Origin: Stappia sp. 28M-7
GTDB taxonomy: Bacteria; Pseudomonadota; Alphaproteobacteria; Rhizobiales; Stappiaceae
Direction: 5' to 3'
NCBI RefSeq assembly: GCF_014252955.1
Contig: NZ_JACMIA010000001.1
Span: 4,526,001 to 4,590,000 of the forward strand
Length of the DNA: 64,000 bases
Positions 1 to 64,000 of this stretch are shown in pieces. Numbering within the stretch: the first letter of the stretch is position 1; every line of letters starts with the position of its first letter. The notes under the pieces were generated by a model. The model saw only the letters and a list, made by a program, of their open reading frames with translations, had not been told where the DNA came from and made no database searches. The position numbers and the translations under genes are program-made.

Positions 1-692
1 ACATCCGCCGTCTTGGTCGCCGGATCGTAGAGCCCGGTGCCGATCAGCCGGTCGGCGCTGGCCTCGCCGCTGGCCGCAATGATCACCGGCGCCGCCGGGT
101 TGAGGCGGGCGATGCGCCGGCGCAACGGGCTCTCCGGGTCGAGGGCAGCCGCCCCTTCCGCAAGATCGGTCTTGGTCAGCACGATGCGGTCGGCGACCGC
201 CACCTGCTTCACCGCCTCTTCCTGGGTATCGAGCGTCGCCAGGCCGTTGACCGCGTCGACCAGGGTCACCACCCCGTCGAGCTGGTAGCGCATCACCAGA
301 TAGGGATGCTGCATCACCGTGTGCAGTACCGGGGCCGGGTCGGCGAGCCCCGTCGTCTCGATCACCACCCGCGACAGCCGCTCGGTTCGGCCGTTGTCGA
401 GCCGGCGCAGCAGGTTTTCCAGCGTGGTCACCAGATCGCCGCGAATGGTGCAGCAGAGGCACCCGGAGGACAGCTCGACGATGCCTTCCTCGCCGCCTTC
501 GACGAACAGGTGGTCGAGGCCGACCTCGCCGAACTCGTTGATGATCACCGCCGCGTCCGCGAGCGCGGGATCCTTCAGCAGCGCGTTGAGCAGCGTCGTC
601 TTGCCGGCGCCGAGAAAGCCGGTGATCACGGTCATCGGTATCGGCGGCTTCGGCCCGCGCGGGCGCTTGCCGGTCTGGTCGGTCTCGGTCAC
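1..692 (-). CDS. CobW/COG0523 (G3E) family GTP-binding metallochaperone, 3' end cut by window
   Basis: G3E-family P-loop GTPase of the CobW/YjiA/ZigA group, which deliver or traffic metals (zinc, cobalt) in the cytoplasm. Visible residues: Walker A GFLGAGKT at about 25-32, the family metal-binding motif GCLCC at about 77-81, a switch-like INEFGEVG stretch near 51-58, and a TKTD base-recognition motif. The start is GTG at 692-690, chosen because a GAGAGGA Shine-Dalgarno lies 7 bases upstream; an in-frame ATG at 635 would lose the N-terminal extension just before the P-loop. The C-terminal half lies beyond the window's left edge. The metal cannot be told from sequence; closeness to urease (nickel) is suggestive only, since UreG already fills that role. 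Same strand as the carboxypeptidase gene 45 bases upstream. Confidence 0.9.
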   Translation of the reverse strand, partial: MTETDQTGKRPRGPKPPIPMTVITGFLGAGKTTLLNALLKDPALADAAVIINEFGEVGLDHLFVEGGEEGIVELSSGCLCCTIRGDLVTTLENLLRRLDNGRTERLSRVVIETTGLADPAPVLHTVMQHPYLVMRYQLDGVVTLVDAVNGLATLDTQEEAVKQVAVADRIVLTKTDLAEGAAALDPESPLRRRIARLNPAAPVIIAASGEASADRLIGTGLYDPATKTAD

Positions 693-737
693 GTCACAGT
701 CCTCTCGCGGGCGCCGCCTTGCGGACGGCGCACCAGG

Positions 738-2147
738 CTACGGGCGGGGATTCGGGGAGGGGCGCGGCAGGATCACCAGCGGCTGACCGCGAAAGATCGC
801 GCCCGGCTTTGCCTCTCCCGTCGGCACCTGCGTCGTGGCGGCGGGCAGCAGGGCCGGCGAACCCGTGCCCATGACGGCGACCGGCTTTTCCTTCGGCATC
901 GGCACATCGGCGAGCGTCGCGATCTTCGCTTCCGAGGCCGGCGCCCGGCCCTTCGGCACGCCGAGCCCGACCTGCACCGCCTGGTCGACACGGGACCGCG
1001 GGCCGATGATCTCGTCCATCACCTTGCCCCAGTCGGTCTTGCCGTCGTCGCGGGTCGGCACGTCGTCATCGTCGGCCGAGACCACCTGCTGCGGCGCCTG
1101 ACCGACGATCGGCCGGCGCACGCCGTTGGTCGCCGGGTCGAGCTGGGCATAGGACAGGGCCGTGGTGCCGCGCAGGCCGCCGGTGCCGTAGGTGGCCAGC
1201 AGTTCCTCGGCCGTCGGCTTGGTGTTGCGCTTGCAGTAGCCGTCGGCCGGCGGGCCGCCGGCGATGCCGGTCATGGTGTCGATATTGCGCCCGGAGCGCT
1301 GGCGAAAGCCCGCCTCGACCAGCACCCGCGCCTTGGCCGCGCGTTCCACGCCCGAGGCCGCGCCCAGCACCACCGCCAGCACGGTGCGTCCGCGGCGCGT
1401 CGCCGAGACCACAACATTCAGCCCGGAATTGCAGATATAGCCGGTCTTCATGCCGCTCGCGCCGGGCACCCGCGCCAGGAATTCGCGGTTGGCCGAGCGC
1501 AGCGTCTTCTTGCCGACCTTGATCGCCGGCAGGCCGTAATAGTCGTGGTACTGCGGGAACTCGCGCCACAGCGCCCGCGCCAGCACGGCAAGGTCGCGCG
1601 CGGAGGACACCTGGCGATTGTCCGGCAGGCCGTGCGGATTGACGAAACGGGTCGCGGTCATGCCGAGCCGGCGCGCCTCGGCGTTCATCATCTCGATGAA
1701 GGCGGGCTCGGAGCCGGCGAGCGATTCCCCGACCGCCACGGCGATGTCGTTCGCCGACTTGACGATCAGCATCTTCAGCGCGCTGTCGAGCGTCAGCTGC
1801 GTACCGGGCTTGAAGCCCATCTTGCTCGGCGGCTGCGCATGGGCATTGGCGCTGATCGCCACCGCGCTTTCCAGCGTCGCGCGTCCCTCGCGCACCGCCT
1901 TGAAGGCGAGATAGGCGGTCATCAGCTTGGTGATCGAGGCGGGGTACCACTGGCGCAGCGCGTCCCTGTGGTCGAGAACCGCCCCCGTCTCCGCGTCGAT
2001 GACGATCCAGGCGGCGACGTCCGCCCTGGCGGTGTCCCCGGCCTGCAGCAAGCCCGCAACGGCAAGGCTGGCAGCGACCGCAAGGCCGCGCAGGCGCCTG
2101 CCCAGATGGCGTCCGGTAAAGTCCAGCACGTCTGAATGCCTCCGCAT
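738..2147 (-). CDS. D-alanyl-D-alanine carboxypeptidase (penicillin-binding protein, peptidase S11)
   Basis: Periplasmic serine D,D-carboxypeptidase that trims the terminal D-Ala from peptidoglycan pentapeptides (DacA/DacC/DacF class). An N-terminal signal peptide spans about residues 15-42, ending in an ARA-like site. The three penicillin-binding motifs are present: SITK at 71-74 (catalytic serine and lysine), SAN at 131-133 and KTG at 234-236. The last ~170 residues are rich in Pro, Thr and Lys and have no recognisable fold; this region replaces the compact beta-domain of E. coli PBP5 and may be a linker or envelope anchor. At 469 residues it is longer than the usual ~390. The upstream 346 bases separate it from the divergent urease operon. 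Confidence 0.93.
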   Translation of the reverse strand: MRRHSDVLDFTGRHLGRRLRGLAVAASLAVAGLLQAGDTARADVAAWIVIDAETGAVLDHRDALRQWYPASITKLMTAYLAFKAVREGRATLESAVAISANAHAQPPSKMGFKPGTQLTLDSALKMLIVKSANDIAVAVGESLAGSEPAFIEMMNAEARRLGMTATRFVNPHGLPDNRQVSSARDLAVLARALWREFPQYHDYYGLPAIKVGKKTLRSANREFLARVPGASGMKTGYICNSGLNVVVSATRRGRTVLAVVLGAASGVERAAKARVLVEAGFRQRSGRNIDTMTGIAGGPPADGYCKRNTKPTAEELLATYGTGGLRGTTALSYAQLDPATNGVRRPIVGQAPQQVVSADDDDVPTRDDGKTDWGKVMDEIIGPRSRVDQAVQVGLGVPKGRAPASEAKIATLADVPMPKEKPVAVMGTGSPALLPAATTQVPTGEAKPGAIFRGQPLVILPRPSPNPRP

Positions 2148-2493
2148 GTCCGGCCGCCGCGGCGATCCTGCGGCGATTGCGGACCGTCCCGGGTGGGAAC
2201 GTCGGTCCGCCGATGCTCCCCCTATCTAACCGATCCTGAGGGCAGAATGCAAAGCGCGCTCGCAGGTGCACACGCCCGCCGCCAGCCTGCCCATGAAGAC
2301 GGCAATTGCCTAACTTTGCGGCAATTAGGTGACCTGCGGGCCCGGCCGACGTCGCGCCTTCCCGGCGGCGACCGACTGGCCCCGCTCTTGCTAAGGTGGA
2401 GGAAGCAAAGGGGGACGCCCGTCGTTCTCGCCCCAGCCGATCCGGTACAAGTCCCGGATTCCCATCAGCATTCGATCAAGACCGGACACCGGA
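2148..2493. other. Divergent intergenic region between carboxypeptidase gene and ureD
   Basis: No gene is visible here. The region is the divergent control region for the carboxypeptidase gene (minus) and the urease operon (plus). It contains a GGCAATTGCC palindrome near 2301-2310, a CCTAA/TTAGG dyad in the following 30 bases, a GGTGCA half-site at 2265-2270 resembling half an NtrC site, and the sigma-54-like promoter listed separately. Confidence 0.6.
2376..2393 (+). promoter_or_regulatory. Candidate sigma-54 (-24/-12) promoter of the urease operon
   Basis: CTGGCCCCGCTCTTGCTA fits the sigma-54 consensus YTGGCACGrNNNTTGCW with two mismatches, and the invariant GG (2378-2379) and GC (2390-2391) are separated by exactly 10 bases. 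Transcription would start near 2403, giving an untranslated leader of about 90 bases before ureD. Sigma-54 with NtrC is an established route for nitrogen control of urease genes in proteobacteria; a full NtrC enhancer was not found, only a GGTGCA half-site. Confidence 0.5.
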
Positions 2494-3342
2494 ATGACCG
2501 TTGAACCCGCCGCCCCGGCAACACCGATCCCCGCCATGCAGCGGGTGCGCGGGCATGCGCATGTGTCCTTTGCCCGGCAAGGCGAGACCACCCGGCTGAA
2601 GGAGCTCGGCCAGAGCGGCTCCGCCAAGATCCGCCTGCCGAAGACCCACGGCACCCCGCCGGTCGCCGTGTTCCTCAACACCGCCGGCGGCCTGACCGGC
2701 GGCGACCGGATCGAGTTCGACGCCACCGCCGGCCCCGGCGCCCATGCAGTGCTGACCACCCAGGCGGCCGAGCGCGTCTATCGCAGCATCGACGGCGCGG
2801 CCGAGGTGGCGAGCGCCCTGCGCGCGGAAGAGGGTGCGGTGCTGGAATGGCTACCGCAGGAAACCATCCTGTTCGACCGGGCCGCCCTGCAGCGCTCGCT
2901 CACCGTGGATCTTGCGCCCGGTGCCCGGCTTCTGGCGATCGAGAGCCTCGTGCTCGGGCGCGAGGCGATGGGCGAGGACGTGCATGCCCTCGGCTTCCGC
3001 GACCGCTGGCGCATCCGCCGCGAGGGCCGTCTGGTCTTCGCCGACGAGGCGCGCATCCAGGGCGATGCCACCGACATTCTCTCCGGTTCGGCGACCGCCG
3101 CCGGCAGCCGCGCCTTCGCCACCCTGGTCGATTGCCGCGAGGGCGTCTCCGGCCTGCTGGACCGCGCCCGCGAGGTGATGAGCCCGCTGCTCGGCGAGCG
3201 GCTGCGCGGCGGCGTCAGCGCCCTTCCAGACCTTCTTGTCTTCCGCTTCCTCGCCGACAGCGGCCAGGACCTGCGCGCCGGCCTGGTTTCCTTCCTGGAG
3301 ACCTGGCGCGGGGCGCGCCTGCCGCGCACATGGTATTGCTGA
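2494..3342 (+). CDS. ureD: Urease accessory protein UreD (UreH)
   Basis: Scaffold protein of the urease maturation complex: it binds the apo-urease (UreABC) and UreF/UreG so that nickel and the carbamate ligand can be installed. Cytoplasmic, 282 residues, the usual length. Family hallmarks include the N-terminal [17 protein letters not shown]-type segment, the [20 protein letters not shown] stretch, and [11 protein letters not shown]. First gene of the urease operon; ureA follows after 31 bases. The start at 2494 keeps a typical short N-terminal extension before the conserved region. Confidence 0.95.
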
Positions 3343-3373
3343 GCGAGCGGACGACGCAGATGAGGACCGAGCA

Positions 3374-3676
3374 ATGAAACTGACCCCGCGGGAAAAGGAC
3401 AAGCTGCTGATCGCCATGGCGGCGGAGGTTGCCCGCAAGCGGCTCGCCCGCGGCGTCCTGCTCAACTATCCCGAGGCCGTGGCCCTGATCACCGACTTCG
3501 TGGTCGAAGGGGCCCGCGACGGGCGCAGCGTCGCCGACCTTATGAGCGCCGGCGGCCAGGTGCTGACCCGCGACCAGGTGATGCCCGGCATCGCCGAGAT
3601 GATCCACGACGTCCAGGTCGAGGCGACCTTTCCCGACGGCACCAAGCTCGTCACCGTCCACCAGCCGATCCGCTGA
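3374..3676 (+). CDS. ureA: Urease gamma subunit
   Basis: Small structural subunit of urease, which hydrolyses urea to ammonia and carbamate in the cytoplasm. It is exactly 100 residues, the canonical bacterial length, beginning [13 protein letters not shown] and ending VTVHQPIR, both diagnostic of UreA. A GAGGA ribosome-binding site lies just upstream of the ATG at 3374. In this group the gamma, beta and alpha subunits are separate genes, unlike the fused beta-gamma form of Helicobacter. ureB begins 11 bases after the stop. Confidence 0.98.
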
Positions 3677-3687
3677 AGGAGCCCCAG

Positions 3688-3993
3688 ATGATTCCGGGTG
3701 AACTGCTGCCCGCCGAGGGCGATATCGAGCTGAATGCCGGCCGCCGCATGCTGGAGATCGAGGTCGCCAACACCGGCGACCGTCCGGTCCAGGTCGGCTC
3801 CCACTATCATTTCGCAGAGACCAACCCGGCGCTCGCCTTCGACCGGGCGGCGGCGCGCGGCCACCGGCTCGACATTCCCGCCGGCACGGCGATCCGTTTC
3901 GAGCCGGGACAAAAGCGCAAGGTCACCCTCATTCCCTATGTGGGGGATCGCACTGTCTACGGTTTCAATGGCAAGGTGATGGGCACGCTCTGA
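3688..3993 (+). CDS. ureB: Urease beta subunit
   Basis: Second structural subunit of the (alpha-beta-gamma)3 urease; 101 residues, the normal length. The family signature is complete: MIPGELLP at the N terminus, [15 protein letters not shown] in the middle and a C-terminal [10 protein letters not shown]-like tail. It starts 11 bases after ureA. An LprI-like gene follows 20 bases downstream, so ureC is displaced by about 480 bases from ureB. Confidence 0.98.
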
Positions 3994-4013
3994 CCAACCA
4001 AGGGAGTCTCCTC

Positions 4014-4442
4014 GTGACCCGTATTGCCATCCTCACCACCTCCGCCGCCCTGCTCGCCCTGTGGCTGCCGGCCGCCCCCGCTGCCGCCCAGCAGGATCCG
4101 GACATCGACTGCGAGAACGCCGTCGTCCAGATGGAGCTCACTTACTGCGCCGAAAAGGAGTGGCAGGCCGCCGATGCCAGGCTCAACACCGCCTATTCGG
4201 CGGCGATGAAGTCGATGCGCGAGATGGACGCGAACCTGACCGCCGACCTCAAGGGCGCGGCCGAGGCGCTGAAGGAGGCCCAGCGTGCCTGGATCCCCTA
4301 TCGCGACAAGGCCTGCGCCGCTGCCGGCTTCCTCGCCCGCGGCGGCTCGATGGAGCCGATGCTCATCTATTCGTGCCTTGCCGACATGACCAAGCAACGC
4401 ACCACGGAACTGGAACAGCTGGCCGAGGGTCTGGGAAACTGA
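4014..4442 (+). CDS. LprI-like (DUF1311) secreted protein inside the urease operon
   Basis: Predicted periplasmic protein of the lysozyme-inhibitor LprI N-terminal family (DUF1311). It starts with GTG at 4014, after an AGGGAG ribosome-binding site, and has a signal peptide over residues 1-25 ending in PAAAQ. The mature part shows the family pattern: paired cysteines (IDCENA, LTYCAE, KACAAAG, YSCLADM), an alpha-helical E/A-rich centre and a C-terminal [13 protein letters not shown]. LprI members in mycobacteria inhibit lysozyme; the role of the alphaproteobacterial proteins is unknown. A gene of this family between ureB and ureC recurs in several rhizobial urease operons as far as I recall, but no urease function is established. 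Confidence 0.85.
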
Positions 4443-4479
4443 TCCCAGTCCCGGTCGCCGCCGCGCAACGGAGACGCCG

Positions 4480-6192
<1,713 letters not shown>

Positions 6193-6234
6193 GGTCGGAA
6201 GCGGAGGAACCGTTACCGACCGGAGGATTTCTGC

Positions 6235-6843
6235 ATGTACACGCTGATCGGCTATCCGCGCACCCGCGCCATGCGCGTCCTGTGGATGCTGGAGGAACTG
6301 GGCGAGCCCTACGACTACATCCCGGCGGCGCCGCACGCCGCGGAGGTCAATGCGCTCAACCCGACCGGCAAGGTGCCGGTGTTCAAGGACGGCGACACCG
6401 CGCTCACCGATTCCGTCGCCATCTGCCAGTATCTCGCCGACAAGCACGGTCAGTTGACCTATCCCGCCGGCACGCTCGAGCGGGCGCGCCAGGACGGGGT
6501 GACACAGTTCACCGTCGACGTGCTGGAAGGGGCGCTGTGGACGGCCGCCAAGAACAGCTTCATCCACCCGGAAGAGCTGCGCGTGCCGGAGGTCAAGCGC
6601 GTGTGCGCGGCCGAATTCGCCGAAGGCCTGCGCCATCTCGAGCACCTGCTGGGCGAAGGTCCCTTCGTCATGGGGGCGAAGTTCACCGTGCCCGACATCC
6701 TCATCGCCCACTGCGCCAACTGGGCGAGGCTGGCGAAATTCGACCTGCCGGAGAGCGGGCCCGTCGCCGATTATCTCGAGCGGGTCTGGTCGCGTCCCGC
6801 GCTTGCCGCCGCCATGAAACGAGGAGCCGAGGCCATCGCATGA
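6235..6843 (+). CDS. Glutathione S-transferase family protein within the urease operon
   Basis: Cytosolic glutathione S-transferase-like protein, 202 residues. The N-terminal thioredoxin-like domain (about 1-78) carries the NPTGKVPVFKDGD loop with the conserved cis-proline and a TDSVAI segment for binding the glutathione gamma-glutamyl group; the C-terminal helical domain follows (GPFVMGAKFTVPDILIAH, the N-capping box region). The usual catalytic Ser/Tyr near residue 9-12 is in a PRTRAMRV context, so the class is unclear. Its stop codon overlaps the ureE start (ATGA), so the two are translationally coupled. Why a GST sits between ureC and ureE is unknown. Confidence 0.9.
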   Translation: MYTLIGYPRTRAMRVLWMLEELGEPYDYIPAAPHAAEVNALNPTGKVPVFKDGDTALTDSVAICQYLADKHGQLTYPAGTLERARQDGVTQFTVDVLEGALWTAAKNSFIHPEELRVPEVKRVCAAEFAEGLRHLEHLLGEGPFVMGAKFTVPDILIAHCANWARLAKFDLPESGPVADYLERVWSRPALAAAMKRGAEAIA

Positions 6844-7442
6844 TCCGTGTGCAGGAGATCCTCGCCGCCGGCAGCTGGGAAGGCGCGCCGGCAGACAGCG
6901 TCGTGCTCGACCGGGAAGACCGGCACCGCCGCCGCGCGGTGCTGGATTGCGCCGGCGGTACCCGCGTGCTGCTCGACCTGCCGCGCGCGGTGCAGCTGCA
7001 TCATGGCGACGCGCTCCTGCTGGAGGACGGCCGCATCGTCGCGATCCTCGCCGCCGGCGAGGATCTCGTCGACATCGAGGCGGAGACGGCCGACGACTTG
7101 CTGCGCATCGCCTGGCATCTCGGCAACCGCCACCTGCCGACCCAGCTCCTGCCGGGTGCCCTGCGCATTCGCCGCGACCACGTGATCGAGGACATGGTGG
7201 CCCGGCTCGGCGGCAAGATCACGCCGCTCGTCGCCCCGTTCGACCCGGAAGGCGGCGCCTACGGCCACGGCACGGTCGAGGGGCACGACCATGCCCACTC
7301 CCATCACGCGCATTCGCATTCCCACGCCTCTTCGCACTCCCATCAGGCCGGCCACCACCATCATCATGGCCATTCTCACGCCCATTCCCACTCGCACACG
7401 CATGCGCACTCCCATGACGGCACAGCTGCGGATGGCTCCTGA
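6840..7442 (+). CDS. ureE: Urease accessory protein UreE with a long histidine-rich tail
   Basis: Nickel metallochaperone that hands Ni(II) to UreG for urease activation. 200 residues: peptide-binding domain about 1-70, metal-binding domain about 75-140 with the conserved nickel-site histidine H98 in GNRHLP, then a tail (143-192) in which 24 of 50 residues are histidine, mostly HS/HA dipeptides and one HHHHH run. Such a tail binds extra nickel in Klebsiella UreE, and this one is unusually long. The ATG at 6840 overlaps the GST stop. The end of the gene overlaps the start of ureF. Confidence 0.95.
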   Translation: MIRVQEILAAGSWEGAPADSVVLDREDRHRRRAVLDCAGGTRVLLDLPRAVQLHHGDALLLEDGRIVAILAAGEDLVDIEAETADDLLRIAWHLGNRHLPTQLLPGALRIRRDHVIEDMVARLGGKITPLVAPFDPEGGAYGHGTVEGHDHAHSHHAHSHSHASSHSHQAGHHHHHGHSHAHSHSHTHAHSHDGTAADGS

Positions 7443-8187
7443 AACCGGTGCCGGGCCCGGCAGCTCTGCCGCGGTCTCCGGCGCGGGGCTGCATGTCCTG
7501 CTCGCCTGGATGTCCCCGTCCTTCCCCGTCGGCGCCTATACCTACAGCCACGGGCTGGAATGGGCGGTCGAGGAGGGCACCGTGCGCGATGCGGCAACGC
7601 TGCAGGCCTGGGTGACCGGGGTCCTGCGCCACGGTGCCGGCTGGAGCGATACCCTTCTCCTCGCGCAAGGCATGCGGGCAGCGACCCTCGGCGACGAGGC
7701 GGCCTTCCGCGAGCTGCTCGACCTTTCGCTTGCACTGCAGCCGAGCTCGGAGCGCCGGCTGGAGGCGACCGCACAGGGAGATGCCTTCATCGCCGCCATT
7801 GTCGGTGCCTGGCCGCCGCCCAGCGACACGGCGGCAACACGCCTCTTCGCCCGCCTGACCCAGGGAGAGGCAGCGCTTGCGCGCGGCAGCTGGACCTATG
7901 CGCTGGCGCTAGCAGCTTCCGCCGCCGCCTGGGGCCTGCCGGCCGGGCCGACCGCCACCGCCTTCCTGCACGCCTTTGCCGCCAACCTCGTCTCGGCGGC
8001 GGTGCGCGCCGTGCCGCTCGGCCAGACCGACGGCCAGCGGGTCGTCAACGGGCTGGGCGAAGAAATCACTGCCCTCGCCGCCGCCGCGCTGGAGGCCCCG
8101 CTCGACGAGATCGGCGGCTGTGCGTTCGCCGCCGACATCGCCTCCATGAAACACGAGACCCAGTACACCCGGCTCTTCCGCTCCTGA
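7414..8187 (+). CDS. ureF: Urease accessory protein UreF
   Basis: Maturation factor that joins UreD and UreG in the urease activation complex and gates UreG GTPase activity. The conserved region begins [20 protein letters not shown] and includes a C-terminal [13 protein letters not shown] tail, both typical. The start is uncertain: ATG 7414 (257 residues) or ATG 7432 (251 residues), neither with a clear ribosome-binding site; both overlap the end of ureE, pointing to translational coupling. Longer starts reaching back to 7291 are rejected because they only read the ureE histidine repeat in another frame. 40 bases separate it from ureG. Confidence 0.93.
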
Positions 8188-8227
8188 TGAGCGGCGGCCG
8201 CGACGGCTTTTTCGAAGGAGATCAACC

Positions 8228-8857
<630 letters not shown>

Positions 8858-8866
8858 GGCACCGGC

Positions 8867-9418
8867 TCAGCCGGCGGCGAGCCTTGGCGCCATCGACTGG
8901 CGCAGCCGCTTGCCGAGCGCTTCCAGCCCATGGTCGCGGATGCCGATCTGCATCAGGTGGTCGACCGTGTTCAGCACGTAGTCGGGATTGGCGCCGGACT
9001 GGCCGACGGCACCGCTCACCAGTTCCAGCTGGCGCTCGGTCGACAGCACGCCGGCATATTGCGGGTGGGTACGGTCGGCCACATAGGTCAGCGCCGTGAC
9101 CTGCCGGTCGGAGCGCCCTTCCAGCCGCACCCGGCGATGGGCTTCCAGATAGACCATGGTCGCCTGCTCGCGCTCGCGCAGATAGGCGATCACCTCGTCC
9201 CGCCGGCTGGCGGCCACGCGAAAGGCCATGCCCCGGCAAGCCCCGCCCCTGTCGAGACCGAGCACCAGGCCGGGCCGCGTCTCGGTGCCGCGATGGACCC
9301 AGGAATAGACGCAGAGCGAGCGATGGGCGCCGTGCAGCACGCCCTGCACCGCCTCCTCATACTCGAACCCCGGCCGCCACATCAGCGACCCGTAACCGAA
9401 TACCCAAAGATCCTGCAT
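8867..9418 (-). CDS. Gamma-glutamylcyclotransferase (ChaC-like)
   Basis: Cytosolic gamma-glutamylcyclotransferase of the ChaC/GGCT fold, which releases 5-oxoproline from glutathione or gamma-glutamyl compounds. 183 residues. The substrate-binding FGYGSLMW motif is at residues 7-14 and a REREQ segment near 95-100 holds the likely catalytic glutamate; the C-terminal NPDYVLNTVDHL stretch is typical of bacterial ChaC. The start MQDLWVFGYG (9418) matches family N termini; an in-frame ATG at 9427 would add three residues. It converges with ureG. Whether it acts on glutathione specifically cannot be read from sequence. Confidence 0.88.
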   Translation of the reverse strand: MQDLWVFGYGSLMWRPGFEYEEAVQGVLHGAHRSLCVYSWVHRGTETRPGLVLGLDRGGACRGMAFRVAASRRDEVIAYLREREQATMVYLEAHRRVRLEGRSDRQVTALTYVADRTHPQYAGVLSTERQLELVSGAVGQSGANPDYVLNTVDHLMQIGIRDHGLEALGKRLRQSMAPRLAAG

Positions 9419-9576
9419 CGCTCGCATCCGGCCTCGTGTCGTTCCGTCCGGGTCAGAGGACCTAACAATCCTCATCACCGCTGGCAACAGTGCCGAACGG
9501 CCTTGAATCCGCCTCCGGCCCGTGCTTTCAGGCATGACGGCGCCCGCTCGGGGCGCAAAACCGCAGGACAGCTGAC

Positions 9577-10620
9577 ATGACCGACGACACGCCCCGTTCC
9601 CCGCCGATCCCAGGCAAGCCCCCGCGCAAGGCCGGGTCGAAGCGCGGCTACATCCTGCTGGCGACGCTGGTGGTTCTGGTCATCGCCCTGTGGAGCGGCT
9701 ACTGGACTGTTGCCCGCGGGATGGTCTCGGACCTGTTCACCACCATGCGCCTTGCGGCAAAGGCGGAAGGCGGCGAGATCGCCTGCACCGACCAGGATCT
9801 CGGCGGCTTCCCCTTCCGCTTCGAGCTGTCGTGCAAGCCGCTCGCCGTGACGGGCCTTGGCGGCGAACGCGCCAGTTTCGAGGGCTTTCGCGCCGTCGCC
9901 CTCGCCTACAATCCCTGGCATGTGATCGTCGAGGCCGACAGTCCGGCCGCCGTGGAAACGGACCGCCTGGTTCCCGGCCTCAAGGCCGCCTGGACCACCG
10001 CCCGCGCCAGCCTGCGCCTCGGCAACAGCGACCTCGACCGCGGCGACATCGAGATCGTCTCTCCGGTCTTCAGCCTTGCCGACGACAGCCTTTCGGCCTC
10101 CGCCGTGCTTGCCAACCTGCATCTGCGCAAGTCGCCGGACGTCGCGGGCGCCGCCGATGCCGCCCTGCGGCTCGACGAGCTCGCCCTGCCGGGAACGGCC
10201 GCACCCGTCGATGTTCTGGCCAATGTCGGACTTGCCGGCGGCGCGGCGCTGCTTTCCCCGCACGGTGCCGACGTGATCGCCCTGCTGAAAAACGAAGGCG
10301 CGCTCACCGTCCGCGAACTGCGCCTTGCCTCGGGCGGGGTCACCCTGTCGGCCAATGGCAGCCTCTGGCTGGACGAGGCCGGGCGGCTCAACGGCACGCT
10401 GCCGCTCACCGTCGCCGGGGCCGCCGGCCTGCCGCCGCTGCTCGCCCCGTTCTTCCCGCAAGGCTCCAACGTGCCGACCAGCCTTGCCGGGGCGCTCGCC
10501 GCCTTCGGTCAGCCGACGACGCTCGACGGAGAGCCGGCGGTCGCCGTGCCGCTCGCCTTTGCCGAAGGCACCGCGCGCGTCGGCTTCATTCCCGTCGGCA
10601 CGCTCCCGCCGCTGCGCTGA
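9577..10620 (+). CDS. DUF2125 domain-containing membrane-anchored protein
   Basis: Alphaproteobacterial protein of unknown function with the DUF2125 domain; 347 residues. A proline/lysine-rich cytoplasmic N terminus (1-25) is followed by one transmembrane helix (about 25-47), and the rest should lie in the periplasm. Conserved features include the CTDQDLGGFPFRFELSC segment with two cysteines near 70 and 86, repeated beta-strand-like segments, and AGGVTLSANGSLWLDEAGR-type repeats that recall AsmA-like bridging proteins; that resemblance is my inference. Divergent from the cyclotransferase gene (158 bases) and convergent with the GNAT gene. Confidence 0.82.
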   Translation: MTDDTPRSPPIPGKPPRKAGSKRGYILLATLVVLVIALWSGYWTVARGMVSDLFTTMRLAAKAEGGEIACTDQDLGGFPFRFELSCKPLAVTGLGGERASFEGFRAVALAYNPWHVIVEADSPAAVETDRLVPGLKAAWTTARASLRLGNSDLDRGDIEIVSPVFSLADDSLSASAVLANLHLRKSPDVAGAADAALRLDELALPGTAAPVDVLANVGLAGGAALLSPHGADVIALLKNEGALTVRELRLASGGVTLSANGSLWLDEAGRLNGTLPLTVAGAAGLPPLLAPFFPQGSNVPTSLAGALAAFGQPTTLDGEPAVAVPLAFAEGTARVGFIPVGTLPPLR

Positions 10621-10660
10621 GGCTGCGGCGGGCGCTCTTCAGGAAAGACCGGCGGCGGCT

Positions 10661-11119
10661 TCAGTTGCCGCCGCGGTCGATGGCCAGGATATAGCCCTTC
10701 CAGTCCGCCGGCTCGGCGATCTGGTCGTAGAGCGTCACGGCCGGGACATTCTTGCCCGGCACGATCCAGCGCAGCTCGTACCAGCCGCGCCGCGCGCCCT
10801 CGCCCACCAGCCACTCGATCATCCGCCGCGCCAGCCCGTTGTTGCGGGCGTCCGGATGCACGTAGATCTCGTCCAGCTGGCCGGTGCGCAGGCCGGAAAT
10901 GATCTCCGGCAGGTCGAAATAGATGGCAAAGCCGACCAGCCGGCCATCGAACTCGGCGCCGATCACTTCCGCCGTCCGGTCGCCGAGGATGCGCTCGGCG
11001 TAATACTGGTCGGGCCGGCGCGGGGCGCCGCGCTTCAGCGCCTGCGCGTATTCGGCGATCAGCGGGGCCAGCGCCGGCGCGTCTTCCGGGCCGAGCTTCT
11101 TGATGGCGATGGTGCTCAT
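10661..11119 (-). CDS. GNAT family N-acetyltransferase
   Basis: Gcn5-related acetyltransferase, 152 residues. The acetyl-CoA-binding core is recognisable as LDEIYVHPDARNNGLARRMIEWLV (about 80-103), with the R/Q-x-x-G/A-like motif NNGLARR. The substrate is unknown. The start ATG at 11119 is preceded by GGAG at a five-base spacing; longer readings upstream lack a ribosome-binding site. Convergent with the DUF2125 gene and divergent from the EamA transporter gene. Confidence 0.88.
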   Translation of the reverse strand: MSTIAIKKLGPEDAPALAPLIAEYAQALKRGAPRRPDQYYAERILGDRTAEVIGAEFDGRLVGFAIYFDLPEIISGLRTGQLDEIYVHPDARNNGLARRMIEWLVGEGARRGWYELRWIVPGKNVPAVTLYDQIAEPADWKGYILAIDRGGN

Positions 11120-11307
11120 GAACACTCCGAGACAATTCAGGACTTGCCGGACGATACCGGACCGGGCCGCCACCTTGCCCCGAATGGCGCGGCGATTTCA
11201 ACTGCCTGATGCGCCGCTTGGTAACACCTCGTACGCGCACGATTGACGCGGTCGCAACCGGCTGCGAATAGTCAACGACCTGCCGTATTCCATCCGGAAC
11301 CGACCCG

Positions 11308-12237
11308 ATGTCCGAGATCAGCCCCGCAGCCACCGTCCGCCTGCGTGCCACCCTTGTCGGCCTCACCGCCGTCCTGATGTGGTCGACCCTCGGCCTGTTC
11401 GGCGCCGCCTCGGGAAAGGTGCCGCCCTTCCTGCTCAACGCCCTGTGCTTCGGCCTGTCCGGCATTGTCGCGACGCTCTGGCTCGGCCTGACCGGCCGCC
11501 TTGCGCGGATGCGCCAGCCTGTCGGGGTCCTCGCCTTCGGCACGCTCGGCCTCTTCGGCTTCCACTTCTTCTACTTCACCGCCATCCGCAACGCCCCGCC
11601 GGTCGATGCCAACCTCATCAACTACACCTGGCCGCTGCTGATCGTCGTCTTCTCGGCGCTGCTGCCGGGCGAGCGGCTGAAGCCCCATCACGTCCTCGGC
11701 ACGATGCTTGGGCTGGCGGGCGCCGCGCTGCTCGTCACCGGCGGCAAGGGGCTGACGCTCGATCCCACCCATGCGCCTGGCTATCTCGCCGCCTGCGCCT
11801 CGGCCCTGTTCTGGTCCAGCTATTCGGTGCTTTCGCGCCGCCTCGGCAAGGTGCCAACGGAAGCGGTCGCCGGCTTCTGCCTCGGCACCTCGGCCCTGTC
11901 GCTCGCCGCCCATCTCGCCTTCGAGACCACCGTCTGGCCGGCGAGCGCCGGCGAATGGGGCGCGGTGCTGGCGCTTGCCGCCTTTCCCGTCGGCCTTGCC
12001 TTCTTCGTCTGGGACATCGGCGTCAAGCATGGCGACATCCAGGTGCTGGGCGCCGGCGCCTATGCGGCGCCGGTCCTGTCCACCCTGCTGCTGATCGCAT
12101 TCGGCTTCGGCTCCTTCACCATGGTGGTGGCGCTGGCCTGCGGCCTCGTCACTATCGGCGCGATGGTCGCGGCAAAGGACATGATCTTTCGCGCTCCGAC
12201 GAAAAGACGACTGGCCGAGACAGAGCCGAACGCCTAG
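11308..12237 (+). CDS. EamA/DMT-family transporter (YddG-like exporter)
   Basis: Ten-helix inner-membrane protein of the drug/metabolite transporter superfamily, made of two EamA repeats (about 14-140 and 155-290). MWSTLGLFGAASG in the first helix, GFHFFYFTAIRNAPP and NLINYTWPLLIVVFSALL are characteristic of the YddG branch, which exports aromatic amino acids and other metabolites in enterobacteria. The substrate here is not known. The gene is 309 residues long and is followed after 42 bases by the CitE-like gene on the same strand, so the two may be co-transcribed. Confidence 0.88.
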   Translation: MSEISPAATVRLRATLVGLTAVLMWSTLGLFGAASGKVPPFLLNALCFGLSGIVATLWLGLTGRLARMRQPVGVLAFGTLGLFGFHFFYFTAIRNAPPVDANLINYTWPLLIVVFSALLPGERLKPHHVLGTMLGLAGAALLVTGGKGLTLDPTHAPGYLAACASALFWSSYSVLSRRLGKVPTEAVAGFCLGTSALSLAAHLAFETTVWPASAGEWGAVLALAAFPVGLAFFVWDIGVKHGDIQVLGAGAYAAPVLSTLLLIAFGFGSFTMVVALACGLVTIGAMVAAKDMIFRAPTKRRLAETEPNA

Positions 12238-12279
12238 ACGAGAGGCTCAGTTCGGACACTTTCAGCAGACGAGGCCCCG

Positions 12280-13173
12280 ATGACCGCACCTGCCACGATC
12301 CGCCCCCGCCGCAGCGTCCTCTACATGCCCGGCTCCAACGCCCGCGCGCTGGACAAGGCGCGCAGCCTCGATGTCGACGCGCTGATCCTGGACCTGGAAG
12401 ACGCGGTCGCGCCGCACGCCAAGGAGACCGGACGCGAGCAGATCCGCGAGGCGCTGGCACAGGGCGGCTACGGCCACCGCGAGGTGGTGATCCGCATCAA
12501 CGGCCTTTCGACACCCTGGGGCGCCGCCGATCTCGACATGGCGATCGCCGCCCGGCCGGATGCGATCCTGCTGCCCAAGGTGTCCTCGCCGGCCGATCTG
12601 GAGCGCGTCGCGCACAAGCTCAATGCGGCGCGCGTGCCGGCCAGCGTCCGCCTCTGGGCGATGATGGAAACGCCGCTCGCCATGCTGAATGCCGCCGCCA
12701 TCGCCGCCTCCGCCGCCAATCCGGAGACGCGTCTTTCCTGCTTCGTCATGGGCACCAACGATCTTGCCAAGGAAACCCGGGCCGCCCTGGTGCCGGGCCG
12801 CGCGCCGATGCGGCCCTGGCTGATGACCTGCGTCGCCGCTGCCAGGGCCTATGGCATCGACATCGTCGACGGCGTCTACAACACGCTCGACGACGAGGAC
12901 GGGTTTGCCACCGAATGCCGCGAGGGCGCGGAGATGGGCATGGACGGCAAGACGCTGATCCACCCGAAGCAGGTCGCTCCCTGCAACGCCGCCTTCACCC
13001 CGAACGAGGCCGACATCGCCTGGGCGCGCCGCATCATCGCCGAGTTCGAAAAGCCGGAAAACGCATCGAAGGGTGCGATCCAGGTCGAGGGCCGCATGGT
13101 CGAGCGGCTTCACGCCGACATGGGCGCGCGCCTCGTCGCCATTGCCGACGCCATCGCCTCGCGCAACTCGTGA
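12280..13173 (+). CDS. HpcH/HpaI-family CoA ester lyase (CitE-like)
   Basis: TIM-barrel lyase of the HpcH/HpaI aldolase, CitE/malyl-CoA lyase branch, which cleaves or hydrolyses (3S)-malyl-CoA, citramalyl-CoA or similar esters. 297 residues. Visible: RSVLYMPGSNARALDKA at the N terminus, LILDLEDAVAP near 35-45 with metal-binding acidic residues, VVIRINGLSTPWG, and GMDGKTLIHPKQV (about 225-238). No citrate lyase partners (citD/citF) are nearby, so a malyl-CoA or citramalyl-CoA (thio)esterase/lyase role is more likely than citrate lyase. DUF1737 follows after 25 bases. Confidence 0.9.
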   Translation: MTAPATIRPRRSVLYMPGSNARALDKARSLDVDALILDLEDAVAPHAKETGREQIREALAQGGYGHREVVIRINGLSTPWGAADLDMAIAARPDAILLPKVSSPADLERVAHKLNAARVPASVRLWAMMETPLAMLNAAAIAASAANPETRLSCFVMGTNDLAKETRAALVPGRAPMRPWLMTCVAAARAYGIDIVDGVYNTLDDEDGFATECREGAEMGMDGKTLIHPKQVAPCNAAFTPNEADIAWARRIIAEFEKPENASKGAIQVEGRMVERLHADMGARLVAIADAIASRNS

Positions 13174-13198
13174 ACATCACCCAGAACGGACGAGATCC

Positions 13199-13405
13199 AT
13201 GAAACTCTATCGCTTCATCACCGGACCCGACGACAGCGCCTTCTGCCACCGGGTCACCGCCGCCCTCAACAAGGGCTGGCAGCTCCAGGGCTCGCCGCAG
13301 CTTTCCTTCGACGCCGTGCGCGGCGTGACGATCTGCGGCCAGGCCGTGGTCAAGGAGGTCGAGGGTGTCGACTACCAGCCGGACATGAAGCTCGGCGACT
13401 ACTGA
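13199..13405 (+). CDS. DUF1737 domain small protein
   Basis: A 68-residue cytosolic protein with the DUF1737 pattern: [20 protein letters not shown], then [17 protein letters not shown] and a C-terminal [11 protein letters not shown] tail. The function is unknown. It probably belongs to the operon with the CitE-like lyase. Its last seven bases overlap the end of the convergent yciB gene. Confidence 0.85.
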
Positions 13406-14061
13406 GCGTCGTCCTTGCGGGAGGCGGGCTCGCCCGCCTCCTCCAGCGTGTGGCGCTGGATCAGCGGCAGCTGGGACAGGGTGAAGGCGATGGTGATCGG
13501 CATCACGCCGAACACCTTGAACGACACCCAGAAGTCGGTGGAGAAGAACCGCCAGACCACCTCGTTGACGATGGCCAGGAAGAAGAAGAACACGCCCCAG
13601 CGGAAGGTCAGCTTGCGCCAGCCCTCGTCATCGAGCCGGAACACGCTGTCGAAGACGTAGCCGAGCAGCGACTTTCCGAACAGCAGACCGCCGAGCAGCA
13701 CCGAGCCGAACAGCATGTTGACGATGGTCGGCTTGAGCTTGATGAACAGCTCGTCGTGCAGCCACAGGGTCAGCGCGCCGAAGACCAGCACCACGACGCC
13801 GGAGACGACCGGCATTACCGGCAGGCGCCGCGTCAGCACATAGGACACGGCCAGCGACGCGGTGATCGCCACCATGAACACGGCTGTGGCGAGAAAGATC
13901 GGATCGCCCAGCGCTGCAAGCCCCGGAAAGCGCTCGTAGAGCACTTCGCCTCGCGCGTTGGCGAGGAAGAACAGGCCCAGCGGACCCAGTTCGAGCACCA
14001 GCTTGAGGAGCGGCGACAGCTCCTTGCGATCCGGTGCGTTGGGTCCGTGCTCGAATTCCAT
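13399..14061 (-). CDS. yciB: Septation protein A (YciB/IspZ family inner-membrane protein)
   Basis: Inner-membrane protein of the YciB (IspZ, intracellular septation protein A) family, 220 residues with about five or six hydrophobic helices. Family hallmarks: [15 protein letters not shown] near the N terminus, [22 protein letters not shown], and [18 protein letters not shown]. In enterobacteria and Shigella it is linked to cell-envelope synthesis and septation. Its ATG shares one base with the ftsY stop (TGATG), so it is the last gene of the dapF-mtaB-ftsY-yciB operon, an order common in this order of bacteria. Confidence 0.94.
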
Positions 14062-15404
14062 CAGTGCTCCGTATGCTTTCCGGCAATGGCGGAGGCGAAA
14101 TCCTCCGCGGTAAACGGCTCGAGATCGTCGATACCCTCGCCGACGCCGATGAAATGCACCGGCAGCGCATGCTTGGCGGCAATGGCAACGAGAATGCCGC
14201 CGCGCGCGGTTCCGTCGAGCTTGGTCATCACCAGGCCGGTGACGCCGGCGACGCGGCCGAAGATCTCGACCTGGTTCATGGCGTTCTGACCGGTGGTCGC
14301 ATCCAGCGTCAGCAGCACGCTGTGCGGGGCGGAGGGATCGTGCTTGCGGATCACCCGCACCACCTTCTCCAGCTCCGCCATCAGCTCGGCGCGGTTCTGC
14401 AGCCGTCCGGCCGTGTCGATCAGCAGCACGTCGCTGCCGGCATCGCGCGCCGCCTGCATGGCGTCGAACACGAGACCGGCCGCATCCGCGCCGGTGTCGC
14501 GGGCAACGACCGGCGCGCCGGTGCGCGCGCCCCAGATCTTCAGCTGCTCCACCGCCGCGGCGCGGAACGTGTCGCCGGCCGCCAGCATCACCTTGCGCCC
14601 CTCGGCCGAAAGTTTCGCCGACAGCTTGCCGATGGTCGTGGTCTTGCCGGTGCCGTTGACGCCGACCACCAGCACCACATGCGGCTTGTGGTCGGTGTCG
14701 AGCACGAGCGGCTGCGCCACCGGCGCCAGCACCTTGGTCACTTCCTCGGCCAGGATCCGGCGCACCTCGTCCGGCGAGATCTGCTTGTTGAAGCGCCCCT
14801 CGGAAATGCGCTCGGTGATCGCCATCGCCGTCTCGACGCCGAGATCGGCCTGGATCAGGAGGTCTTCCAGCTCTTCCAGCGTCGCCGCGTCGAGCTTGCG
14901 CTTGGTGAAGAGCGAGGAAATGCCGCCGGTCAGCGAGGCGGAGGAGCGCGACAGGCCCGCCGTCAGCCGCGACAGCCAGGAACGGCGCGGCGCATCTTCG
15001 GATGCCGGCTCCCCGAGGGGGTCGGCAACAGGTGCTTCGACGGGCGCCTCGACCGGCTCTTCGGCGGGCGCATCGGCCAAGGCCTCTGCCGCAGGGACAT
15101 CCGACGCCGTGGCCTCTGCCCCCGGCTCTTCCGAGGGCGTCAGGGCCGGCTCGGCAACGCGGTCCTCGGCCGGCACAACCTCTGCGGCCTCGGGCGTCTC
15201 GGGAGCTGCCGTCTCTTCGCTGGCCGGCGCGTGGCCGGCCGGTTCGACCTGCGGCGCGCCGCTGTCTGGAGCCTGAGTTTCCGGTGCGCTCGTCTCGGGT
15301 GTCGTCTCTTGCGTCGTCTCGGGCGTTTCCGGCGTCTCGGGACGCGCCGGGGCCTGCCGTCCCCCGAACAGGCGTCCGAGGAATCCGCGTTTTTGCTCGC
15401 TCAT
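14061..15404 (-). CDS. ftsY: Signal recognition particle receptor FtsY
   Basis: SRP-receptor GTPase that docks ribosome-nascent-chain/SRP complexes at the membrane. 447 residues: an acidic A domain (1-140) with PET/PETT repeats at about 22-43 and Ala/Glu/Pro-rich sequence, then the helical N domain (about 145-230) and the GTPase G domain. G1 is GVNGTGKT at 248-255; DTAGR and [10 protein letters not shown] follow. The start ATG 15404 lies four bases after the mtaB stop. The A domain is weakly conserved and serves as a membrane-targeting tether in other bacteria. Confidence 0.97.
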
Positions 15405-15408
15405 GCCG

Positions 15409-16695
15409 TCATGCCGCCTGTCGACCGGTGGTTACGCCCAGTAGATGCCGCCCGGTATGCCCGGCAATGCGCAGCGTGACAAGGTCGCCCGCCCCCTTGC
15501 CGGCCGCGGCCTCGGGCGAGAACTCCACCTGGGTGAACTGTTCGCTGCGTCCAAGGCCCTCGCGCTCGATCAGGACCTGCCGCTCGCGTCCCTGCTCGGC
15601 TTCCAGATGGGCGAGCAGAGCCGCCTCGCCCTTTTCGCGCAGCCGTGCGGCGCGCTCCTTCACCACCTGGCGGGGCAGCTGCGGCATGCGTGCCGCCGGC
15701 GTGCCCTTGCGCGGCGAGAAGGGGAAGACATGCAGATGCGTCAGCCCGCAATCGTCGACGATGGCGAGCGAATTGGCGAACATCGCCTCGGTCTCGGTCG
15801 GGAAACCGGCGATGATGTCGGCACCGAACACCACGTCCGGGCGCAGCCGGCGCACCTCCTCGCAAAAGCCGATCGTGTCAGCGCGCAGGTGCCGCCGCTT
15901 CATCCGCTTGAGGATCATGTCGTCGCCGGCCTGCAGCGACAGGTGCAGATGCGGCATCAGCCGTTCTTCCTCGGCGATGGCCCGCATCAAGGCCGGGTCC
16001 GCCTCGATGGAATCGATGGAGGACAGCCGCAGCCGCTCCAGCCCCGGCACCAGCTTGAGGATCTTGGCGACGAGATCGCCGAGCTTCGGCGCGCCCGGAA
16101 GGTCCGAACCGTAGCTGGTGATGTCGACGCCGGTCAGCACCACTTCCCGGTAGCCGTTCTCGTTGAGCCGGGCGATCTGGTCGACCACGACGCCCATCGG
16201 CACCGAGCGGGAATTGCCGCGTCCGAACGGGATGATGCAGAAGGTGCAGCGATGGTCGCAGCCGTTCTGCACCTGGACGAAGGCGCGGGCGCGGCCCTCC
16301 AGCCCGTCGATCAGGTGCTCGGCCGTCTCGCGCACGCTCATGATGTCGTTGACGCGGATCTTCTCGCTGTCGTCGATGCCGAACTGCGCGACACGTCCGT
16401 AGGAGGCGCGCTCCAGCTTCTCCGAGTTGCCGAGGACGAGGTCCACCTCCTCCATGCCGGCGAAGGTGTCCGCCTCGGTCTGCGCGGCGCAGCCGGTGAC
16501 GATGATGCGCGCGCCCGGATTGTCGCGCCGCGCCTTGCGGATCGACTGGCGCGCCTGGCGCACGGCTTCCGCCGTCACCGCGCAGGTGTTGATCAGGATG
16601 GCGTCCTTGAGGCCGGCGGCCTCGGCCTCGCGCTTCATCACCTCGGATTCGTAGGCGTTGAGGCGGCAGCCGAATGTGACGACGTCGATGCTCAC
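15409..16695 (-). CDS. mtaB: tRNA (N6-threonylcarbamoyladenosine(37)-C2)-methylthiotransferase MtaB
   Basis: Radical-SAM methylthiotransferase that turns t6A37 into ms2t6A in ANN-decoding tRNAs. 428 residues. The N-terminal UPF0004 domain carries the auxiliary 4Fe-4S cysteines C10, C38 and C69; the radical-SAM motif is C146-x3-C150-x2-C153; a TRAM-like region follows (after about 365). The start is GTG 16695, overlapping the dapF stop as GTGA. An extended upstream reading exists but would run back through dapF and is rejected. Member of the dapF-mtaB-ftsY-yciB operon. Confidence 0.95.
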
Positions 16696-17600
16696 CGGAC
16701 CACCTCGAGGATCGGTCGGTCGCCGGGCGCTGTCTTCTCGAAGGTCAGCGTCTCCGGGTCCAGCAGCCCCTCGAACTCCACCTCGGTGTCGCCGGTCATC
16801 AGGATGTGGTCGTCGCTCTCGCGCCACTCGATGTCGAGCGGCCCGCCCGGCAGGTGCACACGCACCTTGCGGCCCGTGCGCCGGTCGCGCGCGGCGGCAA
16901 CGCCGACGGCGCAGGCCGCCGTGCCGCAAGCTTCGGTCAGCCCGACGCCGCGCTCCCACACCCGCACCTCGACCTCCTCGTCCGACAGGACATGGGCGAG
17001 CGAGATGTTCGCCCGCTCCGGGAACATCGGATGGTTTTCCAGCATCGGCCCGATGCGCGAAAGGTCGTAGGCGCCCGGATCGCGCACCCAGAAGATCGCA
17101 TGCGGATTGCCGACATTGACCACCGAGGGCGTGTGCAGGATCGGCGCGTCGATCGGCCCGATCTGCAGCTCGATCGCCCGCGTATCGTGGAATTCCTCGG
17201 CCAGCGGGATCTCGTTCCAGGCAAAGCGCGGGCGGCCCATGTCCACCGTGACGCGGCGCGCATCGTCCGTTGCGGAGGCCTTCAGCAGCCCGGCATTGGT
17301 CTCGATGGTCGCCGCCGCGCTGCCGTTTTCCTCCATCAGGAGGCGGCCGATGCAGCGCGTGGCGTTGCCGCAGGCATCCACCTCGCTGCCGTCGCGGTTG
17401 TGGATGCGCATGAAGGCATCCGCCCCGCCGGGGCTGCGTTCCACCGTGATCATCTGGTCGAAGCCGATGCCGCCGTCCCGCGCGCCGATCCGGCGGATCG
17501 CGTCCGGATCGAGGCGCACGGGGGCCTCACGGGCATCCCAGACAACGAAATCGTTGCCCAGCCCGTTCATCTTCAGAAAGGGAATCCTGCGCTCGCTCAT
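16692..17600 (-). CDS. dapF: Diaminopimelate epimerase
   Basis: PLP-independent racemase that makes meso-diaminopimelate from the LL form, for lysine and peptidoglycan. 302 residues, two pseudo-symmetric alpha/beta halves. The two catalytic cysteines are C77 (DACGNATRC) and C225 (TEACGTAAC). The N terminus [15 protein letters not shown] is diagnostic. First gene of the operon with mtaB, ftsY and yciB; the stop overlaps mtaB by GTGA. The 225 bases upstream probably hold its promoter; I see no strong -35/-10 pair there. Confidence 0.98.
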
Positions 17601-17825
17601 CGCGAAAATCGTCCATCTCGCCGCCCGCCGCCTGTCACGCGGGGCTGGCTGTCTGCGGCGCGCCCTCCGATATCGACGGCGGCGCGACCGGCCGTTTCCC
17701 GACTATATGGCGGAAAAGGGCGCGCGGTTCCAGTGTTCGCGTGTTTTACAGCGCCGGCGGGTCGCAGAAAGCCGGGACGGGACGCCAGCGCGTCCGGGCG
17801 AACCTGCCGCCCGGACGCGCTCGTT

Positions 17826-18743
17826 TCAGCGCTTGGCACCCTCGCGGATGAAGGTGCCCTTCTGCAGCTCGGTCACCGCCTGGATCAGCTCCTGGCGGGT
17901 GTTCATCACGATGGGCCCGTGCCAGGCCACCGGCTCGCGGATCGGCGCGCCGGAGACCAGCAGAAAGCGGATGCCGTTCGGCCCGGCGGTCACGGTCACC
18001 TCGTCGCCGGTGCCGAAGCGCACCAGGGTGCGGTCGCCGCTCTCGTCGCGCACGTGCACCTCCTCGCCGTCGACCTCCTTCTCCAGCAGCACGCCGAAGG
18101 GCTGCGAGGCGTCGCGGAACGTGCCCGAGCCCTCGAAGATATAGGCGAAGGCCTTGCGGTAGGTGTCGACCTTGAAGCGCTTGGTGCGCCCGGCCGGCAC
18201 GAAGATGTCGGCATAGCTGGGGTCCGCGGCGATGCCGTCGACCGGGCCGCGCTTGCCCCAGAACTCGCCGCAGATGACGCGCACATGGGTGCCGTCGTCG
18301 TCGGTGATTTCCGGGATCTCGGTCGAGGGCACGTCCTGGTAGCGCGGGCTCGTCATCTTCAGCGAGGACGGCAGGTTGGCCCACAGCTGGAAGCCGTGCA
18401 TCCGCCCCCTGGCGTCGCCCTTCGGCATCTCCTGGTGCATGATGCCGCTGCCGGCGGTCATCCACTGGATGTCGCCCGCGCCGAGCGTGCCCTGGTTGCC
18501 GAGGCTGTCGCCGTGGTCGACGGTGCCGGCCAGCACATAGGTGATGGTCTCGATGCCGCGATGCGGGTGCCAGGGAAAGCCGGCCTTGTAGTCCTGCGGC
18601 CGTTCGTTGCGGAAATCGTCGAACAGCAGGAACGGATCCAGCGCTGTCGGATCGCCGAAGCCGAAGGCGCGGTGCAGCTTGACGCCGGCACCTTCCAGCG
18701 TCGGCTTCGCCGTTTCCAGATGGGTCACGGGTCTGACGGACAT
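17826..18743 (-). CDS. Pirin family protein
   Basis: Bicupin iron protein of the pirin/YhhW family, 305 residues; bacterial members act as quercetinases or redox/transcription modulators. The metal ligands are all present in the N-terminal cupin: H59 and H61 (HPHRGIET), H103 and E105 (MHQEMP). The C-terminal cupin is typical. The start ATG 18743 has AGAAAGG nine bases upstream; a longer in-frame start at 18770 lacks that. It stands alone on the minus strand. Confidence 0.92.
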   Translation of the reverse strand: MSVRPVTHLETAKPTLEGAGVKLHRAFGFGDPTALDPFLLFDDFRNERPQDYKAGFPWHPHRGIETITYVLAGTVDHGDSLGNQGTLGAGDIQWMTAGSGIMHQEMPKGDARGRMHGFQLWANLPSSLKMTSPRYQDVPSTEIPEITDDDGTHVRVICGEFWGKRGPVDGIAADPSYADIFVPAGRTKRFKVDTYRKAFAYIFEGSGTFRDASQPFGVLLEKEVDGEEVHVRDESGDRTLVRFGTGDEVTVTAGPNGIRFLLVSGAPIREPVAWHGPIVMNTRQELIQAVTELQKGTFIREGAKR

Positions 18744-18896
18744 GGGATCTTGCCTTTCTCCCGCCGACAACGGGGCGGGCTGCCGCGCGCTGTCTCGCGC
18801 GCCGTTCCGCCAAAGATAGGCGCCCTGCCCCGCCGCACCAAGGCGCGCCGGCTGGACGCAGTGTTCAACGGATGCCGAACAATCGCACCCCGACGT

Positions 18897-19469
18897 TCAG
18901 CCGACCTCGATGGCGGCGCCCGGCCCGCAGGCCGCCAGCAGCAGCTCCATGTCCGCCCGCGCCACCGCCACGCAGCCTTCGGTCGGCGTGTAGCCGGGCC
19001 GGGCCAGGTGGAAGAAGATGGCGCTGCCGAGCCCGGGCACCGAAGGCTGCAGGTTGCAGTCGAGAACGACGACGATGTCGTAGAGCGAATCGTCCCGCCA
19101 CAGCACCTCATGCGAGGCGGCAAAGGGCAGCGGCACCAGCGTGTTGTAGCGCGGGTGGCCGGGCGCATCGCACCAGCCGGCGCGCGGCAGCGGCGCAACC
19201 GGCAGGGCCGAGCGCGGCCGCACGCCCCGGTCGGGACGGTAATAGACCTGCAGCAGTTCGAAGCGTCCTGCCGGCGTTGCCCCGTCGCCCTCGCGCTTGA
19301 ACCGGGAAATCCCGCCGCGCCCGATCGCACACGGCGCCGTGAAGGAGCCGAGCTGCAGCACGCCGCGCGTCGCCCGAGGCGAAAGCGCCCGGACTTTCAG
19401 GGTTTCCCCCCCCTTTTCCGGGCAAGGCAGGGCCGGCCGGCGGCGCGGTGCGACAAGGTCCAGCGTCAT
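18897..19469 (-). CDS. L,D-transpeptidase family (YkuD) protein
   Basis: YkuD-fold protein of 190 residues, which forms or modifies 3-3 cross-links in peptidoglycan or anchors proteins to it. The catalytic HxxRxxx..TxGC segment is HLARPGYTPTEGCVA near 153-168, with the nucleophile cysteine in TEGC. A conserved DGATPAGRF lies in the middle. No signal peptide is evident, which is common in this COG3786-like branch, so its export route is unclear. Divergent from the CenR-like regulator. Confidence 0.85.
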   Translation of the reverse strand: MTLDLVAPRRRPALPCPEKGGETLKVRALSPRATRGVLQLGSFTAPCAIGRGGISRFKREGDGATPAGRFELLQVYYRPDRGVRPRSALPVAPLPRAGWCDAPGHPRYNTLVPLPFAASHEVLWRDDSLYDIVVVLDCNLQPSVPGLGSAIFFHLARPGYTPTEGCVAVARADMELLLAACGPGAAIEVG

Positions 19470-19568
19470 GGCGGCGGCGTCCTCACCCCGGTCTCAAGGT
19501 TGCGTGAGCAAGATTTGTTGGCGCAAGGCGGGCTTTGCGTCAATGCGCCCTCGCGCAATCGTGTCCGC

Positions 19569-19597
19569 TTGCTTATGTCAGGAAAACCGGTTCAGAT
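19569..19597 (+). promoter_or_regulatory. Possible promoter of the CenR-like regulator gene
   Basis: TTGCTT (19569-19574) and TCAGAT (19592-19597) are separated by 17 bases and precede the regulator's start by about 40 bases. The match to the sigma-70 type consensus is moderate; it is listed because it is the best pair in the 165-base divergent region. Confidence 0.3.
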
Positions 19598-19634
19598 TCC
19601 ACAGCATGCTCATCGGCCAGGAAAGGACACGACC

Positions 19635-20318
19635 ATGCCCGCACGCAAAATCCTCATCGTCGACGACGACGACGATCTTCGCGAGGCGCTGGTCGAGCAG
19701 CTGTCGCTCTACGACGAGTTCGAGACCCAGGAGGCGCCGAACGCCGCCACGGGCATCAAGCTCGCTGAGGAAGGCCACACCGACCTTCTCCTGATGGATG
19801 TCGGCCTGCCGGATATCGACGGCCGCGAGGCGGTGAAGCTGCTGCGCAAGAAGGGCTTCAAGGCGCCGATCATCATGCTGACCGGCCACGACACGGACAG
19901 CGACACGATCCTGGGGCTCGAGGCTGGCGCCAACGACTATGTCGCCAAGCCGTTCAAGTTCGCCGTGCTGCTCGCCCGTCTCCGGGCGCATCTGCGCAGC
20001 CATGAGCAGAGCGAGGACGCGGTCTTCACCATCGGCCGCTATTCCTTCCGCCCGGCGCAGAAGCTGATGACCGACGAGACCGGCGCCAAGATCCGCCTGA
20101 CGGAGAAGGAAACCTCGATCCTGAAGTTCCTCTACCGGGCGGGCGAGAAGCCGGTGACCCGCGATGTGCTGCTGACCAAGGTCTGGGGCTACAATTCGGG
20201 CGTCACCACCCACACGCTCGAGACCCACATCTACCGCCTGCGGCAGAAGGTCGAGCGCGACCCGTCCAATGCCGAGCTGCTGGTGACCGAGGCCGGCGGC
20301 TACAAGCTGGTTCCCTGA
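19635..20318 (+). CDS. cenR: OmpR/PhoB-type response regulator, CenR-like
   Basis: Two-component response regulator with receiver (1-120) and winged-helix DNA-binding (130-227) domains. Phosphoacceptor D55, acidic pocket D10-D14, T83 and K105 are present. The sequence, including LTEKETSILKFLYRAG and GYNSGVTTHTLETHIYRLRQK, closely resembles what I recall of CenR, the essential envelope-controlling regulator of Caulobacter and relatives. ATG 19635 has AAAGGA upstream. No histidine kinase (CenK) is adjacent, as is also usual for cenR. The gene name is therefore an inference from similarity. Confidence 0.82.
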   Translation: MPARKILIVDDDDDLREALVEQLSLYDEFETQEAPNAATGIKLAEEGHTDLLLMDVGLPDIDGREAVKLLRKKGFKAPIIMLTGHDTDSDTILGLEAGANDYVAKPFKFAVLLARLRAHLRSHEQSEDAVFTIGRYSFRPAQKLMTDETGAKIRLTEKETSILKFLYRAGEKPVTRDVLLTKVWGYNSGVTTHTLETHIYRLRQKVERDPSNAELLVTEAGGYKLVP

Positions 20319-20451
20319 TCTTCCACGCTCCACCGCCCCTGCCGGCATCGCGCCCGGCGGGGCGAACTGTCCACCGGCAGTGCGGCCTCGGGCCCGTTCA
20401 GGCGGTTTCCGGGCTTGTGCAAATCGCCGGCTTCGGCGTAATGCTCAAGGC

Positions 20452-20979
20452 ATGAGTCTCGTCCGGGATATGGAATTGTTGCGCCAGGTGCCCTTGCTCG
20501 CCGAGTTCCCGGAGGAGCAGATGCGCCTGCTCGCCTTCTCGGCCGAGAATGTCTCCTATCGCGATGGCGAGGTGCTGTTCATCGCCGGCGAGCGCGCCGA
20601 TGCCGGGCTGGTGGTCGCCAGCGGCGAGGTGCTGCTGGAAGGCGGCGACGAGGAACGCAAGGAGCTCGGCACCTTCGGCCCCGGCAGCCTGATCGGCGAA
20701 ACCGCACTCCTGGTCGAAACGCGCCGCCCGGCCCGGGCCGTCGCCGTCGGTCCGACCGAGGTGATCCGCATCCGCCGGGCGCTGTTCAAGCGCATGCTGC
20801 AGGAATTCCCCGACATCGCCAGCCGCCTGTTCGAATCGCGGGTCAACCGGTTCCGCGCGACCGCCGGAGCGCTTGCCCGTGTCGGCACCGTGCTGGAGCA
20901 GCTGGAGCGCGAGCACACGGCGCTGCGCGAGTCCCGCCGCCGCGCCGGCCCGCAGGACGACGACAGCGGCGAGAGCTGA
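20452..20979 (+). CDS. Cyclic nucleotide-binding (Crp-like) domain protein
   Basis: Single cyclic-nucleotide-binding domain protein, 175 residues, starting MSLVRDMELLRQVPLL; a cNMP-binding beta-roll covers about 10-125 with the GSLIGETALLVETRRPARAVA phosphate-binding cassette. The usual C-terminal Crp helix-turn-helix is missing; instead there is a helical, charged tail (about 130-175). It is thus more likely a stand-alone sensor or partner protein than a DNA-binding regulator. The arginine typical of cAMP binders is present in RRPARAV, but ligand identity is unproved. It lies 133 bases after the CenR-like gene. Confidence 0.85.
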   Translation: MSLVRDMELLRQVPLLAEFPEEQMRLLAFSAENVSYRDGEVLFIAGERADAGLVVASGEVLLEGGDEERKELGTFGPGSLIGETALLVETRRPARAVAVGPTEVIRIRRALFKRMLQEFPDIASRLFESRVNRFRATAGALARVGTVLEQLEREHTALRESRRRAGPQDDDSGES

Positions 20980-21059
20980 GGGGGCCGCAAGCCGGGCGAT
21001 GTTCCCGGCTCGGGCTGCCTTGAGGTCCGTCCCGGACCCCGGTCATTCGACGTTCCGCC

Positions 21060-21482
21060 TCACTTGACGTTCAGCGTCACCGGGATGTTGCCCCGCGTTG
21101 CGTGCGAATAGGGGCACACCACATGCGCCTTTTCCACCAGCGCCTGCGCGTCCGCCTTGTCGAGGCCGGGCACGGTGATGTTCAGCGTCACCGCGATGCC
21201 GAAGCCGGTGCCGTCGTCGCGCGGGCCGATGCCCACATCCGCGGCGACCTGCGTCTCTTCCGACAGCTTCAGCTTCTGCTGGCCGGCGACGAACTTCATC
21301 GCGCCGAGGAAGCAGGCCGAATAGCCGGCTGCGAACATCTGTTCCGGATTGGTGCCGGCACCGCCGTCGCCGCCGAGTTCCTTCGGCGTCGACAGGGTCA
21401 CCTCCAGGCGGCCGTCGTCGGACTTGGCATTGCCGGTGCGCCCGCCGGTGGCGGAAGCGTGAGCGGTGTAGAGAATGGCCAT
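21060..21482 (-). CDS. ohr: Organic hydroperoxide resistance protein Ohr
   Basis: Cysteine-dependent peroxidase of the Ohr/OsmC family that reduces organic hydroperoxides in the cytoplasm using lipoylated partners. 140 residues, the usual length. Both redox cysteines are present: peroxidatic C57 (YSACF) and resolving C123 (VVCPYS). AAAGGAGA precedes ATG 21482. Expression is probably controlled by the OhrR-like operator and promoter 60-100 bases upstream. No ohrR gene lies next to it in this window. Confidence 0.96.
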   Translation of the reverse strand: MAILYTAHASATGGRTGNAKSDDGRLEVTLSTPKELGGDGGAGTNPEQMFAAGYSACFLGAMKFVAGQQKLKLSEETQVAADVGIGPRDDGTGFGIAVTLNITVPGLDKADAQALVEKAHVVCPYSHATRGNIPVTLNVK

Positions 21483-21540
21483 GTCGATCTCCTTTGCGTG
21501 TGTGTTGGTGCGTCACGGAGTGTGGCTCGTTGCCGACCCC

Positions 21541-21569
21541 TATATAGGCGCAAATTAGATCGCGCACAA
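21541..21569 (-). promoter_or_regulatory. Promoter of ohr
   Basis: On the minus strand TTGTGC (21569-21564) and TATATA (21546-21541) are spaced by exactly 17 bases, a good housekeeping promoter. It sits about 60 bases upstream of the ohr start codon, and its -35 element lies inside the operator palindrome. Confidence 0.65.
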
Positions 21570-21585
21570 TATAATTGTGCACGAT
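21559..21585. promoter_or_regulatory. OhrR-like operator palindrome upstream of ohr
   Basis: A 27-bp inverted repeat: ATCG-C-GCACAAT, a three-base centre ATA, then ATTGTGC-A-CGAT, with only one mismatched pair among 12. The core, with a CAATxxxATTG arrangement, resembles AT-rich operators of OhrR, a MarR-family thiol repressor. It overlaps the -35 of the ohr promoter, so a bound repressor would block RNA polymerase. Confidence 0.65.
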
Positions 21586-21655
21586 TTATTTTTGCCGTCC
21601 GATCCTCCGCACAGGCTTGTTCGGAAAAATGGCGGAAATCTGCCGCTCGGACGGA

Positions 21656-22564
21656 TCAGCCGCGTTCCGCGGCACCCTGCGCGACCGCCTGCCGCGCCCA
21701 AGAACCGAGCCTCAGGACCAGCGGTATGGCGGCAATTGCCAGCATCACGGCGAAGACCCACCAGGCCGGGCGGATCGAGTAGCGGAAGTCGAGATTGGCG
21801 GCGAGCACCCGCTCGGCCGGCACGCCGGTCGCCAGCGCGTACCACAGATATTCGGTGCCGGCGGTGGCAAGACCGGCGAAGACCGCGATCCCCGCCAGCA
21901 CCAGCGGCGAGGTCAGCCGCAAGCCGAGCTTGTGGGCGATGCGGCAGGCGAAAAGCGCCAGGAGGAAGCCGGCCATCAGCACCGCCTCGGTCACGTCCGC
22001 CTTCGATTGCAGGAAGAAATGGACCGTCGCCAGCACGGCGATGGGATAGGTCAGCCGGTGCAGCCGGTGCCAGGTCGGCCCCATCCGCCGGATCGCCCCG
22101 TCGGTCGAGGTCGCGGCAAGCACCAGCAGGCCGACAAGCGCGGCGAACCCGATGGTGAGATAAACCCGCAGCACGATCTCGCTCGCCACCTTGGCAAGGT
22201 CGAAGGACTGGTCGACGACATAAAGGGTGAGATGCGTCAGCGCATATCCCGCCGCCGCAAGGCCGAGCATGCGGCGGATGCCGATCAGCCGTCCCCATCC
22301 CGACACCCGCCGCAGCGGACTCACCAGCAGCGACAGCAGCAGGAAGCGGATCGCCCAGTCGCCGGTCCCGTGCAGCACTTCCGTGACCGGCTTGGCACCG
22401 AGCGTACCGGCGAAAAGCCCGTAGGCGAGATGAGCGCCCGGCGCCAGGATCGCCAGGAACACCGCAAGCCCCAGCGGCGAGAACCGCCCGTTGCGCTCGC
22501 GCCACGGGATATAGGCCCGATAGGCCGGGGTCCTGGTTCCGGATGCCTGCATCTGTCCACTCAC
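21656..22564 (-). CDS. msrQ: MsrQ-like heme-binding ferric-reductase-fold membrane protein
   Basis: Inner-membrane cytochrome-b subunit of the MsrPQ system, which passes electrons from the quinone pool to periplasmic methionine sulfoxide reductase MsrP. 302 residues, about six or seven helices; the signature segments are GDWAIRFLLLSLLVSPLRR, IGIRRMLGLAAAGYALTHLTLY with heme-ligand histidine, and WHRLHRLTYPIAVLATVHFF. The start is GTG 22564, nine bases after GGAGGG; an ATG at 22552 is an alternative. No msrP gene is adjacent on either side, which is unusual because the two normally form an operon. It could also be a related MsrQ-like paralogue with another partner. Confidence 0.82.
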   Translation of the reverse strand: MSGQMQASGTRTPAYRAYIPWRERNGRFSPLGLAVFLAILAPGAHLAYGLFAGTLGAKPVTEVLHGTGDWAIRFLLLSLLVSPLRRVSGWGRLIGIRRMLGLAAAGYALTHLTLYVVDQSFDLAKVASEIVLRVYLTIGFAALVGLLVLAATSTDGAIRRMGPTWHRLHRLTYPIAVLATVHFFLQSKADVTEAVLMAGFLLALFACRIAHKLGLRLTSPLVLAGIAVFAGLATAGTEYLWYALATGVPAERVLAANLDFRYSIRPAWWVFAVMLAIAAIPLVLRLGSWARQAVAQGAAERG

Positions 22565-22738
22565 TCGGTCTGTCCCTCCAGCGCCCCCGTTACCGGACAC
22601 ATAGTCCCTTGCAGGGTGCAGGTCGCGGCACGCCTGTTCAAGCCTTGGTGAAGCCGCCGTGCACCGCCGTGAGGGAAAGCCTCGTTTGCGCCGGCAGGCG
22701 GCCCTCCAAGGGGAAGGCGCGACCCCGCCTCCCCTCCG

Positions 22739-23197
22739 CCGTCACCCCGGACGAGCGAACCCCACCCGCAGGATGTCATCCCGGTTTCGGCGCAGCCGAA
22801 GACCGGGATCCAGTAACCCCGAACGGTTCGAGTGAGGCTCTGGCGCTGCCGGCGGAATGCCAGTGGCGGCTGCCTTCGCGCGATCGCCAGCCCCGGCGGA
22901 TACTGGACGCCTGCCTGCGCAGGCGTGACAGCGGAGGGTGGAACGAGCGCCGCCCGCCTCACCTCCGCCAAGGGCACCAATGGGTCCCGGCTCTGCGCTG
23001 ACGCGCGGCCGGGATGACGCCCGAGAAAGTGGCAAGAACCCCGCATCCCCTCTGTCGTCACCCCGGACGAGCATCGCGAGATCCGGGGCCCATTCATTCC
23101 CAGAGCGGAGGTAAGGACACACCGCCATCCCCGCGTTTTCCGGCACTCCGCCCTCTCCCCTCGTCATCCCGGGCAAGCGAAGCGCGACCCGGGACCG
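22739..23197. repeat. Cluster of REP-like palindromic repeat elements
   Basis: The 732 bases between msrQ and leuD hold no credible gene. Instead at least six short imperfect palindromes of the GTCATCCCGG...CCGGGAT type are found: about 22740, 22778-22809, 22907-22926, 22985-23014, 23061-23088 and 23163-23197. Each can form a hairpin with a CCCGG/CCGGG stem, and the neighbouring TGGACGCCTG and GTGACAGCGGAGG words recur in dispersed repeats of many alphaproteobacteria. They look like REP/RPE-type non-autonomous elements. Confidence 0.75.
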
Positions 23198-23248
23198 GAG
23201 AGCCGAGGGCCTCTCCCCTCGCGCTCCCCGACAGCCCCCCAAAACAAA

Positions 23249-23274
23249 AAGGGCCGGCGCATGCGCCGGCCCTT
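23249..23274 (-). terminator. Rho-independent terminator of argC-leuD
   Basis: A perfect 26-bp palindrome (AAGGGCCGGCGCA/TGCGCCGGCCCTT) sits 22 bases after the leuD stop. On the minus strand it is followed by TTTTTGTTTT-like uridines (plus-strand 23241-23250 AAAACAAAAA), the classical intrinsic terminator. Confidence 0.9.
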
Positions 23275-23296
23275 GTCTCATGAAAAACGATCCGCC

Positions 23297-23902
23297 TCAG
23301 ATCCAGGGGCGCTCGCCGTCGACCTTGGTCTCGAAGGCGCCGATCGACGGGGCCTTTTCCATCGTCAGGCCGATGTCGTCGAGACCGTTGAGCAGGCAGT
23401 GCTTGCGGAACGGGTCGATGTCGAAGCTGACGGAACCGCCGTCCGGGCCGCGGATTTCCTGGGCTTCCAGATCGACCGTCAGCGTCGCGTTGGAGCCGCG
23501 CTTGGCGTCGTCCATCAGCTTGTCGAGGTCTTCCTGGCTGACCACGATCGGCAGGATGCCGTTCTTGAAGCAGTTATTGTAGAAAATGTCGGCGAAGCTG
23601 GTGGAGATCACGCAGCGGATGCCGAAGTCGAGCAGCGCCCACGGCGCGTGCTCGCGGCTCGAGCCGCAGCCGAAATTGTCGCCGGCGACCAGGATCTGCG
23701 CCTTGCGATAGGCCGGCTGGTTCAGCACGAAATCCGGGTTCTCGGCGCCGTCGTCCAGCGTCCGCATCTCGTGGAACAGCGCGGTGCCGAGGCCGGTGCG
23801 CTTGATCGTCTTGAGGAACTGCTTCGGGATGATCATGTCCGTGTCGATGTTGATGATCGGCAGCGGCGCGGCGACCCCGGTCAGCGTGGTGAATTTCTCC
23901 AT
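23297..23902 (-). CDS. leuD: 3-isopropylmalate dehydratase small subunit
   Basis: Small (swivel) subunit of isopropylmalate isomerase in leucine biosynthesis; partner of LeuC, whose gene is 29 kb away. 201 residues, normal length. Typical: [33 protein letters not shown] and [16 protein letters not shown]. Translation starts 29 bases after the argC stop on the same strand, so argC and leuD are probably transcribed together and end at the terminator downstream. Confidence 0.97.
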
Positions 23903-23931
23903 GGGCGTTTCTCCTGCGAAAACGGACGCGA

Positions 23932-24882
23932 TCAGGCGGCGAGGCTCGTGGCGGCGTCGACACCGAGCATCAGGTTGAGATTCTGCACGGCGGCGCCCGA
24001 AGCGCCCTTGCCGAGATTGTCGTAGACGGCCATCAGCACCACCTGGGCCCGCGCATCGTTGGCGAAGACATGCAGGCGCATGCGGTTGGTGCCGTTGAAG
24101 GTCTCCGGATCGAGGTCCGGCGCCTTGTCGGAGCCGCTGAGCGGCGCGACATCGACGAAGGAACCCTGCAGCGCGCCGTAATGGGCCTCCAGCGCGCCGT
24201 GGATCTCGGCCGCGCTCGGCGCCTTGGCGAGCAGGTCGAGGCGCAGCGGCACCGCCGTCACCATGCCTTGCGCGAAATTGCCGACCGCCGGCACGAAGAT
24301 CGGCGTTCCGGCAAGCCCGGCAAAGCGCGTCATCTCCGGCAGGTGCTTGTGGTTGAGGCTGAGCGCATACGGCAGGAAGGCCGGCTTGGCGGCTCCTTCA
24401 GCCTCGTAGGCCTCGATCATCTGCCGCCCGCCGCCGGAATAGCCGGAGATGGCGTTGACCGTCACCGGATAGTCGGCCGGCAGCAGTCCGCCATCGATCA
24501 GCGGCCGCAGGCAGGCGATCACGCCTTGCGGATAGCAGCCCGGATTGGCGACGCGCTTGGAGGCGGCGATCGCCGCGCCCTGCCCGGCCGTCATCTCGGC
24601 AAAGCCGTAGTCCCAGCCCTCGGCCACCCGGTGCGCCGTCGAGGCATCGATCACCCGCGTGGTGTCGTTCTCGATCAGCGCCACGCTCTCGCGCGCCGCA
24701 TCGTCCGGCAGGCACAGGATGGTGACGTCGCAGGCGTTCAGCAGCTCGGCGCGCGCGCCAAGGTCCTTGCGCCGCTCCGGCGCGATGGACAGGAGTTCCA
24801 GGTCGCGGCGACGGGCAAGGCGCTCGCGGATCTGCAGACCCGTGGTGCCGGCTTCGCCGTCGATGAACACTTTCGCGACCAT
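23932..24882 (-). CDS. argC: N-acetyl-gamma-glutamyl-phosphate reductase
   Basis: NADPH-dependent reductase of arginine biosynthesis, converting N-acetylglutamyl phosphate to the semialdehyde. 316 residues, the short type-2 ArgC. The dinucleotide-binding N terminus is [18 protein letters not shown]; the catalytic cysteine is C116 in NPGCYPQG. In many rhizobia argC follows rplM-rpsI, but here it is paired with leuD downstream and an AhpD-like gene upstream. A probable terminator of the upstream gene separates them. Confidence 0.97.
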
Positions 24883-24894
24883 GGCTTGTCTCCG

Positions 24895-24942
24895 TGAAAA
24901 GAAAGACCCTGCCGGCGGGCGAAACGGCTCCGCCTGCCGGCA
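24895..24942 (-). terminator. Probable terminator of the AhpD-like gene
   Basis: On the minus strand TGCCGGC-A-GGCG, a nine-base loop, then CGCC-C-GCCGGCA (24942-24910) forms an 11-bp stem with one mismatch, followed at 24909-24896 by GGGTCTTTCTTTTC, a partly T-rich tract. It lies between the AhpD-like gene and argC. Confidence 0.55.
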
Positions 24943-25023
24943 CGGGCTTGCGTTCTACACCAGGGCGGTGCCCCTTGTCATGTGGCAGGGCTCATGTCGG
25001 CGCATTCCCGCGCGCCGTCGTCT

Positions 25024-25611
25024 TCAAGCCTTGGCCGGCTGGCGCGCCATCCCGTGATATTCGGGGTTGGGCCGCATGTCGGTCGCCGCCGCCACCCGGT
25101 TCGACATGTTGAAGAAGGCAGCCACCGCCGCGATGTCCCAGATGTCCCGGTCAGAAAAGCCGGCATCGCGCAGGGCCTGGCGGTCGGCTTCCAGGATCTC
25201 GGCCGGCCGCTCGGTCAGCTTCACCGAGAAATCGAGCATCGCCCGGTGGCGCGGCGACAGTTCAGCGACCCGGTAGTTCATCACCATCAGCTCGCCCAGC
25301 TCCGGATCGCCGGACAGTTGCCGCACCGCCGCCCCGTGCGCCGTCAGGCAGTAGAAGCAGCTGTTCACCGACGACACCGCCACGGCGATCATCTCGCGCT
25401 CCAGCTTGCTGAGGCCGCTGTCGGCCAGCATCAGGTCGTTGTACATCTGGGTGAAGGCGGAGAGCTTCGCCTCGTTGAACGCATAGGCGGAGAGCACGTT
25501 CGGCACCATGCCGAGCTTCTCGCGGCACTTGTCGAAATAGGCGCGCGTCGCCTCGCTGAGCTCGCTCTCGTCCTCGATCGCCAGCGCGATCGGCCGGTCC
25601 GTTGCGTTCAT
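25024..25611 (-). CDS. AhpD-like peroxidase-related enzyme (carboxymuconolactone decarboxylase fold)
   Basis: All-helical protein of the alkylhydroperoxidase AhpD / carboxymuconolactone decarboxylase superfamily, 195 residues. The redox motif C85-x2-C88 with H92 (SCFYCLTAHG) is conserved, as is LGMVPNVLSAYAFNEAKL at the N terminus, matching the 'peroxidase-related enzyme' subfamily. It probably reduces peroxides or transfers electrons, but the substrate is unknown. Divergent from NAD-glutamate dehydrogenase by 246 bases; no clear promoter pair was recognised in that gap. Confidence 0.9.
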   Translation of the reverse strand: MNATDRPIALAIEDESELSEATRAYFDKCREKLGMVPNVLSAYAFNEAKLSAFTQMYNDLMLADSGLSKLEREMIAVAVSSVNSCFYCLTAHGAAVRQLSGDPELGELMVMNYRVAELSPRHRAMLDFSVKLTERPAEILEADRQALRDAGFSDRDIWDIAAVAAFFNMSNRVAAATDMRPNPEYHGMARQPAKA

Positions 25612-25857
25612 GTCATGCTCCTCCCTTAAGTCTTGCCGAGATGTCGGTCCGCCTCTCCCCGAATTCGGACACCTTTGACCGATAGCGGTGAATCCGGTTC
25701 GGGAAAGGATTCCCTCGCGCTCCTACTCGCTCTAGCATGCCGTGCTACCGGCGGCGACCGCGGGATGCACCCCGCGCCAGCCATGTCCGGTGCAAACACG
25801 AGAACCGGGCGCGATCGAACCAGAACCGATCAACATGACCCGGATGGTGGGGGACCA

Positions 25858-28800
25858 ATGCCCGAAGCACGTGAGCAAGCAAAAGCCCGACTGATCGATA
25901 CGGTGGTCGCGGCGCTCGAGCCCGAGATAGGGGAGTTCGCGCGCGACCTGTTCGCCCGCGGCGCGGCGGAGGATGTCATCAGCTACCCCGCGGCGGATCT
26001 CGTCGCCATCGCCCGCACTGCCTGGGCCGAGATGGCGAGCCATCCGCTCGGCACGCATCGCATTCACATCTACAACCCCGCCTCCGCCGGCGAGGGCAGC
26101 CGCGCCGACGAGATCACCGTCGTCGAGATCGTCAACGACAACATGCCGTTCCTCGTCGATTCGGTGATGGGCGAGTTGCAGGCGAGCGGCTTCGAGGCGC
26201 GCCTGGTGCTGCACCCGATCCTCACCGTCGAGCGCGACGCGGAAGGCCGGCTCCTGGCCTGCCACGGCACGACGAAGGCCAGGGCCGAGGGCGCCCGCCG
26301 CGAGAGCGTCATCCACATCCATGTCGGGCGGATCGATGCCAGCATCGAGCGCGAGCAGCTCGCCGAGCGGCTCGAGGCGGTGATGAAGGACGTTCGCGCC
26401 GCCGTCACCGACTGGAAGCCGATGCGCGACCGCCTCGCCGACGCCATCGCCACCTACAAGAACACCCCGCCGCCGGTGCCCGTCGACGAGCTCGCCCAAG
26501 CGATCCAGTTCCTGGAATGGCTCGCCGCCGACAACTTCACCCTGCTCGGCATGCGCGAATACTATTTCGAGGGCGGCGTTGCGGAAGGGGAGCTGTCGCA
26601 CCGCCGCGGCTCGGGCCTCGGCCTGCTCGCCGATCCGGACGTGCGCGTCCTGCGCCGCGGCTCGGAATTCGTCGTCATCACGCCGGAGATCCGCGAGTTC
26701 CTGATGAAGCCGGAGCCGCTGATCGTCTCCAAGGCCAACGTCAAGAGCCGGGTCCATCGCCGGGTCCACATGGACTATGTCGGCGTCAAGCTGTTCGACG
26801 ACAATGGCGAGCTCGCCGGCGAATTGCGCATCGTCGGCCTGCTTACCGCCACCGCCTATACGCTGTCCACCGGCAGCATTCCCTTCCTGCGCCGCAAGGC
26901 CGACAGCGTGCTGGCGCGGGCCGGCTACGATCCCGAGAGCCATTCGGGCCGCGCGCTGACCAACGTGCTGGAGAGCTATCCGCGCGACGAGCTGTTCCAG
27001 ATCGACCCGGACCTGCTCTACGATTTCACCCTCGCGATCCTGCAGCTTGACGAGCGCCCGCGCATCCGCGTGCTCGCCCGCCGCGACCGCTTCGACCGGT
27101 TCGTATCGATCCTGTGCTACGTGCCGCGCGACCGCTACACGACCGAGGTGCGCCTGAAGATCGGCGCCTATCTGGCCAAGGTCTATGACGGCCGCCTGTC
27201 GGCCTGGTACGTCACCTATCCCGAAGGCCCGCTCGCCCGCGTCCACTTCATCGTCGGGCGCGACCGCGGCGAGACGCCCGACCCCTCCCAGGAGGAGATG
27301 GAACAGGCGGTCTCCGGCATCGTGCGCACCTGGGCCGACGGCTTCCGCGAGGCGCTGCGCGCCGCCTATGGCGGCAACAAGGCGCTGGAGCGGGCGACCC
27401 GCTATGCCGACGCCTTCCAGGCCGGCTACCGCGAGATCTACGGCGGCGAGACGGCGCTGGAGGACATCCGCATCGTCGAGAAGCTGGACGAGGCGTCCGA
27501 CACCGCGCTCGCCTTCTCCCGCCGCGCGCAGGACGCGCCCAACCGCGTCGTCCTCAAGGTCTATCACCACCTGGTGCCGATCCCGCTGTCGGCCCGCGTG
27601 CCGATCCTGGAGAACATCGGCTTCAAGGTGATCAACGAGCGCACCTACCGCATCACCCCGGCCGACCGGCCGCTCGCCTATCTGCACGAGCTGTCGCTGG
27701 AGCCGGCGGGCGGGGGCGACATCGACCTCACCGACGACCTGCGCGGCCGGCTGGAGGCGATCTTCCTGGCGATCTGGCGCGGCCAGGCGGAATCCGACGG
27801 CTACAACGCATTGGTGCTCACCGCCGGGCTCGCCTGGCGCGACATCGCCATGCTGCGCGCGCTCTCGCGCTACCTGCGCCAGGCCGGCATCCGCTATTCC
27901 GAGGACTACATGTGGCGGACGCTGAACCGCTACAGCGATGTGGCCGCCCGGCTGGTGGAGCTGTTCCACCTGCGCTTCGATCCCGATCTCGACGGTGCCG
28001 ACCGCTCGCTGGGCGCGGCCCGGGTCGAGCAGGAGATCACCGACGCGCTCGACAAGGTCGACAGCCTCGACGACGACCGCATCCTGCGCCGCTTCGGCAA
28101 TGTCATCGCCGCGATGCTGCGCACCAACTTCTTCCAGCTCGACGCCCACGGCCAGCCGAAGCCGACCTTCGCCTTCAAGCTGGATCCGCAGCGCATCGAG
28201 GAGCTGCCGCTGCCGCGGCCCTTCCGCGAGATCTTCGTCTACAGCCCGCGGGTCGAGGGCGTGCACCTGCGCTTCGGCAAGGTGGCGCGCGGCGGCCTGC
28301 GCTGGTCCGACCGGGCGCAGGACTTCCGCACCGAGGTGCTGGGCCTCGTCAAGGCGCAGCAGGTGAAGAACGCGGTGATCGTGCCGGTCGGTGCCAAGGG
28401 CGGCTTCGTGCCCAAGCTGCTCCCCGAGGGCGGCAGCCGCGACGAGGTCTTCGCCGAGGGCACCAAGGCCTACAAGATCTTCATCTCCTCGCTGCTCGAC
28501 GTCACCGACAACCTGTCCGGCGACAAGGTCTGGGCGCCCGAGCGCGTCGTGCGCCACGACGAGGACGACCCCTATCTGGTCGTCGCCGCCGACAAGGGCA
28601 CCGCGACCTTCTCCGACACCGCCAACGGCATCTCGGAGAGCCGCAACTTCTGGCTCGGCGACGCCTTCGCCTCCGGCGGCTCGGCCGGCTACGACCACAA
28701 GAAGATGGCGATCACCGCGCGCGGCGCCTGGGAGGCGGTCAAGCGGCACTTCCGCGAGATGAACCGCGACATCCAGAGCGAGCCCTTCACCGTGGCCGGC

Positions 28801-30654
28801 GTCGGCGACATGTCGGGCGACGTCTTCGGCAACGGTATGCTGCTGTCGAAGCAGATCCGCCTGGTCGCCGCCTTCGACCATCGCGACATCTTCCTCGATC
28901 CCGATCCGGACGCGGCCGTGAGCTGGGAGGAGCGCAAGCGCGTCTTCGACCTCGGCCGGTCCTCGTGGAACGACTACAACACCGCCCTGATCTCGGAAGG
29001 CGGCGGCGTCTTCTCGCGCCAGGCCAAGTCGATCCCCCTGTCGCCGCAGGCGCAGGACATGCTCGGCCTCGCCAAGGCCAAGGCGACGCCCCAGGAGGTG
29101 ATGAACGCCATCCTGAAGATGAAGGTCGACCTGCTGTGGTTCGGCGGCATCGGCACCTATATCCGCTCCGCCGAGGAAAGCGACGCGGATGTCGGCGACC
29201 GGGCCAACGACGCGATCCGCGTCACCGCCGGCCAGGTCGGGGCAAAGGTCATCGGCGAGGGTGCCAATCTCGGCATGACCCAGCTCGCCCGCATCGCCTT
29301 CAACCGGGGCGGCGGCCGCAGCAACTCCGACGCCATCGACAACTCCGCCGGCGTCAACTCCTCCGACATGGAGGTGAACATCAAGATCGCGCTCGGGGCC
29401 GCCGTGCGGGCCAACCGCCTGTCGGTCGCCGACCGCAACGTACTGCTTGCGGCGATGACCGACGAGGTCGCCGACCTGGTGCTGCGCAACAACTACCTGC
29501 AGACGCTGGCGATCAGCCTGACGGAAGCGCGCGGCATGGAGGACTTCGGCTATCAGCGGAGGATGATGCGCCAGCTCGAGCAGGCCGGCCTGCTCGACCG
29601 GACCGTCGAGCAGCTGCCCGACGAGGCCGCCCTCGACGAGCTCGCCGCCAGCGAGGCGGGCCTGACCCGTGCCGAGATCGGCGTGCTGCTCGCCTATGCC
29701 AAGATCACCCTGTTCGACCGGCTGCTCGACAGCTCGGTGCCGGACGACAGCTATCTCGCCCGCGAGCTCTTCCGCTACTTCCCGCCCGAAATGCAGGAAG
29801 CCTATGCGGCGGAGATCGAAGGGCACCGGCTGCGGCGCGAGATCATCTCCACGATGCTCGCCAACTCGATGATCAACCGCGGCGGACCGACCTTCCTCAC
29901 CCGCATCGCCGACCAGACCGGGGCCGATCCGGCGCAGATCGCCCAGGCCTTCGCCGCCGTGCGCGATGCCTACGGCCTCACCACCCTCAACGGCGAGATC
30001 GACGCGCTCGACACCGTGATCGACGGGCAGATCCAGCTCGGCCTCTACCGCGCGGTGCAGGACCTGGTCCTCGAACAGACCGTCTGGTTCCTGCGCAACG
30101 TCTCCTTCGAGGGCGGGCTGCAGTCCATCGTCACCCGCTTCGGCACCGGCATCGACACGCTGGCGCCGGTGCTGGCCAGCGTGGTGCAGCCGACCCTCAA
30201 GGCGGAGATCGAGGCGGAGACCGAGCGCCTGTGCACTGCCGGCGTTCCCGATCCGCTGGCCGCCCGCATCGCCCGCCTGCCGGTCGAGGCCGAGCTGCCG
30301 GACATCGTGCTGATCGCCGAACAGACGGGGCGCGACCTCACCGATGTCGCCGAGGTGTTCTTCCGCGTCGCCGGCCATTTCCGGCTCGGCGCCATGGAGG
30401 CCAAGGCGCGGGGCCTGAAGATCTCGGACTACTATGACGGTCTGGCGCTCGACCGGGCACGGGCAACGCTTGCCGGCGCCCATCGCGACGTCACCGGCGA
30501 GGCGCTGGCCGCCGGCGGCTTCGATGCCTGGCTTGCCGCCAACGAGGGGCGCGTCGCGCGCACCGCGCGCGCGGCCGGCGAGATCATCGAGGGTGATCTC
30601 TCCGTGTCGAAGTTCTCCGTCGCCGCCGGCCTGCTCGCAGAGCTCGCCGGATGA
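25858..30654 (+). CDS. NAD-specific glutamate dehydrogenase, 180-kDa (GDH180) family
   Basis: Large NAD-dependent glutamate dehydrogenase that converts glutamate to 2-oxoglutarate and ammonium, typically used for glutamate catabolism. 1598 residues, matching the family (~1600). An N-terminal ACT-like regulatory half (about 1-700) is followed by the catalytic core, with LRWSDRAQDFRTEVLGLVKAQQ, NAVIVPVGAKGGFVPK (substrate-binding lysines) and GEGANLGMTQLARIAF of the Rossmann domain, then a long C-terminal helical domain. The start MPEAREQ (25858) matches the usual short N terminus; a longer upstream reading into non-conserved sequence is rejected. The stop overlaps the transporter start (ATGA). 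Confidence 0.96.
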   Translation: MPEAREQAKARLIDTVVAALEPEIGEFARDLFARGAAEDVISYPAADLVAIARTAWAEMASHPLGTHRIHIYNPASAGEGSRADEITVVEIVNDNMPFLVDSVMGELQASGFEARLVLHPILTVERDAEGRLLACHGTTKARAEGARRESVIHIHVGRIDASIEREQLAERLEAVMKDVRAAVTDWKPMRDRLADAIATYKNTPPPVPVDELAQAIQFLEWLAADNFTLLGMREYYFEGGVAEGELSHRRGSGLGLLADPDVRVLRRGSEFVVITPEIREFLMKPEPLIVSKANVKSRVHRRVHMDYVGVKLFDDNGELAGELRIVGLLTATAYTLSTGSIPFLRRKADSVLARAGYDPESHSGRALTNVLESYPRDELFQIDPDLLYDFTLAILQLDERPRIRVLARRDRFDRFVSILCYVPRDRYTTEVRLKIGAYLAKVYDGRLSAWYVTYPEGPLARVHFIVGRDRGETPDPSQEEMEQAVSGIVRTWADGFREALRAAYGGNKALERATRYADAFQAGYREIYGGETALEDIRIVEKLDEASDTALAFSRRAQDAPNRVVLKVYHHLVPIPLSARVPILENIGFKVINERTYRITPADRPLAYLHELSLEPAGGGDIDLTDDLRGRLEAIFLAIWRGQAESDGYNALVLTAGLAWRDIAMLRALSRYLRQAGIRYSEDYMWRTLNRYSDVAARLVELFHLRFDPDLDGADRSLGAARVEQEITDALDKVDSLDDDRILRRFGNVIAAMLRTNFFQLDAHGQPKPTFAFKLDPQRIEELPLPRPFREIFVYSPRVEGVHLRFGKVARGGLRWSDRAQDFRTEVLGLVKAQQVKNAVIVPVGAKGGFVPKLLPEGGSRDEVFAEGTKAYKIFISSLLDVTDNLSGDKVWAPERVVRHDEDDPYLVVAADKGTATFSDTANGISESRNFWLGDAFASGGSAGYDHKKMAITARGAWEAVKRHFREMNRDIQSEPFTVAGVGDMSGDVFGNGMLLSKQIRLVAAFDHRDIFLDPDPDAAVSWEERKRVFDLGRSSWNDYNTALISEGGGVFSRQAKSIPLSPQAQDMLGLAKAKATPQEVMNAILKMKVDLLWFGGIGTYIRSAEESDADVGDRANDAIRVTAGQVGAKVIGEGANLGMTQLARIAFNRGGGRSNSDAIDNSAGVNSSDMEVNIKIALGAAVRANRLSVADRNVLLAAMTDEVADLVLRNNYLQTLAISLTEARGMEDFGYQRRMMRQLEQAGLLDRTVEQLPDEAALDELAASEAGLTRAEIGVLLAYAKITLFDRLLDSSVPDDSYLARELFRYFPPEMQEAYAAEIEGHRLRREIISTMLANSMINRGGPTFLTRIADQTGADPAQIAQAFAAVRDAYGLTTLNGEIDALDTVIDGQIQLGLYRAVQDLVLEQTVWFLRNVSFEGGLQSIVTRFGTGIDTLAPVLASVVQPTLKAEIEAETERLCTAGVPDPLAARIARLPVEAELPDIVLIAEQTGRDLTDVAEVFFRVAGHFRLGAMEAKARGLKISDYYDGLALDRARATLAGAHRDVTGEALAAGGFDAWLAANEGRVARTARAAGEIIEGDLSVSKFSVAAGLLAELAG

Positions 30655-32114
30655 CGACACCCGGCGCCGGACATGCCCCGGGTGACATGACACAGACCGC
30701 AAACGACAAGGGAGCGCCCGCAGCTGCGGGCGCTCCCGCTCCAGGGCAAACCGGCCTGTTGCCGCCACGCCGCGGCGCGGTCATGAGCTGGCTGTTCTTC
30801 GACTGGGCGGCCCAGCCCTTCTTCACGCTGGTCACCACCTTCGTCTTCGCGCCCTATTTCGCCTCCGCGCTGGCGGCAACGCCGGCTGAGGGCCAAGCGC
30901 TGTGGGGCTATGCCACCGCCGCCGCCGGCCTGTCGATCGCCCTGCTGGCGCCCGTGCTCGGCGCCATCGCCGACCGCACCGGCGCCCGCAAGCCGTGGAT
31001 CGCCGCCTTCTCGCTGCCGCTGCTGGCCGGTTCCGCCGCCTTGTGGTTCGCGGTGCCGGGCGAGCCCTGGGCCATCGCCATTGCGCTCGCCGGTTTTGCC
31101 GTTGCAACGCTTGGCGTCGAGTTCGCCACCGTCTTCACCAATGCCATGATGCCGGATCTGGTGCCCCGTGCCCGGCTCGGCCGCCTGTCGGGCAATGGCT
31201 GGGCGCTCGGCTATGCCGGCGGCCTCGTCTCGCTGGTCATCGCCCTCGGCCTGATGGCGTCGAACCCGCAGACCGGGCTGACCATGCTCGGGCTCGAACC
31301 GATCTTCGGCCTCGACCCGGCAACGCGTGCCGGCGACCGCGCCTCCGGCCCGTTCTCGGCGATCTGGTATCTCGTCTTCGTGCTGCCGCTGTTCCTCCTG
31401 GTGCCGGACGTGCCGCGCCGTCCCGTTGCGCTCGGCACCGCCGTGCGCCAGGGGCTCGCCGATCTTGCCGCCACCTTGCGCGAGGCGCGCTCCGACCGCC
31501 GCATGCTGCTCTTTCTCGCCGCCAACATGATCTACAAGGACGGGCTGGTCGCGCTCTTCGCCTTCGGCGGCATCTATGCCGCCGGCGTGCTCGGCTGGTC
31601 CTCCATCGAGATCGGCACCTTCGGCATCCTGCTGACCATCACCGGCACGCTCGGCGCGGTGATCGGCGGGCGGCTCGACGACAGGCTCGGGCCCAAGCCC
31701 GTGATATCGGGCGCCCTGTTCGTGCTGATCCTGTGCGGCCTCGGGCTGGTCTCGGTCGACCGCGACACGGTGTTCTTCGTCGTCGAGGCGAGCCCGGCCC
31801 AGCCGGGTGCCGGCCTCTTCTCCAGCCTGCCGGAACAGGTCTTCCTGGTGCTCGGCGGCATCCTCGGCGCGGCCGCCGGCCCCCTGCAGGCCGCCTCGCG
31901 CACGCTCCTGGTGCATGTTTCGCCGCCCGGCGCGATGACCCGCTATTTCGGTCTCTTCGCGCTCTCGGGAAAGGTCACGAGCTTTCTCGCACCGCTGCTG
32001 GTCGGCCTCGTCACCGCCGCCACCGCCAGCCAGGCAGCCGGCATGGCCGTGATCCTGGTTTTCTTCGCCGCCGGCCTCGCCCTGCTGTCGCGGGTCGGCG
32101 ACCGGCCCGCTTGA
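30651..32114 (+). CDS. MFS transporter of the UMF1 (Atg22-like) family
   Basis: Twelve-helix major facilitator of the UMF1/Atg22-like family, 487 residues. Characteristic segments: SWLFFDWAAQPFFTLVTTFVFAPYFA in helix 1, LAPVLGAIADRTGARKPW between helices 2 and 3, and GPLQAASRTLLVHVSPPG with EMTRYFGLF-like motif (here AMTRYFGLFAL). Substrates are unknown; yeast Atg22 exports vacuolar amino acids. ATG 30651 overlaps the glutamate dehydrogenase stop; ATG 30687 or 30783 are possible. The first 44 residues are Ala/Pro/Gly-rich and encode a 28-bp DNA palindrome. Confidence 0.87.
   Translation: MTTPGAGHAPGDMTQTANDKGAPAAAGAPAPGQTGLLPPRRGAVMSWLFFDWAAQPFFTLVTTFVFAPYFASALAATPAEGQALWGYATAAAGLSIALLAPVLGAIADRTGARKPWIAAFSLPLLAGSAALWFAVPGEPWAIAIALAGFAVATLGVEFATVFTNAMMPDLVPRARLGRLSGNGWALGYAGGLVSLVIALGLMASNPQTGLTMLGLEPIFGLDPATRAGDRASGPFSAIWYLVFVLPLFLLVPDVPRRPVALGTAVRQGLADLAATLREARSDRRMLLFLAANMIYKDGLVALFAFGGIYAAGVLGWSSIEIGTFGILLTITGTLGAVIGGRLDDRLGPKPVISGALFVLILCGLGLVSVDRDTVFFVVEASPAQPGAGLFSSLPEQVFLVLGGILGAAAGPLQAASRTLLVHVSPPGAMTRYFGLFALSGKVTSFLAPLLVGLVTAATASQAAGMAVILVFFAAGLALLSRVGDRPA
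30710..30737. repeat. Perfect 28-bp palindrome at the start of the UMF1 transporter gene
   Basis: GGGAGCGCCCGCAG is followed immediately by its reverse complement CTGCGGGCGCTCCC. In the mRNA this gives a very strong hairpin 60-90 bases after the first start codon, between that start and ATG 30783. No T-run follows, so it is not an ordinary intrinsic terminator. Confidence 0.8.
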
Positions 32115-32127
32115 TCCCCCAAAAGAA

Positions 32128-32153
32128 AACGGGCGGGGTTTCCCCCGCCCGTT
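32128..32153 (-). terminator. Rho-independent terminator of typA
   Basis: An 11-bp perfect stem (AACGGGCGGGG / CCCCGCCCGTT) with a four-base loop. On the minus strand it is followed by TTTTCTTTT (plus 32121-32129), making it the intrinsic terminator of typA. In the plus direction, after the transporter gene, only GAAAAG follows, so termination there is less likely. Confidence 0.85.
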
Positions 32154-32183
32154 GAAAAGACATCCACTCGACCTTGCGACGCG

Positions 32184-34007
32184 TCAGGCGCTCTGCTTGG
32201 TCGCCGCACGCTCCGCGCGCTTGCGGTCATGCGGATCGAGCAGCGCCTTGCGCAGGCGGATGGTCTTCGGCGTCACCTCGACCAGCTCGTCGTCGTTGAT
32301 GTAGGAGAGCGCCGCTTCCAGCGACAGGCGGATCGGCGTCGTCAGGCGCACCGCCTCGTCCTTGCCGGCCGCGCGCACGTTGGACAGCTGCTTGCCCTTC
32401 AGCACGTTGACCTCGAGGTCGTTGCCGCGCGTGTGCTCGCCGATCAGCATGCCGCGATAGACCTTGACGCCCGGATCGATCAGCATCGGGCCGCGGTCTT
32501 CCAGGTTGAACAGCGCATAGGCCACCGCCTCGCCGTCGCCGTTGGAGATCAGCACGCCGGTGTGACGGCCGGCGATCTCGCCCTTGTACGGCGCGTAGTC
32601 GTGGAACAGGCGGTTGAAGATCGCCGTGCCGCGCGTGTCCGACAGCAGTTCCGACTGGTAGCCGATCAGGCCGCGGGTCGGGGCGTGGAACACCAGCCGG
32701 GTGCGGCCGGCGCCCGACGGGCGCATTTCCAGCAGGTCGGCCTTGCGCTCCGACAGCTTCTGCACGACGACGCCGGAATGCTCCTCGTCGACGTCGATGA
32801 TGACTTCCTCGATCGGCTCCAGCCGCTCGCCGTTATCGCCGGTCCGGAACACCACGCGCGGACGGCCGACGCACAGCTCGAAGCCCTCGCGGCGCATGTT
32901 CTCGATCAGGATCGCCAGCTGCAGCTCGCCGCGGCCCGAGACGATGAAGGCATCGGCCTCGGTGCTGTCCTCGATCTTCAGCGCGACGTTGCCTTCGGCC
33001 TCGTCCATCAGCCGCTTGCGGATGACGCGCGACTGCACCTTGTCGCCTTCCGTGCCGGCCAGCGGGCCATCATTGACGCGGAAGGTCATCGACAGGGTCG
33101 GCGGATCGATCGGCTGGGCCGGCAGCGCCTCGGTATATTCCGGCGCGCAGATCGTGTCGGAAACGGTCGCCTCGCTGAGGCCCGAGATCGAGATGATGTC
33201 GCCGGCGACGCCCTTCTCGATCGGCTGGCGCTCCAGGCCGCGGAAGGCCAGCACCTTGGAGATGCGGCCGGTCTCGACCAGCTTGTTGTCGCGCGACAGC
33301 GCCTTGACCGCCATGTTCGGCACTGCCTCGCCCGAGACGATGCGCCCGGTCAGGATACGGCCGAGGAACGGGTTGGACTGCACCGTCGTCGCCAGCATGC
33401 GGAAAGCGCCCGGCTCCGCCTTCGGCGGCTGGATATGGGCACGCACCAGGTCGAACAACGGGTCCATGGAGTCCTTCGGACCCTCCGGATCGGTCGCCAT
33501 CCAGCCCTGCTTGGCCGAACCGTAGAGCACGGGGAAGTCCAGCTGCTCCTCGTTCGCATCGAGCGCGGCGAACAGGTCGAACACCTCGTCCAGCACCTCT
33601 TCGGCGCGCTGGTCCGGCTTGTCGATCTTGTTGATCGCGACGATCGGACGAAGGCCGAGCTTCAAGGCCTTGCCGAGCACGAACTTGGTCTGCGGCATGG
33701 GCCCCTCGGCCGCGTCGACCAGCAGAACCACGCCGTCGACCATGTGCAGGATACGCTCGACCTCGCCGCCGAAATCGGCGTGGCCCGGCGTGTCGACGAT
33801 GTTGATGCGGGTGTCGCCGTGGGTCAGCGACGTGACCTTGGCGAGAATGGTGATGCCACGCTCCCGCTCAAGGTCGTTGGAATCCATCATCCGCTCTTCC
33901 GTGCGCTGATTGTCGCGGAAGGCGCCCGACTGCTTCAGCAGCACGTCGATCAGGGTGGTCTTGCCATGATCGACGTGCGCGATGATGGCGATGTTGCGCA
34001 AGTCCAT
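32184..34007 (-). CDS. typA: Translational GTPase TypA/BipA
   Basis: Ribosome-binding translational GTPase related to EF-G, needed for 50S assembly and growth under cold or stress. 607 residues. G1 is AHVDHGKT at 10-17; [14 protein letters not shown] and [10 protein letters not shown] follow; the C-terminal TypA-specific domain includes [23 protein letters not shown]. The start ATG 34007 has GGAG ten bases upstream. Its promoter and a 5'-UTR hairpin lie just upstream, and its terminator lies downstream, so it forms a single-gene unit. Confidence 0.97.
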
Positions 34008-34067
34008 GTTCGGGCTGCTCCGGAAATGACAACGCGGGCCCACCGGGACCCGCGGATTTTCGCGCCC

Positions 34068-34096
34068 TCTATAACCGCAGACCCCGATTCTTGCAA
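34068..34096 (-). promoter_or_regulatory. Promoter of typA
   Basis: Reading the minus strand, TTGCAA (34096-34091) and TATAGA (34073-34068) are 17 bases apart, a good match to the housekeeping consensus, about 60 bases upstream of the typA start. The intervening leader contains a GC-rich hairpin (CGCGGG/CCCGCG, 34033-34054). Confidence 0.65.
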
Positions 34097-34176
34097 CGCA
34101 GCATTACGCAGGGCCTCCTTGACAGATCCTCGGGACGGGCGCATTTGATAAGGAAACCATACTATCTGGAAAGCTT

Positions 34177-34689
34177 ATGGAACCCGATCTTCCGACCCGG
34201 CCGATCGGCTTTCTCGTCGGTGACACCGCACGGCTGTTGCGTCGCCGCTTCGAAAAGGCCCTGGCCGAAGCCGATACCGGCCTGACCGCCGGCGAGGCCC
34301 GCACCCTCGCCTTCGTCGAGCACTATCCCGACCAGCGCCAGGGCGCGCTGGCCGAGCGTTTCGGCGTCGAACCGATGACCATGTGCGGTTTTCTCGACCG
34401 GCTGGAAAATGCCGGCCTCGTCTCGCGCCGCCCCGATCCGTCCGACCGGCGGGCCAAGCTCGTCGCGCTCACCCCGGCCGCCGAGCCCGTGCTCGACCGC
34501 ATCCATGCCGAGGCGATCTCGATCCGCCGCGCCGCCCTGGCCGGCATGAGCCGGCAGGAGATGAACACGATCTACACCCTGCTCGAGCGCATGCACGCCA
34601 ATCTCCAGGCGCAGCATGATCCTCCCGCCGGTGCCCCCGCCGGCGCTCCGGCCGAAACCGCGCTTGCAGACACGCACGACAACACCTGA
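34177..34689 (+). CDS. MarR family transcriptional regulator
   Basis: Winged-helix MarR-type regulator of 170 residues. The DNA-binding region is QGALAERFGVEPMTMCGFLDRLENAGLVSRRPDPSDRRAKLVALT (about 58-102), with the DRR wing. The C-terminal ~25 residues are Ala/Pro-rich and disordered. It lies 19 bases before a Bcr/CflA efflux gene on the same strand, an arrangement in which a MarR repressor usually controls the pump in response to its substrate. A TTGACA at 34119-34124 may be its -35 element. Confidence 0.9.
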   Translation: MEPDLPTRPIGFLVGDTARLLRRRFEKALAEADTGLTAGEARTLAFVEHYPDQRQGALAERFGVEPMTMCGFLDRLENAGLVSRRPDPSDRRAKLVALTPAAEPVLDRIHAEAISIRRAALAGMSRQEMNTIYTLLERMHANLQAQHDPPAGAPAGAPAETALADTHDNT

Positions 34690-34708
34690 CGAACCAACCG
34701 GAGCGCTT

Positions 34709-36037
34709 ATGAGCAGCACCGCCTCTTCCACCGTTTCAGACGCGATCGACGGCCTCCCGCCGTTCGATCCCGCCCTTGCCCCCGGCGCCCCGCGCTCGCA
34801 GACCCGGCGCCCGCCCCCGCCCGAGGGCGGCCCGATCATGAGCGAGATGCGGACGTCCCTGCTGGGCGCCGCGCTGGTCGCCATCGGCCCGATCACCATG
34901 GCGCTGTACACCCCGGCCATGCCCGTGCTGGCCGAGGCCTTCGGCACCTCCCAGTCGATGATCAAGCTGACGCTGACCGCCTATTTCGCCGGTTTCGCGC
35001 TGACTCAGCTGATCTGCGGCCCGCTGACCGACGCCTTCGGCCGCCGTCCGGTGACCATGGCCTTCCTCATGCTCTATCTGGCCTCCACCGTGGTTGCGAC
35101 CTTCGCGCCCACCATCGAGTGGATGATCATCGCCCGCACCCTGCAGGGCATCGGCGCCTCGGTCGGCGTCGCCGTCTCGCGCGCCATCGTCCGCGACCAG
35201 TTCACCGGCCAGACCTCGGCCCGCATCATGAATACCATCGCCATGATGCTGGCGATCGGCCCGGCGCTCGCCCCCACCATCGGCGGCGTCACGCTGGAGC
35301 TGTTCGGCTGGCGCGAGATCTTCTGGGCCATGCTGATCTACGGTGTCGTCCTGATCATTGTGACGCAGATCTGCTTCCGCGAGACCAATCCCTATATCGA
35401 CCGCAACAACCTGCGGCCGCGGGTGCTCCTGCACAATTACGCGACCCTGCTGCGCGACCCGCGCTACATGCAGCCCAGCCTGCTGGTCGGCTTCGGCATC
35501 GGCACGATCTACACCCTCGCCTCGGTGCTGCCCTTCGTCCTGATCGATCATGTCGGCCTGTCGCCCAGCCAGTTCGGCTTCGGCATGATGGTCCAGTCCG
35601 GCTCCTTCATCTCCGGAACCATCGTCACCGGCTTCGCCATGCGCCGGGTCGATGCCATGCGCCTGCTGCCCTTCGGCATGACCGGCATGGTCGTCGCCGC
35701 CTCGGCCCTGCTTGCCTCGCTGACGCTCTACCCGCCGACCTTCCTCGGGGTGATGCTGCCCGTCGGCCTCTTCGCCTTTTCGCTGGCGATGTCGCTTCCT
35801 TCCGTCACCAGCGCCGCCTTGCAGGGCTTCCCGCGCATGGCCGGCGCGGCCTCCGCGCTGATGGGCTTTCTGCAGTTCGGCGCCGGCCTGCTCGGCAGCC
35901 TGATCATCGCCGCCCTCGGCAATCCACTGCTCGGCATCATCCTGGTGCCGCCGGCGATGCTGTTCGTCGCCGTGGCCTCCTACCTGCTGCTCGGCCGGGT
36001 CAACGCCCGCCGCAGCGCCGCCGTCGGCACCGGCTGA
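34709..36037 (+). CDS. Bcr/CflA-type multidrug efflux MFS transporter
   Basis: Twelve-helix drug:H+ antiporter of the DHA1 Bcr/CflA subfamily, 442 residues, inner membrane. Helix 1 is LLGAALVAIGPITMALYTPAMP; motif A is GPLTDAFGRRPV; motif C-like GPALAPTIGG lies in helix 5. A 44-residue cytoplasmic Ser/Pro-rich leader precedes it, and an internal Met at residue 45 is an alternative start. Paired with the MarR gene upstream, so probably induced by its own substrates. Drug specificity is not predictable. Confidence 0.92.
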   Translation: MSSTASSTVSDAIDGLPPFDPALAPGAPRSQTRRPPPPEGGPIMSEMRTSLLGAALVAIGPITMALYTPAMPVLAEAFGTSQSMIKLTLTAYFAGFALTQLICGPLTDAFGRRPVTMAFLMLYLASTVVATFAPTIEWMIIARTLQGIGASVGVAVSRAIVRDQFTGQTSARIMNTIAMMLAIGPALAPTIGGVTLELFGWREIFWAMLIYGVVLIIVTQICFRETNPYIDRNNLRPRVLLHNYATLLRDPRYMQPSLLVGFGIGTIYTLASVLPFVLIDHVGLSPSQFGFGMMVQSGSFISGTIVTGFAMRRVDAMRLLPFGMTGMVVAASALLASLTLYPPTFLGVMLPVGLFAFSLAMSLPSVTSAALQGFPRMAGAASALMGFLQFGAGLLGSLIIAALGNPLLGIILVPPAMLFVAVASYLLLGRVNARRSAAVGTG

Positions 36038-36255
36038 AATCAGGCGCCATCCTTCTCGCGATTGGGCCTTGACGCGGCGTGACGAACGGCGCAAGACCGC
36101 CACGGAAACGGTTGCGTCGCCCGGGCTCCTGCCCGGACGGCGCGCCTGGGACGGCCCGCAATTTTCGGGCAGCCAATCCTTCGGGTCGGGGCATCCAGGT
36201 CGGGACATCCCGCTGGCCTCCCGACCGGACCGGGACACCAGGCCGGGGCAAGCGA

Positions 36256-37134
36256 ATGACATCACTTGGCGGGGAGCACGCAGCCCCCATGCCGGCCCCG
36301 CAGGCACGGGCGCCGCGCGGTTTGCGCCACAGCACCGGCGTGCTGTCGCTCGAGCGGCCGCGGGTAATGGGCATCCTCAACATCACGCCGGATTCCTTTT
36401 CCGACGGCGGCCGGTTCCTCGCCCGCGACGATGCGCTGTCCAGTGCCCGGCGGATGATCGCCCACGGCGTCGACGTGATCGATGTCGGGGCCGAAAGCAC
36501 CCGCCCGAATGCCGATCCGGTCTCGGCCGAGGAAGAATGGCGCCGCCTTTCGCCCGTGCTGGCGGAGGTCGTCGCCCTCGGCACCCCGGTCTCCATCGAC
36601 ACCTACAAGGCCGACATCGCCGCAAGGGCCTGTGCCCTCGGCGCCGTCATCGTCAACGATGTCTGGGGCCTGCAGAAGGATCCGGCGATGGCCGACACGG
36701 TCGCCGGGACCGGCGCCGCCGTGATCATGATGCACAACCGCGAGAGCGCGGATCCGGATATCGACATCCTCGCCGACATCGACCGCTTCTTCGAGCGTTC
36801 GATGGAGCTCGCCGCCCGCGCCGGCATCCCGGCCGAGCGGCAGATGCTGGATCCGGGCATCGGCTTCGGCAAGACCCAGGACCAGAGCTACCAGGTGGTC
36901 AACCGGCTGGAGCACTTCTCCCGCCACGGCCTGCCGCTGCTGGTCGGCGCCTCGCGCAAGCGCCTTATCGGCGCGGTGCTGGACGTCGACACCGAGGACC
37001 GGCTCTACGGCTCCCTTGCCCTGCACACCATCGCCTTCATCAAGGGCGCGGCCATGGTCCGCGTCCACAATGTCCAGCCGCATGTCGATGCCGCCCGCAT
37101 CGCCCATGCCACCATGAGCGAGCACGTGGGATGA
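36256..37134 (+). CDS. folP: Dihydropteroate synthase
   Basis: Folate-pathway enzyme that condenses p-aminobenzoate with 6-hydroxymethyl-dihydropterin diphosphate; the target of sulfonamides. About 292 residues from ATG 36256; ATG 36289 is an alternative and the earlier ATG 36079 adds non-conserved sequence. Landmarks: VMGILNITPDSFSDGGRF, DVGAESTRPNA, SIDTYKADIA, NDVWGLQ, MMHNR, DPGIGFGKT and LVGASRKRLIG. Its stop overlaps the folK start (ATGA). folB, which often lies between folP and folK, is absent here. Confidence 0.95.
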   Translation: MTSLGGEHAAPMPAPQARAPRGLRHSTGVLSLERPRVMGILNITPDSFSDGGRFLARDDALSSARRMIAHGVDVIDVGAESTRPNADPVSAEEEWRRLSPVLAEVVALGTPVSIDTYKADIAARACALGAVIVNDVWGLQKDPAMADTVAGTGAAVIMMHNRESADPDIDILADIDRFFERSMELAARAGIPAERQMLDPGIGFGKTQDQSYQVVNRLEHFSRHGLPLLVGASRKRLIGAVLDVDTEDRLYGSLALHTIAFIKGAAMVRVHNVQPHVDAARIAHATMSEHVG

Positions 37135-37640
37135 GCACCGCACAGAGAAAGACCCTGGTGCGCGCCGCGCTCGGCCTGGGGTCCAATATCGGCGACACGC
37201 TGGCCAACCTGGAAGCCGCGCTCGCCGCGCTTGCAGCAACGCCCGGCATCGTCGTCGTCGCCCGCTCCTCGGACTACCGCACCCCGCCCTGGGGCCCGGT
37301 GCCGCAGGACGACTACCGCAATGCCTGCGCGGTGATCGAGACCCGGCTGTCGCCCCGCGACCTGCTCGACCGCTGCCTGGAGGTCGAACGCAGCCTCGGC
37401 CGCGTCCGCGACATCCGCTGGGGGCCGCGCGTCATCGATATCGACGTGCTGATCTACGGCGAGGAGCGGATCGAGGAGGACGGCCTGACCATCCCGCATC
37501 CGCGCATGGGCGAACGCGCCTTCGTGCTGGTGCCGCTGGCCGAAATCTGGCCGGACGCGCCGGTCGGCGACGGGCGCACGGCCCGCCAGGCGCTCGCCAC
37601 CTGCCCGGGCCGCGACGAGATCCGCCCCATCAGGGACTGA
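37131..37640 (+). CDS. folK: 2-amino-4-hydroxy-6-hydroxymethyldihydropteridine pyrophosphokinase
   Basis: Pyrophosphokinase that activates 6-hydroxymethyl-dihydropterin for FolP. 169 residues. Family motifs: ALGLGSNIGD at the N terminus, DYRTPPWGPVPQDDYRNACAVI, and GPRVIDIDVLIYG with the magnesium-binding aspartates, followed by IPHPRMGERAFVLVPL. Translationally coupled to folP through an ATGA overlap. It converges on tyrA with 33 bases between the stops. Confidence 0.96.
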   Translation: MSTAQRKTLVRAALGLGSNIGDTLANLEAALAALAATPGIVVVARSSDYRTPPWGPVPQDDYRNACAVIETRLSPRDLLDRCLEVERSLGRVRDIRWGPRVIDIDVLIYGEERIEEDGLTIPHPRMGERAFVLVPLAEIWPDAPVGDGRTARQALATCPGRDEIRPIRD

Positions 37641-37673
37641 TCCCGTCCGCCAGCGTGCGCCCGAAAACTCCGG

Positions 37674-38594
37674 TTATCGCTTGACGTCGCGGCCGAAGTT
37701 CGGCGCGTCGGTCTCCTGGCCCGCCTCGACGATCGAGCGGCGGATGCCGCGCGTGCGGGTGAACAGTTCGAACAGCGCATCGCCGTCGCCCCAGCGCACC
37801 GCCCGCTGCAGCGCCGACAGATCCTCGGAAAAGCGCGAGAGCATTTCCAGGATCGCGTCCTTGTTGTGCAGGCACACGTCGCGCCACATGGTCGGGTCTG
37901 AGGCCGCAAGCCGCGTGAAGTCGCGGAAGCCCGAGGCGGAATACTTGATCACCTCGGACTTGGTCACCGTCTCCAGGTCGTCGGCGGTGCCGACGATGTT
38001 GTAGGCGATGATGTGCGGCACATGCGAGACGATGGCCAGCACCAGGTCGTGATGCTCGGCATCCATCGTGTCGACCATCGAGCCGCAGGCCCGCCAGAAC
38101 GCAGACAGCCGCTCCAGCGCGTCAGGGTCGGTGCCCGGCACCGGCGTCAGGATGCACCAGCGATTGCGGAACAGCTCGGCAAAGCCCGCATCCGGGCCCG
38201 AATGCTCGGTGCCAGCGATCGGGTGGCCAGGGATGAAATGCACGCCCTCGGGCAGGTGGGGCGCCATCTGCCGCACCACCGAAGCCTTGGTCGAGCCCAC
38301 ATCGGTGACGATGGCGCCGGGCGAAAGCGCCGGGCCGATCCATTTCGCCACCGCCTCGCTCGCGCCCACCGGCACGCACAGGATGACGAGATCGGCACCG
38401 TTCACCGCCTCGGCGGCGTCCAGATGATAGCTGTCGCCCAGCCCCAGTTCCTCGGCCCGGCGCAGCGTCTGCTCCGAACGGGTGGAAATGACGATCTCCT
38501 CGGCCAGCCCCTCGCGCCGCGCCACATGCGCGATGGAGGAACCGATGAGGCCGATGCCGATCAGGGCAAGGCGGCGGAATTTCGGATCTGACAT
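37674..38594 (-). CDS. tyrA: Prephenate/arogenate (cyclohexadienyl) dehydrogenase
   Basis: NAD(P)-dependent dehydrogenase of tyrosine biosynthesis, TyrA/TyrC family without a chorismate mutase domain. 306 residues. The Rossmann fingerprint is LIGIGLIGSSIAH near the N terminus; catalytic and substrate residues lie in VPVGASEAVAKWIGP, GSTKASVV and HPIAGTEHSGPDAG (conserved His). The ATG 38594 is preceded by AGG at seven bases. It lies 61 bases downstream of hisC on the same strand, with a 12-bp perfect hairpin between them. Confidence 0.94.
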   Translation of the reverse strand: MSDPKFRRLALIGIGLIGSSIAHVARREGLAEEIVISTRSEQTLRRAEELGLGDSYHLDAAEAVNGADLVILCVPVGASEAVAKWIGPALSPGAIVTDVGSTKASVVRQMAPHLPEGVHFIPGHPIAGTEHSGPDAGFAELFRNRWCILTPVPGTDPDALERLSAFWRACGSMVDTMDAEHHDLVLAIVSHVPHIIAYNIVGTADDLETVTKSEVIKYSASGFRDFTRLAASDPTMWRDVCLHNKDAILEMLSRFSEDLSALQRAVRWGDGDALFELFTRTRGIRRSIVEAGQETDAPNFGRDVKR

Positions 38595-38612
38595 GAAACG
38601 GCCTGACACTTG

Positions 38613-38642
38613 CGGTTCCCGCGCGCCGTGGCGCGGGAACCG
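38613..38642. repeat. Perfect hairpin between hisC and tyrA
   Basis: CGGTTCCCGCGC, a six-base loop GCCGTG, then GCGCGGGAACCG: a fully paired 12-bp stem in the hisC-tyrA intercistronic gap. No T-run follows on either strand, so it is better seen as an mRNA-processing or stability element than as a terminator. Confidence 0.7.
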
Positions 38643-38655
38643 TCGCCGTGGCGCC

Positions 38656-39777
38656 TCAGCGCCCGGCGAGGAACTCCTTCAGCACCGAGACGACCTCGCG
38701 GTTGGCCTCCTCGCTGCCGATCGACATGCGCAGCGCATTGGGCAGCCCATAGGCACCCACGGCCCGCAGCACGCATCCGCGCGCGCTCAGATAGGCATCG
38801 GCCTCCGCCGCGGTACGGCCCGGCTCGTCGGGGAAGTGGATCAGCACGAAATTGCCGACGCTCGGCGTGACCTCGAGGCCCAGCGCCGCCACTTCCTTGC
38901 TCACCCATTCCAGCCAGGTGTCGTTATGGGCCACCGCGGCTTCCAGGAAGGCACGGTCGCGCACGGCGGCGATGCCGGCGGCCTGAGAGGCGGAGGACAC
39001 GTTGAACGGTCCGCGCACCCGGTTCAGCGCGTCGATCACATGCGCCGGGCCGTAGCCCCAGCCGATGCGCAGCGCCGCAAGACCGTAGATCTTGGAGAAG
39101 GTGCGCGTCATCAGCACGTTGTCGGCCGTCGCCGCCAGCTCGACACCGGCCTCGTAGTCGTTGCGGCGCACGTATTCGGCATAGGCCGCGTCGAGCACCA
39201 GGAGCACGTTCGACGGCAGGCCGGCATGCAGGCGGCGGATCTCGTCGAACGGCAGGTAGGTGCCGGTCGGATTGTTCGGATTGGCGAGGAAGACGACCTT
39301 GGTGCGCGGGGTCACGCGGGCCAGCAGCGCATCCACGTCCGTGGTCAGGTTCTGCTCCGGGGCGACGACCGGCGTGCCGCCGGCGGCCAGGATCGCGATC
39401 TTGTAGACCAGGAAGCCGTACTCGCTGTAGAGGCCCTCGTCGCCCGGCCCGATATAGGCACGGGCCACCAGCTCCAGGATCTCGTCCGAGCCGTTACCGC
39501 AGATCATCCGCTCCGGGTTGAGGCCGTAGACGTCGGCGATCGCCTCGCGCAGGCCCGTCGAACCACCGTCCGGATAGAGCTCAAGATGGCCGGCGCAGGC
39601 GCTGTACGCCTCCACGGCGCGCGGGCTCGGGCCCAGCGGCGTCTCGTTGGAGGACAGCTTGTGGAGCTTCGCACCCCCGGTCGACTTGGTCCGGCCGGGC
39701 ACATACGGAGCGATCTCCATGATGCCGGGGCGCGGCTCGGGACGGGACGGGGAACGGGGATCGGCATTCGTCAGCAT
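38656..39777 (-). CDS. hisC: Histidinol-phosphate aminotransferase (aromatic aminotransferase)
   Basis: PLP-dependent class I/II aminotransferase, 373 residues. The PLP lysine is K229 in [30 protein letters not shown] and [10 protein letters not shown] follow the family. In alphaproteobacteria this copy, paired with tyrA and divergent from metX-metW, is usually the aromatic/histidinol-phosphate aminotransferase, so it may serve phenylalanine and tyrosine synthesis as well as histidine. The start ATG 39777 has AGGA ten bases upstream. Its leader carries alternating palindromic arms. Confidence 0.93.
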
Positions 39778-39806
39778 GGCCGAAATTTCCTGGCTGCAGC
39801 GGTCAT

Positions 39807-39878
39807 GGCCGGCATGTGCCGGCCCGGCGGAGAAAGGCGGCCGACACGCATGCCGGCCTTGCGGAAAGACGGCCGGCA
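39807..39878 (-). promoter_or_regulatory. hisC leader with alternating TGCCGGCC/GGCCGGCA arms
   Basis: Four 8-base arms occur within 72 bases: GGCCGGCA 39807-39814, TGCCGGCC 39817-39824, TGCCGGCC 39851-39858 and GGCCGGCA 39871-39878. In the minus-strand transcript they read A, A', A', A, so the first can pair with the second or third and the fourth with the third or second. Such mutually exclusive pairings are the layout of an attenuator, but no T-run is visible and regulation is unproved. Confidence 0.4.
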
Positions 39879-39988
39879 CCCGCGGAAAACAGGGCGCCGG
39901 CCAGCGCATACTCATAGGCAACAGGCCTGTCGAAAGCAAAAGAAAACATTGACGTTGCCCGGACGGGCTCCTACGTCTGCTGGTCCCT

Positions 39989-40071
39989 GCGACCCGGCCC
40001 CTTTCGAGGGGAAAACCGGCCGTCGCGAGAGAGTTTGACCCCAGGCGGTGCCGGAAGGCCGTGCCACCGCC
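39989..40071 (+). promoter_or_regulatory. Structured metX leader with two tandem hairpins
   Basis: The first hairpin (39989-40026) stacks GCGAC/GTCGC, CCGG/CCGG and CCCCT-TTCG-AGGGG, closed by a TTCG tetraloop. The second (40044-40071) pairs GGCGGTG with CACCGCC and ends directly before the AGGAGG at 40075-40080. metX genes of this group are often under S-adenosylmethionine riboswitches; the SAM-II consensus (including GCTAAA) is not seen, so the identity of this leader is open. Confidence 0.45.
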
Positions 40072-40093
40072 GCCAGGAGGATGTCCGGCACAG

Positions 40094-41323
40094 ATGAGCA
40101 AGGACACGACCGCCGAGGAGAGCCCGCCCGATCAGAGCCCACGGGAGCTGCGGGCCGCGCCGGCCAGCGAGGCCGACACCCCGTCGAGCCGCGTCGAGAA
40201 GTTCGGCGGCGACAAGGCGCTGCGGCTCGATTCCGGCACCGTGCTCGATCCCTGGCAGATCGCCTACGAGACCTACGGCACGCTGAACGAGGACCGCAGC
40301 AACGCGATCCTCGTCTGCCACGCCCTGACCGGCGACCAGTATGTCGCCTCGCCCAATCCGCTGACCGGCAAGCCCGGCTGGTGGTCGCTGCTCGTCGGCC
40401 CGGGCAAGCCGGTCGACACCGACCGCTTCTTCGTCATCTGCGCCAATGTGCTCGGCGGCTGTCTCGGCACCACGGGACCGGCCTCCACCAACCCGGCGAC
40501 CGGCCGGCGCTGGGGCCTCGACCTGCCGCTGGTGACGATCCGCGACATGGTCCGCGCCCAGGCCGTGCTGCTCGACCATCTCGGCATCGAGACGCTGTTT
40601 TCCGTGGTCGGCGGCTCCATGGGCGGCATGCAGGTGCTGCAATGGGCGGTGAGCTATCCAGAGCGGGTGTTCTCCGCCGTGCCCATTGCCGCCGCCGCGC
40701 GCCATTCCTCGCAGAACATCGCCTTCCACGAGGTCGGCCGCCAGGCGGTGATGGCCGATCCCAACTGGTGCGGCGGGCGCTATTTCGAGCGCGGCGTGCG
40801 TCCCTCCAAAGGGCTCGCGGTGGCGCGCATGGCCGCCCACATCACCTATCTCTCGGACCCGGCGCTGCACCGCAAGTTCGGCCGCAACCTGCAGGACCGC
40901 GAGGCGATCACCTTCGGCTTCGACGCCGATTTCCAGATCGAGAGCTACCTGCGCCACCAGGGCATGACCTTCGTCGACCGGTTCGACCCCAACTCCTATC
41001 TCTATGTCACCCGGGCGATGGACTATTTCGACCTGGCCGCCGATTTCGGCGGTTCGCTGCCGCGCGCCTTCCTGCATTCGCCGACCCGGTTCTGCGTCAT
41101 GTCCTTCACCTCCGACTGGCTGTTCCCAACGGCCGAGAGCAAGGCGGTGGTCAAGGCGTTGAACGCGGCCGCCGCCAACGTCTCCTTCGTCGAGGTGGAG
41201 AGCGACCGCGGCCATGACGCTTTCCTGCTCGACGAGCCGGAAATGTTCCGCACCGTGCTCGGTTTCCTGACCGGCGCGGCGCATGCCCGCGGGATCGCCC
41301 CGCCGGCGGGAGGTGCCGCATGA
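40094..41323 (+). CDS. metX: Homoserine O-acetyltransferase (MetX)
   Basis: Alpha/beta-hydrolase-fold acyltransferase of methionine biosynthesis, making O-acetyl- or O-succinyl-homoserine. 409 residues. The nucleophile is S175 in [10 protein letters not shown]; acid and histidine lie in SFTSDWLFP and DRGHDAFL. A 35-residue variable N-terminal extension precedes the conserved core. The ATG 40094 lies 14 bases after AGGAGG. metW overlaps its stop by ATGA. Acyl-donor choice (acetyl or succinyl) is not decided by what I can see. Confidence 0.96.
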
Positions 41324-42012
41324 GCGTGACGACCATCACCACACCCGAGGCCGCGGTGGACGCACCGCCCGTGCCGACGACCGCGCCGCAGGCCGCCGCC
41401 CAGCCGGGCAGCGCGCGCGGCGATCACCGCCTCGTCGCCGATCTGGTCATGCCCGGCTCGCGGGTTCTCGACATCGGCTGCGGCGAGGGCGAGCTGCTCG
41501 ATCTGCTGATCCGCGAGAAGCAGGTGGACGGACGCGGGCTGGAACTGTCCCAGGCCGGCGTCAACGCCTGCGTCGCCCGCGGCCTGTCGGTCGTCCAGGG
41601 CGATGCAGACCGCGACCTGTCGGACTATCCGGACGACGCCTTCGACTTCGTCATCCTCAGCCAGACCCTGCAGGCGACCTATGCGCCGCGCCGGGTGCTT
41701 GAGGAGCTGCTGCGCATCGGCTCCAACGTCATCGTGTCCTTCCCGAATTTCGGCTTCTGGCGCAACCGCCTGCAACTTCTGTTCGGCGGCCGCATGCCGG
41801 TGACCGACTACCTGCCCTATTCCTGGTACGACACGCCGAACATCCACTTCTGCACCATCCGCGACTTCGTGCTCCTGTGCCAGGAGGCCGATGCCCGGAT
41901 CGTCAAGTCGATGGCGCTGGATGCGGGCGGACGGCCGGTCGGCTTCACCGCGCCCTGGTGGGTCTGGAACCTGATCGGCGAACAGGCCCTGTTCCTGCTG
42001 AAGCGCTCGTAG
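41320..42012 (+). CDS. metW: Methionine biosynthesis protein MetW
   Basis: SAM-methyltransferase-like protein that partners MetX in methionine biosynthesis; 230 residues, of which the first ~40 are a variable leader. The Rossmann motif is [58 protein letters not shown] is the MetW signature in two adjoining pieces. ATG 41320 overlaps metX. The TAG stop is formed at the very edge of the MITE-like element: T and A are the flanking target bases and G is the first base of the terminal repeat. Confidence 0.95.
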
Positions 42013-42275
42013 GTCGTGAACTCATAATTGTGCCGGAAACGGCGTCCGGTCGGGCAAAGATATGCCAGGAGGATCGCGAGGGCCGGGGCAGGTCCCCCGG
42101 CCGAGCGGTCCGACGCCGCAGATCGCAGCTCGACCGACGCCCTTCGGGTATGCCGGAACCCGCCGGCAACAGCGTCGCAAACCCTTGAAAACATGATGGT
42201 TTGCTGCGGTCTTGCTTCTTGTATCCGATCGGGTTCGGGCATACCGTTTCTCGTCAGAATTATGAGTTCACGACC
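42012..42275. mobile_element. MITE-like element with perfect 18-bp terminal inverted repeats
   Basis: GGTCGTGAACTCATAATT at 42012-42029 is exactly inverted at 42258-42275 and flanked on both sides by TA (42010-42011 and 42276-42277), a probable target duplication. Beyond the 18 bases the ends stay partly alike (TGxCG). The 228-base interior has no open reading frame of transposase type. The TA flanks fit transposases that duplicate TA (IS630 family or some IS5-family groups); which one mobilised it is unknown. It lies between the convergent metW and methyltransferase genes. Confidence 0.8.
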
Positions 42276-43050
42276 TAAGACCGGATCGCCTCAGGCCGGA
42301 ACCGGTGCGCCCGTTCATGCCGGGCGCGGCGCCCTCCGGCACGAAGACCGGCCGCAGCGCCTTCATCAGCCGCGTCTCGCCGCCGGCCGGCGCGCCGCGG
42401 AAAATCTGCTTCTCCGCCTCGATCACCAGCAGTCCGGCAAAGGCCGGCCACAGCCGGCGTCCGACCCGGTCCCAGGCCGGCGCGCTGCGCAGCACCAGCC
42501 GCGAGCGGGTCGGCGGCAGGCACAGCGCCTCGTCGCTTCCCGACGGGCGGAACTGGCAGGCGCGCAGCAGGTCCTCGATCTGTCCCCGCGAGAACGGCCG
42601 CCCGTAGCCGAACGGGGATATCTCCGAGCGCGCCCACAATCCCCGCCGGTTGGCGACGACGACGATCATCCGCCCGCCCGGCACCAGCACCCGCCAGATC
42701 TCGCGCAGCAGCGCTTCCGCGTCGCCGCAATGATCGAGGCAATGGACCACCAGCGCATTGTCGAAGACGTGATCGGGGAACGGCAACTCGGTCTCGTCGA
42801 CCAGCGTTGCCGAGTTGCGCCCGCCGCGCGGCCAGGCGACCACGCCCTGCGCCGCCGGCATCGCGGCGATGCACCGCTCCGCCTCTTCCAGATAGGGCCG
42901 CATGTACGGCGCGGCGTAGCCGACCCCGAGCAGGGCGCGCCCTTTCAGGTCGGGCCAGCGGGCGCGGATCCGCGCACCGACCAGCACACGCATCATGCGG
43001 CCGAGCGGCAGGTCGTAGAAAGTTCTCTGGTGCTGAACGTCGAGATACAT
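42268..43050 (-). CDS. Class I SAM-dependent methyltransferase
   Basis: Methyltransferase of 260 residues with a Methyltransf_11-type domain. LLGVGYAAPYMRPYL resembles the SAM-binding motif I; LPFPDHVFDNALVVHCLDHCGDAEALLREIWRVLVPGGRMIVVV covers motifs II and III in adjoining pieces. The substrate is unknown. The start ATG 43050 lies 158 bases after the marR stop. The current stop (TGA) lies wholly inside the terminal inverted repeat of the MITE-like element, so the last residues are encoded by inserted DNA. Confidence 0.88.
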   Translation of the reverse strand: MYLDVQHQRTFYDLPLGRMMRVLVGARIRARWPDLKGRALLGVGYAAPYMRPYLEEAERCIAAMPAAQGVVAWPRGGRNSATLVDETELPFPDHVFDNALVVHCLDHCGDAEALLREIWRVLVPGGRMIVVVANRRGLWARSEISPFGYGRPFSRGQIEDLLRACQFRPSGSDEALCLPPTRSRLVLRSAPAWDRVGRRLWPAFAGLLVIEAEKQIFRGAPAGGETRLMKALRPVFVPEGAAPGMNGRTGSGLRRSGLRS

Positions 43051-43138
43051 GCTGACCCGCCTGAGGCAGACCCCGGCGGGGCGTGCGGGCTGATTGAACC
43101 CGTTGCGGCGTTTGGATGCAACAACGCAACTTTTCGGC

Positions 43139-43175
43139 AGATTGAGACGGAATTTCGCAAAATCCGTCTCAATCT
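43139..43175. repeat. 37-bp near-perfect palindrome between marR and the methyltransferase gene
   Basis: AGATTGAGACGGA-A-TTT, centre CGC, then AAA-A-TCCGTCTCAATCT: 16 of 17 pairs match. It lies 90-125 bases upstream of the methyltransferase start. A shorter dyad, GATTAC-T-GTAATC (43191-43203), lies just beside it, near the marR stop. The region is richer in A and T than its surroundings. It could be an operator or a transcript hairpin; no T-run follows on either strand. Confidence 0.65.
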
Positions 43176-43209
43176 CTCCAATAGTCCTCAGATTACTGTA
43201 ATCAAAGGA

Positions 43210-43749
43210 TTATTTGCCGGAAAACCCGTCGAAATCGGCGGCCGGGGCACCCGGTCCCGCCCTTTCGATCAGCCGCAGCAGGGCCCGGCGCAGCGTCTCC
43301 GTTTCCCCCTCGCCGATCGCCTCGACCAGCCGTGCCTGATGCGCTTTGGCGTCGAGGATAAGTTCATCGACATGCGCTTCGCCTGCCGGCGTCAGCCTTA
43401 CCCAGACACGGCGCCGGTCTTCCGCGTCCGTCTGCCGCTCGACCAGCCCCTTGGCGACCAGCTTGTCCACGGTCTTGGAGATCGCCGGCTGGTTGGCAAG
43501 GCAGCTCTTCGCCAGATCGCCGACGGTCAGCCCCTCGCCCGTTCCCTTCAGGGAGGCGAGGATGCGCCACACCGCGACCGGCACCCCGCGCGCCCGCACC
43601 TGTTCGTGGAATTCCGCGCTTGCAACGCTGGAGGCCCGCGCCAGCAGATAGAGCAGGTAGCCGTCGACGAAGCGTCCGTCCCGGCCTGCGCTCGCGCTCT
43701 CCGGCTGGCTGCCGGCGGAGGGGCGGCTGGGTGCCGCGATATCGGTCAT
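43210..43749 (-). CDS. MarR family regulator of the catabolic locus (NicR-like by context)
   Basis: MarR-type winged-helix regulator, 179 residues. Core: VAVWRILASLKGTGEGLTVGDLAKSCLANQPAISKTVDKLVAKGL in adjoining pieces (about 58-103), DAEDRRRVWVRLTPAG wing. A Ser/Ala-rich 25-residue leader precedes it. Its gene ends the short minus-strand unit with the flavin reductase and faces the dioxygenase operon, the same arrangement as the MarR regulators (NicR, PicR) that control 2,5-dihydroxypyridine pathways. The inducer is not known. The ATG 43749 lies 10 bases after the flavin reductase stop. Confidence 0.9.
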   Translation of the reverse strand: MTDIAAPSRPSAGSQPESASAGRDGRFVDGYLLYLLARASSVASAEFHEQVRARGVPVAVWRILASLKGTGEGLTVGDLAKSCLANQPAISKTVDKLVAKGLVERQTDAEDRRRVWVRLTPAGEAHVDELILDAKAHQARLVEAIGEGETETLRRALLRLIERAGPGAPAADFDGFSGK

Positions 43750-43759
43750 TGCACGCCTC

Positions 43760-44263
43760 TCATTCGGGCAGGACGGCCGACGCATCGGCATAGCTCGGGG
43801 TCGCGTACCGCCCCGAATGATAGAGCAACGGCTCGCGGTCGGCATGGTCGAAGGCCTCGACCTTGCCGAGGAAAACCAGGTGGTCGCCACCCTCCACCCG
43901 GGTCGCGTTGAGGCACTCGAACACCGCGGTTACCCCCGCCAGCACCGGCACGCCGCACTGCCCCGGCTGCCAGGAAACTCCGGCGAAACGGTCCTCCACC
44001 GGCCGCGCGAACCGGTCGGACAGCGCCCGCTGATCGGAGGCCAGAATGTTGACCGCATAGTGCCGGGACCGCTCGAAAACGGCGAGATTCTGCGATTTTC
44101 GGGCGAGGCTCCACAGCACCATCGGCGGATCGAGCGAGACCGAGTTGAACGAATTGGCCGTCAGCCCGACCGGCCGGCCGGCCTCGTCCAGCGTGGTGAC
44201 GATGGTGACCCCGGTGACGAACCGCCCGAGGGCGCTGCGGAAGCTGCGGTGATCGCTCATCAT
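43760..44263 (-). CDS. Flavin reductase family protein (HpaC-like)
   Basis: Small flavin reductase of the HpaC/DIM6 FMN-binding split-barrel family, 167 residues. It would use NAD(P)H to supply reduced flavin to a partner monooxygenase. Typical segments: SALGRFVTGVTIVTT, PVGLTANSFNSVSLDPPMVLWSLA and HYAVNILASDQ. The start is ATG 44263 (ATGATG) with GAGGA seven bases upstream; a longer reading to 44347 lacks a ribosome-binding site. Such enzymes pair with flavin-dependent monooxygenases; the nearest candidate is the acyl-CoA-dehydrogenase-fold protein at 46342. Confidence 0.9.
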   Translation of the reverse strand: MMSDHRSFRSALGRFVTGVTIVTTLDEAGRPVGLTANSFNSVSLDPPMVLWSLARKSQNLAVFERSRHYAVNILASDQRALSDRFARPVEDRFAGVSWQPGQCGVPVLAGVTAVFECLNATRVEGGDHLVFLGKVEAFDHADREPLLYHSGRYATPSYADASAVLPE

Positions 44264-44498
44264 GGCCTGTCCTCGTGCCTTCGGCTTGCGGAATGCCGGC
44301 GAGCCGCCGCCGGCAACAAGTTCATGCCTAAAAATATTCCTTTTCATACAATAACGAAATTGCTACGCTCCTCCAAGTTCTTTTCGCTTGCTGCGAAAAT
44401 TGCCCGCCCGGCGCAACAAAACGTCGGACGGCACGGATCGGGCCGTGCCGGACGTCGGCGCGAAGCGATTGGCCGGGGCGGATCGGGAGGAGGATCTG
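44264..44498. other. Divergent control region of the catabolic locus
   Basis: These 235 bases separate the MarR/flavin reductase unit from the dioxygenase operon. About 44320-44400 is a distinct AT-rich island in an otherwise GC-rich window and contains a TACAAT (44347-44352) that could be a -10 element. I could not fix a MarR operator by eye. Confidence 0.5.
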
Positions 44499-45545
44499 AT
44501 GCTCGCCGACAGGATCGAGGGAAAGTGGATCGACGCCTTCGCGGCCGTCTTCACCCTCTGCAAGGTGGCGCCGGGGGAGAGTGTCGCGATCCTCTCCGAA
44601 ACCCAGTCACGCGCCCTCAACGTCCACATCGCGGAACTTGCCCTGCAGCGCCTCGGCGCCCGGCCTTTCCATGTGGTCGTGCCGACGCCCCCGCAGGATG
44701 CGCCGGTGCCGGTGCGCTCGACCGGTGCCTCGGCTGCGCTCACCGGACAGGACGCGGCGATTGCCGCCCTTGCCGCCAGCGGCCTTGTCGTCGACCTGAC
44801 TGTCGAAGGCCTGCTGCACGCGCCGGAGCTGCCGCGCATCATCGCGGGCGGCGCCCGCATGTTGATGATTTCAAACGAACATCCGGACGCGCTTGAGCGC
44901 CTTCTGCCGCAGCCGCGCGACAAGGACCGGGTGCGAGAGGCCGTCTCCCGCATCCGTGCGGCGACCGAGATGACCGTCACTTCCGCCGCCGGCACGGATC
45001 TCAAGGTCGCCATGAAAGGCGCCTCGACCGTCGGCGTATGGGGCTGGTGCGACCGGCCGGGCTCCGTCGCCCACTGGCCGGCCGGCCTCGTTGTCAGCTT
45101 CCCTGCCGCCCACAGCGTCAACGGCACGTTGGTGCTGGATGCCGGCGACATCAACCTGACCTTCAAGCGCTATCTCGAGCGCCCGGTCCGCCTCACCATC
45201 GTCGACGACTACGTGACGGAGATCGAGGGCGAGGGCACCGATGCCGAACTGACCCGCCGCTATCTCGCCGCCTGGGGCGACAAGGAGGCCTATGCGGTCG
45301 CCCATGTCGGCTTCGGCATGAATGCCGGGGCACGCTACGAGGCGCTGACCATGTACGACCAGCGCGAGACCAACGGCACGGAAGTGCGCGCCTATTCTGG
45401 CAATTTCCTGTTCTCGACCGGAGCCAACGAGTTCGCCGGCCGTTTCACCAAGGGCCATTTCGACATCCCGGTACGCGGCTGCACCATCGCGCTCGACGGC
45501 GAGCCGGTGGTGATGGACGGCGAGCTGATCGAGGCGCTGCGATGA
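44499..45545 (+). CDS. NicX-type 2,5-dihydroxypyridine 5,6-dioxygenase family protein
   Basis: Fe(II)-dependent ring-cleavage dioxygenase of the NicX family, which has the aminopeptidase-T (M29-like) fold. 348 residues, against about 350 for NicX. The expected iron ligands are at matching positions: H269 (AHVGFG), H320 and D322 (GHFDIP); NicX uses H265, H318 and D320. GTLVLDAGDINLTFK, HWPAGLVVSFP and YSGNFLFSTGANEF also follow NicX. ATG 44499 has GGGAGGAGG upstream. NicX converts 2,5-dihydroxypyridine to N-formylmaleamate; the substrate here could be a substituted analogue. An annotation as leucyl aminopeptidase would be misleading. First gene of the operon. Confidence 0.8.
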   Translation: MLADRIEGKWIDAFAAVFTLCKVAPGESVAILSETQSRALNVHIAELALQRLGARPFHVVVPTPPQDAPVPVRSTGASAALTGQDAAIAALAASGLVVDLTVEGLLHAPELPRIIAGGARMLMISNEHPDALERLLPQPRDKDRVREAVSRIRAATEMTVTSAAGTDLKVAMKGASTVGVWGWCDRPGSVAHWPAGLVVSFPAAHSVNGTLVLDAGDINLTFKRYLERPVRLTIVDDYVTEIEGEGTDAELTRRYLAAWGDKEAYAVAHVGFGMNAGARYEALTMYDQRETNGTEVRAYSGNFLFSTGANEFAGRFTKGHFDIPVRGCTIALDGEPVVMDGELIEALR

Positions 45546-46345
45546 ACGGGACCGACCACATCCGCAGGACCGGGGGCGAGCGCGCCATCGTGCTGCTGCA
45601 CGGCATCGGCGCCGGTGCGGAGATGTTCGCGCCGCAGATCGAGGGGCTCGGCCAGGATCACGACGCCATCGGCTGGAACCTTCCCGGCTACGGCGGCACC
45701 GCGCTGCTGTCGCCGATGACCTTCCCCGCATTGTCTGAGGCCCTGCTCGCCTTTCTCGACCGGCTCGGGCTCGACCAGGTCGACCTGCTCGGCCACTCCA
45801 TCGGCGGCATGCTGGCCCAGGACTTCGTCGCCCGCCATCCAAGCCGCGTGCGCACCCTGGTTCTGTCCGCCACCACCGCCGCTTTCGGCAGCCGCGACGG
45901 CGAGTTCCAGAAGCGCTTCGTCGCCGAGCGGCTGGCCCCGCTCGATGCCGGACGCACGATCCCCGAGCTTGCCCGCGAATTCGTGCCGGATCTCGTCGGA
46001 CCAGCCTCGGACCCGGCTGCCGTACCAGTCGCGACCGCCGCCATGAGCCGGGTGCCGGAGGCGACCTATCGCGAGGCGATCCGCTGCCTTGCCACCTTCG
46101 ATGCCCGCGATACGCTGGCCGACATCGCGGCGCCGGTTCTGCTCGTCGCCGGCGAGGTGGACCGCAACGCACCCGCCCCGACCATGCGCCGGATGAGCGA
46201 GAAGCTGCGAGACGCCCGCTACCTGGAGCTGCCCGGCACCGGCCATCTGGCCCCGCTGGAATGCCCGCAGGCCTTCGAGACCGCGCTCCGCGACTTCCTG
46301 AACCAGACCGAGACCACACCGCCGCAAGAGGGAGCAGGCCGATGA
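45542..46345 (+). CDS. Alpha/beta hydrolase (NicD/PcaD-like) of the catabolic operon
   Basis: Alpha/beta-fold hydrolase, 267 residues. The oxyanion region is VLLHGIGAG (17-25), the nucleophile S86 is in LLGHSIGGM, and the acid and histidine lie in LVAGEVDRNAP and GTGHLAPLE. It resembles both 3-oxoadipate enol-lactonase (PcaD) and N-formylmaleamate deformylase (NicD). Directly behind a NicX-like dioxygenase, with an ATGA overlap, deformylation or hydrolysis of the ring-opened product is the likely task. This is inference from position; the sequence alone does not fix the substrate. Confidence 0.82.
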   Translation: MNGTDHIRRTGGERAIVLLHGIGAGAEMFAPQIEGLGQDHDAIGWNLPGYGGTALLSPMTFPALSEALLAFLDRLGLDQVDLLGHSIGGMLAQDFVARHPSRVRTLVLSATTAAFGSRDGEFQKRFVAERLAPLDAGRTIPELAREFVPDLVGPASDPAAVPVATAAMSRVPEATYREAIRCLATFDARDTLADIAAPVLLVAGEVDRNAPAPTMRRMSEKLRDARYLELPGTGHLAPLECPQAFETALRDFLNQTETTPPQEGAGR

Positions 46346-47613
46346 CCGTCGCCGATCTCGAGACGCTCGACATGGACAAGCCGATCTTTGATCCCAAGGC
46401 CTTCCGCCTGACCGAGCAGGAGGAGGAACTTACCGCCCTCGCCCGCCGGGTGGCCAAGTCCCGCTTCGCTCCGCGTGCCGAGGCCATCGACCGCGACGCG
46501 GTGTTCCCGACCCAGAACTACCGCGACATGCACGAGGCCGGCCTTCTCGGCATCTGCGTGCCCAAGGAGGACGGCGGCCACGGCGCCCCGTTCCGCACCT
46601 ACATGATGACGGCCGCCGAGATCGGCCGCTATTGCGGTGCGACCGCCCTGACCTGGAACATGCATGTGTGTTCCTGCCTGTGGACCGGCGCGCTGACCGA
46701 CGACCTGGAAATCGAGGCCGGCGAGCGGGAGCTGCATCGCCAGCGCCGTGCCGTACACTATAAGCGCATCCTGGAAGACGGGGCCATCTACTCCCAGCCC
46801 TTCTCGGAAGGCGGCGCCGCCGCCGCTGGCGCTGCGCCCTTTTCCACCTCCGCCCGCAAGGTCGACGGCGGCTGGATCATCAACGGCAAGAAGATCTTCG
46901 CCTCCCTGTCAGGCCATGCCGACTACTACGGTATCCTCTGCGGCGAGATGAAGGAGGGCGAGCGCCCCTCCCGCCGCGACACGATGTATATCGCCGTGCC
47001 GGCAACGGCCGAGGGCGTCGAGGTGGTCGGTCCCTGGGACCCGCTCGGCATGCGCGGCACCGTCTCGCGCACCCTGCTGTTCAAGGACGTCTTCGTGCCC
47101 GAGGACGAGGCATTGATGCCGCGCGGCGTCTACTACCAGGCCGCCAGCCGCTGGCCGCACATGTTCATGACCCTGTCGCCGACCTACATGGGCATCGCCC
47201 AGGCGGCCTTCGACTTCACCGTCAAGTATCTGCGCGGCGAATGGCCGGGCCTGCCGCCGGTCAAGCGGCGCATGTTCCCCACCAAGCAGATGGGCGTTGC
47301 CCAGATGCACCTGATGCTGGAGCAGACCAAGGCCCTGTGGTTCCAGGCGATCACCGAGGCAGGTCCCGATCCCTCGCGCGAGCAGATGCTGCGCGCCTGG
47401 GCGGCACACTACACGGTGATGGAAAACGCCAACGAGATCTGCCAGCTCGCCATCCGCACCTGCGGCGGCCAGTCGATGCTGAAGTCCCTGCCGCTGGAGC
47501 GCCTGTTCCGCGACAGCCGCTGCGGCGCCCTGATGCTGCCCTGGACGGCCGAGATCTGCCTCGACCGGATCGGCCGGGAAAGCCTCTACCTGCCGGGAGA
47601 AACCGACGAGTGA
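46342..47613 (+). CDS. Acyl-CoA dehydrogenase-fold flavoprotein lacking the usual catalytic glutamate
   Basis: FAD protein of the acyl-CoA dehydrogenase superfamily, 423 residues. The fold is clear: ICVPKEDGGHGAPF, the FAD loop YSQPFSEGGAAAAG, KVDGGWIINGKKIFAS and IRTCGGQSMLKSLPLERLFRD in adjoining pieces. Where true dehydrogenases have YEGT with the catalytic Glu, this protein reads LPWTAE (399-404), giving P400 by eye alignment; the alternative IVD-type Glu on helix G is also not seen. Flavin monooxygenases of this fold (HsaA, DszC, IacA) lack that base and use a separate flavin reductase, which this locus has. Hydroxylase or dehydrogenase remains open. ATGA overlap with the hydrolase gene. 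Confidence 0.85.
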   Translation: MTVADLETLDMDKPIFDPKAFRLTEQEEELTALARRVAKSRFAPRAEAIDRDAVFPTQNYRDMHEAGLLGICVPKEDGGHGAPFRTYMMTAAEIGRYCGATALTWNMHVCSCLWTGALTDDLEIEAGERELHRQRRAVHYKRILEDGAIYSQPFSEGGAAAAGAAPFSTSARKVDGGWIINGKKIFASLSGHADYYGILCGEMKEGERPSRRDTMYIAVPATAEGVEVVGPWDPLGMRGTVSRTLLFKDVFVPEDEALMPRGVYYQAASRWPHMFMTLSPTYMGIAQAAFDFTVKYLRGEWPGLPPVKRRMFPTKQMGVAQMHLMLEQTKALWFQAITEAGPDPSREQMLRAWAAHYTVMENANEICQLAIRTCGGQSMLKSLPLERLFRDSRCGALMLPWTAEICLDRIGRESLYLPGETDE

Positions 47614-49148
47614 CGTCGATCGACCACTGGATCGAGGCGCATGCCCGCTTCACACCGGAGAAGACGGCGCTGGTCTTCGGCGACGAGCGGATCGATTACG
47701 CCGCTCTCGCCGCCCGCATCGGCCGTCTGGCCGGTGCCCTTGCCACCCGCCACGGGATCACCCGCGGCGAGCGGATCGCGTATCTGGGCACCAATTCGCC
47801 CGACCAGCTGCTGCTGACCTTCGCCGCGGCCCGGCTCGGCGCCATTCTCGTGCCGTTGAACTGGCGCCTTGCCCCACCCGAGCTTGCGCACGCCCTCGCC
47901 GACAGCGGCGCAAGACTGCTGGTGCATCAGCCCGACTTCGCCGCCACCCTTGCCGCGATGGCGGCCATCGCCCCACTTCCCGAGACGCTGGTCGCCGATC
48001 CGGCAACGGGCGGTCTCGCCCGCCAGACGCTGGATGATGCACCGCTCGGCCATGGCGAGGGAGACGGTGCGGCGCAAGATCCCCTGCTGATCGTCTACAC
48101 CTCCGGCACGACCGGCCGGCCGAAAGGCGCCGTCCTGACCCAGGCCGCCGTCGAGGCCAACGCGCTGAACGCCCTGCACATGCAGGAGATCACCGCCGCC
48201 GACACGGTGCTGACGGTGCTGCCGATGTTCCATGTCGGCGGGCTCAACATCCAGACGACACCGGCGCTCTATGCCGGGGCGACGGTGATCCTGCACGACC
48301 GGTTCCACCCCGGCACGACGCTCGCCGCGATCCGCGACCAGCGTCCCGACATCACGGTCCTCGTGCCGGCAACGCTCGCCGCGCTGATCGCCCATCCCGA
48401 GTGGGAAACGGCGGACCTTTCCTCCCTGCGCCTTGTCGCGACGGGCTCCTCCGACGTTCCGCACGCCCTGATGCGCGCCTTCGTCGACCGCGGCGTTCCG
48501 GTGCTGCAGGTCTATGGCGCGACCGAGACCGGGCCGGTGGCGATCTATCAGCGCCGCGAAAACGTCGTCCCGGAATTCGGTGCCATCGGCCGGCCCGGCC
48601 TGCATACGAAGGCGCGCATCCGCATCGGCGACCGCGATGCCCGTCCCGGCGAGATCGGCGAGATCGAGCTCAAGGGCGGCAACATCACGCAAGGCTACTG
48701 GAACAACGAGACGGCGACCGCCGACACGTTCCGCGACGGCTGGTTCCGCACCGGCGACCTTGCCCTTTGCGACGAGGCGGGCGTCTTCTGGTTCAAGGAC
48801 CGGCTGAAGAACGTCATCATCTCCGGCGGCGAGAACATCTATCCGGCCGAGCTGGAGCGGGTACTCGGCGAGATCGCCGACCTGAGAGAAGCCGCAGTGG
48901 TCGGCATTCCCGATCCGCGCTGGGGCGAAAGCCCCGTGGCGGTGGTGGTTGCGGAACCCGGCCGGGAGGTCACCGCCGAGGCGGTGCTGGCAGGGTTCGA
49001 CGGACGTCTGGCGCGCTACAAGCACCCGAAATCCGTCGTCTTCACGCAGGAGCTGCCGCGCAATGCGCTCGGCAAGATCCAGCTGGAAAGGGTCAGGAAA
49101 ATAGCCGAGGATGCGCTCAATGCGTCCGGCAAGAAGCAAAGCGCCTGA
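47610..49148 (+). CDS. AMP-forming acyl/aryl-CoA ligase
   Basis: Adenylate-forming CoA ligase, 512 residues, starting with GTG 47610 that overlaps the preceding stop (GTGA). Motifs: YTSGTTGRPKG at 163-173 (A3), YGATETGPVA (A5), GWFRTGDLA (A7), GGENIYPAELE hinge and NALGKIQ with the catalytic lysine near the end. The closest general types are feruloyl- or medium-chain acyl-CoA synthetases; the acid it activates is unknown. In this operon it would prime a carboxylate, either the imported substrate or a ring-cleavage product. 31 bases before the TRAP receptor gene. Confidence 0.92.
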   Translation: MTSIDHWIEAHARFTPEKTALVFGDERIDYAALAARIGRLAGALATRHGITRGERIAYLGTNSPDQLLLTFAAARLGAILVPLNWRLAPPELAHALADSGARLLVHQPDFAATLAAMAAIAPLPETLVADPATGGLARQTLDDAPLGHGEGDGAAQDPLLIVYTSGTTGRPKGAVLTQAAVEANALNALHMQEITAADTVLTVLPMFHVGGLNIQTTPALYAGATVILHDRFHPGTTLAAIRDQRPDITVLVPATLAALIAHPEWETADLSSLRLVATGSSDVPHALMRAFVDRGVPVLQVYGATETGPVAIYQRRENVVPEFGAIGRPGLHTKARIRIGDRDARPGEIGEIELKGGNITQGYWNNETATADTFRDGWFRTGDLALCDEAGVFWFKDRLKNVIISGGENIYPAELERVLGEIADLREAAVVGIPDPRWGESPVAVVVAEPGREVTAEAVLAGFDGRLARYKHPKSVVFTQELPRNALGKIQLERVRKIAEDALNASGKKQSA

Positions 49149-49179
49149 CCGGAACAAGAACCAGACAGAGGGGACTGAA

Positions 49180-50193
49180 ATGCGGAAATTCATCGGGATG
49201 CTGACCGCGGTTGCGGCACTTGGCCTCGCCACTGCCGCCTCCGCCGAGACCACCTTGCGCGTATCCAACTGGCTGCCGCCCTCCCACCCCATCGTCAAGG
49301 ACATCCTGGCCCCCTGGGGCGAGCAGGTGGCCAAGGCGACCGACGGACGCGTCAAAGTCGAGATCATGGCCGCGCCGATCGGCAAGCCGCCGGCACAGTT
49401 CGACCTGATCCGCTCGGGCGCGGCCGATGTCGGCTATGGCGTGCATGGCTACACGCCCGGCCGCTTCAAGCTAACGCCGCTGGTCGAGGGGCCGTTCCTG
49501 TCCGACAGCGCCGAGGCGCTGTCCGTCGCCTACTGGAAGGTGCAGGAGGCGATGCTCTCCAAGGCCGACGAGCATGAGGGCGTCAAGCTGCTCACCGTCT
49601 TCACCCATGGTCCCGGCGGCATCTACACCACCAACAAGAAGGTCGCCTCGGTCGACGACCTTGCAGGCCTGAAGATGCGCATTGGCGGCGGCATCGTTGC
49701 CGAGATCGCCTCGCGGCTCGGCATGGTCGGCGTGCAGGCCCCCTCCCCGCAGGTCTACGAGATCCTCGCCAACGGCGTTGCTGACGGCATCCTGTTCCCG
49801 CCGGAGTCCGTGCCCTTCTTCCGCATCGACGAGGTGATCCGCAACGGCGTGTCGGTGCCGGGCGGCCTCTACAACACCTCCTTCTTCGTGGTGATGAACC
49901 GCGGCGCCTGGGACAAGCTCTCCGACGAGGACAAGGCCGCCATCGACAGCGTGTCAGGCGAGGCCATGGCCCGCATGGCCGGCCAGGCCTGGGACGCGGC
50001 CGACGCGGCCGGGATCAAGGTGATGGAGGAAAAGGGCGTCGCCCAGACCACCGCGGACGATGCCATGACCGCTGCCATCGCCGAAAAGCTCGCCGGTGTC
50101 GAGAAGGGCTTCCTCGACGCGGCCTCCGCCGCCGGCATCGATGGCCAGGCTGCCATCGACATGCTCAAGGCCGAGATCGCCGCAGCGAAATGA
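49180..50193 (+). CDS. TRAP transporter substrate-binding protein (DctP family)
   Basis: Periplasmic solute receptor of a tripartite ATP-independent transporter, 337 residues. The signal peptide is 1-22 (ends ASA before ETTLRVSNW). The DctP signature region KVASVDDLAGLKMRIGGGIVAEI contains the conserved arginine (R in KMRIGG) that salt-bridges a substrate carboxylate, so an organic acid ligand is likely. GAGGGG precedes ATG 49180. It is the first of three TRAP genes; the position behind a CoA ligase suggests it brings in the pathway's acid. Confidence 0.94.
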   Translation: MRKFIGMLTAVAALGLATAASAETTLRVSNWLPPSHPIVKDILAPWGEQVAKATDGRVKVEIMAAPIGKPPAQFDLIRSGAADVGYGVHGYTPGRFKLTPLVEGPFLSDSAEALSVAYWKVQEAMLSKADEHEGVKLLTVFTHGPGGIYTTNKKVASVDDLAGLKMRIGGGIVAEIASRLGMVGVQAPSPQVYEILANGVADGILFPPESVPFFRIDEVIRNGVSVPGGLYNTSFFVVMNRGAWDKLSDEDKAAIDSVSGEAMARMAGQAWDAADAAGIKVMEEKGVAQTTADDAMTAAIAEKLAGVEKGFLDAASAAGIDGQAAIDMLKAEIAAAK

Positions 50194-50699
50194 CCGGCGA
50201 AACCCGCGACGGCGCGACCGGCCGGGGCGCAAGCCCCTTCCGGCCGCTCGCCGTGGCGACGCGCCTCCTCCAGCTCGTCGCCGCGCTGCTGCTGCTGGTG
50301 ATGATGACGGTGACCTTCGTCGACGTCATTGGTCGCTATGTGTTCAACAGCCCGCTGCCCGGCGCGTTCGAGCTGACCGAGGTGCTGCTGGCGCTCGTCG
50401 TCTTCGTCGGCCTGCCGATCGTCACAGCACGGCGGGAGCATGTCACCGTCGACCTCGTCACCGGCCGGCTGCCCGGTGCGTTGCGGCGCGGCTTTGCACG
50501 GCTGGCGCTCACGGTGACCGCCGGCGTGCTGGGGCTCCTGTCATGGCGGCTCGCCCTGCTGGCGCGCGACTTCAGCTCCTATGGCGATGCCACGGTCTAT
50601 CTCGGCATTCCGCTGGGGCCCGTCGCCCTCGCCATGGCCGTGCTGACCGGCATCTCGGCGCTGGTCGCCACCGTATTGATCCTGCGCCGGCAGCCCTGA
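50190..50699 (+). CDS. TRAP transporter small membrane subunit (DctQ family)
   Basis: Four-helix membrane subunit of the TRAP transporter, 169 residues. The DctQ pattern VTFVDVIGRYVFNSPLPGAFELTEVLLALVVFVGLP is seen in adjoining pieces, followed by the TARREHVTVDLV loop. The ATG overlaps the receptor gene stop (ATGA). It joins the large subunit in the inner membrane and helps couple receptor docking to Na+-driven import. Confidence 0.93.
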   Translation: MTGETRDGATGRGASPFRPLAVATRLLQLVAALLLLVMMTVTFVDVIGRYVFNSPLPGAFELTEVLLALVVFVGLPIVTARREHVTVDLVTGRLPGALRRGFARLALTVTAGVLGLLSWRLALLARDFSSYGDATVYLGIPLGPVALAMAVLTGISALVATVLILRRQP

Positions 50700-50741
50700 G
50701 CGGCCGCCTCGTCCACCTCCCCCAGGGACCTTCGCAAGACC

Positions 50742-52034
50742 ATGGAAACCTGGCTTCCCGGCCTCGTCATTCTCGTTGTCGTGATGTTCGCGGGCGTGCC
50801 GATCGCCGTCGCCATGGCCGCCGTCGGCGGCCTCGGCCTGACGATGATCCTCGGCTTCGCCCCGGCCATGGCGATGGTCGGACAGACCACCTTCGACACC
50901 GGCCTTTCCTACCCGTTGTCGGTGGTGCCGCTGTTCGTGCTGATGGGCAACCTCGTCACCCGGGCAGGCCTGTCCGACGAGCTCTACGCTGCCTGCCACG
51001 CCTGGCTCGGCCATCGACGCGGCGGCCTTGCCATGGCGACCGCCGTCGCCTGCGGCGGGTTCTCCGCCGTCTGCGGTTCCTCGCTCGCCACCGCCGCGAC
51101 CATGGGCAAGGTCGCCCTGCCGCAGATGCGCCGCTACAAATATGACGACGGGTTGGCGAGCGGCGTGATCGCCGCCGGCGGCACGCTCGGCATCCTGATC
51201 CCTCCTTCCGTGATCCTGGTGCTTTACGGCGTCACCGCCCAGCAGGACATCGCCAAGCTGTTCATCGCCGGCATCATTCCGGGCATTCTCGGCATCCTTG
51301 GCTACATGGCCGCCGTCTGGCTGGTCTGCTGGCGGCGCCCGGAAGCCGGTCCGCCGGCCGAACGCCTGCCCTATCGCGAGCGCTTCCGCGCCCTCGCCGG
51401 CGTCGCCGGCATCTCCGCCCTCTTCGCGCTGGTGATCGGCGGCATCTATGCCGGCGTCTTCACCGCCACCGAGGCCGCCGGCATCGGCGCCAGCGGCGCA
51501 TTCCTGATCGCGCTCGCCCGCCGCCGGCTGACCCTTGCCAACCTGCTGGAGACGCTGAGCGATACGGCCGCTACCACGACGATGATGTTCATGGTGCTGA
51601 TCGGCGCGCTGATCTTTTCCAACTTCGTCAACATCGCCGGCCTGCCGGCGGCGCTCTCCGGCATGGCGGCGGCCTCCGACCTGCCGCCCTGGGGCATCCT
51701 GCTGGCCGTCCTCGGCGTCTATCTCTGCCTCGGCATGGTGCTGGAAAGCCTCTCCATGGTGCTGCTCACCGTGCCGATCTTCGCGCCGATGATGGCCGCC
51801 CTCGGCTACGACCTCGTGTGGTTCGGCATCGTCGTCGTCGTCGTCACGGAAATCAGCCTGATCACCCCGCCGGTCGGCCTCAATGTCTTCGTGCTGAAGA
51901 CGGTGATGCCGGATGTCCCGCTCGGGCGGATCTTCCGCGGCATCGTGCCGTTCATCCTCGCCGATATCGTGCGTCTGGCGCTGATCGTCGCCGTACCCTC
52001 GCTGGTCCTGCTGCTGCCCGGCCTGATGCGCTGA
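50742..52034 (+). CDS. TRAP transporter large membrane subunit (DctM family)
   Basis: Twelve-helix transport channel of the TRAP system, 430 residues, the normal size. Characteristic: VPLFVLMGNLVTRAGLSDELY, AVCGSSLATAATMGKVALPQM, GVIAAGGTLGILIPPSVILVLYG and LITPPVGLNVFVLKTV. It lies 42 bases after the small subunit. Together the three genes form a complete Na+-driven importer and close the catabolic operon. No hairpin terminator is apparent after it. Confidence 0.95.
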   Translation: METWLPGLVILVVVMFAGVPIAVAMAAVGGLGLTMILGFAPAMAMVGQTTFDTGLSYPLSVVPLFVLMGNLVTRAGLSDELYAACHAWLGHRRGGLAMATAVACGGFSAVCGSSLATAATMGKVALPQMRRYKYDDGLASGVIAAGGTLGILIPPSVILVLYGVTAQQDIAKLFIAGIIPGILGILGYMAAVWLVCWRRPEAGPPAERLPYRERFRALAGVAGISALFALVIGGIYAGVFTATEAAGIGASGAFLIALARRRLTLANLLETLSDTAATTTMMFMVLIGALIFSNFVNIAGLPAALSGMAAASDLPPWGILLAVLGVYLCLGMVLESLSMVLLTVPIFAPMMAALGYDLVWFGIVVVVVTEISLITPPVGLNVFVLKTVMPDVPLGRIFRGIVPFILADIVRLALIVAVPSLVLLLPGLMR

Positions 52035-52607
52035 CCCCGTCCGCTCCGGCCGCTCGGGGCGGCCCGCGCAGGCAACTGCGGCCTTGACCCGGCAGGGCAA
52101 TCGGCGCAAATGAAAGGGAACGGGCACGACATCGGCAGGCGCGGTTCCATCGAACCGGGCGCCGCCGGCAGCGTGGCCCGTCATCGATCGACATGCCGGC
52201 CGCCGCTTCAGGCGGGGAGGGAACCGGCAGCGTCGGAAGCTGGAGCCGCTGGAGACCATGCCGGTCGCATCGTGTGACAGGACGCCCGCGCCAATGCGCG
52301 GCAGGACATCGCAGCCGGACGGCACCGTCCGGGGCGCGCTTGACTGTACGCGTCCGCGCCCGACCCGCACCCGCCGCTGGCAGCGCATCGAGATCGGCGA
52401 CCGCCGCCGCCTGCCTGCGCGCTTTCACGCCCTTTTTGCATCGCCGGGCGATCCCGGCCTTACCACCGGCCTCGCGCCGGCTGGTACCCCCGCTGGCTGA
52501 GAGGCCCGCACTTTTCTTCGAAGACCGCCATTCGCCGCGCTCCGTGCGGCACCCGGCCGGAGGCCCGACGGCCCCGTCCCGGACCTACAGATTATCAGGA
52601 GAGACAG
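52035..52607. other. 573-base gap before leuC with a structured leader
   Basis: No credible gene is seen. The last 170 bases hold two adjacent hairpins: GCCGGG-CGAT-CCCGGC (52443-52458) and TACCACCGGC, loop CTCGC, GCCGG-C-TGGTA (52461-52486), then a TCTTCGAAGA palindrome. They may be part of a leuC leader. No leucine-rich leader peptide and no complete known riboswitch were recognised. TTGACT at 52340-52345 has no convincing -10 partner. Confidence 0.45.
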
Positions 52608-54020
52608 ATGAACGCTCCGCGCACACTCTATGACAAGATCTGGGACGACCACGTCGTCGAGACCCAGGAGGACGGCACCGTCCTGCTCTATATCGACCGC
52701 CACCTGGTGCATGAGGTCACCAGCCCGCAGGCCTTCGAAGGCCTGCGCATGACCGGCCGCAAGGTCCGCCAGCCGCAGCGTACGCTGGCGGTGGTCGACC
52801 ACAACGTGCCGACCACCGACCGCAGCCACGGCATCGACGATCCGGAGTCCGCCCTGCAGGTCGACACGCTGGCGAAAAACGCCGCCGAGTTCGGCGTCGA
52901 GTATTACAGCGAGACGGACCTGCGCCAGGGCATCGTCCACATCGTCGGCCCAGAGCAGGGCTTCACCCTGCCGGGCATGACCATCGTGTGCGGCGACAGC
53001 CACACCTCGACGCATGGCGCCTTCGGCGCGCTCGCCCATGGTATCGGCACCTCGGAGGTGGAGCATGTGCTCGCCACCCAGACGCTGATCCAGAAGAAGG
53101 CGAAGAACATGCGCGTGACCGTCGACGGCATCCTGCCGGACGGTGTCACCGCCAAGGACATCATCCTGGCGATCATCGGCGAGATCGGCACGGCCGGCGG
53201 CACGGGCCATGTCATCGAATATGCCGGCGAGGCGATCCGCGCGCTGTCGATGGAAGGCCGCATGACCGTCTGCAACATGTCGATCGAGGGCGGCGCCCGC
53301 GCCGGCCTGATCGCCGCCGACGAGAAGACCTTCGACTACATCAAGGGCCGCCCGAAGGCCCCGAAGGGCGCCGACTGGGACAAGGCCGTCGCCTACTGGC
53401 AGAAGCTCTTCACCGACGAGGGCGCGCATTTCGACAGCGAACTGCGCCTCGACGCGGCCAACCTGCCGCCGATCGTCACCTGGGGCTCCAGTCCCGAGGA
53501 CGTGATCTCGGTCACCGGCCGCGTGCCGGATCCGGAGGAGATCGAGGACGAGAACCGCCGCGCCTCCAAGCGCCGCGCGCTGCAGTACATGGGCCTGACC
53601 GCCGGCACCCCGATCACCGACATCTCCGTCGACCGGGTGTTCATCGGCTCTTGCACCAATGGCCGCATCGAGGATCTGCGCGCCGCAGCCTCGGTCATCC
53701 GCGGCCACAAGGTGCGCGAGAGCGTCAACGCCATGGTGGTGCCCGGCTCGGGTCTGGTGAAAGCGCAGGCCGAGGCCGAAGGCCTCGACAAGGTGTTCCG
53801 CGAGGCCGGCTTCGACTGGCGCGAGCCGGGCTGCTCCATGTGCCTTGCCATGAACGCCGACAAGCTGTCGCCGGGCGAGCGCTGCGCCTCCACCTCGAAC
53901 CGCAATTTCGAGGGCCGTCAGGGCTTCAAGGGCCGCACCCATCTGGTGTCGCCGACCATGGCGGCCGCCGCCGCGATCGCTGGACATTTCGTCGACATCC
54001 GCGAGTGGCCGCACGGCTGA
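52608..54020 (+). CDS. leuC: 3-isopropylmalate dehydratase large subunit
   Basis: Aconitase-family 4Fe-4S enzyme of leucine biosynthesis that isomerises 2- to 3-isopropylmalate with LeuD. 470 residues, normal length. Cluster cysteines are C349 (GSCTNGR), C409 and C412 (PGCSMC). GGAGAG lies before ATG 52608. It is a one-gene unit ended by a strong terminator; leuD is on the opposite strand 29 kb away, so the two subunits are regulated from separate promoters. Confidence 0.98.
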
Positions 54021-54049
54021 CATCCCACGCCGTAGCGTCCAGGAGAATG

Positions 54050-54079
54050 AACGCGGGCTCTCGGGCCCGCGTTTTTTTT
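54050..54079 (+). terminator. Rho-independent terminator of leuC
   Basis: Stem AACGCGGGC / GCCCGCGTT with a six-base loop, followed by eight T's (54072-54079). It begins 29 bases after the leuC stop and is one of the clearest intrinsic terminators in the window. Confidence 0.93.
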
Positions 54080-54247
54080 GCGTGCAAGCCCCTGCGTCAA
54101 AGACCGAGCCATGCGCTTTGTCGGGCTTCACAAGACTGTCACTGTGGCTCTACACTATGCTCGCGTTCGGTCGACCGGCCGGGGAAGCGAATCGCGGTTG
54201 CGATGCGCCTTCGCTGGGCCGGCGAAGCAGGCATGAGGAGCGAAGGT

Positions 54248-54805
54248 GTGACACTCGCCATCTCTCCAGGTGCTCACCCGGCCCTGGTGCTTAATGCTGA
54301 CTACCGCCCGCTGGCATATTATCCGCTGTCGCTGTGGGCGTGGCAGGATGCGGTGAAAGCCGTGTTCCTCGACAGGGTCAACATTGTCTCCGAGTACGAC
54401 ATCACGGTTCGAAGTCCGAGCAGCGAGTTCAGACTTCCCAGCGTCGTCTCGCTGAAAAGCTATGTAAAACCGAGCCGCCACCCCGCCTTTACCCGCTTCA
54501 ACGTCTTCCTGCGCGACCGGTTTCAATGCCAGTATTGCGGCTCGCGGGAGGAACTGACCTTCGACCATCTCGTCCCACGCTCCAAAGGCGGGCAGACTAC
54601 CTGGGACAACGTGATTACGGCCTGCTCGCCCTGCAACCTCCGCAAAGCCAACAAGTCCTGTGGCGACATCGGCATGTGGCCGATGCACATGCCCTTCCCC
54701 CCGACCGTCCAGGACCTGCACAACAACGGTCGCCTGTTCCCCCCGAACTATCTGCACGAAAGCTGGCTCGACTTCCTCTACTGGGACACCGAGCTGGAGC
54801 CCTGA
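54248..54805 (+). CDS. HNH endonuclease
   Basis: HNH-type nuclease domain protein, 185 residues. The N-terminal half begins VTLAISPGAHPALVLNADYRPLAYYPLS, seen in a widespread alphaproteobacterial family. The HNH core has CQYCGSREELTFDHLVPRSKGG with a zinc CxxC, then TWDNVITACSPCNLRKAN with the second CxxC. The chosen start is GTG 54248 with GAGGAG seven bases upstream; ATG 54233 is an alternative. No phage or restriction genes are close, so it is probably a chromosomal housekeeping or repair-type nuclease of unknown role. Confidence 0.88.
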   Translation: MTLAISPGAHPALVLNADYRPLAYYPLSLWAWQDAVKAVFLDRVNIVSEYDITVRSPSSEFRLPSVVSLKSYVKPSRHPAFTRFNVFLRDRFQCQYCGSREELTFDHLVPRSKGGQTTWDNVITACSPCNLRKANKSCGDIGMWPMHMPFPPTVQDLHNNGRLFPPNYLHESWLDFLYWDTELEP

Positions 54806-54993
54806 GCTCAACCGTCTGCCGTCGCCGCCCCGCGCAGGGCCGCGCCCGCGGCATCTTGGCGGTTTTACCCTTCGTCAACCTACTCTTTGAAACTCCCGTT
54901 TTTCGCAGAATGACTTAACCAACCGGTCGCTCCTTCGTGCCACTGTCCCGGCAACAGGCACGTGCCGCCGCATGGGCACGGGAGTGGGGAAAG

Positions 54994-56394
54994 ATGCTGT
55001 CTCGTAATTCCGGCAAGAGGCTGAAGGCTGCAGGACGCCAGGCGCGGCGCTTCGGCAGGGACCGCAGCGGTTCCATCCTGCCGCTCTTCGCGATCGTTGC
55101 GATCTTCGCGATCGTCGCCGGCGGCGCCGGCCTCGATTTCGCCCGCGCCATCAATCAGCGCCAGAGCATTGCCCGCGGCCTCGACGCTGCAATGCTGGCA
55201 GTGGCCCGAGAGCTTTCGATCCGCAACATGACCGCCGAAGAGATCAAGTCGTATCTCAACGCCAACTACGAGGCCTATTTCGGGGCCAATACGAAAGGGT
55301 CCGGCAGCGCCAGCCCCATCGTCATCGACGAGCCGAAGATCAACACCGAGTCCCGGGTGATCGAGGTTTCGGCGCGCTCGAGCGTTCCGACCTATTTCAT
55401 CCATCTCGCCGGCTTCGGCCCCAAGGAACTGAATGTCAGCGTCAACGCCGAGGCGGTCTATCCGAAGAGCGTCGAGGCGACGCTGGTCCTCGACGTGACC
55501 GGCTCGATGGGCGGCAGCAAGATTTCCGCGTTGCGCAGCGCCGCAACCAACTTCGTCAACACGCTGGTGCCGCCCGACATCGCACCCACCAACGAGAAGG
55601 TCCGGATCGCTGTCGTGCCCTATGCCAGCGGCGTCAATATCGGCTCCGCGCGCGCCTCGCTCGCCACCAAGGGGCTGAACGCCAGCCGCACCTCCTATCC
55701 CGGATGCGTGTCCGAGCGAGCTGGCGCCCAGGCCTATACGGACGTCAGCTATGTCACCGCGTCGATCGGCCCCGGCGCCCAGCAGGCCGGCTACAACAGC
55801 GGCTACTACTACGACGGCTGGAGCATGCTCAGCCACTCCGGCTTCGTCTGCCCCAATGCCGAAGTGGTGCCGCTGACGCTCGATCCGGGCTCTTCGTCCA
55901 AGCCCGGAACGCCGCTCTACACGATCTCCCGACTATCGGCGAGCGGCAACACTGCCGGCCAGACCGGCGTTGCCTGGGGTTGGTACACGCTGTCGGCCAA
56001 CTGGTCGACCCTTTGGCCGTCGGCCAGCAAGCCCGCCGCCTATACCGACGAACGCGTGCTGAAATACATGCTGCTGATGACCGACGGCGATTTCAACACG
56101 TGGTTCGACGGGCCGATGCGCGTCAACCGGACAAACTACGATTGGGTCGCAAGGCTCGACCAGAGTTCGAACTCGGCCAACCGCGCCATCGCCCTGTGCG
56201 CTGCGATCAAGAAATCCGGCATCCGGATCATCACCGTCGGTTTTCAGATCGGCAGCAACTCTCAGGCGAAGAAGGTCATGAGCGAATGCGCCTCCTCGTC
56301 CGGCGACTACTATCTCGCCGAAAACGAGGCCGAGCTGAACGGGCGGTTCCAGGCGATCGCCAACCAGATCAAGTCAACCTACCTGTCGCGCTGA
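54994..56394 (+). CDS. TadG-like pilus-assembly/von Willebrand factor A protein
   Basis: Membrane-anchored protein of 466 residues. A TadE/TadG-type N terminus (RDRSGSILPLFAIVAIFAIVAGG; helix about 28-46) is followed by a large periplasmic part with a von Willebrand A domain; its metal-ion site begins DVTGS at 167-171, and LLMTDGDFNTWFD and IRIITVGFQIG are later strands of the fold. This suggests a surface-linked adhesin or Flp-pilus pseudopilin-like protein. No tad/cpa genes are adjacent, so it is an orphan here. ATG 54994 has GGGGAAAG upstream; an earlier GTG (54937) is possible. Confidence 0.87.
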   Translation: MLSRNSGKRLKAAGRQARRFGRDRSGSILPLFAIVAIFAIVAGGAGLDFARAINQRQSIARGLDAAMLAVARELSIRNMTAEEIKSYLNANYEAYFGANTKGSGSASPIVIDEPKINTESRVIEVSARSSVPTYFIHLAGFGPKELNVSVNAEAVYPKSVEATLVLDVTGSMGGSKISALRSAATNFVNTLVPPDIAPTNEKVRIAVVPYASGVNIGSARASLATKGLNASRTSYPGCVSERAGAQAYTDVSYVTASIGPGAQQAGYNSGYYYDGWSMLSHSGFVCPNAEVVPLTLDPGSSSKPGTPLYTISRLSASGNTAGQTGVAWGWYTLSANWSTLWPSASKPAAYTDERVLKYMLLMTDGDFNTWFDGPMRVNRTNYDWVARLDQSSNSANRAIALCAAIKKSGIRIITVGFQIGSNSQAKKVMSECASSSGDYYLAENEAELNGRFQAIANQIKSTYLSR

Positions 56395-56441
56395 GGCCGC
56401 GCCGCCGGGGGCTGCGAAAGCGGGGATGGCGGGTGCAAAGC

Positions 56442-56470
56442 CTCTTGCGCACCGCTCGCTTGTCCGCTAT
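56442..56470 (+). promoter_or_regulatory. Possible promoter upstream of tRNA-Thr
   Basis: TTGCGC and TATCAC lie 17 bases apart within about 56442-56475, in the gap between the TadG-like gene and the tRNA. The distance to the tRNA (about 190 bases) is long, so the link is weak. Confidence 0.25.
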
Positions 56471-56662
56471 CACACCGCCACCTGACGGACCGGTCGTCCG
56501 GCATCACCCTTCCCGTGGTATCGCCCTTGAGGCTCTGCCGAAGCGGAACGGGGTGCTTGCCGAGAAGACAGACCGCCCGGCGGGCAACCGGCCCGGCCCC
56601 GTGCCGCCGGTTCTGGCGGGAACCCGCCACACTCCCCGGGGCACTTCGTCCCGGTCTGGTAC

Positions 56663-56738
56663 GCCGCTGTAGCTCAGTTGGTAGAGCACGTCATTCGTAA
56701 TGATGGGGTCGTAGGTTCGAGTCCTATCAGCGGCACCA
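56663..56738 (+). tRNA. tRNA-Thr (anticodon CGT)
   Basis: A complete 76-base cloverleaf: acceptor GCCGCTG/CAGCGGC, D-arm GCTC-AGTTGGTA-GAGC, anticodon stem CGTCA/TGATG around loop TTCGTAA (anticodon CGT, reading ACG), T-arm GTAGG-TTCGAGT-CCTAT, discriminator A and an encoded CCA (56736-56738). No integrated element is seen at its 3' end. Minus-strand reading frames across it are spurious. Confidence 0.96.
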
Positions 56739-56756
56739 CTTCCCTCTTCGACCTTA

Positions 56757-56772
56757 CGGAAAATCCGCTTTT
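56757..56772 (+). terminator. Weak terminator candidate after tRNA-Thr
   Basis: A short CGGA-AAA-TCCG hairpin followed by CTTTT lies 18 bases after the tRNA. The stem has only four pairs, so it is a weak candidate. Confidence 0.3.
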
Positions 56773-56931
56773 CCCCTTCGCCCTGCAAGGCAGGGTGCAC
56801 GCGTATCGTGTCAAGGCTGCGCCTGCGGTCCGCCCTCGTGATATCTGCCGAGACGTCCAAGCCTGCCGCAGCGGCCGTACTGGCGCGCATTTGTGCTGGC
56901 GAGAGTTCACGATACGTTCTATCATCGCGGC

Positions 56932-57570
56932 ATGACCGGACCCGTTGCAACCCTGCCGGCCGGCACGTCCGCCAGTGACGGCGGAACTGCCGGAACGGAG
57001 CATCGACCATCTTCCCCTGCCCGGCCCTCCGACGCGAGGGGCGAGCGCGCTGTTCCGCCCGCATCTCCAACAGATGCGGCCAGGCCGGCAGACAGCTCGG
57101 CAAGCGACCCCGCTGATCTTCTCTCCGCATCCTCCGTCGAGACGCCCATCGCGGGGCAGACGCTGGACGAACTGTCGGTTCCGGCGCAGGCGGGCGCGCC
57201 GCGCGCGGCCGAGGAACTTGGCCTCGGCGACCGTTACCGCTATCTCTCCGGGGCCTCGGGCAAGCGCTATCTGTTTTCCGGCGTCGATCTCGACGCGCTG
57301 GAGGACTTTCGCAACGCGGTCGTGGTGATCGGTCTCGGCGAGGCAAGCCCGGAGGGCGGTCATGCCCGCTGCGTGTGGATCGGCGAGATCGACCGAGACG
57401 GCATCCGCCGCGGTCCGGCCCTGCCGCGAGCCCTGTCCCGGGCAGCGGCAGAAGCACGCGGAACCGTTCTGGTCCACCTCCTGGCGGGCCGGGCGGCGGA
57501 GCGCCGCGAGGCGCTGGAGGATCTTGCGGCCGGCCTTGCCCGTGCCGGGCTGGAAACGCTGATCGCCTGA
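56932..57570 (+). CDS. Hypothetical protein with a conserved C-terminal region
   Basis: 212 residues, unrecognised. Residues 1-80 are low-complexity, rich in Ser, Ala, Pro and Asp. From about 85 on the sequence looks folded: RYRYLSGASGKRYLFSGVDL, EDFRNAVVVIGLG, ARCVWIGEIDRDG and VHLLAGRAAERREALEDLAAGL. No signal peptide or membrane helix. It stands on the plus strand between the tRNA and a DUF1761 gene 29 bases on, with which it may be co-transcribed. The function is unknown; GC-rich codon use matches its neighbours. Confidence 0.7.
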   Translation: MTGPVATLPAGTSASDGGTAGTEHRPSSPARPSDARGERAVPPASPTDAARPADSSASDPADLLSASSVETPIAGQTLDELSVPAQAGAPRAAEELGLGDRYRYLSGASGKRYLFSGVDLDALEDFRNAVVVIGLGEASPEGGHARCVWIGEIDRDGIRRGPALPRALSRAAAEARGTVLVHLLAGRAAERREALEDLAAGLARAGLETLIA

Positions 57571-57599
57571 ACGGCGAAAAATTGGAACGGATCAGGCTG

Positions 57600-57998
57600 A
57601 TGATGTTCGACGGGATCGACCTTCTCGCCGTGCTGGCCGCGGCAGTTGCTTCCTTCGCCGCCGGGGCGGTGTGGTACGGGGTGCTCGGCAAGGTGTGGAT
57701 GCGCGCCGCCCGCCTGGACGAGGCGGACATCAAGCCGCGACCGCTCCTGTTCCTCGCCACATTCGTCTGCCAGCTGGTGATGGCGCTGATCTTCGCCGGC
57801 ATCATCTACCACGCCGGCCCGATGACCGTGTCCAACGGCATCCTGTCGGCCGTCCTGGTCTGGACCGGCTTTCTCGCCACCAGCCTGATCGTCAACCACC
57901 GCTTCCAGGGCTCCTCCTGGGCGCTCACCCTGATCGACGGCGGCCACTGGCTGGCCGTTCTCCTCGCCCAGGGAATCGTTCTCGGTCTGATGGGCTGA
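57600..57998 (+). CDS. DUF1761 family membrane protein
   Basis: Small inner-membrane protein of 132 residues with four hydrophobic helices (about 6-27, 48-72, 78-98, 108-130). The DUF1761 features are AAAVASFAAGAVWYGVLGKVWM in the first helix and the VNHRFQG loop. The function is unknown. The start is ATGATG at 57600/57603, 29 bases after the previous gene. Confidence 0.82.
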   Translation: MMFDGIDLLAVLAAAVASFAAGAVWYGVLGKVWMRAARLDEADIKPRPLLFLATFVCQLVMALIFAGIIYHAGPMTVSNGILSAVLVWTGFLATSLIVNHRFQGSSWALTLIDGGHWLAVLLAQGIVLGLMG

Positions 57999-58059
57999 CG
58001 GATCAGGCGGACTTAACGCCGCGTCCCGCCCCGCCTACGAAAGAACGATTGCAGCAAAG

Positions 58060-58088
58060 TGGACGGCCCCCGCCGCGATCACCATAAT
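58060..58088 (+). promoter_or_regulatory. Candidate promoter of acs
   Basis: TGGACG (58060-58065) and CATAAT (58083-58088) are separated by 17 bases, 65 bases upstream of the acs start. The -10 coincides with the left arm of an inverted repeat. Confidence 0.45.
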
Positions 58089-58122
58089 GCCCGGCGACAA
58101 CTAGGGGTGCGCCGGCATTATG
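58083..58122. promoter_or_regulatory. Inverted repeat upstream of acs
   Basis: CATAATGCC(C)GGCG at 58083-58096 pairs with CGCCGGCATTATG at 58110-58122 with one bulged C and a 13-base loop. It starts in the presumed -10 element, so it could be an operator or a leader hairpin controlling acs. Confidence 0.5.
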
Positions 58123-58152
58123 CGCGCGCTTCGAGATACTGGGAGGATCCGT

Positions 58153-60093
<1,941 letters not shown>

Positions 60094-60115
60094 CGCAGGC
60101 AGGAAGACAACAAAG

Positions 60116-60148
60116 AAGGGGCGCGGGAGATGATCCCGCGCCCCTTTT
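60116..60148. terminator. Bidirectional terminator between acs and hemY
   Basis: A 13-bp perfect stem (AAGGGGCGCGGGA / TCCCGCGCCCCTT) with a five-base loop is followed by TTTT on the plus strand and by TTCTTTGTTGT-like sequence on the minus strand. It ends acs, and probably the convergent mic60-hemY transcript too. Confidence 0.9.
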
Positions 60149-60166
60149 GCATTCTCGTGCCCGCCG

Positions 60167-62005
60167 TCAATTGAAGAAGCGGTAACCCGGGTTCTTCGGC
60201 GGCTCCTCATCGTCGCCCCCATCCGGTCCCGGGTCGTCCGGCATGTGCTTCAGCGGAAACTCGATGGGCCGCGACAGGTCCTTGCCCTTGTCGTCCTTCG
60301 GCTCCGGTTTCGCATCGCCCTTCGCCGGGGCAGCCGGGGCTGCAGCTGCAGCTGCAGCCGCCGCTGCAGGAGCCGCCGCAGGCTTGGCCTCGCTCTTTTC
60401 CGCAAGGTCCTTCCCGGCGGCTGCCGTCTCGACCGGCTTTGCTGCCAGAGCAGGCGCAGGTGCAGGCTTTACCTCGGCCACGGGCTTCTCCGCGGCCTTC
60501 TCGGCCACCTTCTCCGGAGCCGTCTCCTCGACCTTGGCAACCGTCGCCGGCGTGTCGGCGGGCCTGGTTTCGGCAGCAGGCGCAGCCGGCGTCATCTCCA
60601 TGACCGGCCCGTCGTTCAGTGCATCGATCTCATCCGGCCGAGCCGGGATCGAGGCAGCAACCGCGGGAAGCGCCTCGAACATCGCCTCGTCCAGCGCCTC
60701 CAGAGAGGTGTCCTGGTGGTCGAGCGCGGCCGGAGGCGAGGTCCACACGAAAGCGTCCAGGCGGCCGTCGACCGGAGACACCGGCGCCCAGGCCTCGCTG
60801 ACGACGCCGTCGGCAACCCAGGCCGGATCTGCCGGCGCACGCACGGCGCGGGCGAGCCACTCGCGCACCCGTCCACGGTCGCCGTGCTGGGTTTCCTCCA
60901 GCTCCGCCATCAACAGGAAGGCCCGGCGGGTCGGCTCCAGCGTCATTGCCGCCTTGAGCTGGGCACGGGCCAGCGTGTAGTCGGAGGCCTCCAGCGCAGC
61001 ACGAGCCAGCGCCAGCGCGCCTTCCGCATTGTGCGCGCGCAGGGCCGCCAGCGCCTTGACCCGCTTCAGCCGGTCGAGCGCGGAATCGCCGGTGCGCGCA
61101 TGGGCATAGGCGTCCGCCAGATCGGGATGCGGCGAAAGCTTCCAGGTGGTCTCCACCACCTTCAGCGCCTTGCGGATGTCGCCGCGCCGGGTGGCAAGCC
61201 GTGCCGCAACCACCGCGGCCGGCACCAGATCGGGCGCAAGCCCGTGCGCCTCGGAGGCGAGCCCCTTGGCCTGATCCGGATCGCGGTCCTCCAGCTCAAG
61301 CGCCTGCGCGGTCAGCAACACCGCCTTGTGACGGCGGAAGGTCTTCTTGTCGATGAGCTTGGCCGCGTAATTGCGCTCCAGCGAACGGATCGCATCGGCC
61401 CAGTCGCCGGCAACGGCCTGATAGCCGAGCACCGCGCGGCCGGCCCAGGCAAGACCCGGCACCAGCTTCGCCGCTTCCTCGGCATAGTGGCGCGCGGCAA
61501 CCGGCTCGCCGACCCGCTCCGCCTCGACGTAGAGCCCGTGCAGACCCACCGGCTTCAGCTGGGGATCCTCCAGCATCGCCTCGAAGCGGCCGCGCGCCTC
61601 CTCGTGACGGCCCGCCAGTTGGGCGCTTTGGGCGAGCAGCAGGGAGGTCGCCGGCTCGTGGCCGAGCAGCTTGGCTGCCTCGCCGCCATAGCGCGAGGCG
61701 CTGGTGGCATCGCCCACGCCCAGCGCCAGCATGCCCTTCGACAGTGCGTCATAGCCGCGATCCCGACGGCGACGGCGGAAGAAGCGGCCGACAAGGCCAG
61801 GCGAGCGCATCAGGAACAGCGCCAGGTTCCACAGGAAGATGCCGATGGCCAGCAGCGCCGCCAGCGCTACGGCCGCGGTCATCAGCCCGGTCTCGATCCG
61901 GTAACCCTGCCAGTCCAGCGTGACGAGGCCGGGCCGGTCGGCAATCCACGCCATGCCGAGCGCGGCGGCGAAGACCAGGGCGATGAAAATCAGCAAGCGG
62001 ATCAT
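60167..62005 (-). CDS. hemY: HemY-type tetratricopeptide membrane protein
   Basis: Inner-membrane protein of the proteobacterial HemY family (TPR type, not protoporphyrinogen oxidase), linked by location and genetics to heme synthesis. 612 residues: two membrane helices (about 2-22 and 40-65), then a helical TPR-like array (about 85-400) with VWTSPP-containing conserved end, and an Ala/Pro/Glu/Lys-rich disordered tail (about 455-600) with an alanine run, ending PGYRFFN. The mic60 gene lies 61 bases upstream on the same strand. The long tail is typical of alphaproteobacterial members. Confidence 0.92.
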   Translation of the reverse strand: MIRLLIFIALVFAAALGMAWIADRPGLVTLDWQGYRIETGLMTAAVALAALLAIGIFLWNLALFLMRSPGLVGRFFRRRRRDRGYDALSKGMLALGVGDATSASRYGGEAAKLLGHEPATSLLLAQSAQLAGRHEEARGRFEAMLEDPQLKPVGLHGLYVEAERVGEPVAARHYAEEAAKLVPGLAWAGRAVLGYQAVAGDWADAIRSLERNYAAKLIDKKTFRRHKAVLLTAQALELEDRDPDQAKGLASEAHGLAPDLVPAAVVAARLATRRGDIRKALKVVETTWKLSPHPDLADAYAHARTGDSALDRLKRVKALAALRAHNAEGALALARAALEASDYTLARAQLKAAMTLEPTRRAFLLMAELEETQHGDRGRVREWLARAVRAPADPAWVADGVVSEAWAPVSPVDGRLDAFVWTSPPAALDHQDTSLEALDEAMFEALPAVAASIPARPDEIDALNDGPVMEMTPAAPAAETRPADTPATVAKVEETAPEKVAEKAAEKPVAEVKPAPAPALAAKPVETAAAGKDLAEKSEAKPAAAPAAAAAAAAAAPAAPAKGDAKPEPKDDKGKDLSRPIEFPLKHMPDDPGPDGGDDEEPPKNPGYRFFN

Positions 62006-62066
62006 GTCGTCTCTACTCCCGGCGGCTCGTTACCCGGCGATTGGTGCGCAACTGGCGCGGCGGTCG

Positions 62067-64000
62067 TCAGTTCGAGGCGGCCGGCGTCGCCGATCCGCCC
62101 ATCGATTTCAGCACGTCGCCGGTCACCCGGTCCATCAGCTCGTCGGCGGCAAGCCGGGCCCTGGCATCCGCCACCCAGTCCGCGCCGGCGGCACGTACCG
62201 CCTCCGGCAGCTCCTCGTAGGCGGCGAGCGCGCCGGCGAGATCGCCGCTGTCGACCCGCGCTTCCATGCGGCCGAGCGCGGCCTCGGGCGTTGCCGCATC
62301 GCTTTCGCCGGGCTGGCGAACCGAAACGAGCGAGCGGGCATTGGCCAGCAGGCTGCCGACGAGGTCGCCATCGGCAGGCGCATCGATCTGCGCTGCCATG
62401 GCGCGCGCCGCAACGGCGAAATCTGCCCGCAAGGCGGCACGGGTCGGCACGCCGCTTTCAGCGCGCGCTGCAAGGGCGGAAAGATCCGTCCCCTCCGGCA
62501 GCGCCGAGGAGACTGCCGCGAGCTCGGTCGCGTAGGACTCGCCCCGGTCCATCGCCGCGCGCAGCGACGAGACGGCAACGGCACGCGCCGCCGTTTCCCG
62601 CGCGCTGACATCGCCCATCTGCGCCTCGACGGGGGCAAGCCGCTCATCCAGCTCGGCAACGCGCCCGATCAGGCCGGACAGCTCCTGCTCGAGCTTCGTG
62701 GCCAGGGCATCCTGGCTGCCGGAGATCGTGTCGAGATCGCCGCGCAGGCCCGAGAGCTCCGACTTCAGCCCTTCGACGTCCTGCCCGAGCGAGGCCGCGC
62801 GGTCGCGCAGCTCGGCAACGCCGCCGGAAAGCTCCGAGGTGTCGGGAACCTTGGCCGCAAGCTCGTCGAGACGGGCGGTCAGTGCCTGCTGGCCTTCCGA
62901 GATCTGCTTGAGCGTCGTATCCAGCGTGCCCTGCGCCTCCTGCAGGCTGGCAAGGCCAGCCGTCTCGCCGGCACCGCCGGAGGACACGAACCGGCGAAGC
63001 TCGGCAAGGCCGGACTCGATCTGGTCGATGCGCGTTGCCGCTTCATCGGACAGGCCGCTTGCCACCGACCCGGACGAGAGGTCACGCAAGGACGTTTCAA
63101 GCGCGGCGATGCGCTCCTGGACGGCACTCAACGCGGCATCGGCGGCCGGGGCTTCACGCTCGGCGAGCCCTGCGATCTGCGTCTCTAGGCCGGTGATGCG
63201 GCTCTGCGCGGCGGTCAGCGCCGACCGCAATTCGGCCGATCCGCTGCCCGGGGACAGAAGACCCGCCTGATTGGCACCCCAAACGCCGCCAAGAGCGATG
63301 GCACCGCCCAGCAGCGAGGCGGCAAGCAATCCGCCGAAACCGGTCGAGGACTTCGCCTCGCTTGCCGACGTAGAGGCTGCAGGCTTGTCCGGCTTGGCCT
63401 GCGAAGACGCGCCCGAGGCTGCGGCCGATGCCGAAGAGGTCGGCTTGGCGGCAGCCCCACTGGCTGAGCCGGCGGCACCCGACGATGCCGAGGAAGACGA
63501 CGGAGTGGACGAGGAAGCCGCCCCCGAGGAGGGAGTTGCCGCAGCCGGCTTGGCTGCCGTGTCCGAGCCGGAGGATGACGGCGAGGGTGCCGAAGATGTG
63601 GGCGAGGCCTGCGAGCTGGCGGAAGACGCGCTGCTCCCGGTCGAGGCGGCCGAGGACGCGCCAGTGGACGGCTTCGCGCCGGCCGCGGCGGCAGACGGGG
63701 AAGCCGAGGCCCCGGGCGTCGAACCGCTTGCCGGGCCGGATGCCTGGCCGGGGGTGGGCTGGCTGCTCGTTGCGCTGCCTGCCGGCTTCGATGCCGCTCC
63801 AGGTGCAGCCGAAGTCTGCGAAGGAGAAGACGGCGACGCCGTCGAAGCCGAGGAACTGCCGGAAGACGCAGAAGCGGTCTTCGCCGCGCCCACTTCCTTG
63901 GCCTGCAGGTCGATGGTCACCGGCTTGCGCCCGGCGCCCGCCGCCCCCTTGGCGTCGGTCGCTTTCGGATCGCCCGCCTTCGGGTCGGCGGTTTTCGAAG
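62067..64000 (-). CDS. Mitofilin/Mic60 family inner-membrane protein (5' end outside window)
   Basis: Homologue of mitochondrial Mic60 (COG4223); 643 codons are visible and the frame stays open to the window edge, so the N terminus lies outside. Visible order: a low-complexity Ser/Ala/Pro/Thr region of about 200 residues with SSAS-type repeats, a membrane helix (GLLAASLLGGAIALGGVWGA), a long coiled coil of Glu/Leu/Ala/Ser heptads and a C-terminal mitofilin domain (GDLAGALAAYEELPEAVR). In alphaproteobacteria Mic60 shapes intracytoplasmic membranes and lies in the heme gene cluster; hemC/hemD probably follow off the edge. The apparent GTG start at 63920 is not needed. Confidence 0.9.
   Translation of the reverse strand, partial: SKTADPKAGDPKATDAKGAAGAGRKPVTIDLQAKEVGAAKTASASSGSSSASTASPSSPSQTSAAPGAASKPAGSATSSQPTPGQASGPASGSTPGASASPSAAAAGAKPSTGASSAASTGSSASSASSQASPTSSAPSPSSSGSDTAAKPAAATPSSGAASSSTPSSSSASSGAAGSASGAAAKPTSSASAAASGASSQAKPDKPAASTSASEAKSSTGFGGLLAASLLGGAIALGGVWGANQAGLLSPGSGSAELRSALTAAQSRITGLETQIAGLAEREAPAADAALSAVQERIAALETSLRDLSSGSVASGLSDEAATRIDQIESGLAELRRFVSSGGAGETAGLASLQEAQGTLDTTLKQISEGQQALTARLDELAAKVPDTSELSGGVAELRDRAASLGQDVEGLKSELSGLRGDLDTISGSQDALATKLEQELSGLIGRVAELDERLAPVEAQMGDVSARETAARAVAVSSLRAAMDRGESYATELAAVSSALPEGTDLSALAARAESGVPTRAALRADFAVAARAMAAQIDAPADGDLVGSLLANARSLVSVRQPGESDAATPEAALGRMEARVDSGDLAGALAAYEELPEAVRAAGADWVADARARLAADELMDRVTGDVLKSMGGSATPAASN

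Follow-up and report, generated by a model that had tools for sequence, protein, structure and literature searches.

The window analysed here, a stretch of 64,000 nucleotides from Stappia sp. 28M-7, carries a locus that we read, with a probability of about 0.55, as an inducible catabolic operon for an imported aromatic carboxylate, in which two-component flavin hydroxylation, ring cleavage by a NicX-fold dioxygenase, hydrolysis and CoA activation would be combined. The sequence-only reading had proposed that an aromatic or pyridine carboxylate is imported and degraded by an inducible pathway with CoA activation or an additional hydroxylation; the pyridine and nic part of this proposal was weakened, while the remainder was supported.

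Genes and coordinates were confirmed as first described, including the divergent unit of MarR regulator and flavin reductase (Table 1). This pair is encoded on the minus strand, opposite to the NicX-like dioxygenase, alpha/beta hydrolase, ACAD-fold protein, CoA ligase and TRAP P, Q and M subunits on the plus strand. According to the coordinates, four pairs of genes overlap by 4 bases (NicX/hydrolase, hydrolase/ACAD, ACAD/CoA ligase and TRAP P/Q) instead of the five counted before, with gaps of 31 bases from CoA ligase to TRAP P and 42 bases from TRAP Q to M. The composition showed no marked shift at the locus.

Table 1. Features of the locus, with positions in the window.
Feature	Position	Strand	Basis
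MarR-family regulator, 179 aa	43210..43749	-	Pfam MarR_2 8.5e-16; start codon chosen by hand
Flavin reductase, 167 aa, resembling the reductase of 4-HPA hydroxylase	43760..44263	-	PF01613 3.3e-43
Putative MarR operator ATATTCCTTTTCATAC, imperfect dyad ATATKMM..TTTCATAT	44334..44349	.	Conserved across Stappia; also present in distant loci
Predicted NicX-fold Fe(II) ring-cleavage dioxygenase, subfamily without Glu177, 348 aa	44499..45545	+	7cn3 match, ligand residues, tree
Alpha/beta hydrolase, 267 aa	45542..46345	+	Abhydrolase_1 1e-25
ACAD-fold flavoprotein without the usual dehydrogenase Glu, 423 aa	46342..47613	+	Pfam ACAD domains
AMP-forming acyl/aryl-CoA ligase, 512 aa, GTG start	47610..49148	+	AMP-binding 2e-78
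TRAP solute-binding protein, TarP-like, 337 aa	49180..50193	+	DctP 8e-34; 4p56 1.1e-91
TRAP small permease DctQ, 169 aa	50190..50699	+	PF04290 2.4e-25
TRAP large permease DctM, 430 aa	50742..52034	+	PF06808 9.8e-94; TIGR00786 above cut-off

When the same gene set was sought in other genomes, as had been suggested, it was found to recur: among 47 loci of the dioxygenase clade (those of 80 flanked on either side by 7 kb or more), the hydrolase is present in 40, the ACAD-fold gene in 40 and the CoA ligase in 37. A survey of 385 alphaproteobacterial genomes, with at most 4-5 candidates scored per genome and search, gave 21 in which the dioxygenase clade and the ACAD clade occur together, 8 with the dioxygenase only and 3 with the ACAD protein only (Fisher p 4e-25; by genus p 2e-17). 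The genes are associated far beyond chance, and the operon is widespread, being common to many unrelated bacteria in several bacterial classes. No single substrate was indicated by the neighbouring genes of the clade loci. The relevant literature found for the gene set consisted only of the NicX structure paper and papers on pyridine and nicotine pathways, subscription papers lying mostly outside the coverage; the set is absent from the published descriptions looked up, as far as these were accessible, for the homarine/trigonelline, dipicolinate/3-hydroxypyridine, indole/skatole and 4-hydroxypyridine routes.

The first gene of the operon had been assigned the length and iron ligands of NicX, and both assignments stand. 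Its product, numbered from the ATG at 44499 with motifs at 268 and 319, has a length (348 aa) matching solved NicX 7cn3 and aligned with this protein at E 3.8e-59 over residues 50-381 of a 385-aa frame, with H269, H320 and D322 opposite NicX His265, His318 and Asp320. Ser302 is the fourth published iron ligand of NicX, and the complete set of four is present in 80 of 82 clade rows, the window included; His189 is kept in 81 of 82, and His105 and Arg293 are also retained (near copies L006-L027 and the short rows L108, L110 and L114 were excluded from this alignment). Judged from residue conservation, the enzyme has a NicX-type Fe(II) site, and its reaction is probably ring cleavage. In NicX, Glu177 binds N1 and O1 of 2,5-dihydroxypyridine together with His189. 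The residue alignment places this glutamate in 0 of 82 clade rows (Val in the window) versus 12 of 12 nic-type enzymes, eight of which are the solved NicX or are marked as nic-type by annotated neighbours or by their labels, while L031-L033 have the isomerase close by in their genomes and L122 was assigned from sequence alone. Glu308 of NicX is lost as well, and clade-specific residues, e.g. Arg at NicX position 71 and His at 125, occur in 74 or more of 77 rows, with L111, L001-L003 and L034 additionally excluded from this count. The substrate of the subfamily presumably does not present a pyridine N/2-oxo pair to Glu177. In a tree of 58 picked rows out of 100, with long-branch warnings, the enzyme does not group with the characterised members: nic-type enzymes, HpaB-linked rows and one archaeal row separate at 99/86. 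Clustering with true M29 aminopeptidases, set beforehand as a finding that would refute the proposal, was not seen: the protein matched no Pfam family at 0.01 and hence not Peptidase_M29, while the M29-like outgroup L121 matches PF02073 and sits on a very long branch. Two of the plasmid relatives carry the label 'peptidase M29'.

Compared with NicX/NdpE and the nic/ndp clusters, the locus shares the fold, length, iron ligands, His189 and Arg293 of the dioxygenase, the adjoining alpha/beta hydrolase and, with several of these clusters, a MarR regulator; it differs in the loss of Glu177 and Glu308, the type of hydrolase, the lack of NicF, NicE and NicC in the operon and the separate side of the tree. 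The hydrolase does occupy the place of NicD, as first noted, but is not of the NicD type, with 22-24% identity to the two NicDs aligning at length and only partial alignments to five further ones. Of seven hydrolases from the clade that were compared with it, six share 35-54% identity and L001 shares 29%. Scores of 161.7 bits for PcaDC and 136.6 bits for PcaD (NCBIfam, both under cut-off) and structure matches to 4uhc and 2xua place it, by sequence, nearer to 3-oxoadipate enol-lactonase/esterase types than to NicD. That amidase NicF and isomerase NicE are missing at the locus had been recognised correctly. A search of the whole genome for maleate isomerase (NicE) gave no match and was positive in 3/3 control genomes; for maleamate amidase (NicF), a genome-wide search without control gave only a weak partial match (35% identity, residues 107-187).

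For the TRAP receptor model, at least 11 of the 15 closest structural matches are titled aromatic-acid or TarP receptors, the titles listed for these 15 include six with bound cinnamate-type acid or 4-hydroxyphenylacetate, and the fold ranking drops by 4.5 Z between rows 15 and 16. The best match overall is 4p56 (42% identity). The resemblance to TarPQM lies in matches of the receptor to TarP structures that hold coumarate, cinnamate, ferulate, caffeate and 4-hydroxyphenylacetate, although identities are 26-30% to TarP entries and 31% to marine aromatic-acid receptors. By analogy, the TRAP system would import an aromatic acid. The loss of Glu177 throughout the clade, a hydrolase unlike NicD and these receptor matches weaken the pyridine reading. 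A variant pathway for an N-substituted or carboxylated hydroxypyridine or pyridone, in which Glu177 is dispensable and the hydrolase removes an N-formyl group like NicD, is therefore unlikely, the more so as no NicE was found genome-wide, even though it would agree with the fold and iron site, the retained His105, His189 and Arg293 and the nitrogen-handling genes adjoining some clade members. On this evidence, a carbocyclic aromatic acid is at least as well indicated as a pyridine acid.

The hydroxylation step is ascribed to the ACAD-fold protein (model pLDDT 88.8), which may be the oxygenase component of a two-component monooxygenase. The catalytic Glu of dehydrogenases, which we take to sit in the IYEGT motif, is replaced in 60 of 60 relatives, where MLPWT-type sequence is found. 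The combination of an ACAD-domain oxygenase and a separate flavin reductase, a feature of group D two-component flavin monooxygenases (HPAH-like), is present in the window, and a reductase lies nearby in 22 of 47 loci. The reductase ends 10 bases ahead of the MarR start on the same strand and scores 209.5 bits against NF045919 over the reductase half; reductase and MarR are fused in loci L072 and L107, whose ORFs cover 5-307 and 4-307 of the 309 model positions (178.7 and 184 bits). Gene order, fusion in two loci and the ACAD-fold partner resemble the two-component 4-hydroxyphenylacetate 3-hydroxylase of Acinetobacter, composed of a reductase with C-terminal MarR domain and an ACAD-fold oxygenase, whereas the window has separate genes and scores far under the equivalog cut-offs (209.5 vs 340 for the reductase, 48 vs 650 for the ACAD-fold protein against the HPAH oxygenase). 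At some loci the ACAD gene is replaced by other hydroxylase types (HsaA-like, HpaB-like), which are known for free phenols. The iif/ind indole clusters likewise combine a two-component indole oxygenase, a flavin reductase and a ring-opening oxygenase, but there the ring is opened by the cofactor-independent IifA, and a NicX-fold gene does not appear in the accessible parts of the descriptions (PMC6221969).

The closest solved structure to the CoA ligase is feruloyl-CoA synthetase 8wev (1.4e-113, 383.7 bits, nearly full length), tied with 8weu, which is named fatty-acyl-CoA synthase. Ligation might come first, the ACAD-fold protein hydroxylating an aryl-CoA, the NicX-fold enzyme opening the CoA-thioester ring and the hydrolase acting on the opened product. 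Such a sequence would suit the ligase, which accompanies the core in 37 of 47 loci, and its feruloyl-CoA synthetase match, the ACAD model, which scores highest in fold with CoA-binding dehydrogenases, and a gene cluster found in 11 loci, of which the member scanned (L060) belongs to the 3-hydroxyacyl-CoA dehydrogenase family; we consider it improbable, as such a ligase is lacking from the surroundings of 10 of the 47 full-flank loci and the substitutes for the ACAD gene are of types known for free phenols. The fold comparison of the ACAD model gave no separation of monooxygenases from dehydrogenases. The same fold ranking, which includes 3-sulfinopropionyl-CoA desulfinase (5ahs, 5af7), and a best NCBIfam match to an Rv1679-type acyl-CoA dehydrogenase (130 bits, cut-off 600) could also mean that the ACAD-fold protein works on CoA compounds once the ring has been cleaved, as a dehydrogenase or a desulfinase-like enzyme, with the reductase serving an unlinked oxygenase. 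This is doubtful given the replaced Glu, the lack of a second flavin oxygenase in the window operon by Pfam, and the monooxygenase title of one of the two tied best PDB sequence matches (5gj7/5z8t, titled putative acyl-CoA dehydrogenase and flavin-containing monooxygenase). A standard 2,5-dihydroxypyridine pathway of the nic type whose genes have been displaced, already disfavoured, has NicX homology in its favour and is most improbable in view of the lost Glu177, the 99/86 split, the isomerase missing from the genome but found in all three controls, and the merely partial amidase match. Homogentisate and intradiol dioxygenases are encoded elsewhere in the genome, so the operon is not the sole ring-cleavage route of the strain.

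The MarR regulator has HpaR as closest NCBIfam relative (53.6 bits, cut-off 121.2), and the putative operator lies about 150 bases ahead of the dioxygenase start. Its half-site TTTCATA occurs in 31 of 76 upstream regions versus 41 of 5101 control windows, these 31 including 13 close Stappia relatives and three Cupriavidus relatives; when 73 of the 80 loci are split by the presence of a divergent MarR/reductase, it is found in 31 of the 38 that have this pair and in 0 of the 35 that lack it. This co-conservation supports the dyad as the MarR site. In the pathway of hydroxylation followed by NicX-fold cleavage that we favour, the TRAP system, to judge from its relatives, would bring in the aromatic acid, the reductase would supply reduced flavin with which the ACAD-fold protein and O2 hydroxylate the ring, and the NicX-fold enzyme would open it with Fe(II) and O2. 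The hydrolase would then cleave the ring-fission product, and the CoA ligase would activate an acid, namely the product of ring fission or, possibly, the acid from which the pathway starts. MarR would repress both divergent units at the TTTCATA dyad until released by substrate or intermediate.

To our knowledge, the NicX fold has so far been described for pyridine ring cleavage. We tentatively suggest that its large sister subfamily, found in Proteobacteria and Acidimicrobiia, cleaves benzenoid hydroxylated aromatic acids. If true, bacteria would have a further widespread way of opening aromatic rings, equipped with a dedicated ACAD-fold hydroxylase, a hydrolase and a MarR switch. Since the subfamily combines an unchanged iron site with altered substrate residues and is tied to one gene set, it marks a pathway open to a direct search for the substrate, with the receptor, the MarR operator and a growth phenotype as screens, and its recognition would help to prevent misannotation of its carriers as 2,5-dihydroxypyridine degraders or of the enzyme as an M29 peptidase.

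The sequence-only reading had described two divergent units, and this anatomy of the operon was borne out, with the parting at about 44.3 kb of the window. The reading was mistaken in counting five overlaps, as the coordinates give four: three 4-base overlaps link plus-strand genes 1-4, from the NicX-like gene to the CoA ligase gene, and the TRAP P and Q genes overlap as well. The base composition at the locus showed no marked shift. Features of the locus and of the homologous loci in other genomes (handles L001 and so on) are collected in the table.

Features of the operon, its surroundings and related loci (window coordinates unless a handle is given)
Feature	Position	Strand	Remark
Flavin reductase, MarR gene		minus	10 bases between them
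NicX-like, alpha/beta hydrolase, acyl-CoA-dehydrogenase-fold (ACAD-fold), CoA ligase, TRAP P, Q and M genes		plus	
Putative MarR operator ATATTCCTTTTCATAC	44334-44349		divergent region
MetW gene, alpha/beta hydrolase, methyltransferase			one flank; hydrolase beside MetW presumably MetX
Aconitase-family gene			other flank; taken to be leuC
HNH endonuclease domain	~54.53-54.66 kb		downstream of locus
VWA-domain protein	54937-56394		downstream of locus
tRNA-Thr	56663-56738		downstream of locus
Homogentisate dioxygenase and intradiol dioxygenase pair	G000:C3 2673-3128, 23521-24647		own genome, outside window
Dioxygenase of L111	L111 9.4-10.6 kb		alignment looks broken
Second-branch NicX gene with neighbours	L115 0.6-8.6 kb		
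Haloarchaeal NicX-fold homolog	L117 5950-7002		
Aminobacter/Ensifer plasmid version	L001 9-18 kb; also L002		

The own genome gave one match to the window dioxygenase. A family search matched the enzyme in 28 of 87 genomes, with a copy of at least 50% identity in 22, and at genus level in 14 of 14. Scanning of public genomes led to 85 relatives of 53-99% identity, 80 of which were kept and which, according to record titles (many being metagenome bins), derive from Alphaproteobacteria, Betaproteobacteria, Pseudomonadales and Acidimicrobiia. When neighbours were counted in the 47 loci flanked by 7 kb or more in both directions, hydrolase (40/47), ACAD-fold gene (40/47) and CoA ligase (37/47) were found, along with MarR (29/47), flavin reductase (22/47) and TRAP receptor (15/47). 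Among 385 alphaproteobacterial genomes, the dioxygenase clade was present in 29, the ACAD clade in 24 and both in 21 (Fisher p 4e-25), leaving eight genomes with a dioxygenase and no ACAD match and three with the reverse; per genus (277 genera) the numbers were 21, 18 and 15, respectively (p 2e-17). A 3-hydroxyacyl-CoA dehydrogenase-type gene, a PRK08269 match in the one locus scanned, accompanies the core in 11 loci (L058, L059, L060, L063, L066, L068, L075, L077, L084, L089 and L107), and an octopine-dehydrogenase-family gene does so in all of these except L066.

The outcome named in the sequence-only reading as speaking against it, a dioxygenase falling with M29 aminopeptidases, was not observed: judged by Pfam, the enzyme is no M29 peptidase. 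The window dioxygenase aligned with the solved NicX across nearly its whole length. According to excerpts of the work on NicX (PMC7910607), iron is bound there by His265, Ser302, His318 and Asp320, N1 and O1 of the substrate are contacted by Glu177 and His189, and Leu104-His105 form a mobile pair that positions the substrate. All four iron ligands were present in 80 of the 82 rows of the clade formed by the window dioxygenase and its relatives, the exceptions being L111 and L056, the latter with Pro in place of Ser302. Likewise, His105 and Arg293 were found in 82/82 rows and His189 in 81/82. Glu177 was detected in 0/82 clade rows, the position being occupied by Val (46), Gly (12), Ile (11), Ser (5), Asn (5) or Thr (3), and in 12/12 nic-type rows. 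In a 58-row tree, for which the program flagged long branches, the nic-type rows split off together with HpaB-linked rows and one archaeal row with a support of 99/86; the clade as we grouped it reached only 79/73. From the retained ligands, the loss of Glu177 and the split in the tree, the clade dioxygenases have probably kept the iron chemistry and probably act on a substrate other than 2,5-dihydroxypyridine.

Several loci differ in residues or surroundings. Gln at position 177 marks four rows of a second NicX branch, L115 and its relatives L028-L030, and in L115 the gene adjoins an HpaB-type hydroxylase, two amidases, a flavin reductase and a GMC oxidoreductase. The haloarchaeal homolog carries Ser at 177 and Val at 189 and has Rieske-type dioxygenase genes, a dihydrodiol dehydrogenase and a TPP enzyme in its vicinity. 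The plasmid version comprises dioxygenase, ACAD, hydrolase (with a long extra N-terminal part in the L001 ORF), TetR, a glutamine-synthetase-like protein, an APC permease and a flavin reductase, which is located upstream in L001 and downstream in L002. In the Acidimicrobiaceae clade members L083, L085 and L091, the neighbours are a PatB-like PLP enzyme, an enzyme of the arginase family that exceeds the cut-off of the agmatinase model, a class III aminotransferase and an HsaA-like protein (scanned in L091), a combination which suggests an amine-bearing substrate for these three loci.

The site in the divergent region is conserved among Stappia relatives and can still be made out in distant loci. 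TTTCATA or its complement occurred in the 250 bases preceding the dioxygenase gene in 31/76 loci vs 41/5101 control windows, and 18 of these 31 loci are outside the close Stappia group. Moreover, it was found in 31/38 loci where a MarR or reductase gene lies divergently and in 0/35 that lack such a gene. This enrichment and co-occurrence are good evidence that this MarR lineage has its operator here.

The pathway proposed in the sequence-only reading, for an imported aromatic or pyridine carboxylate, holds in part, with its pyridine link weakened. Which compound is the substrate, where the CoA step falls in the route and what the ACAD-fold protein does are matters of inference. A literature search covering open-licence papers returned no description of the gene set. 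The operon is real and conserved and, as far as our searches show, represents an undescribed aromatic-acid operon.
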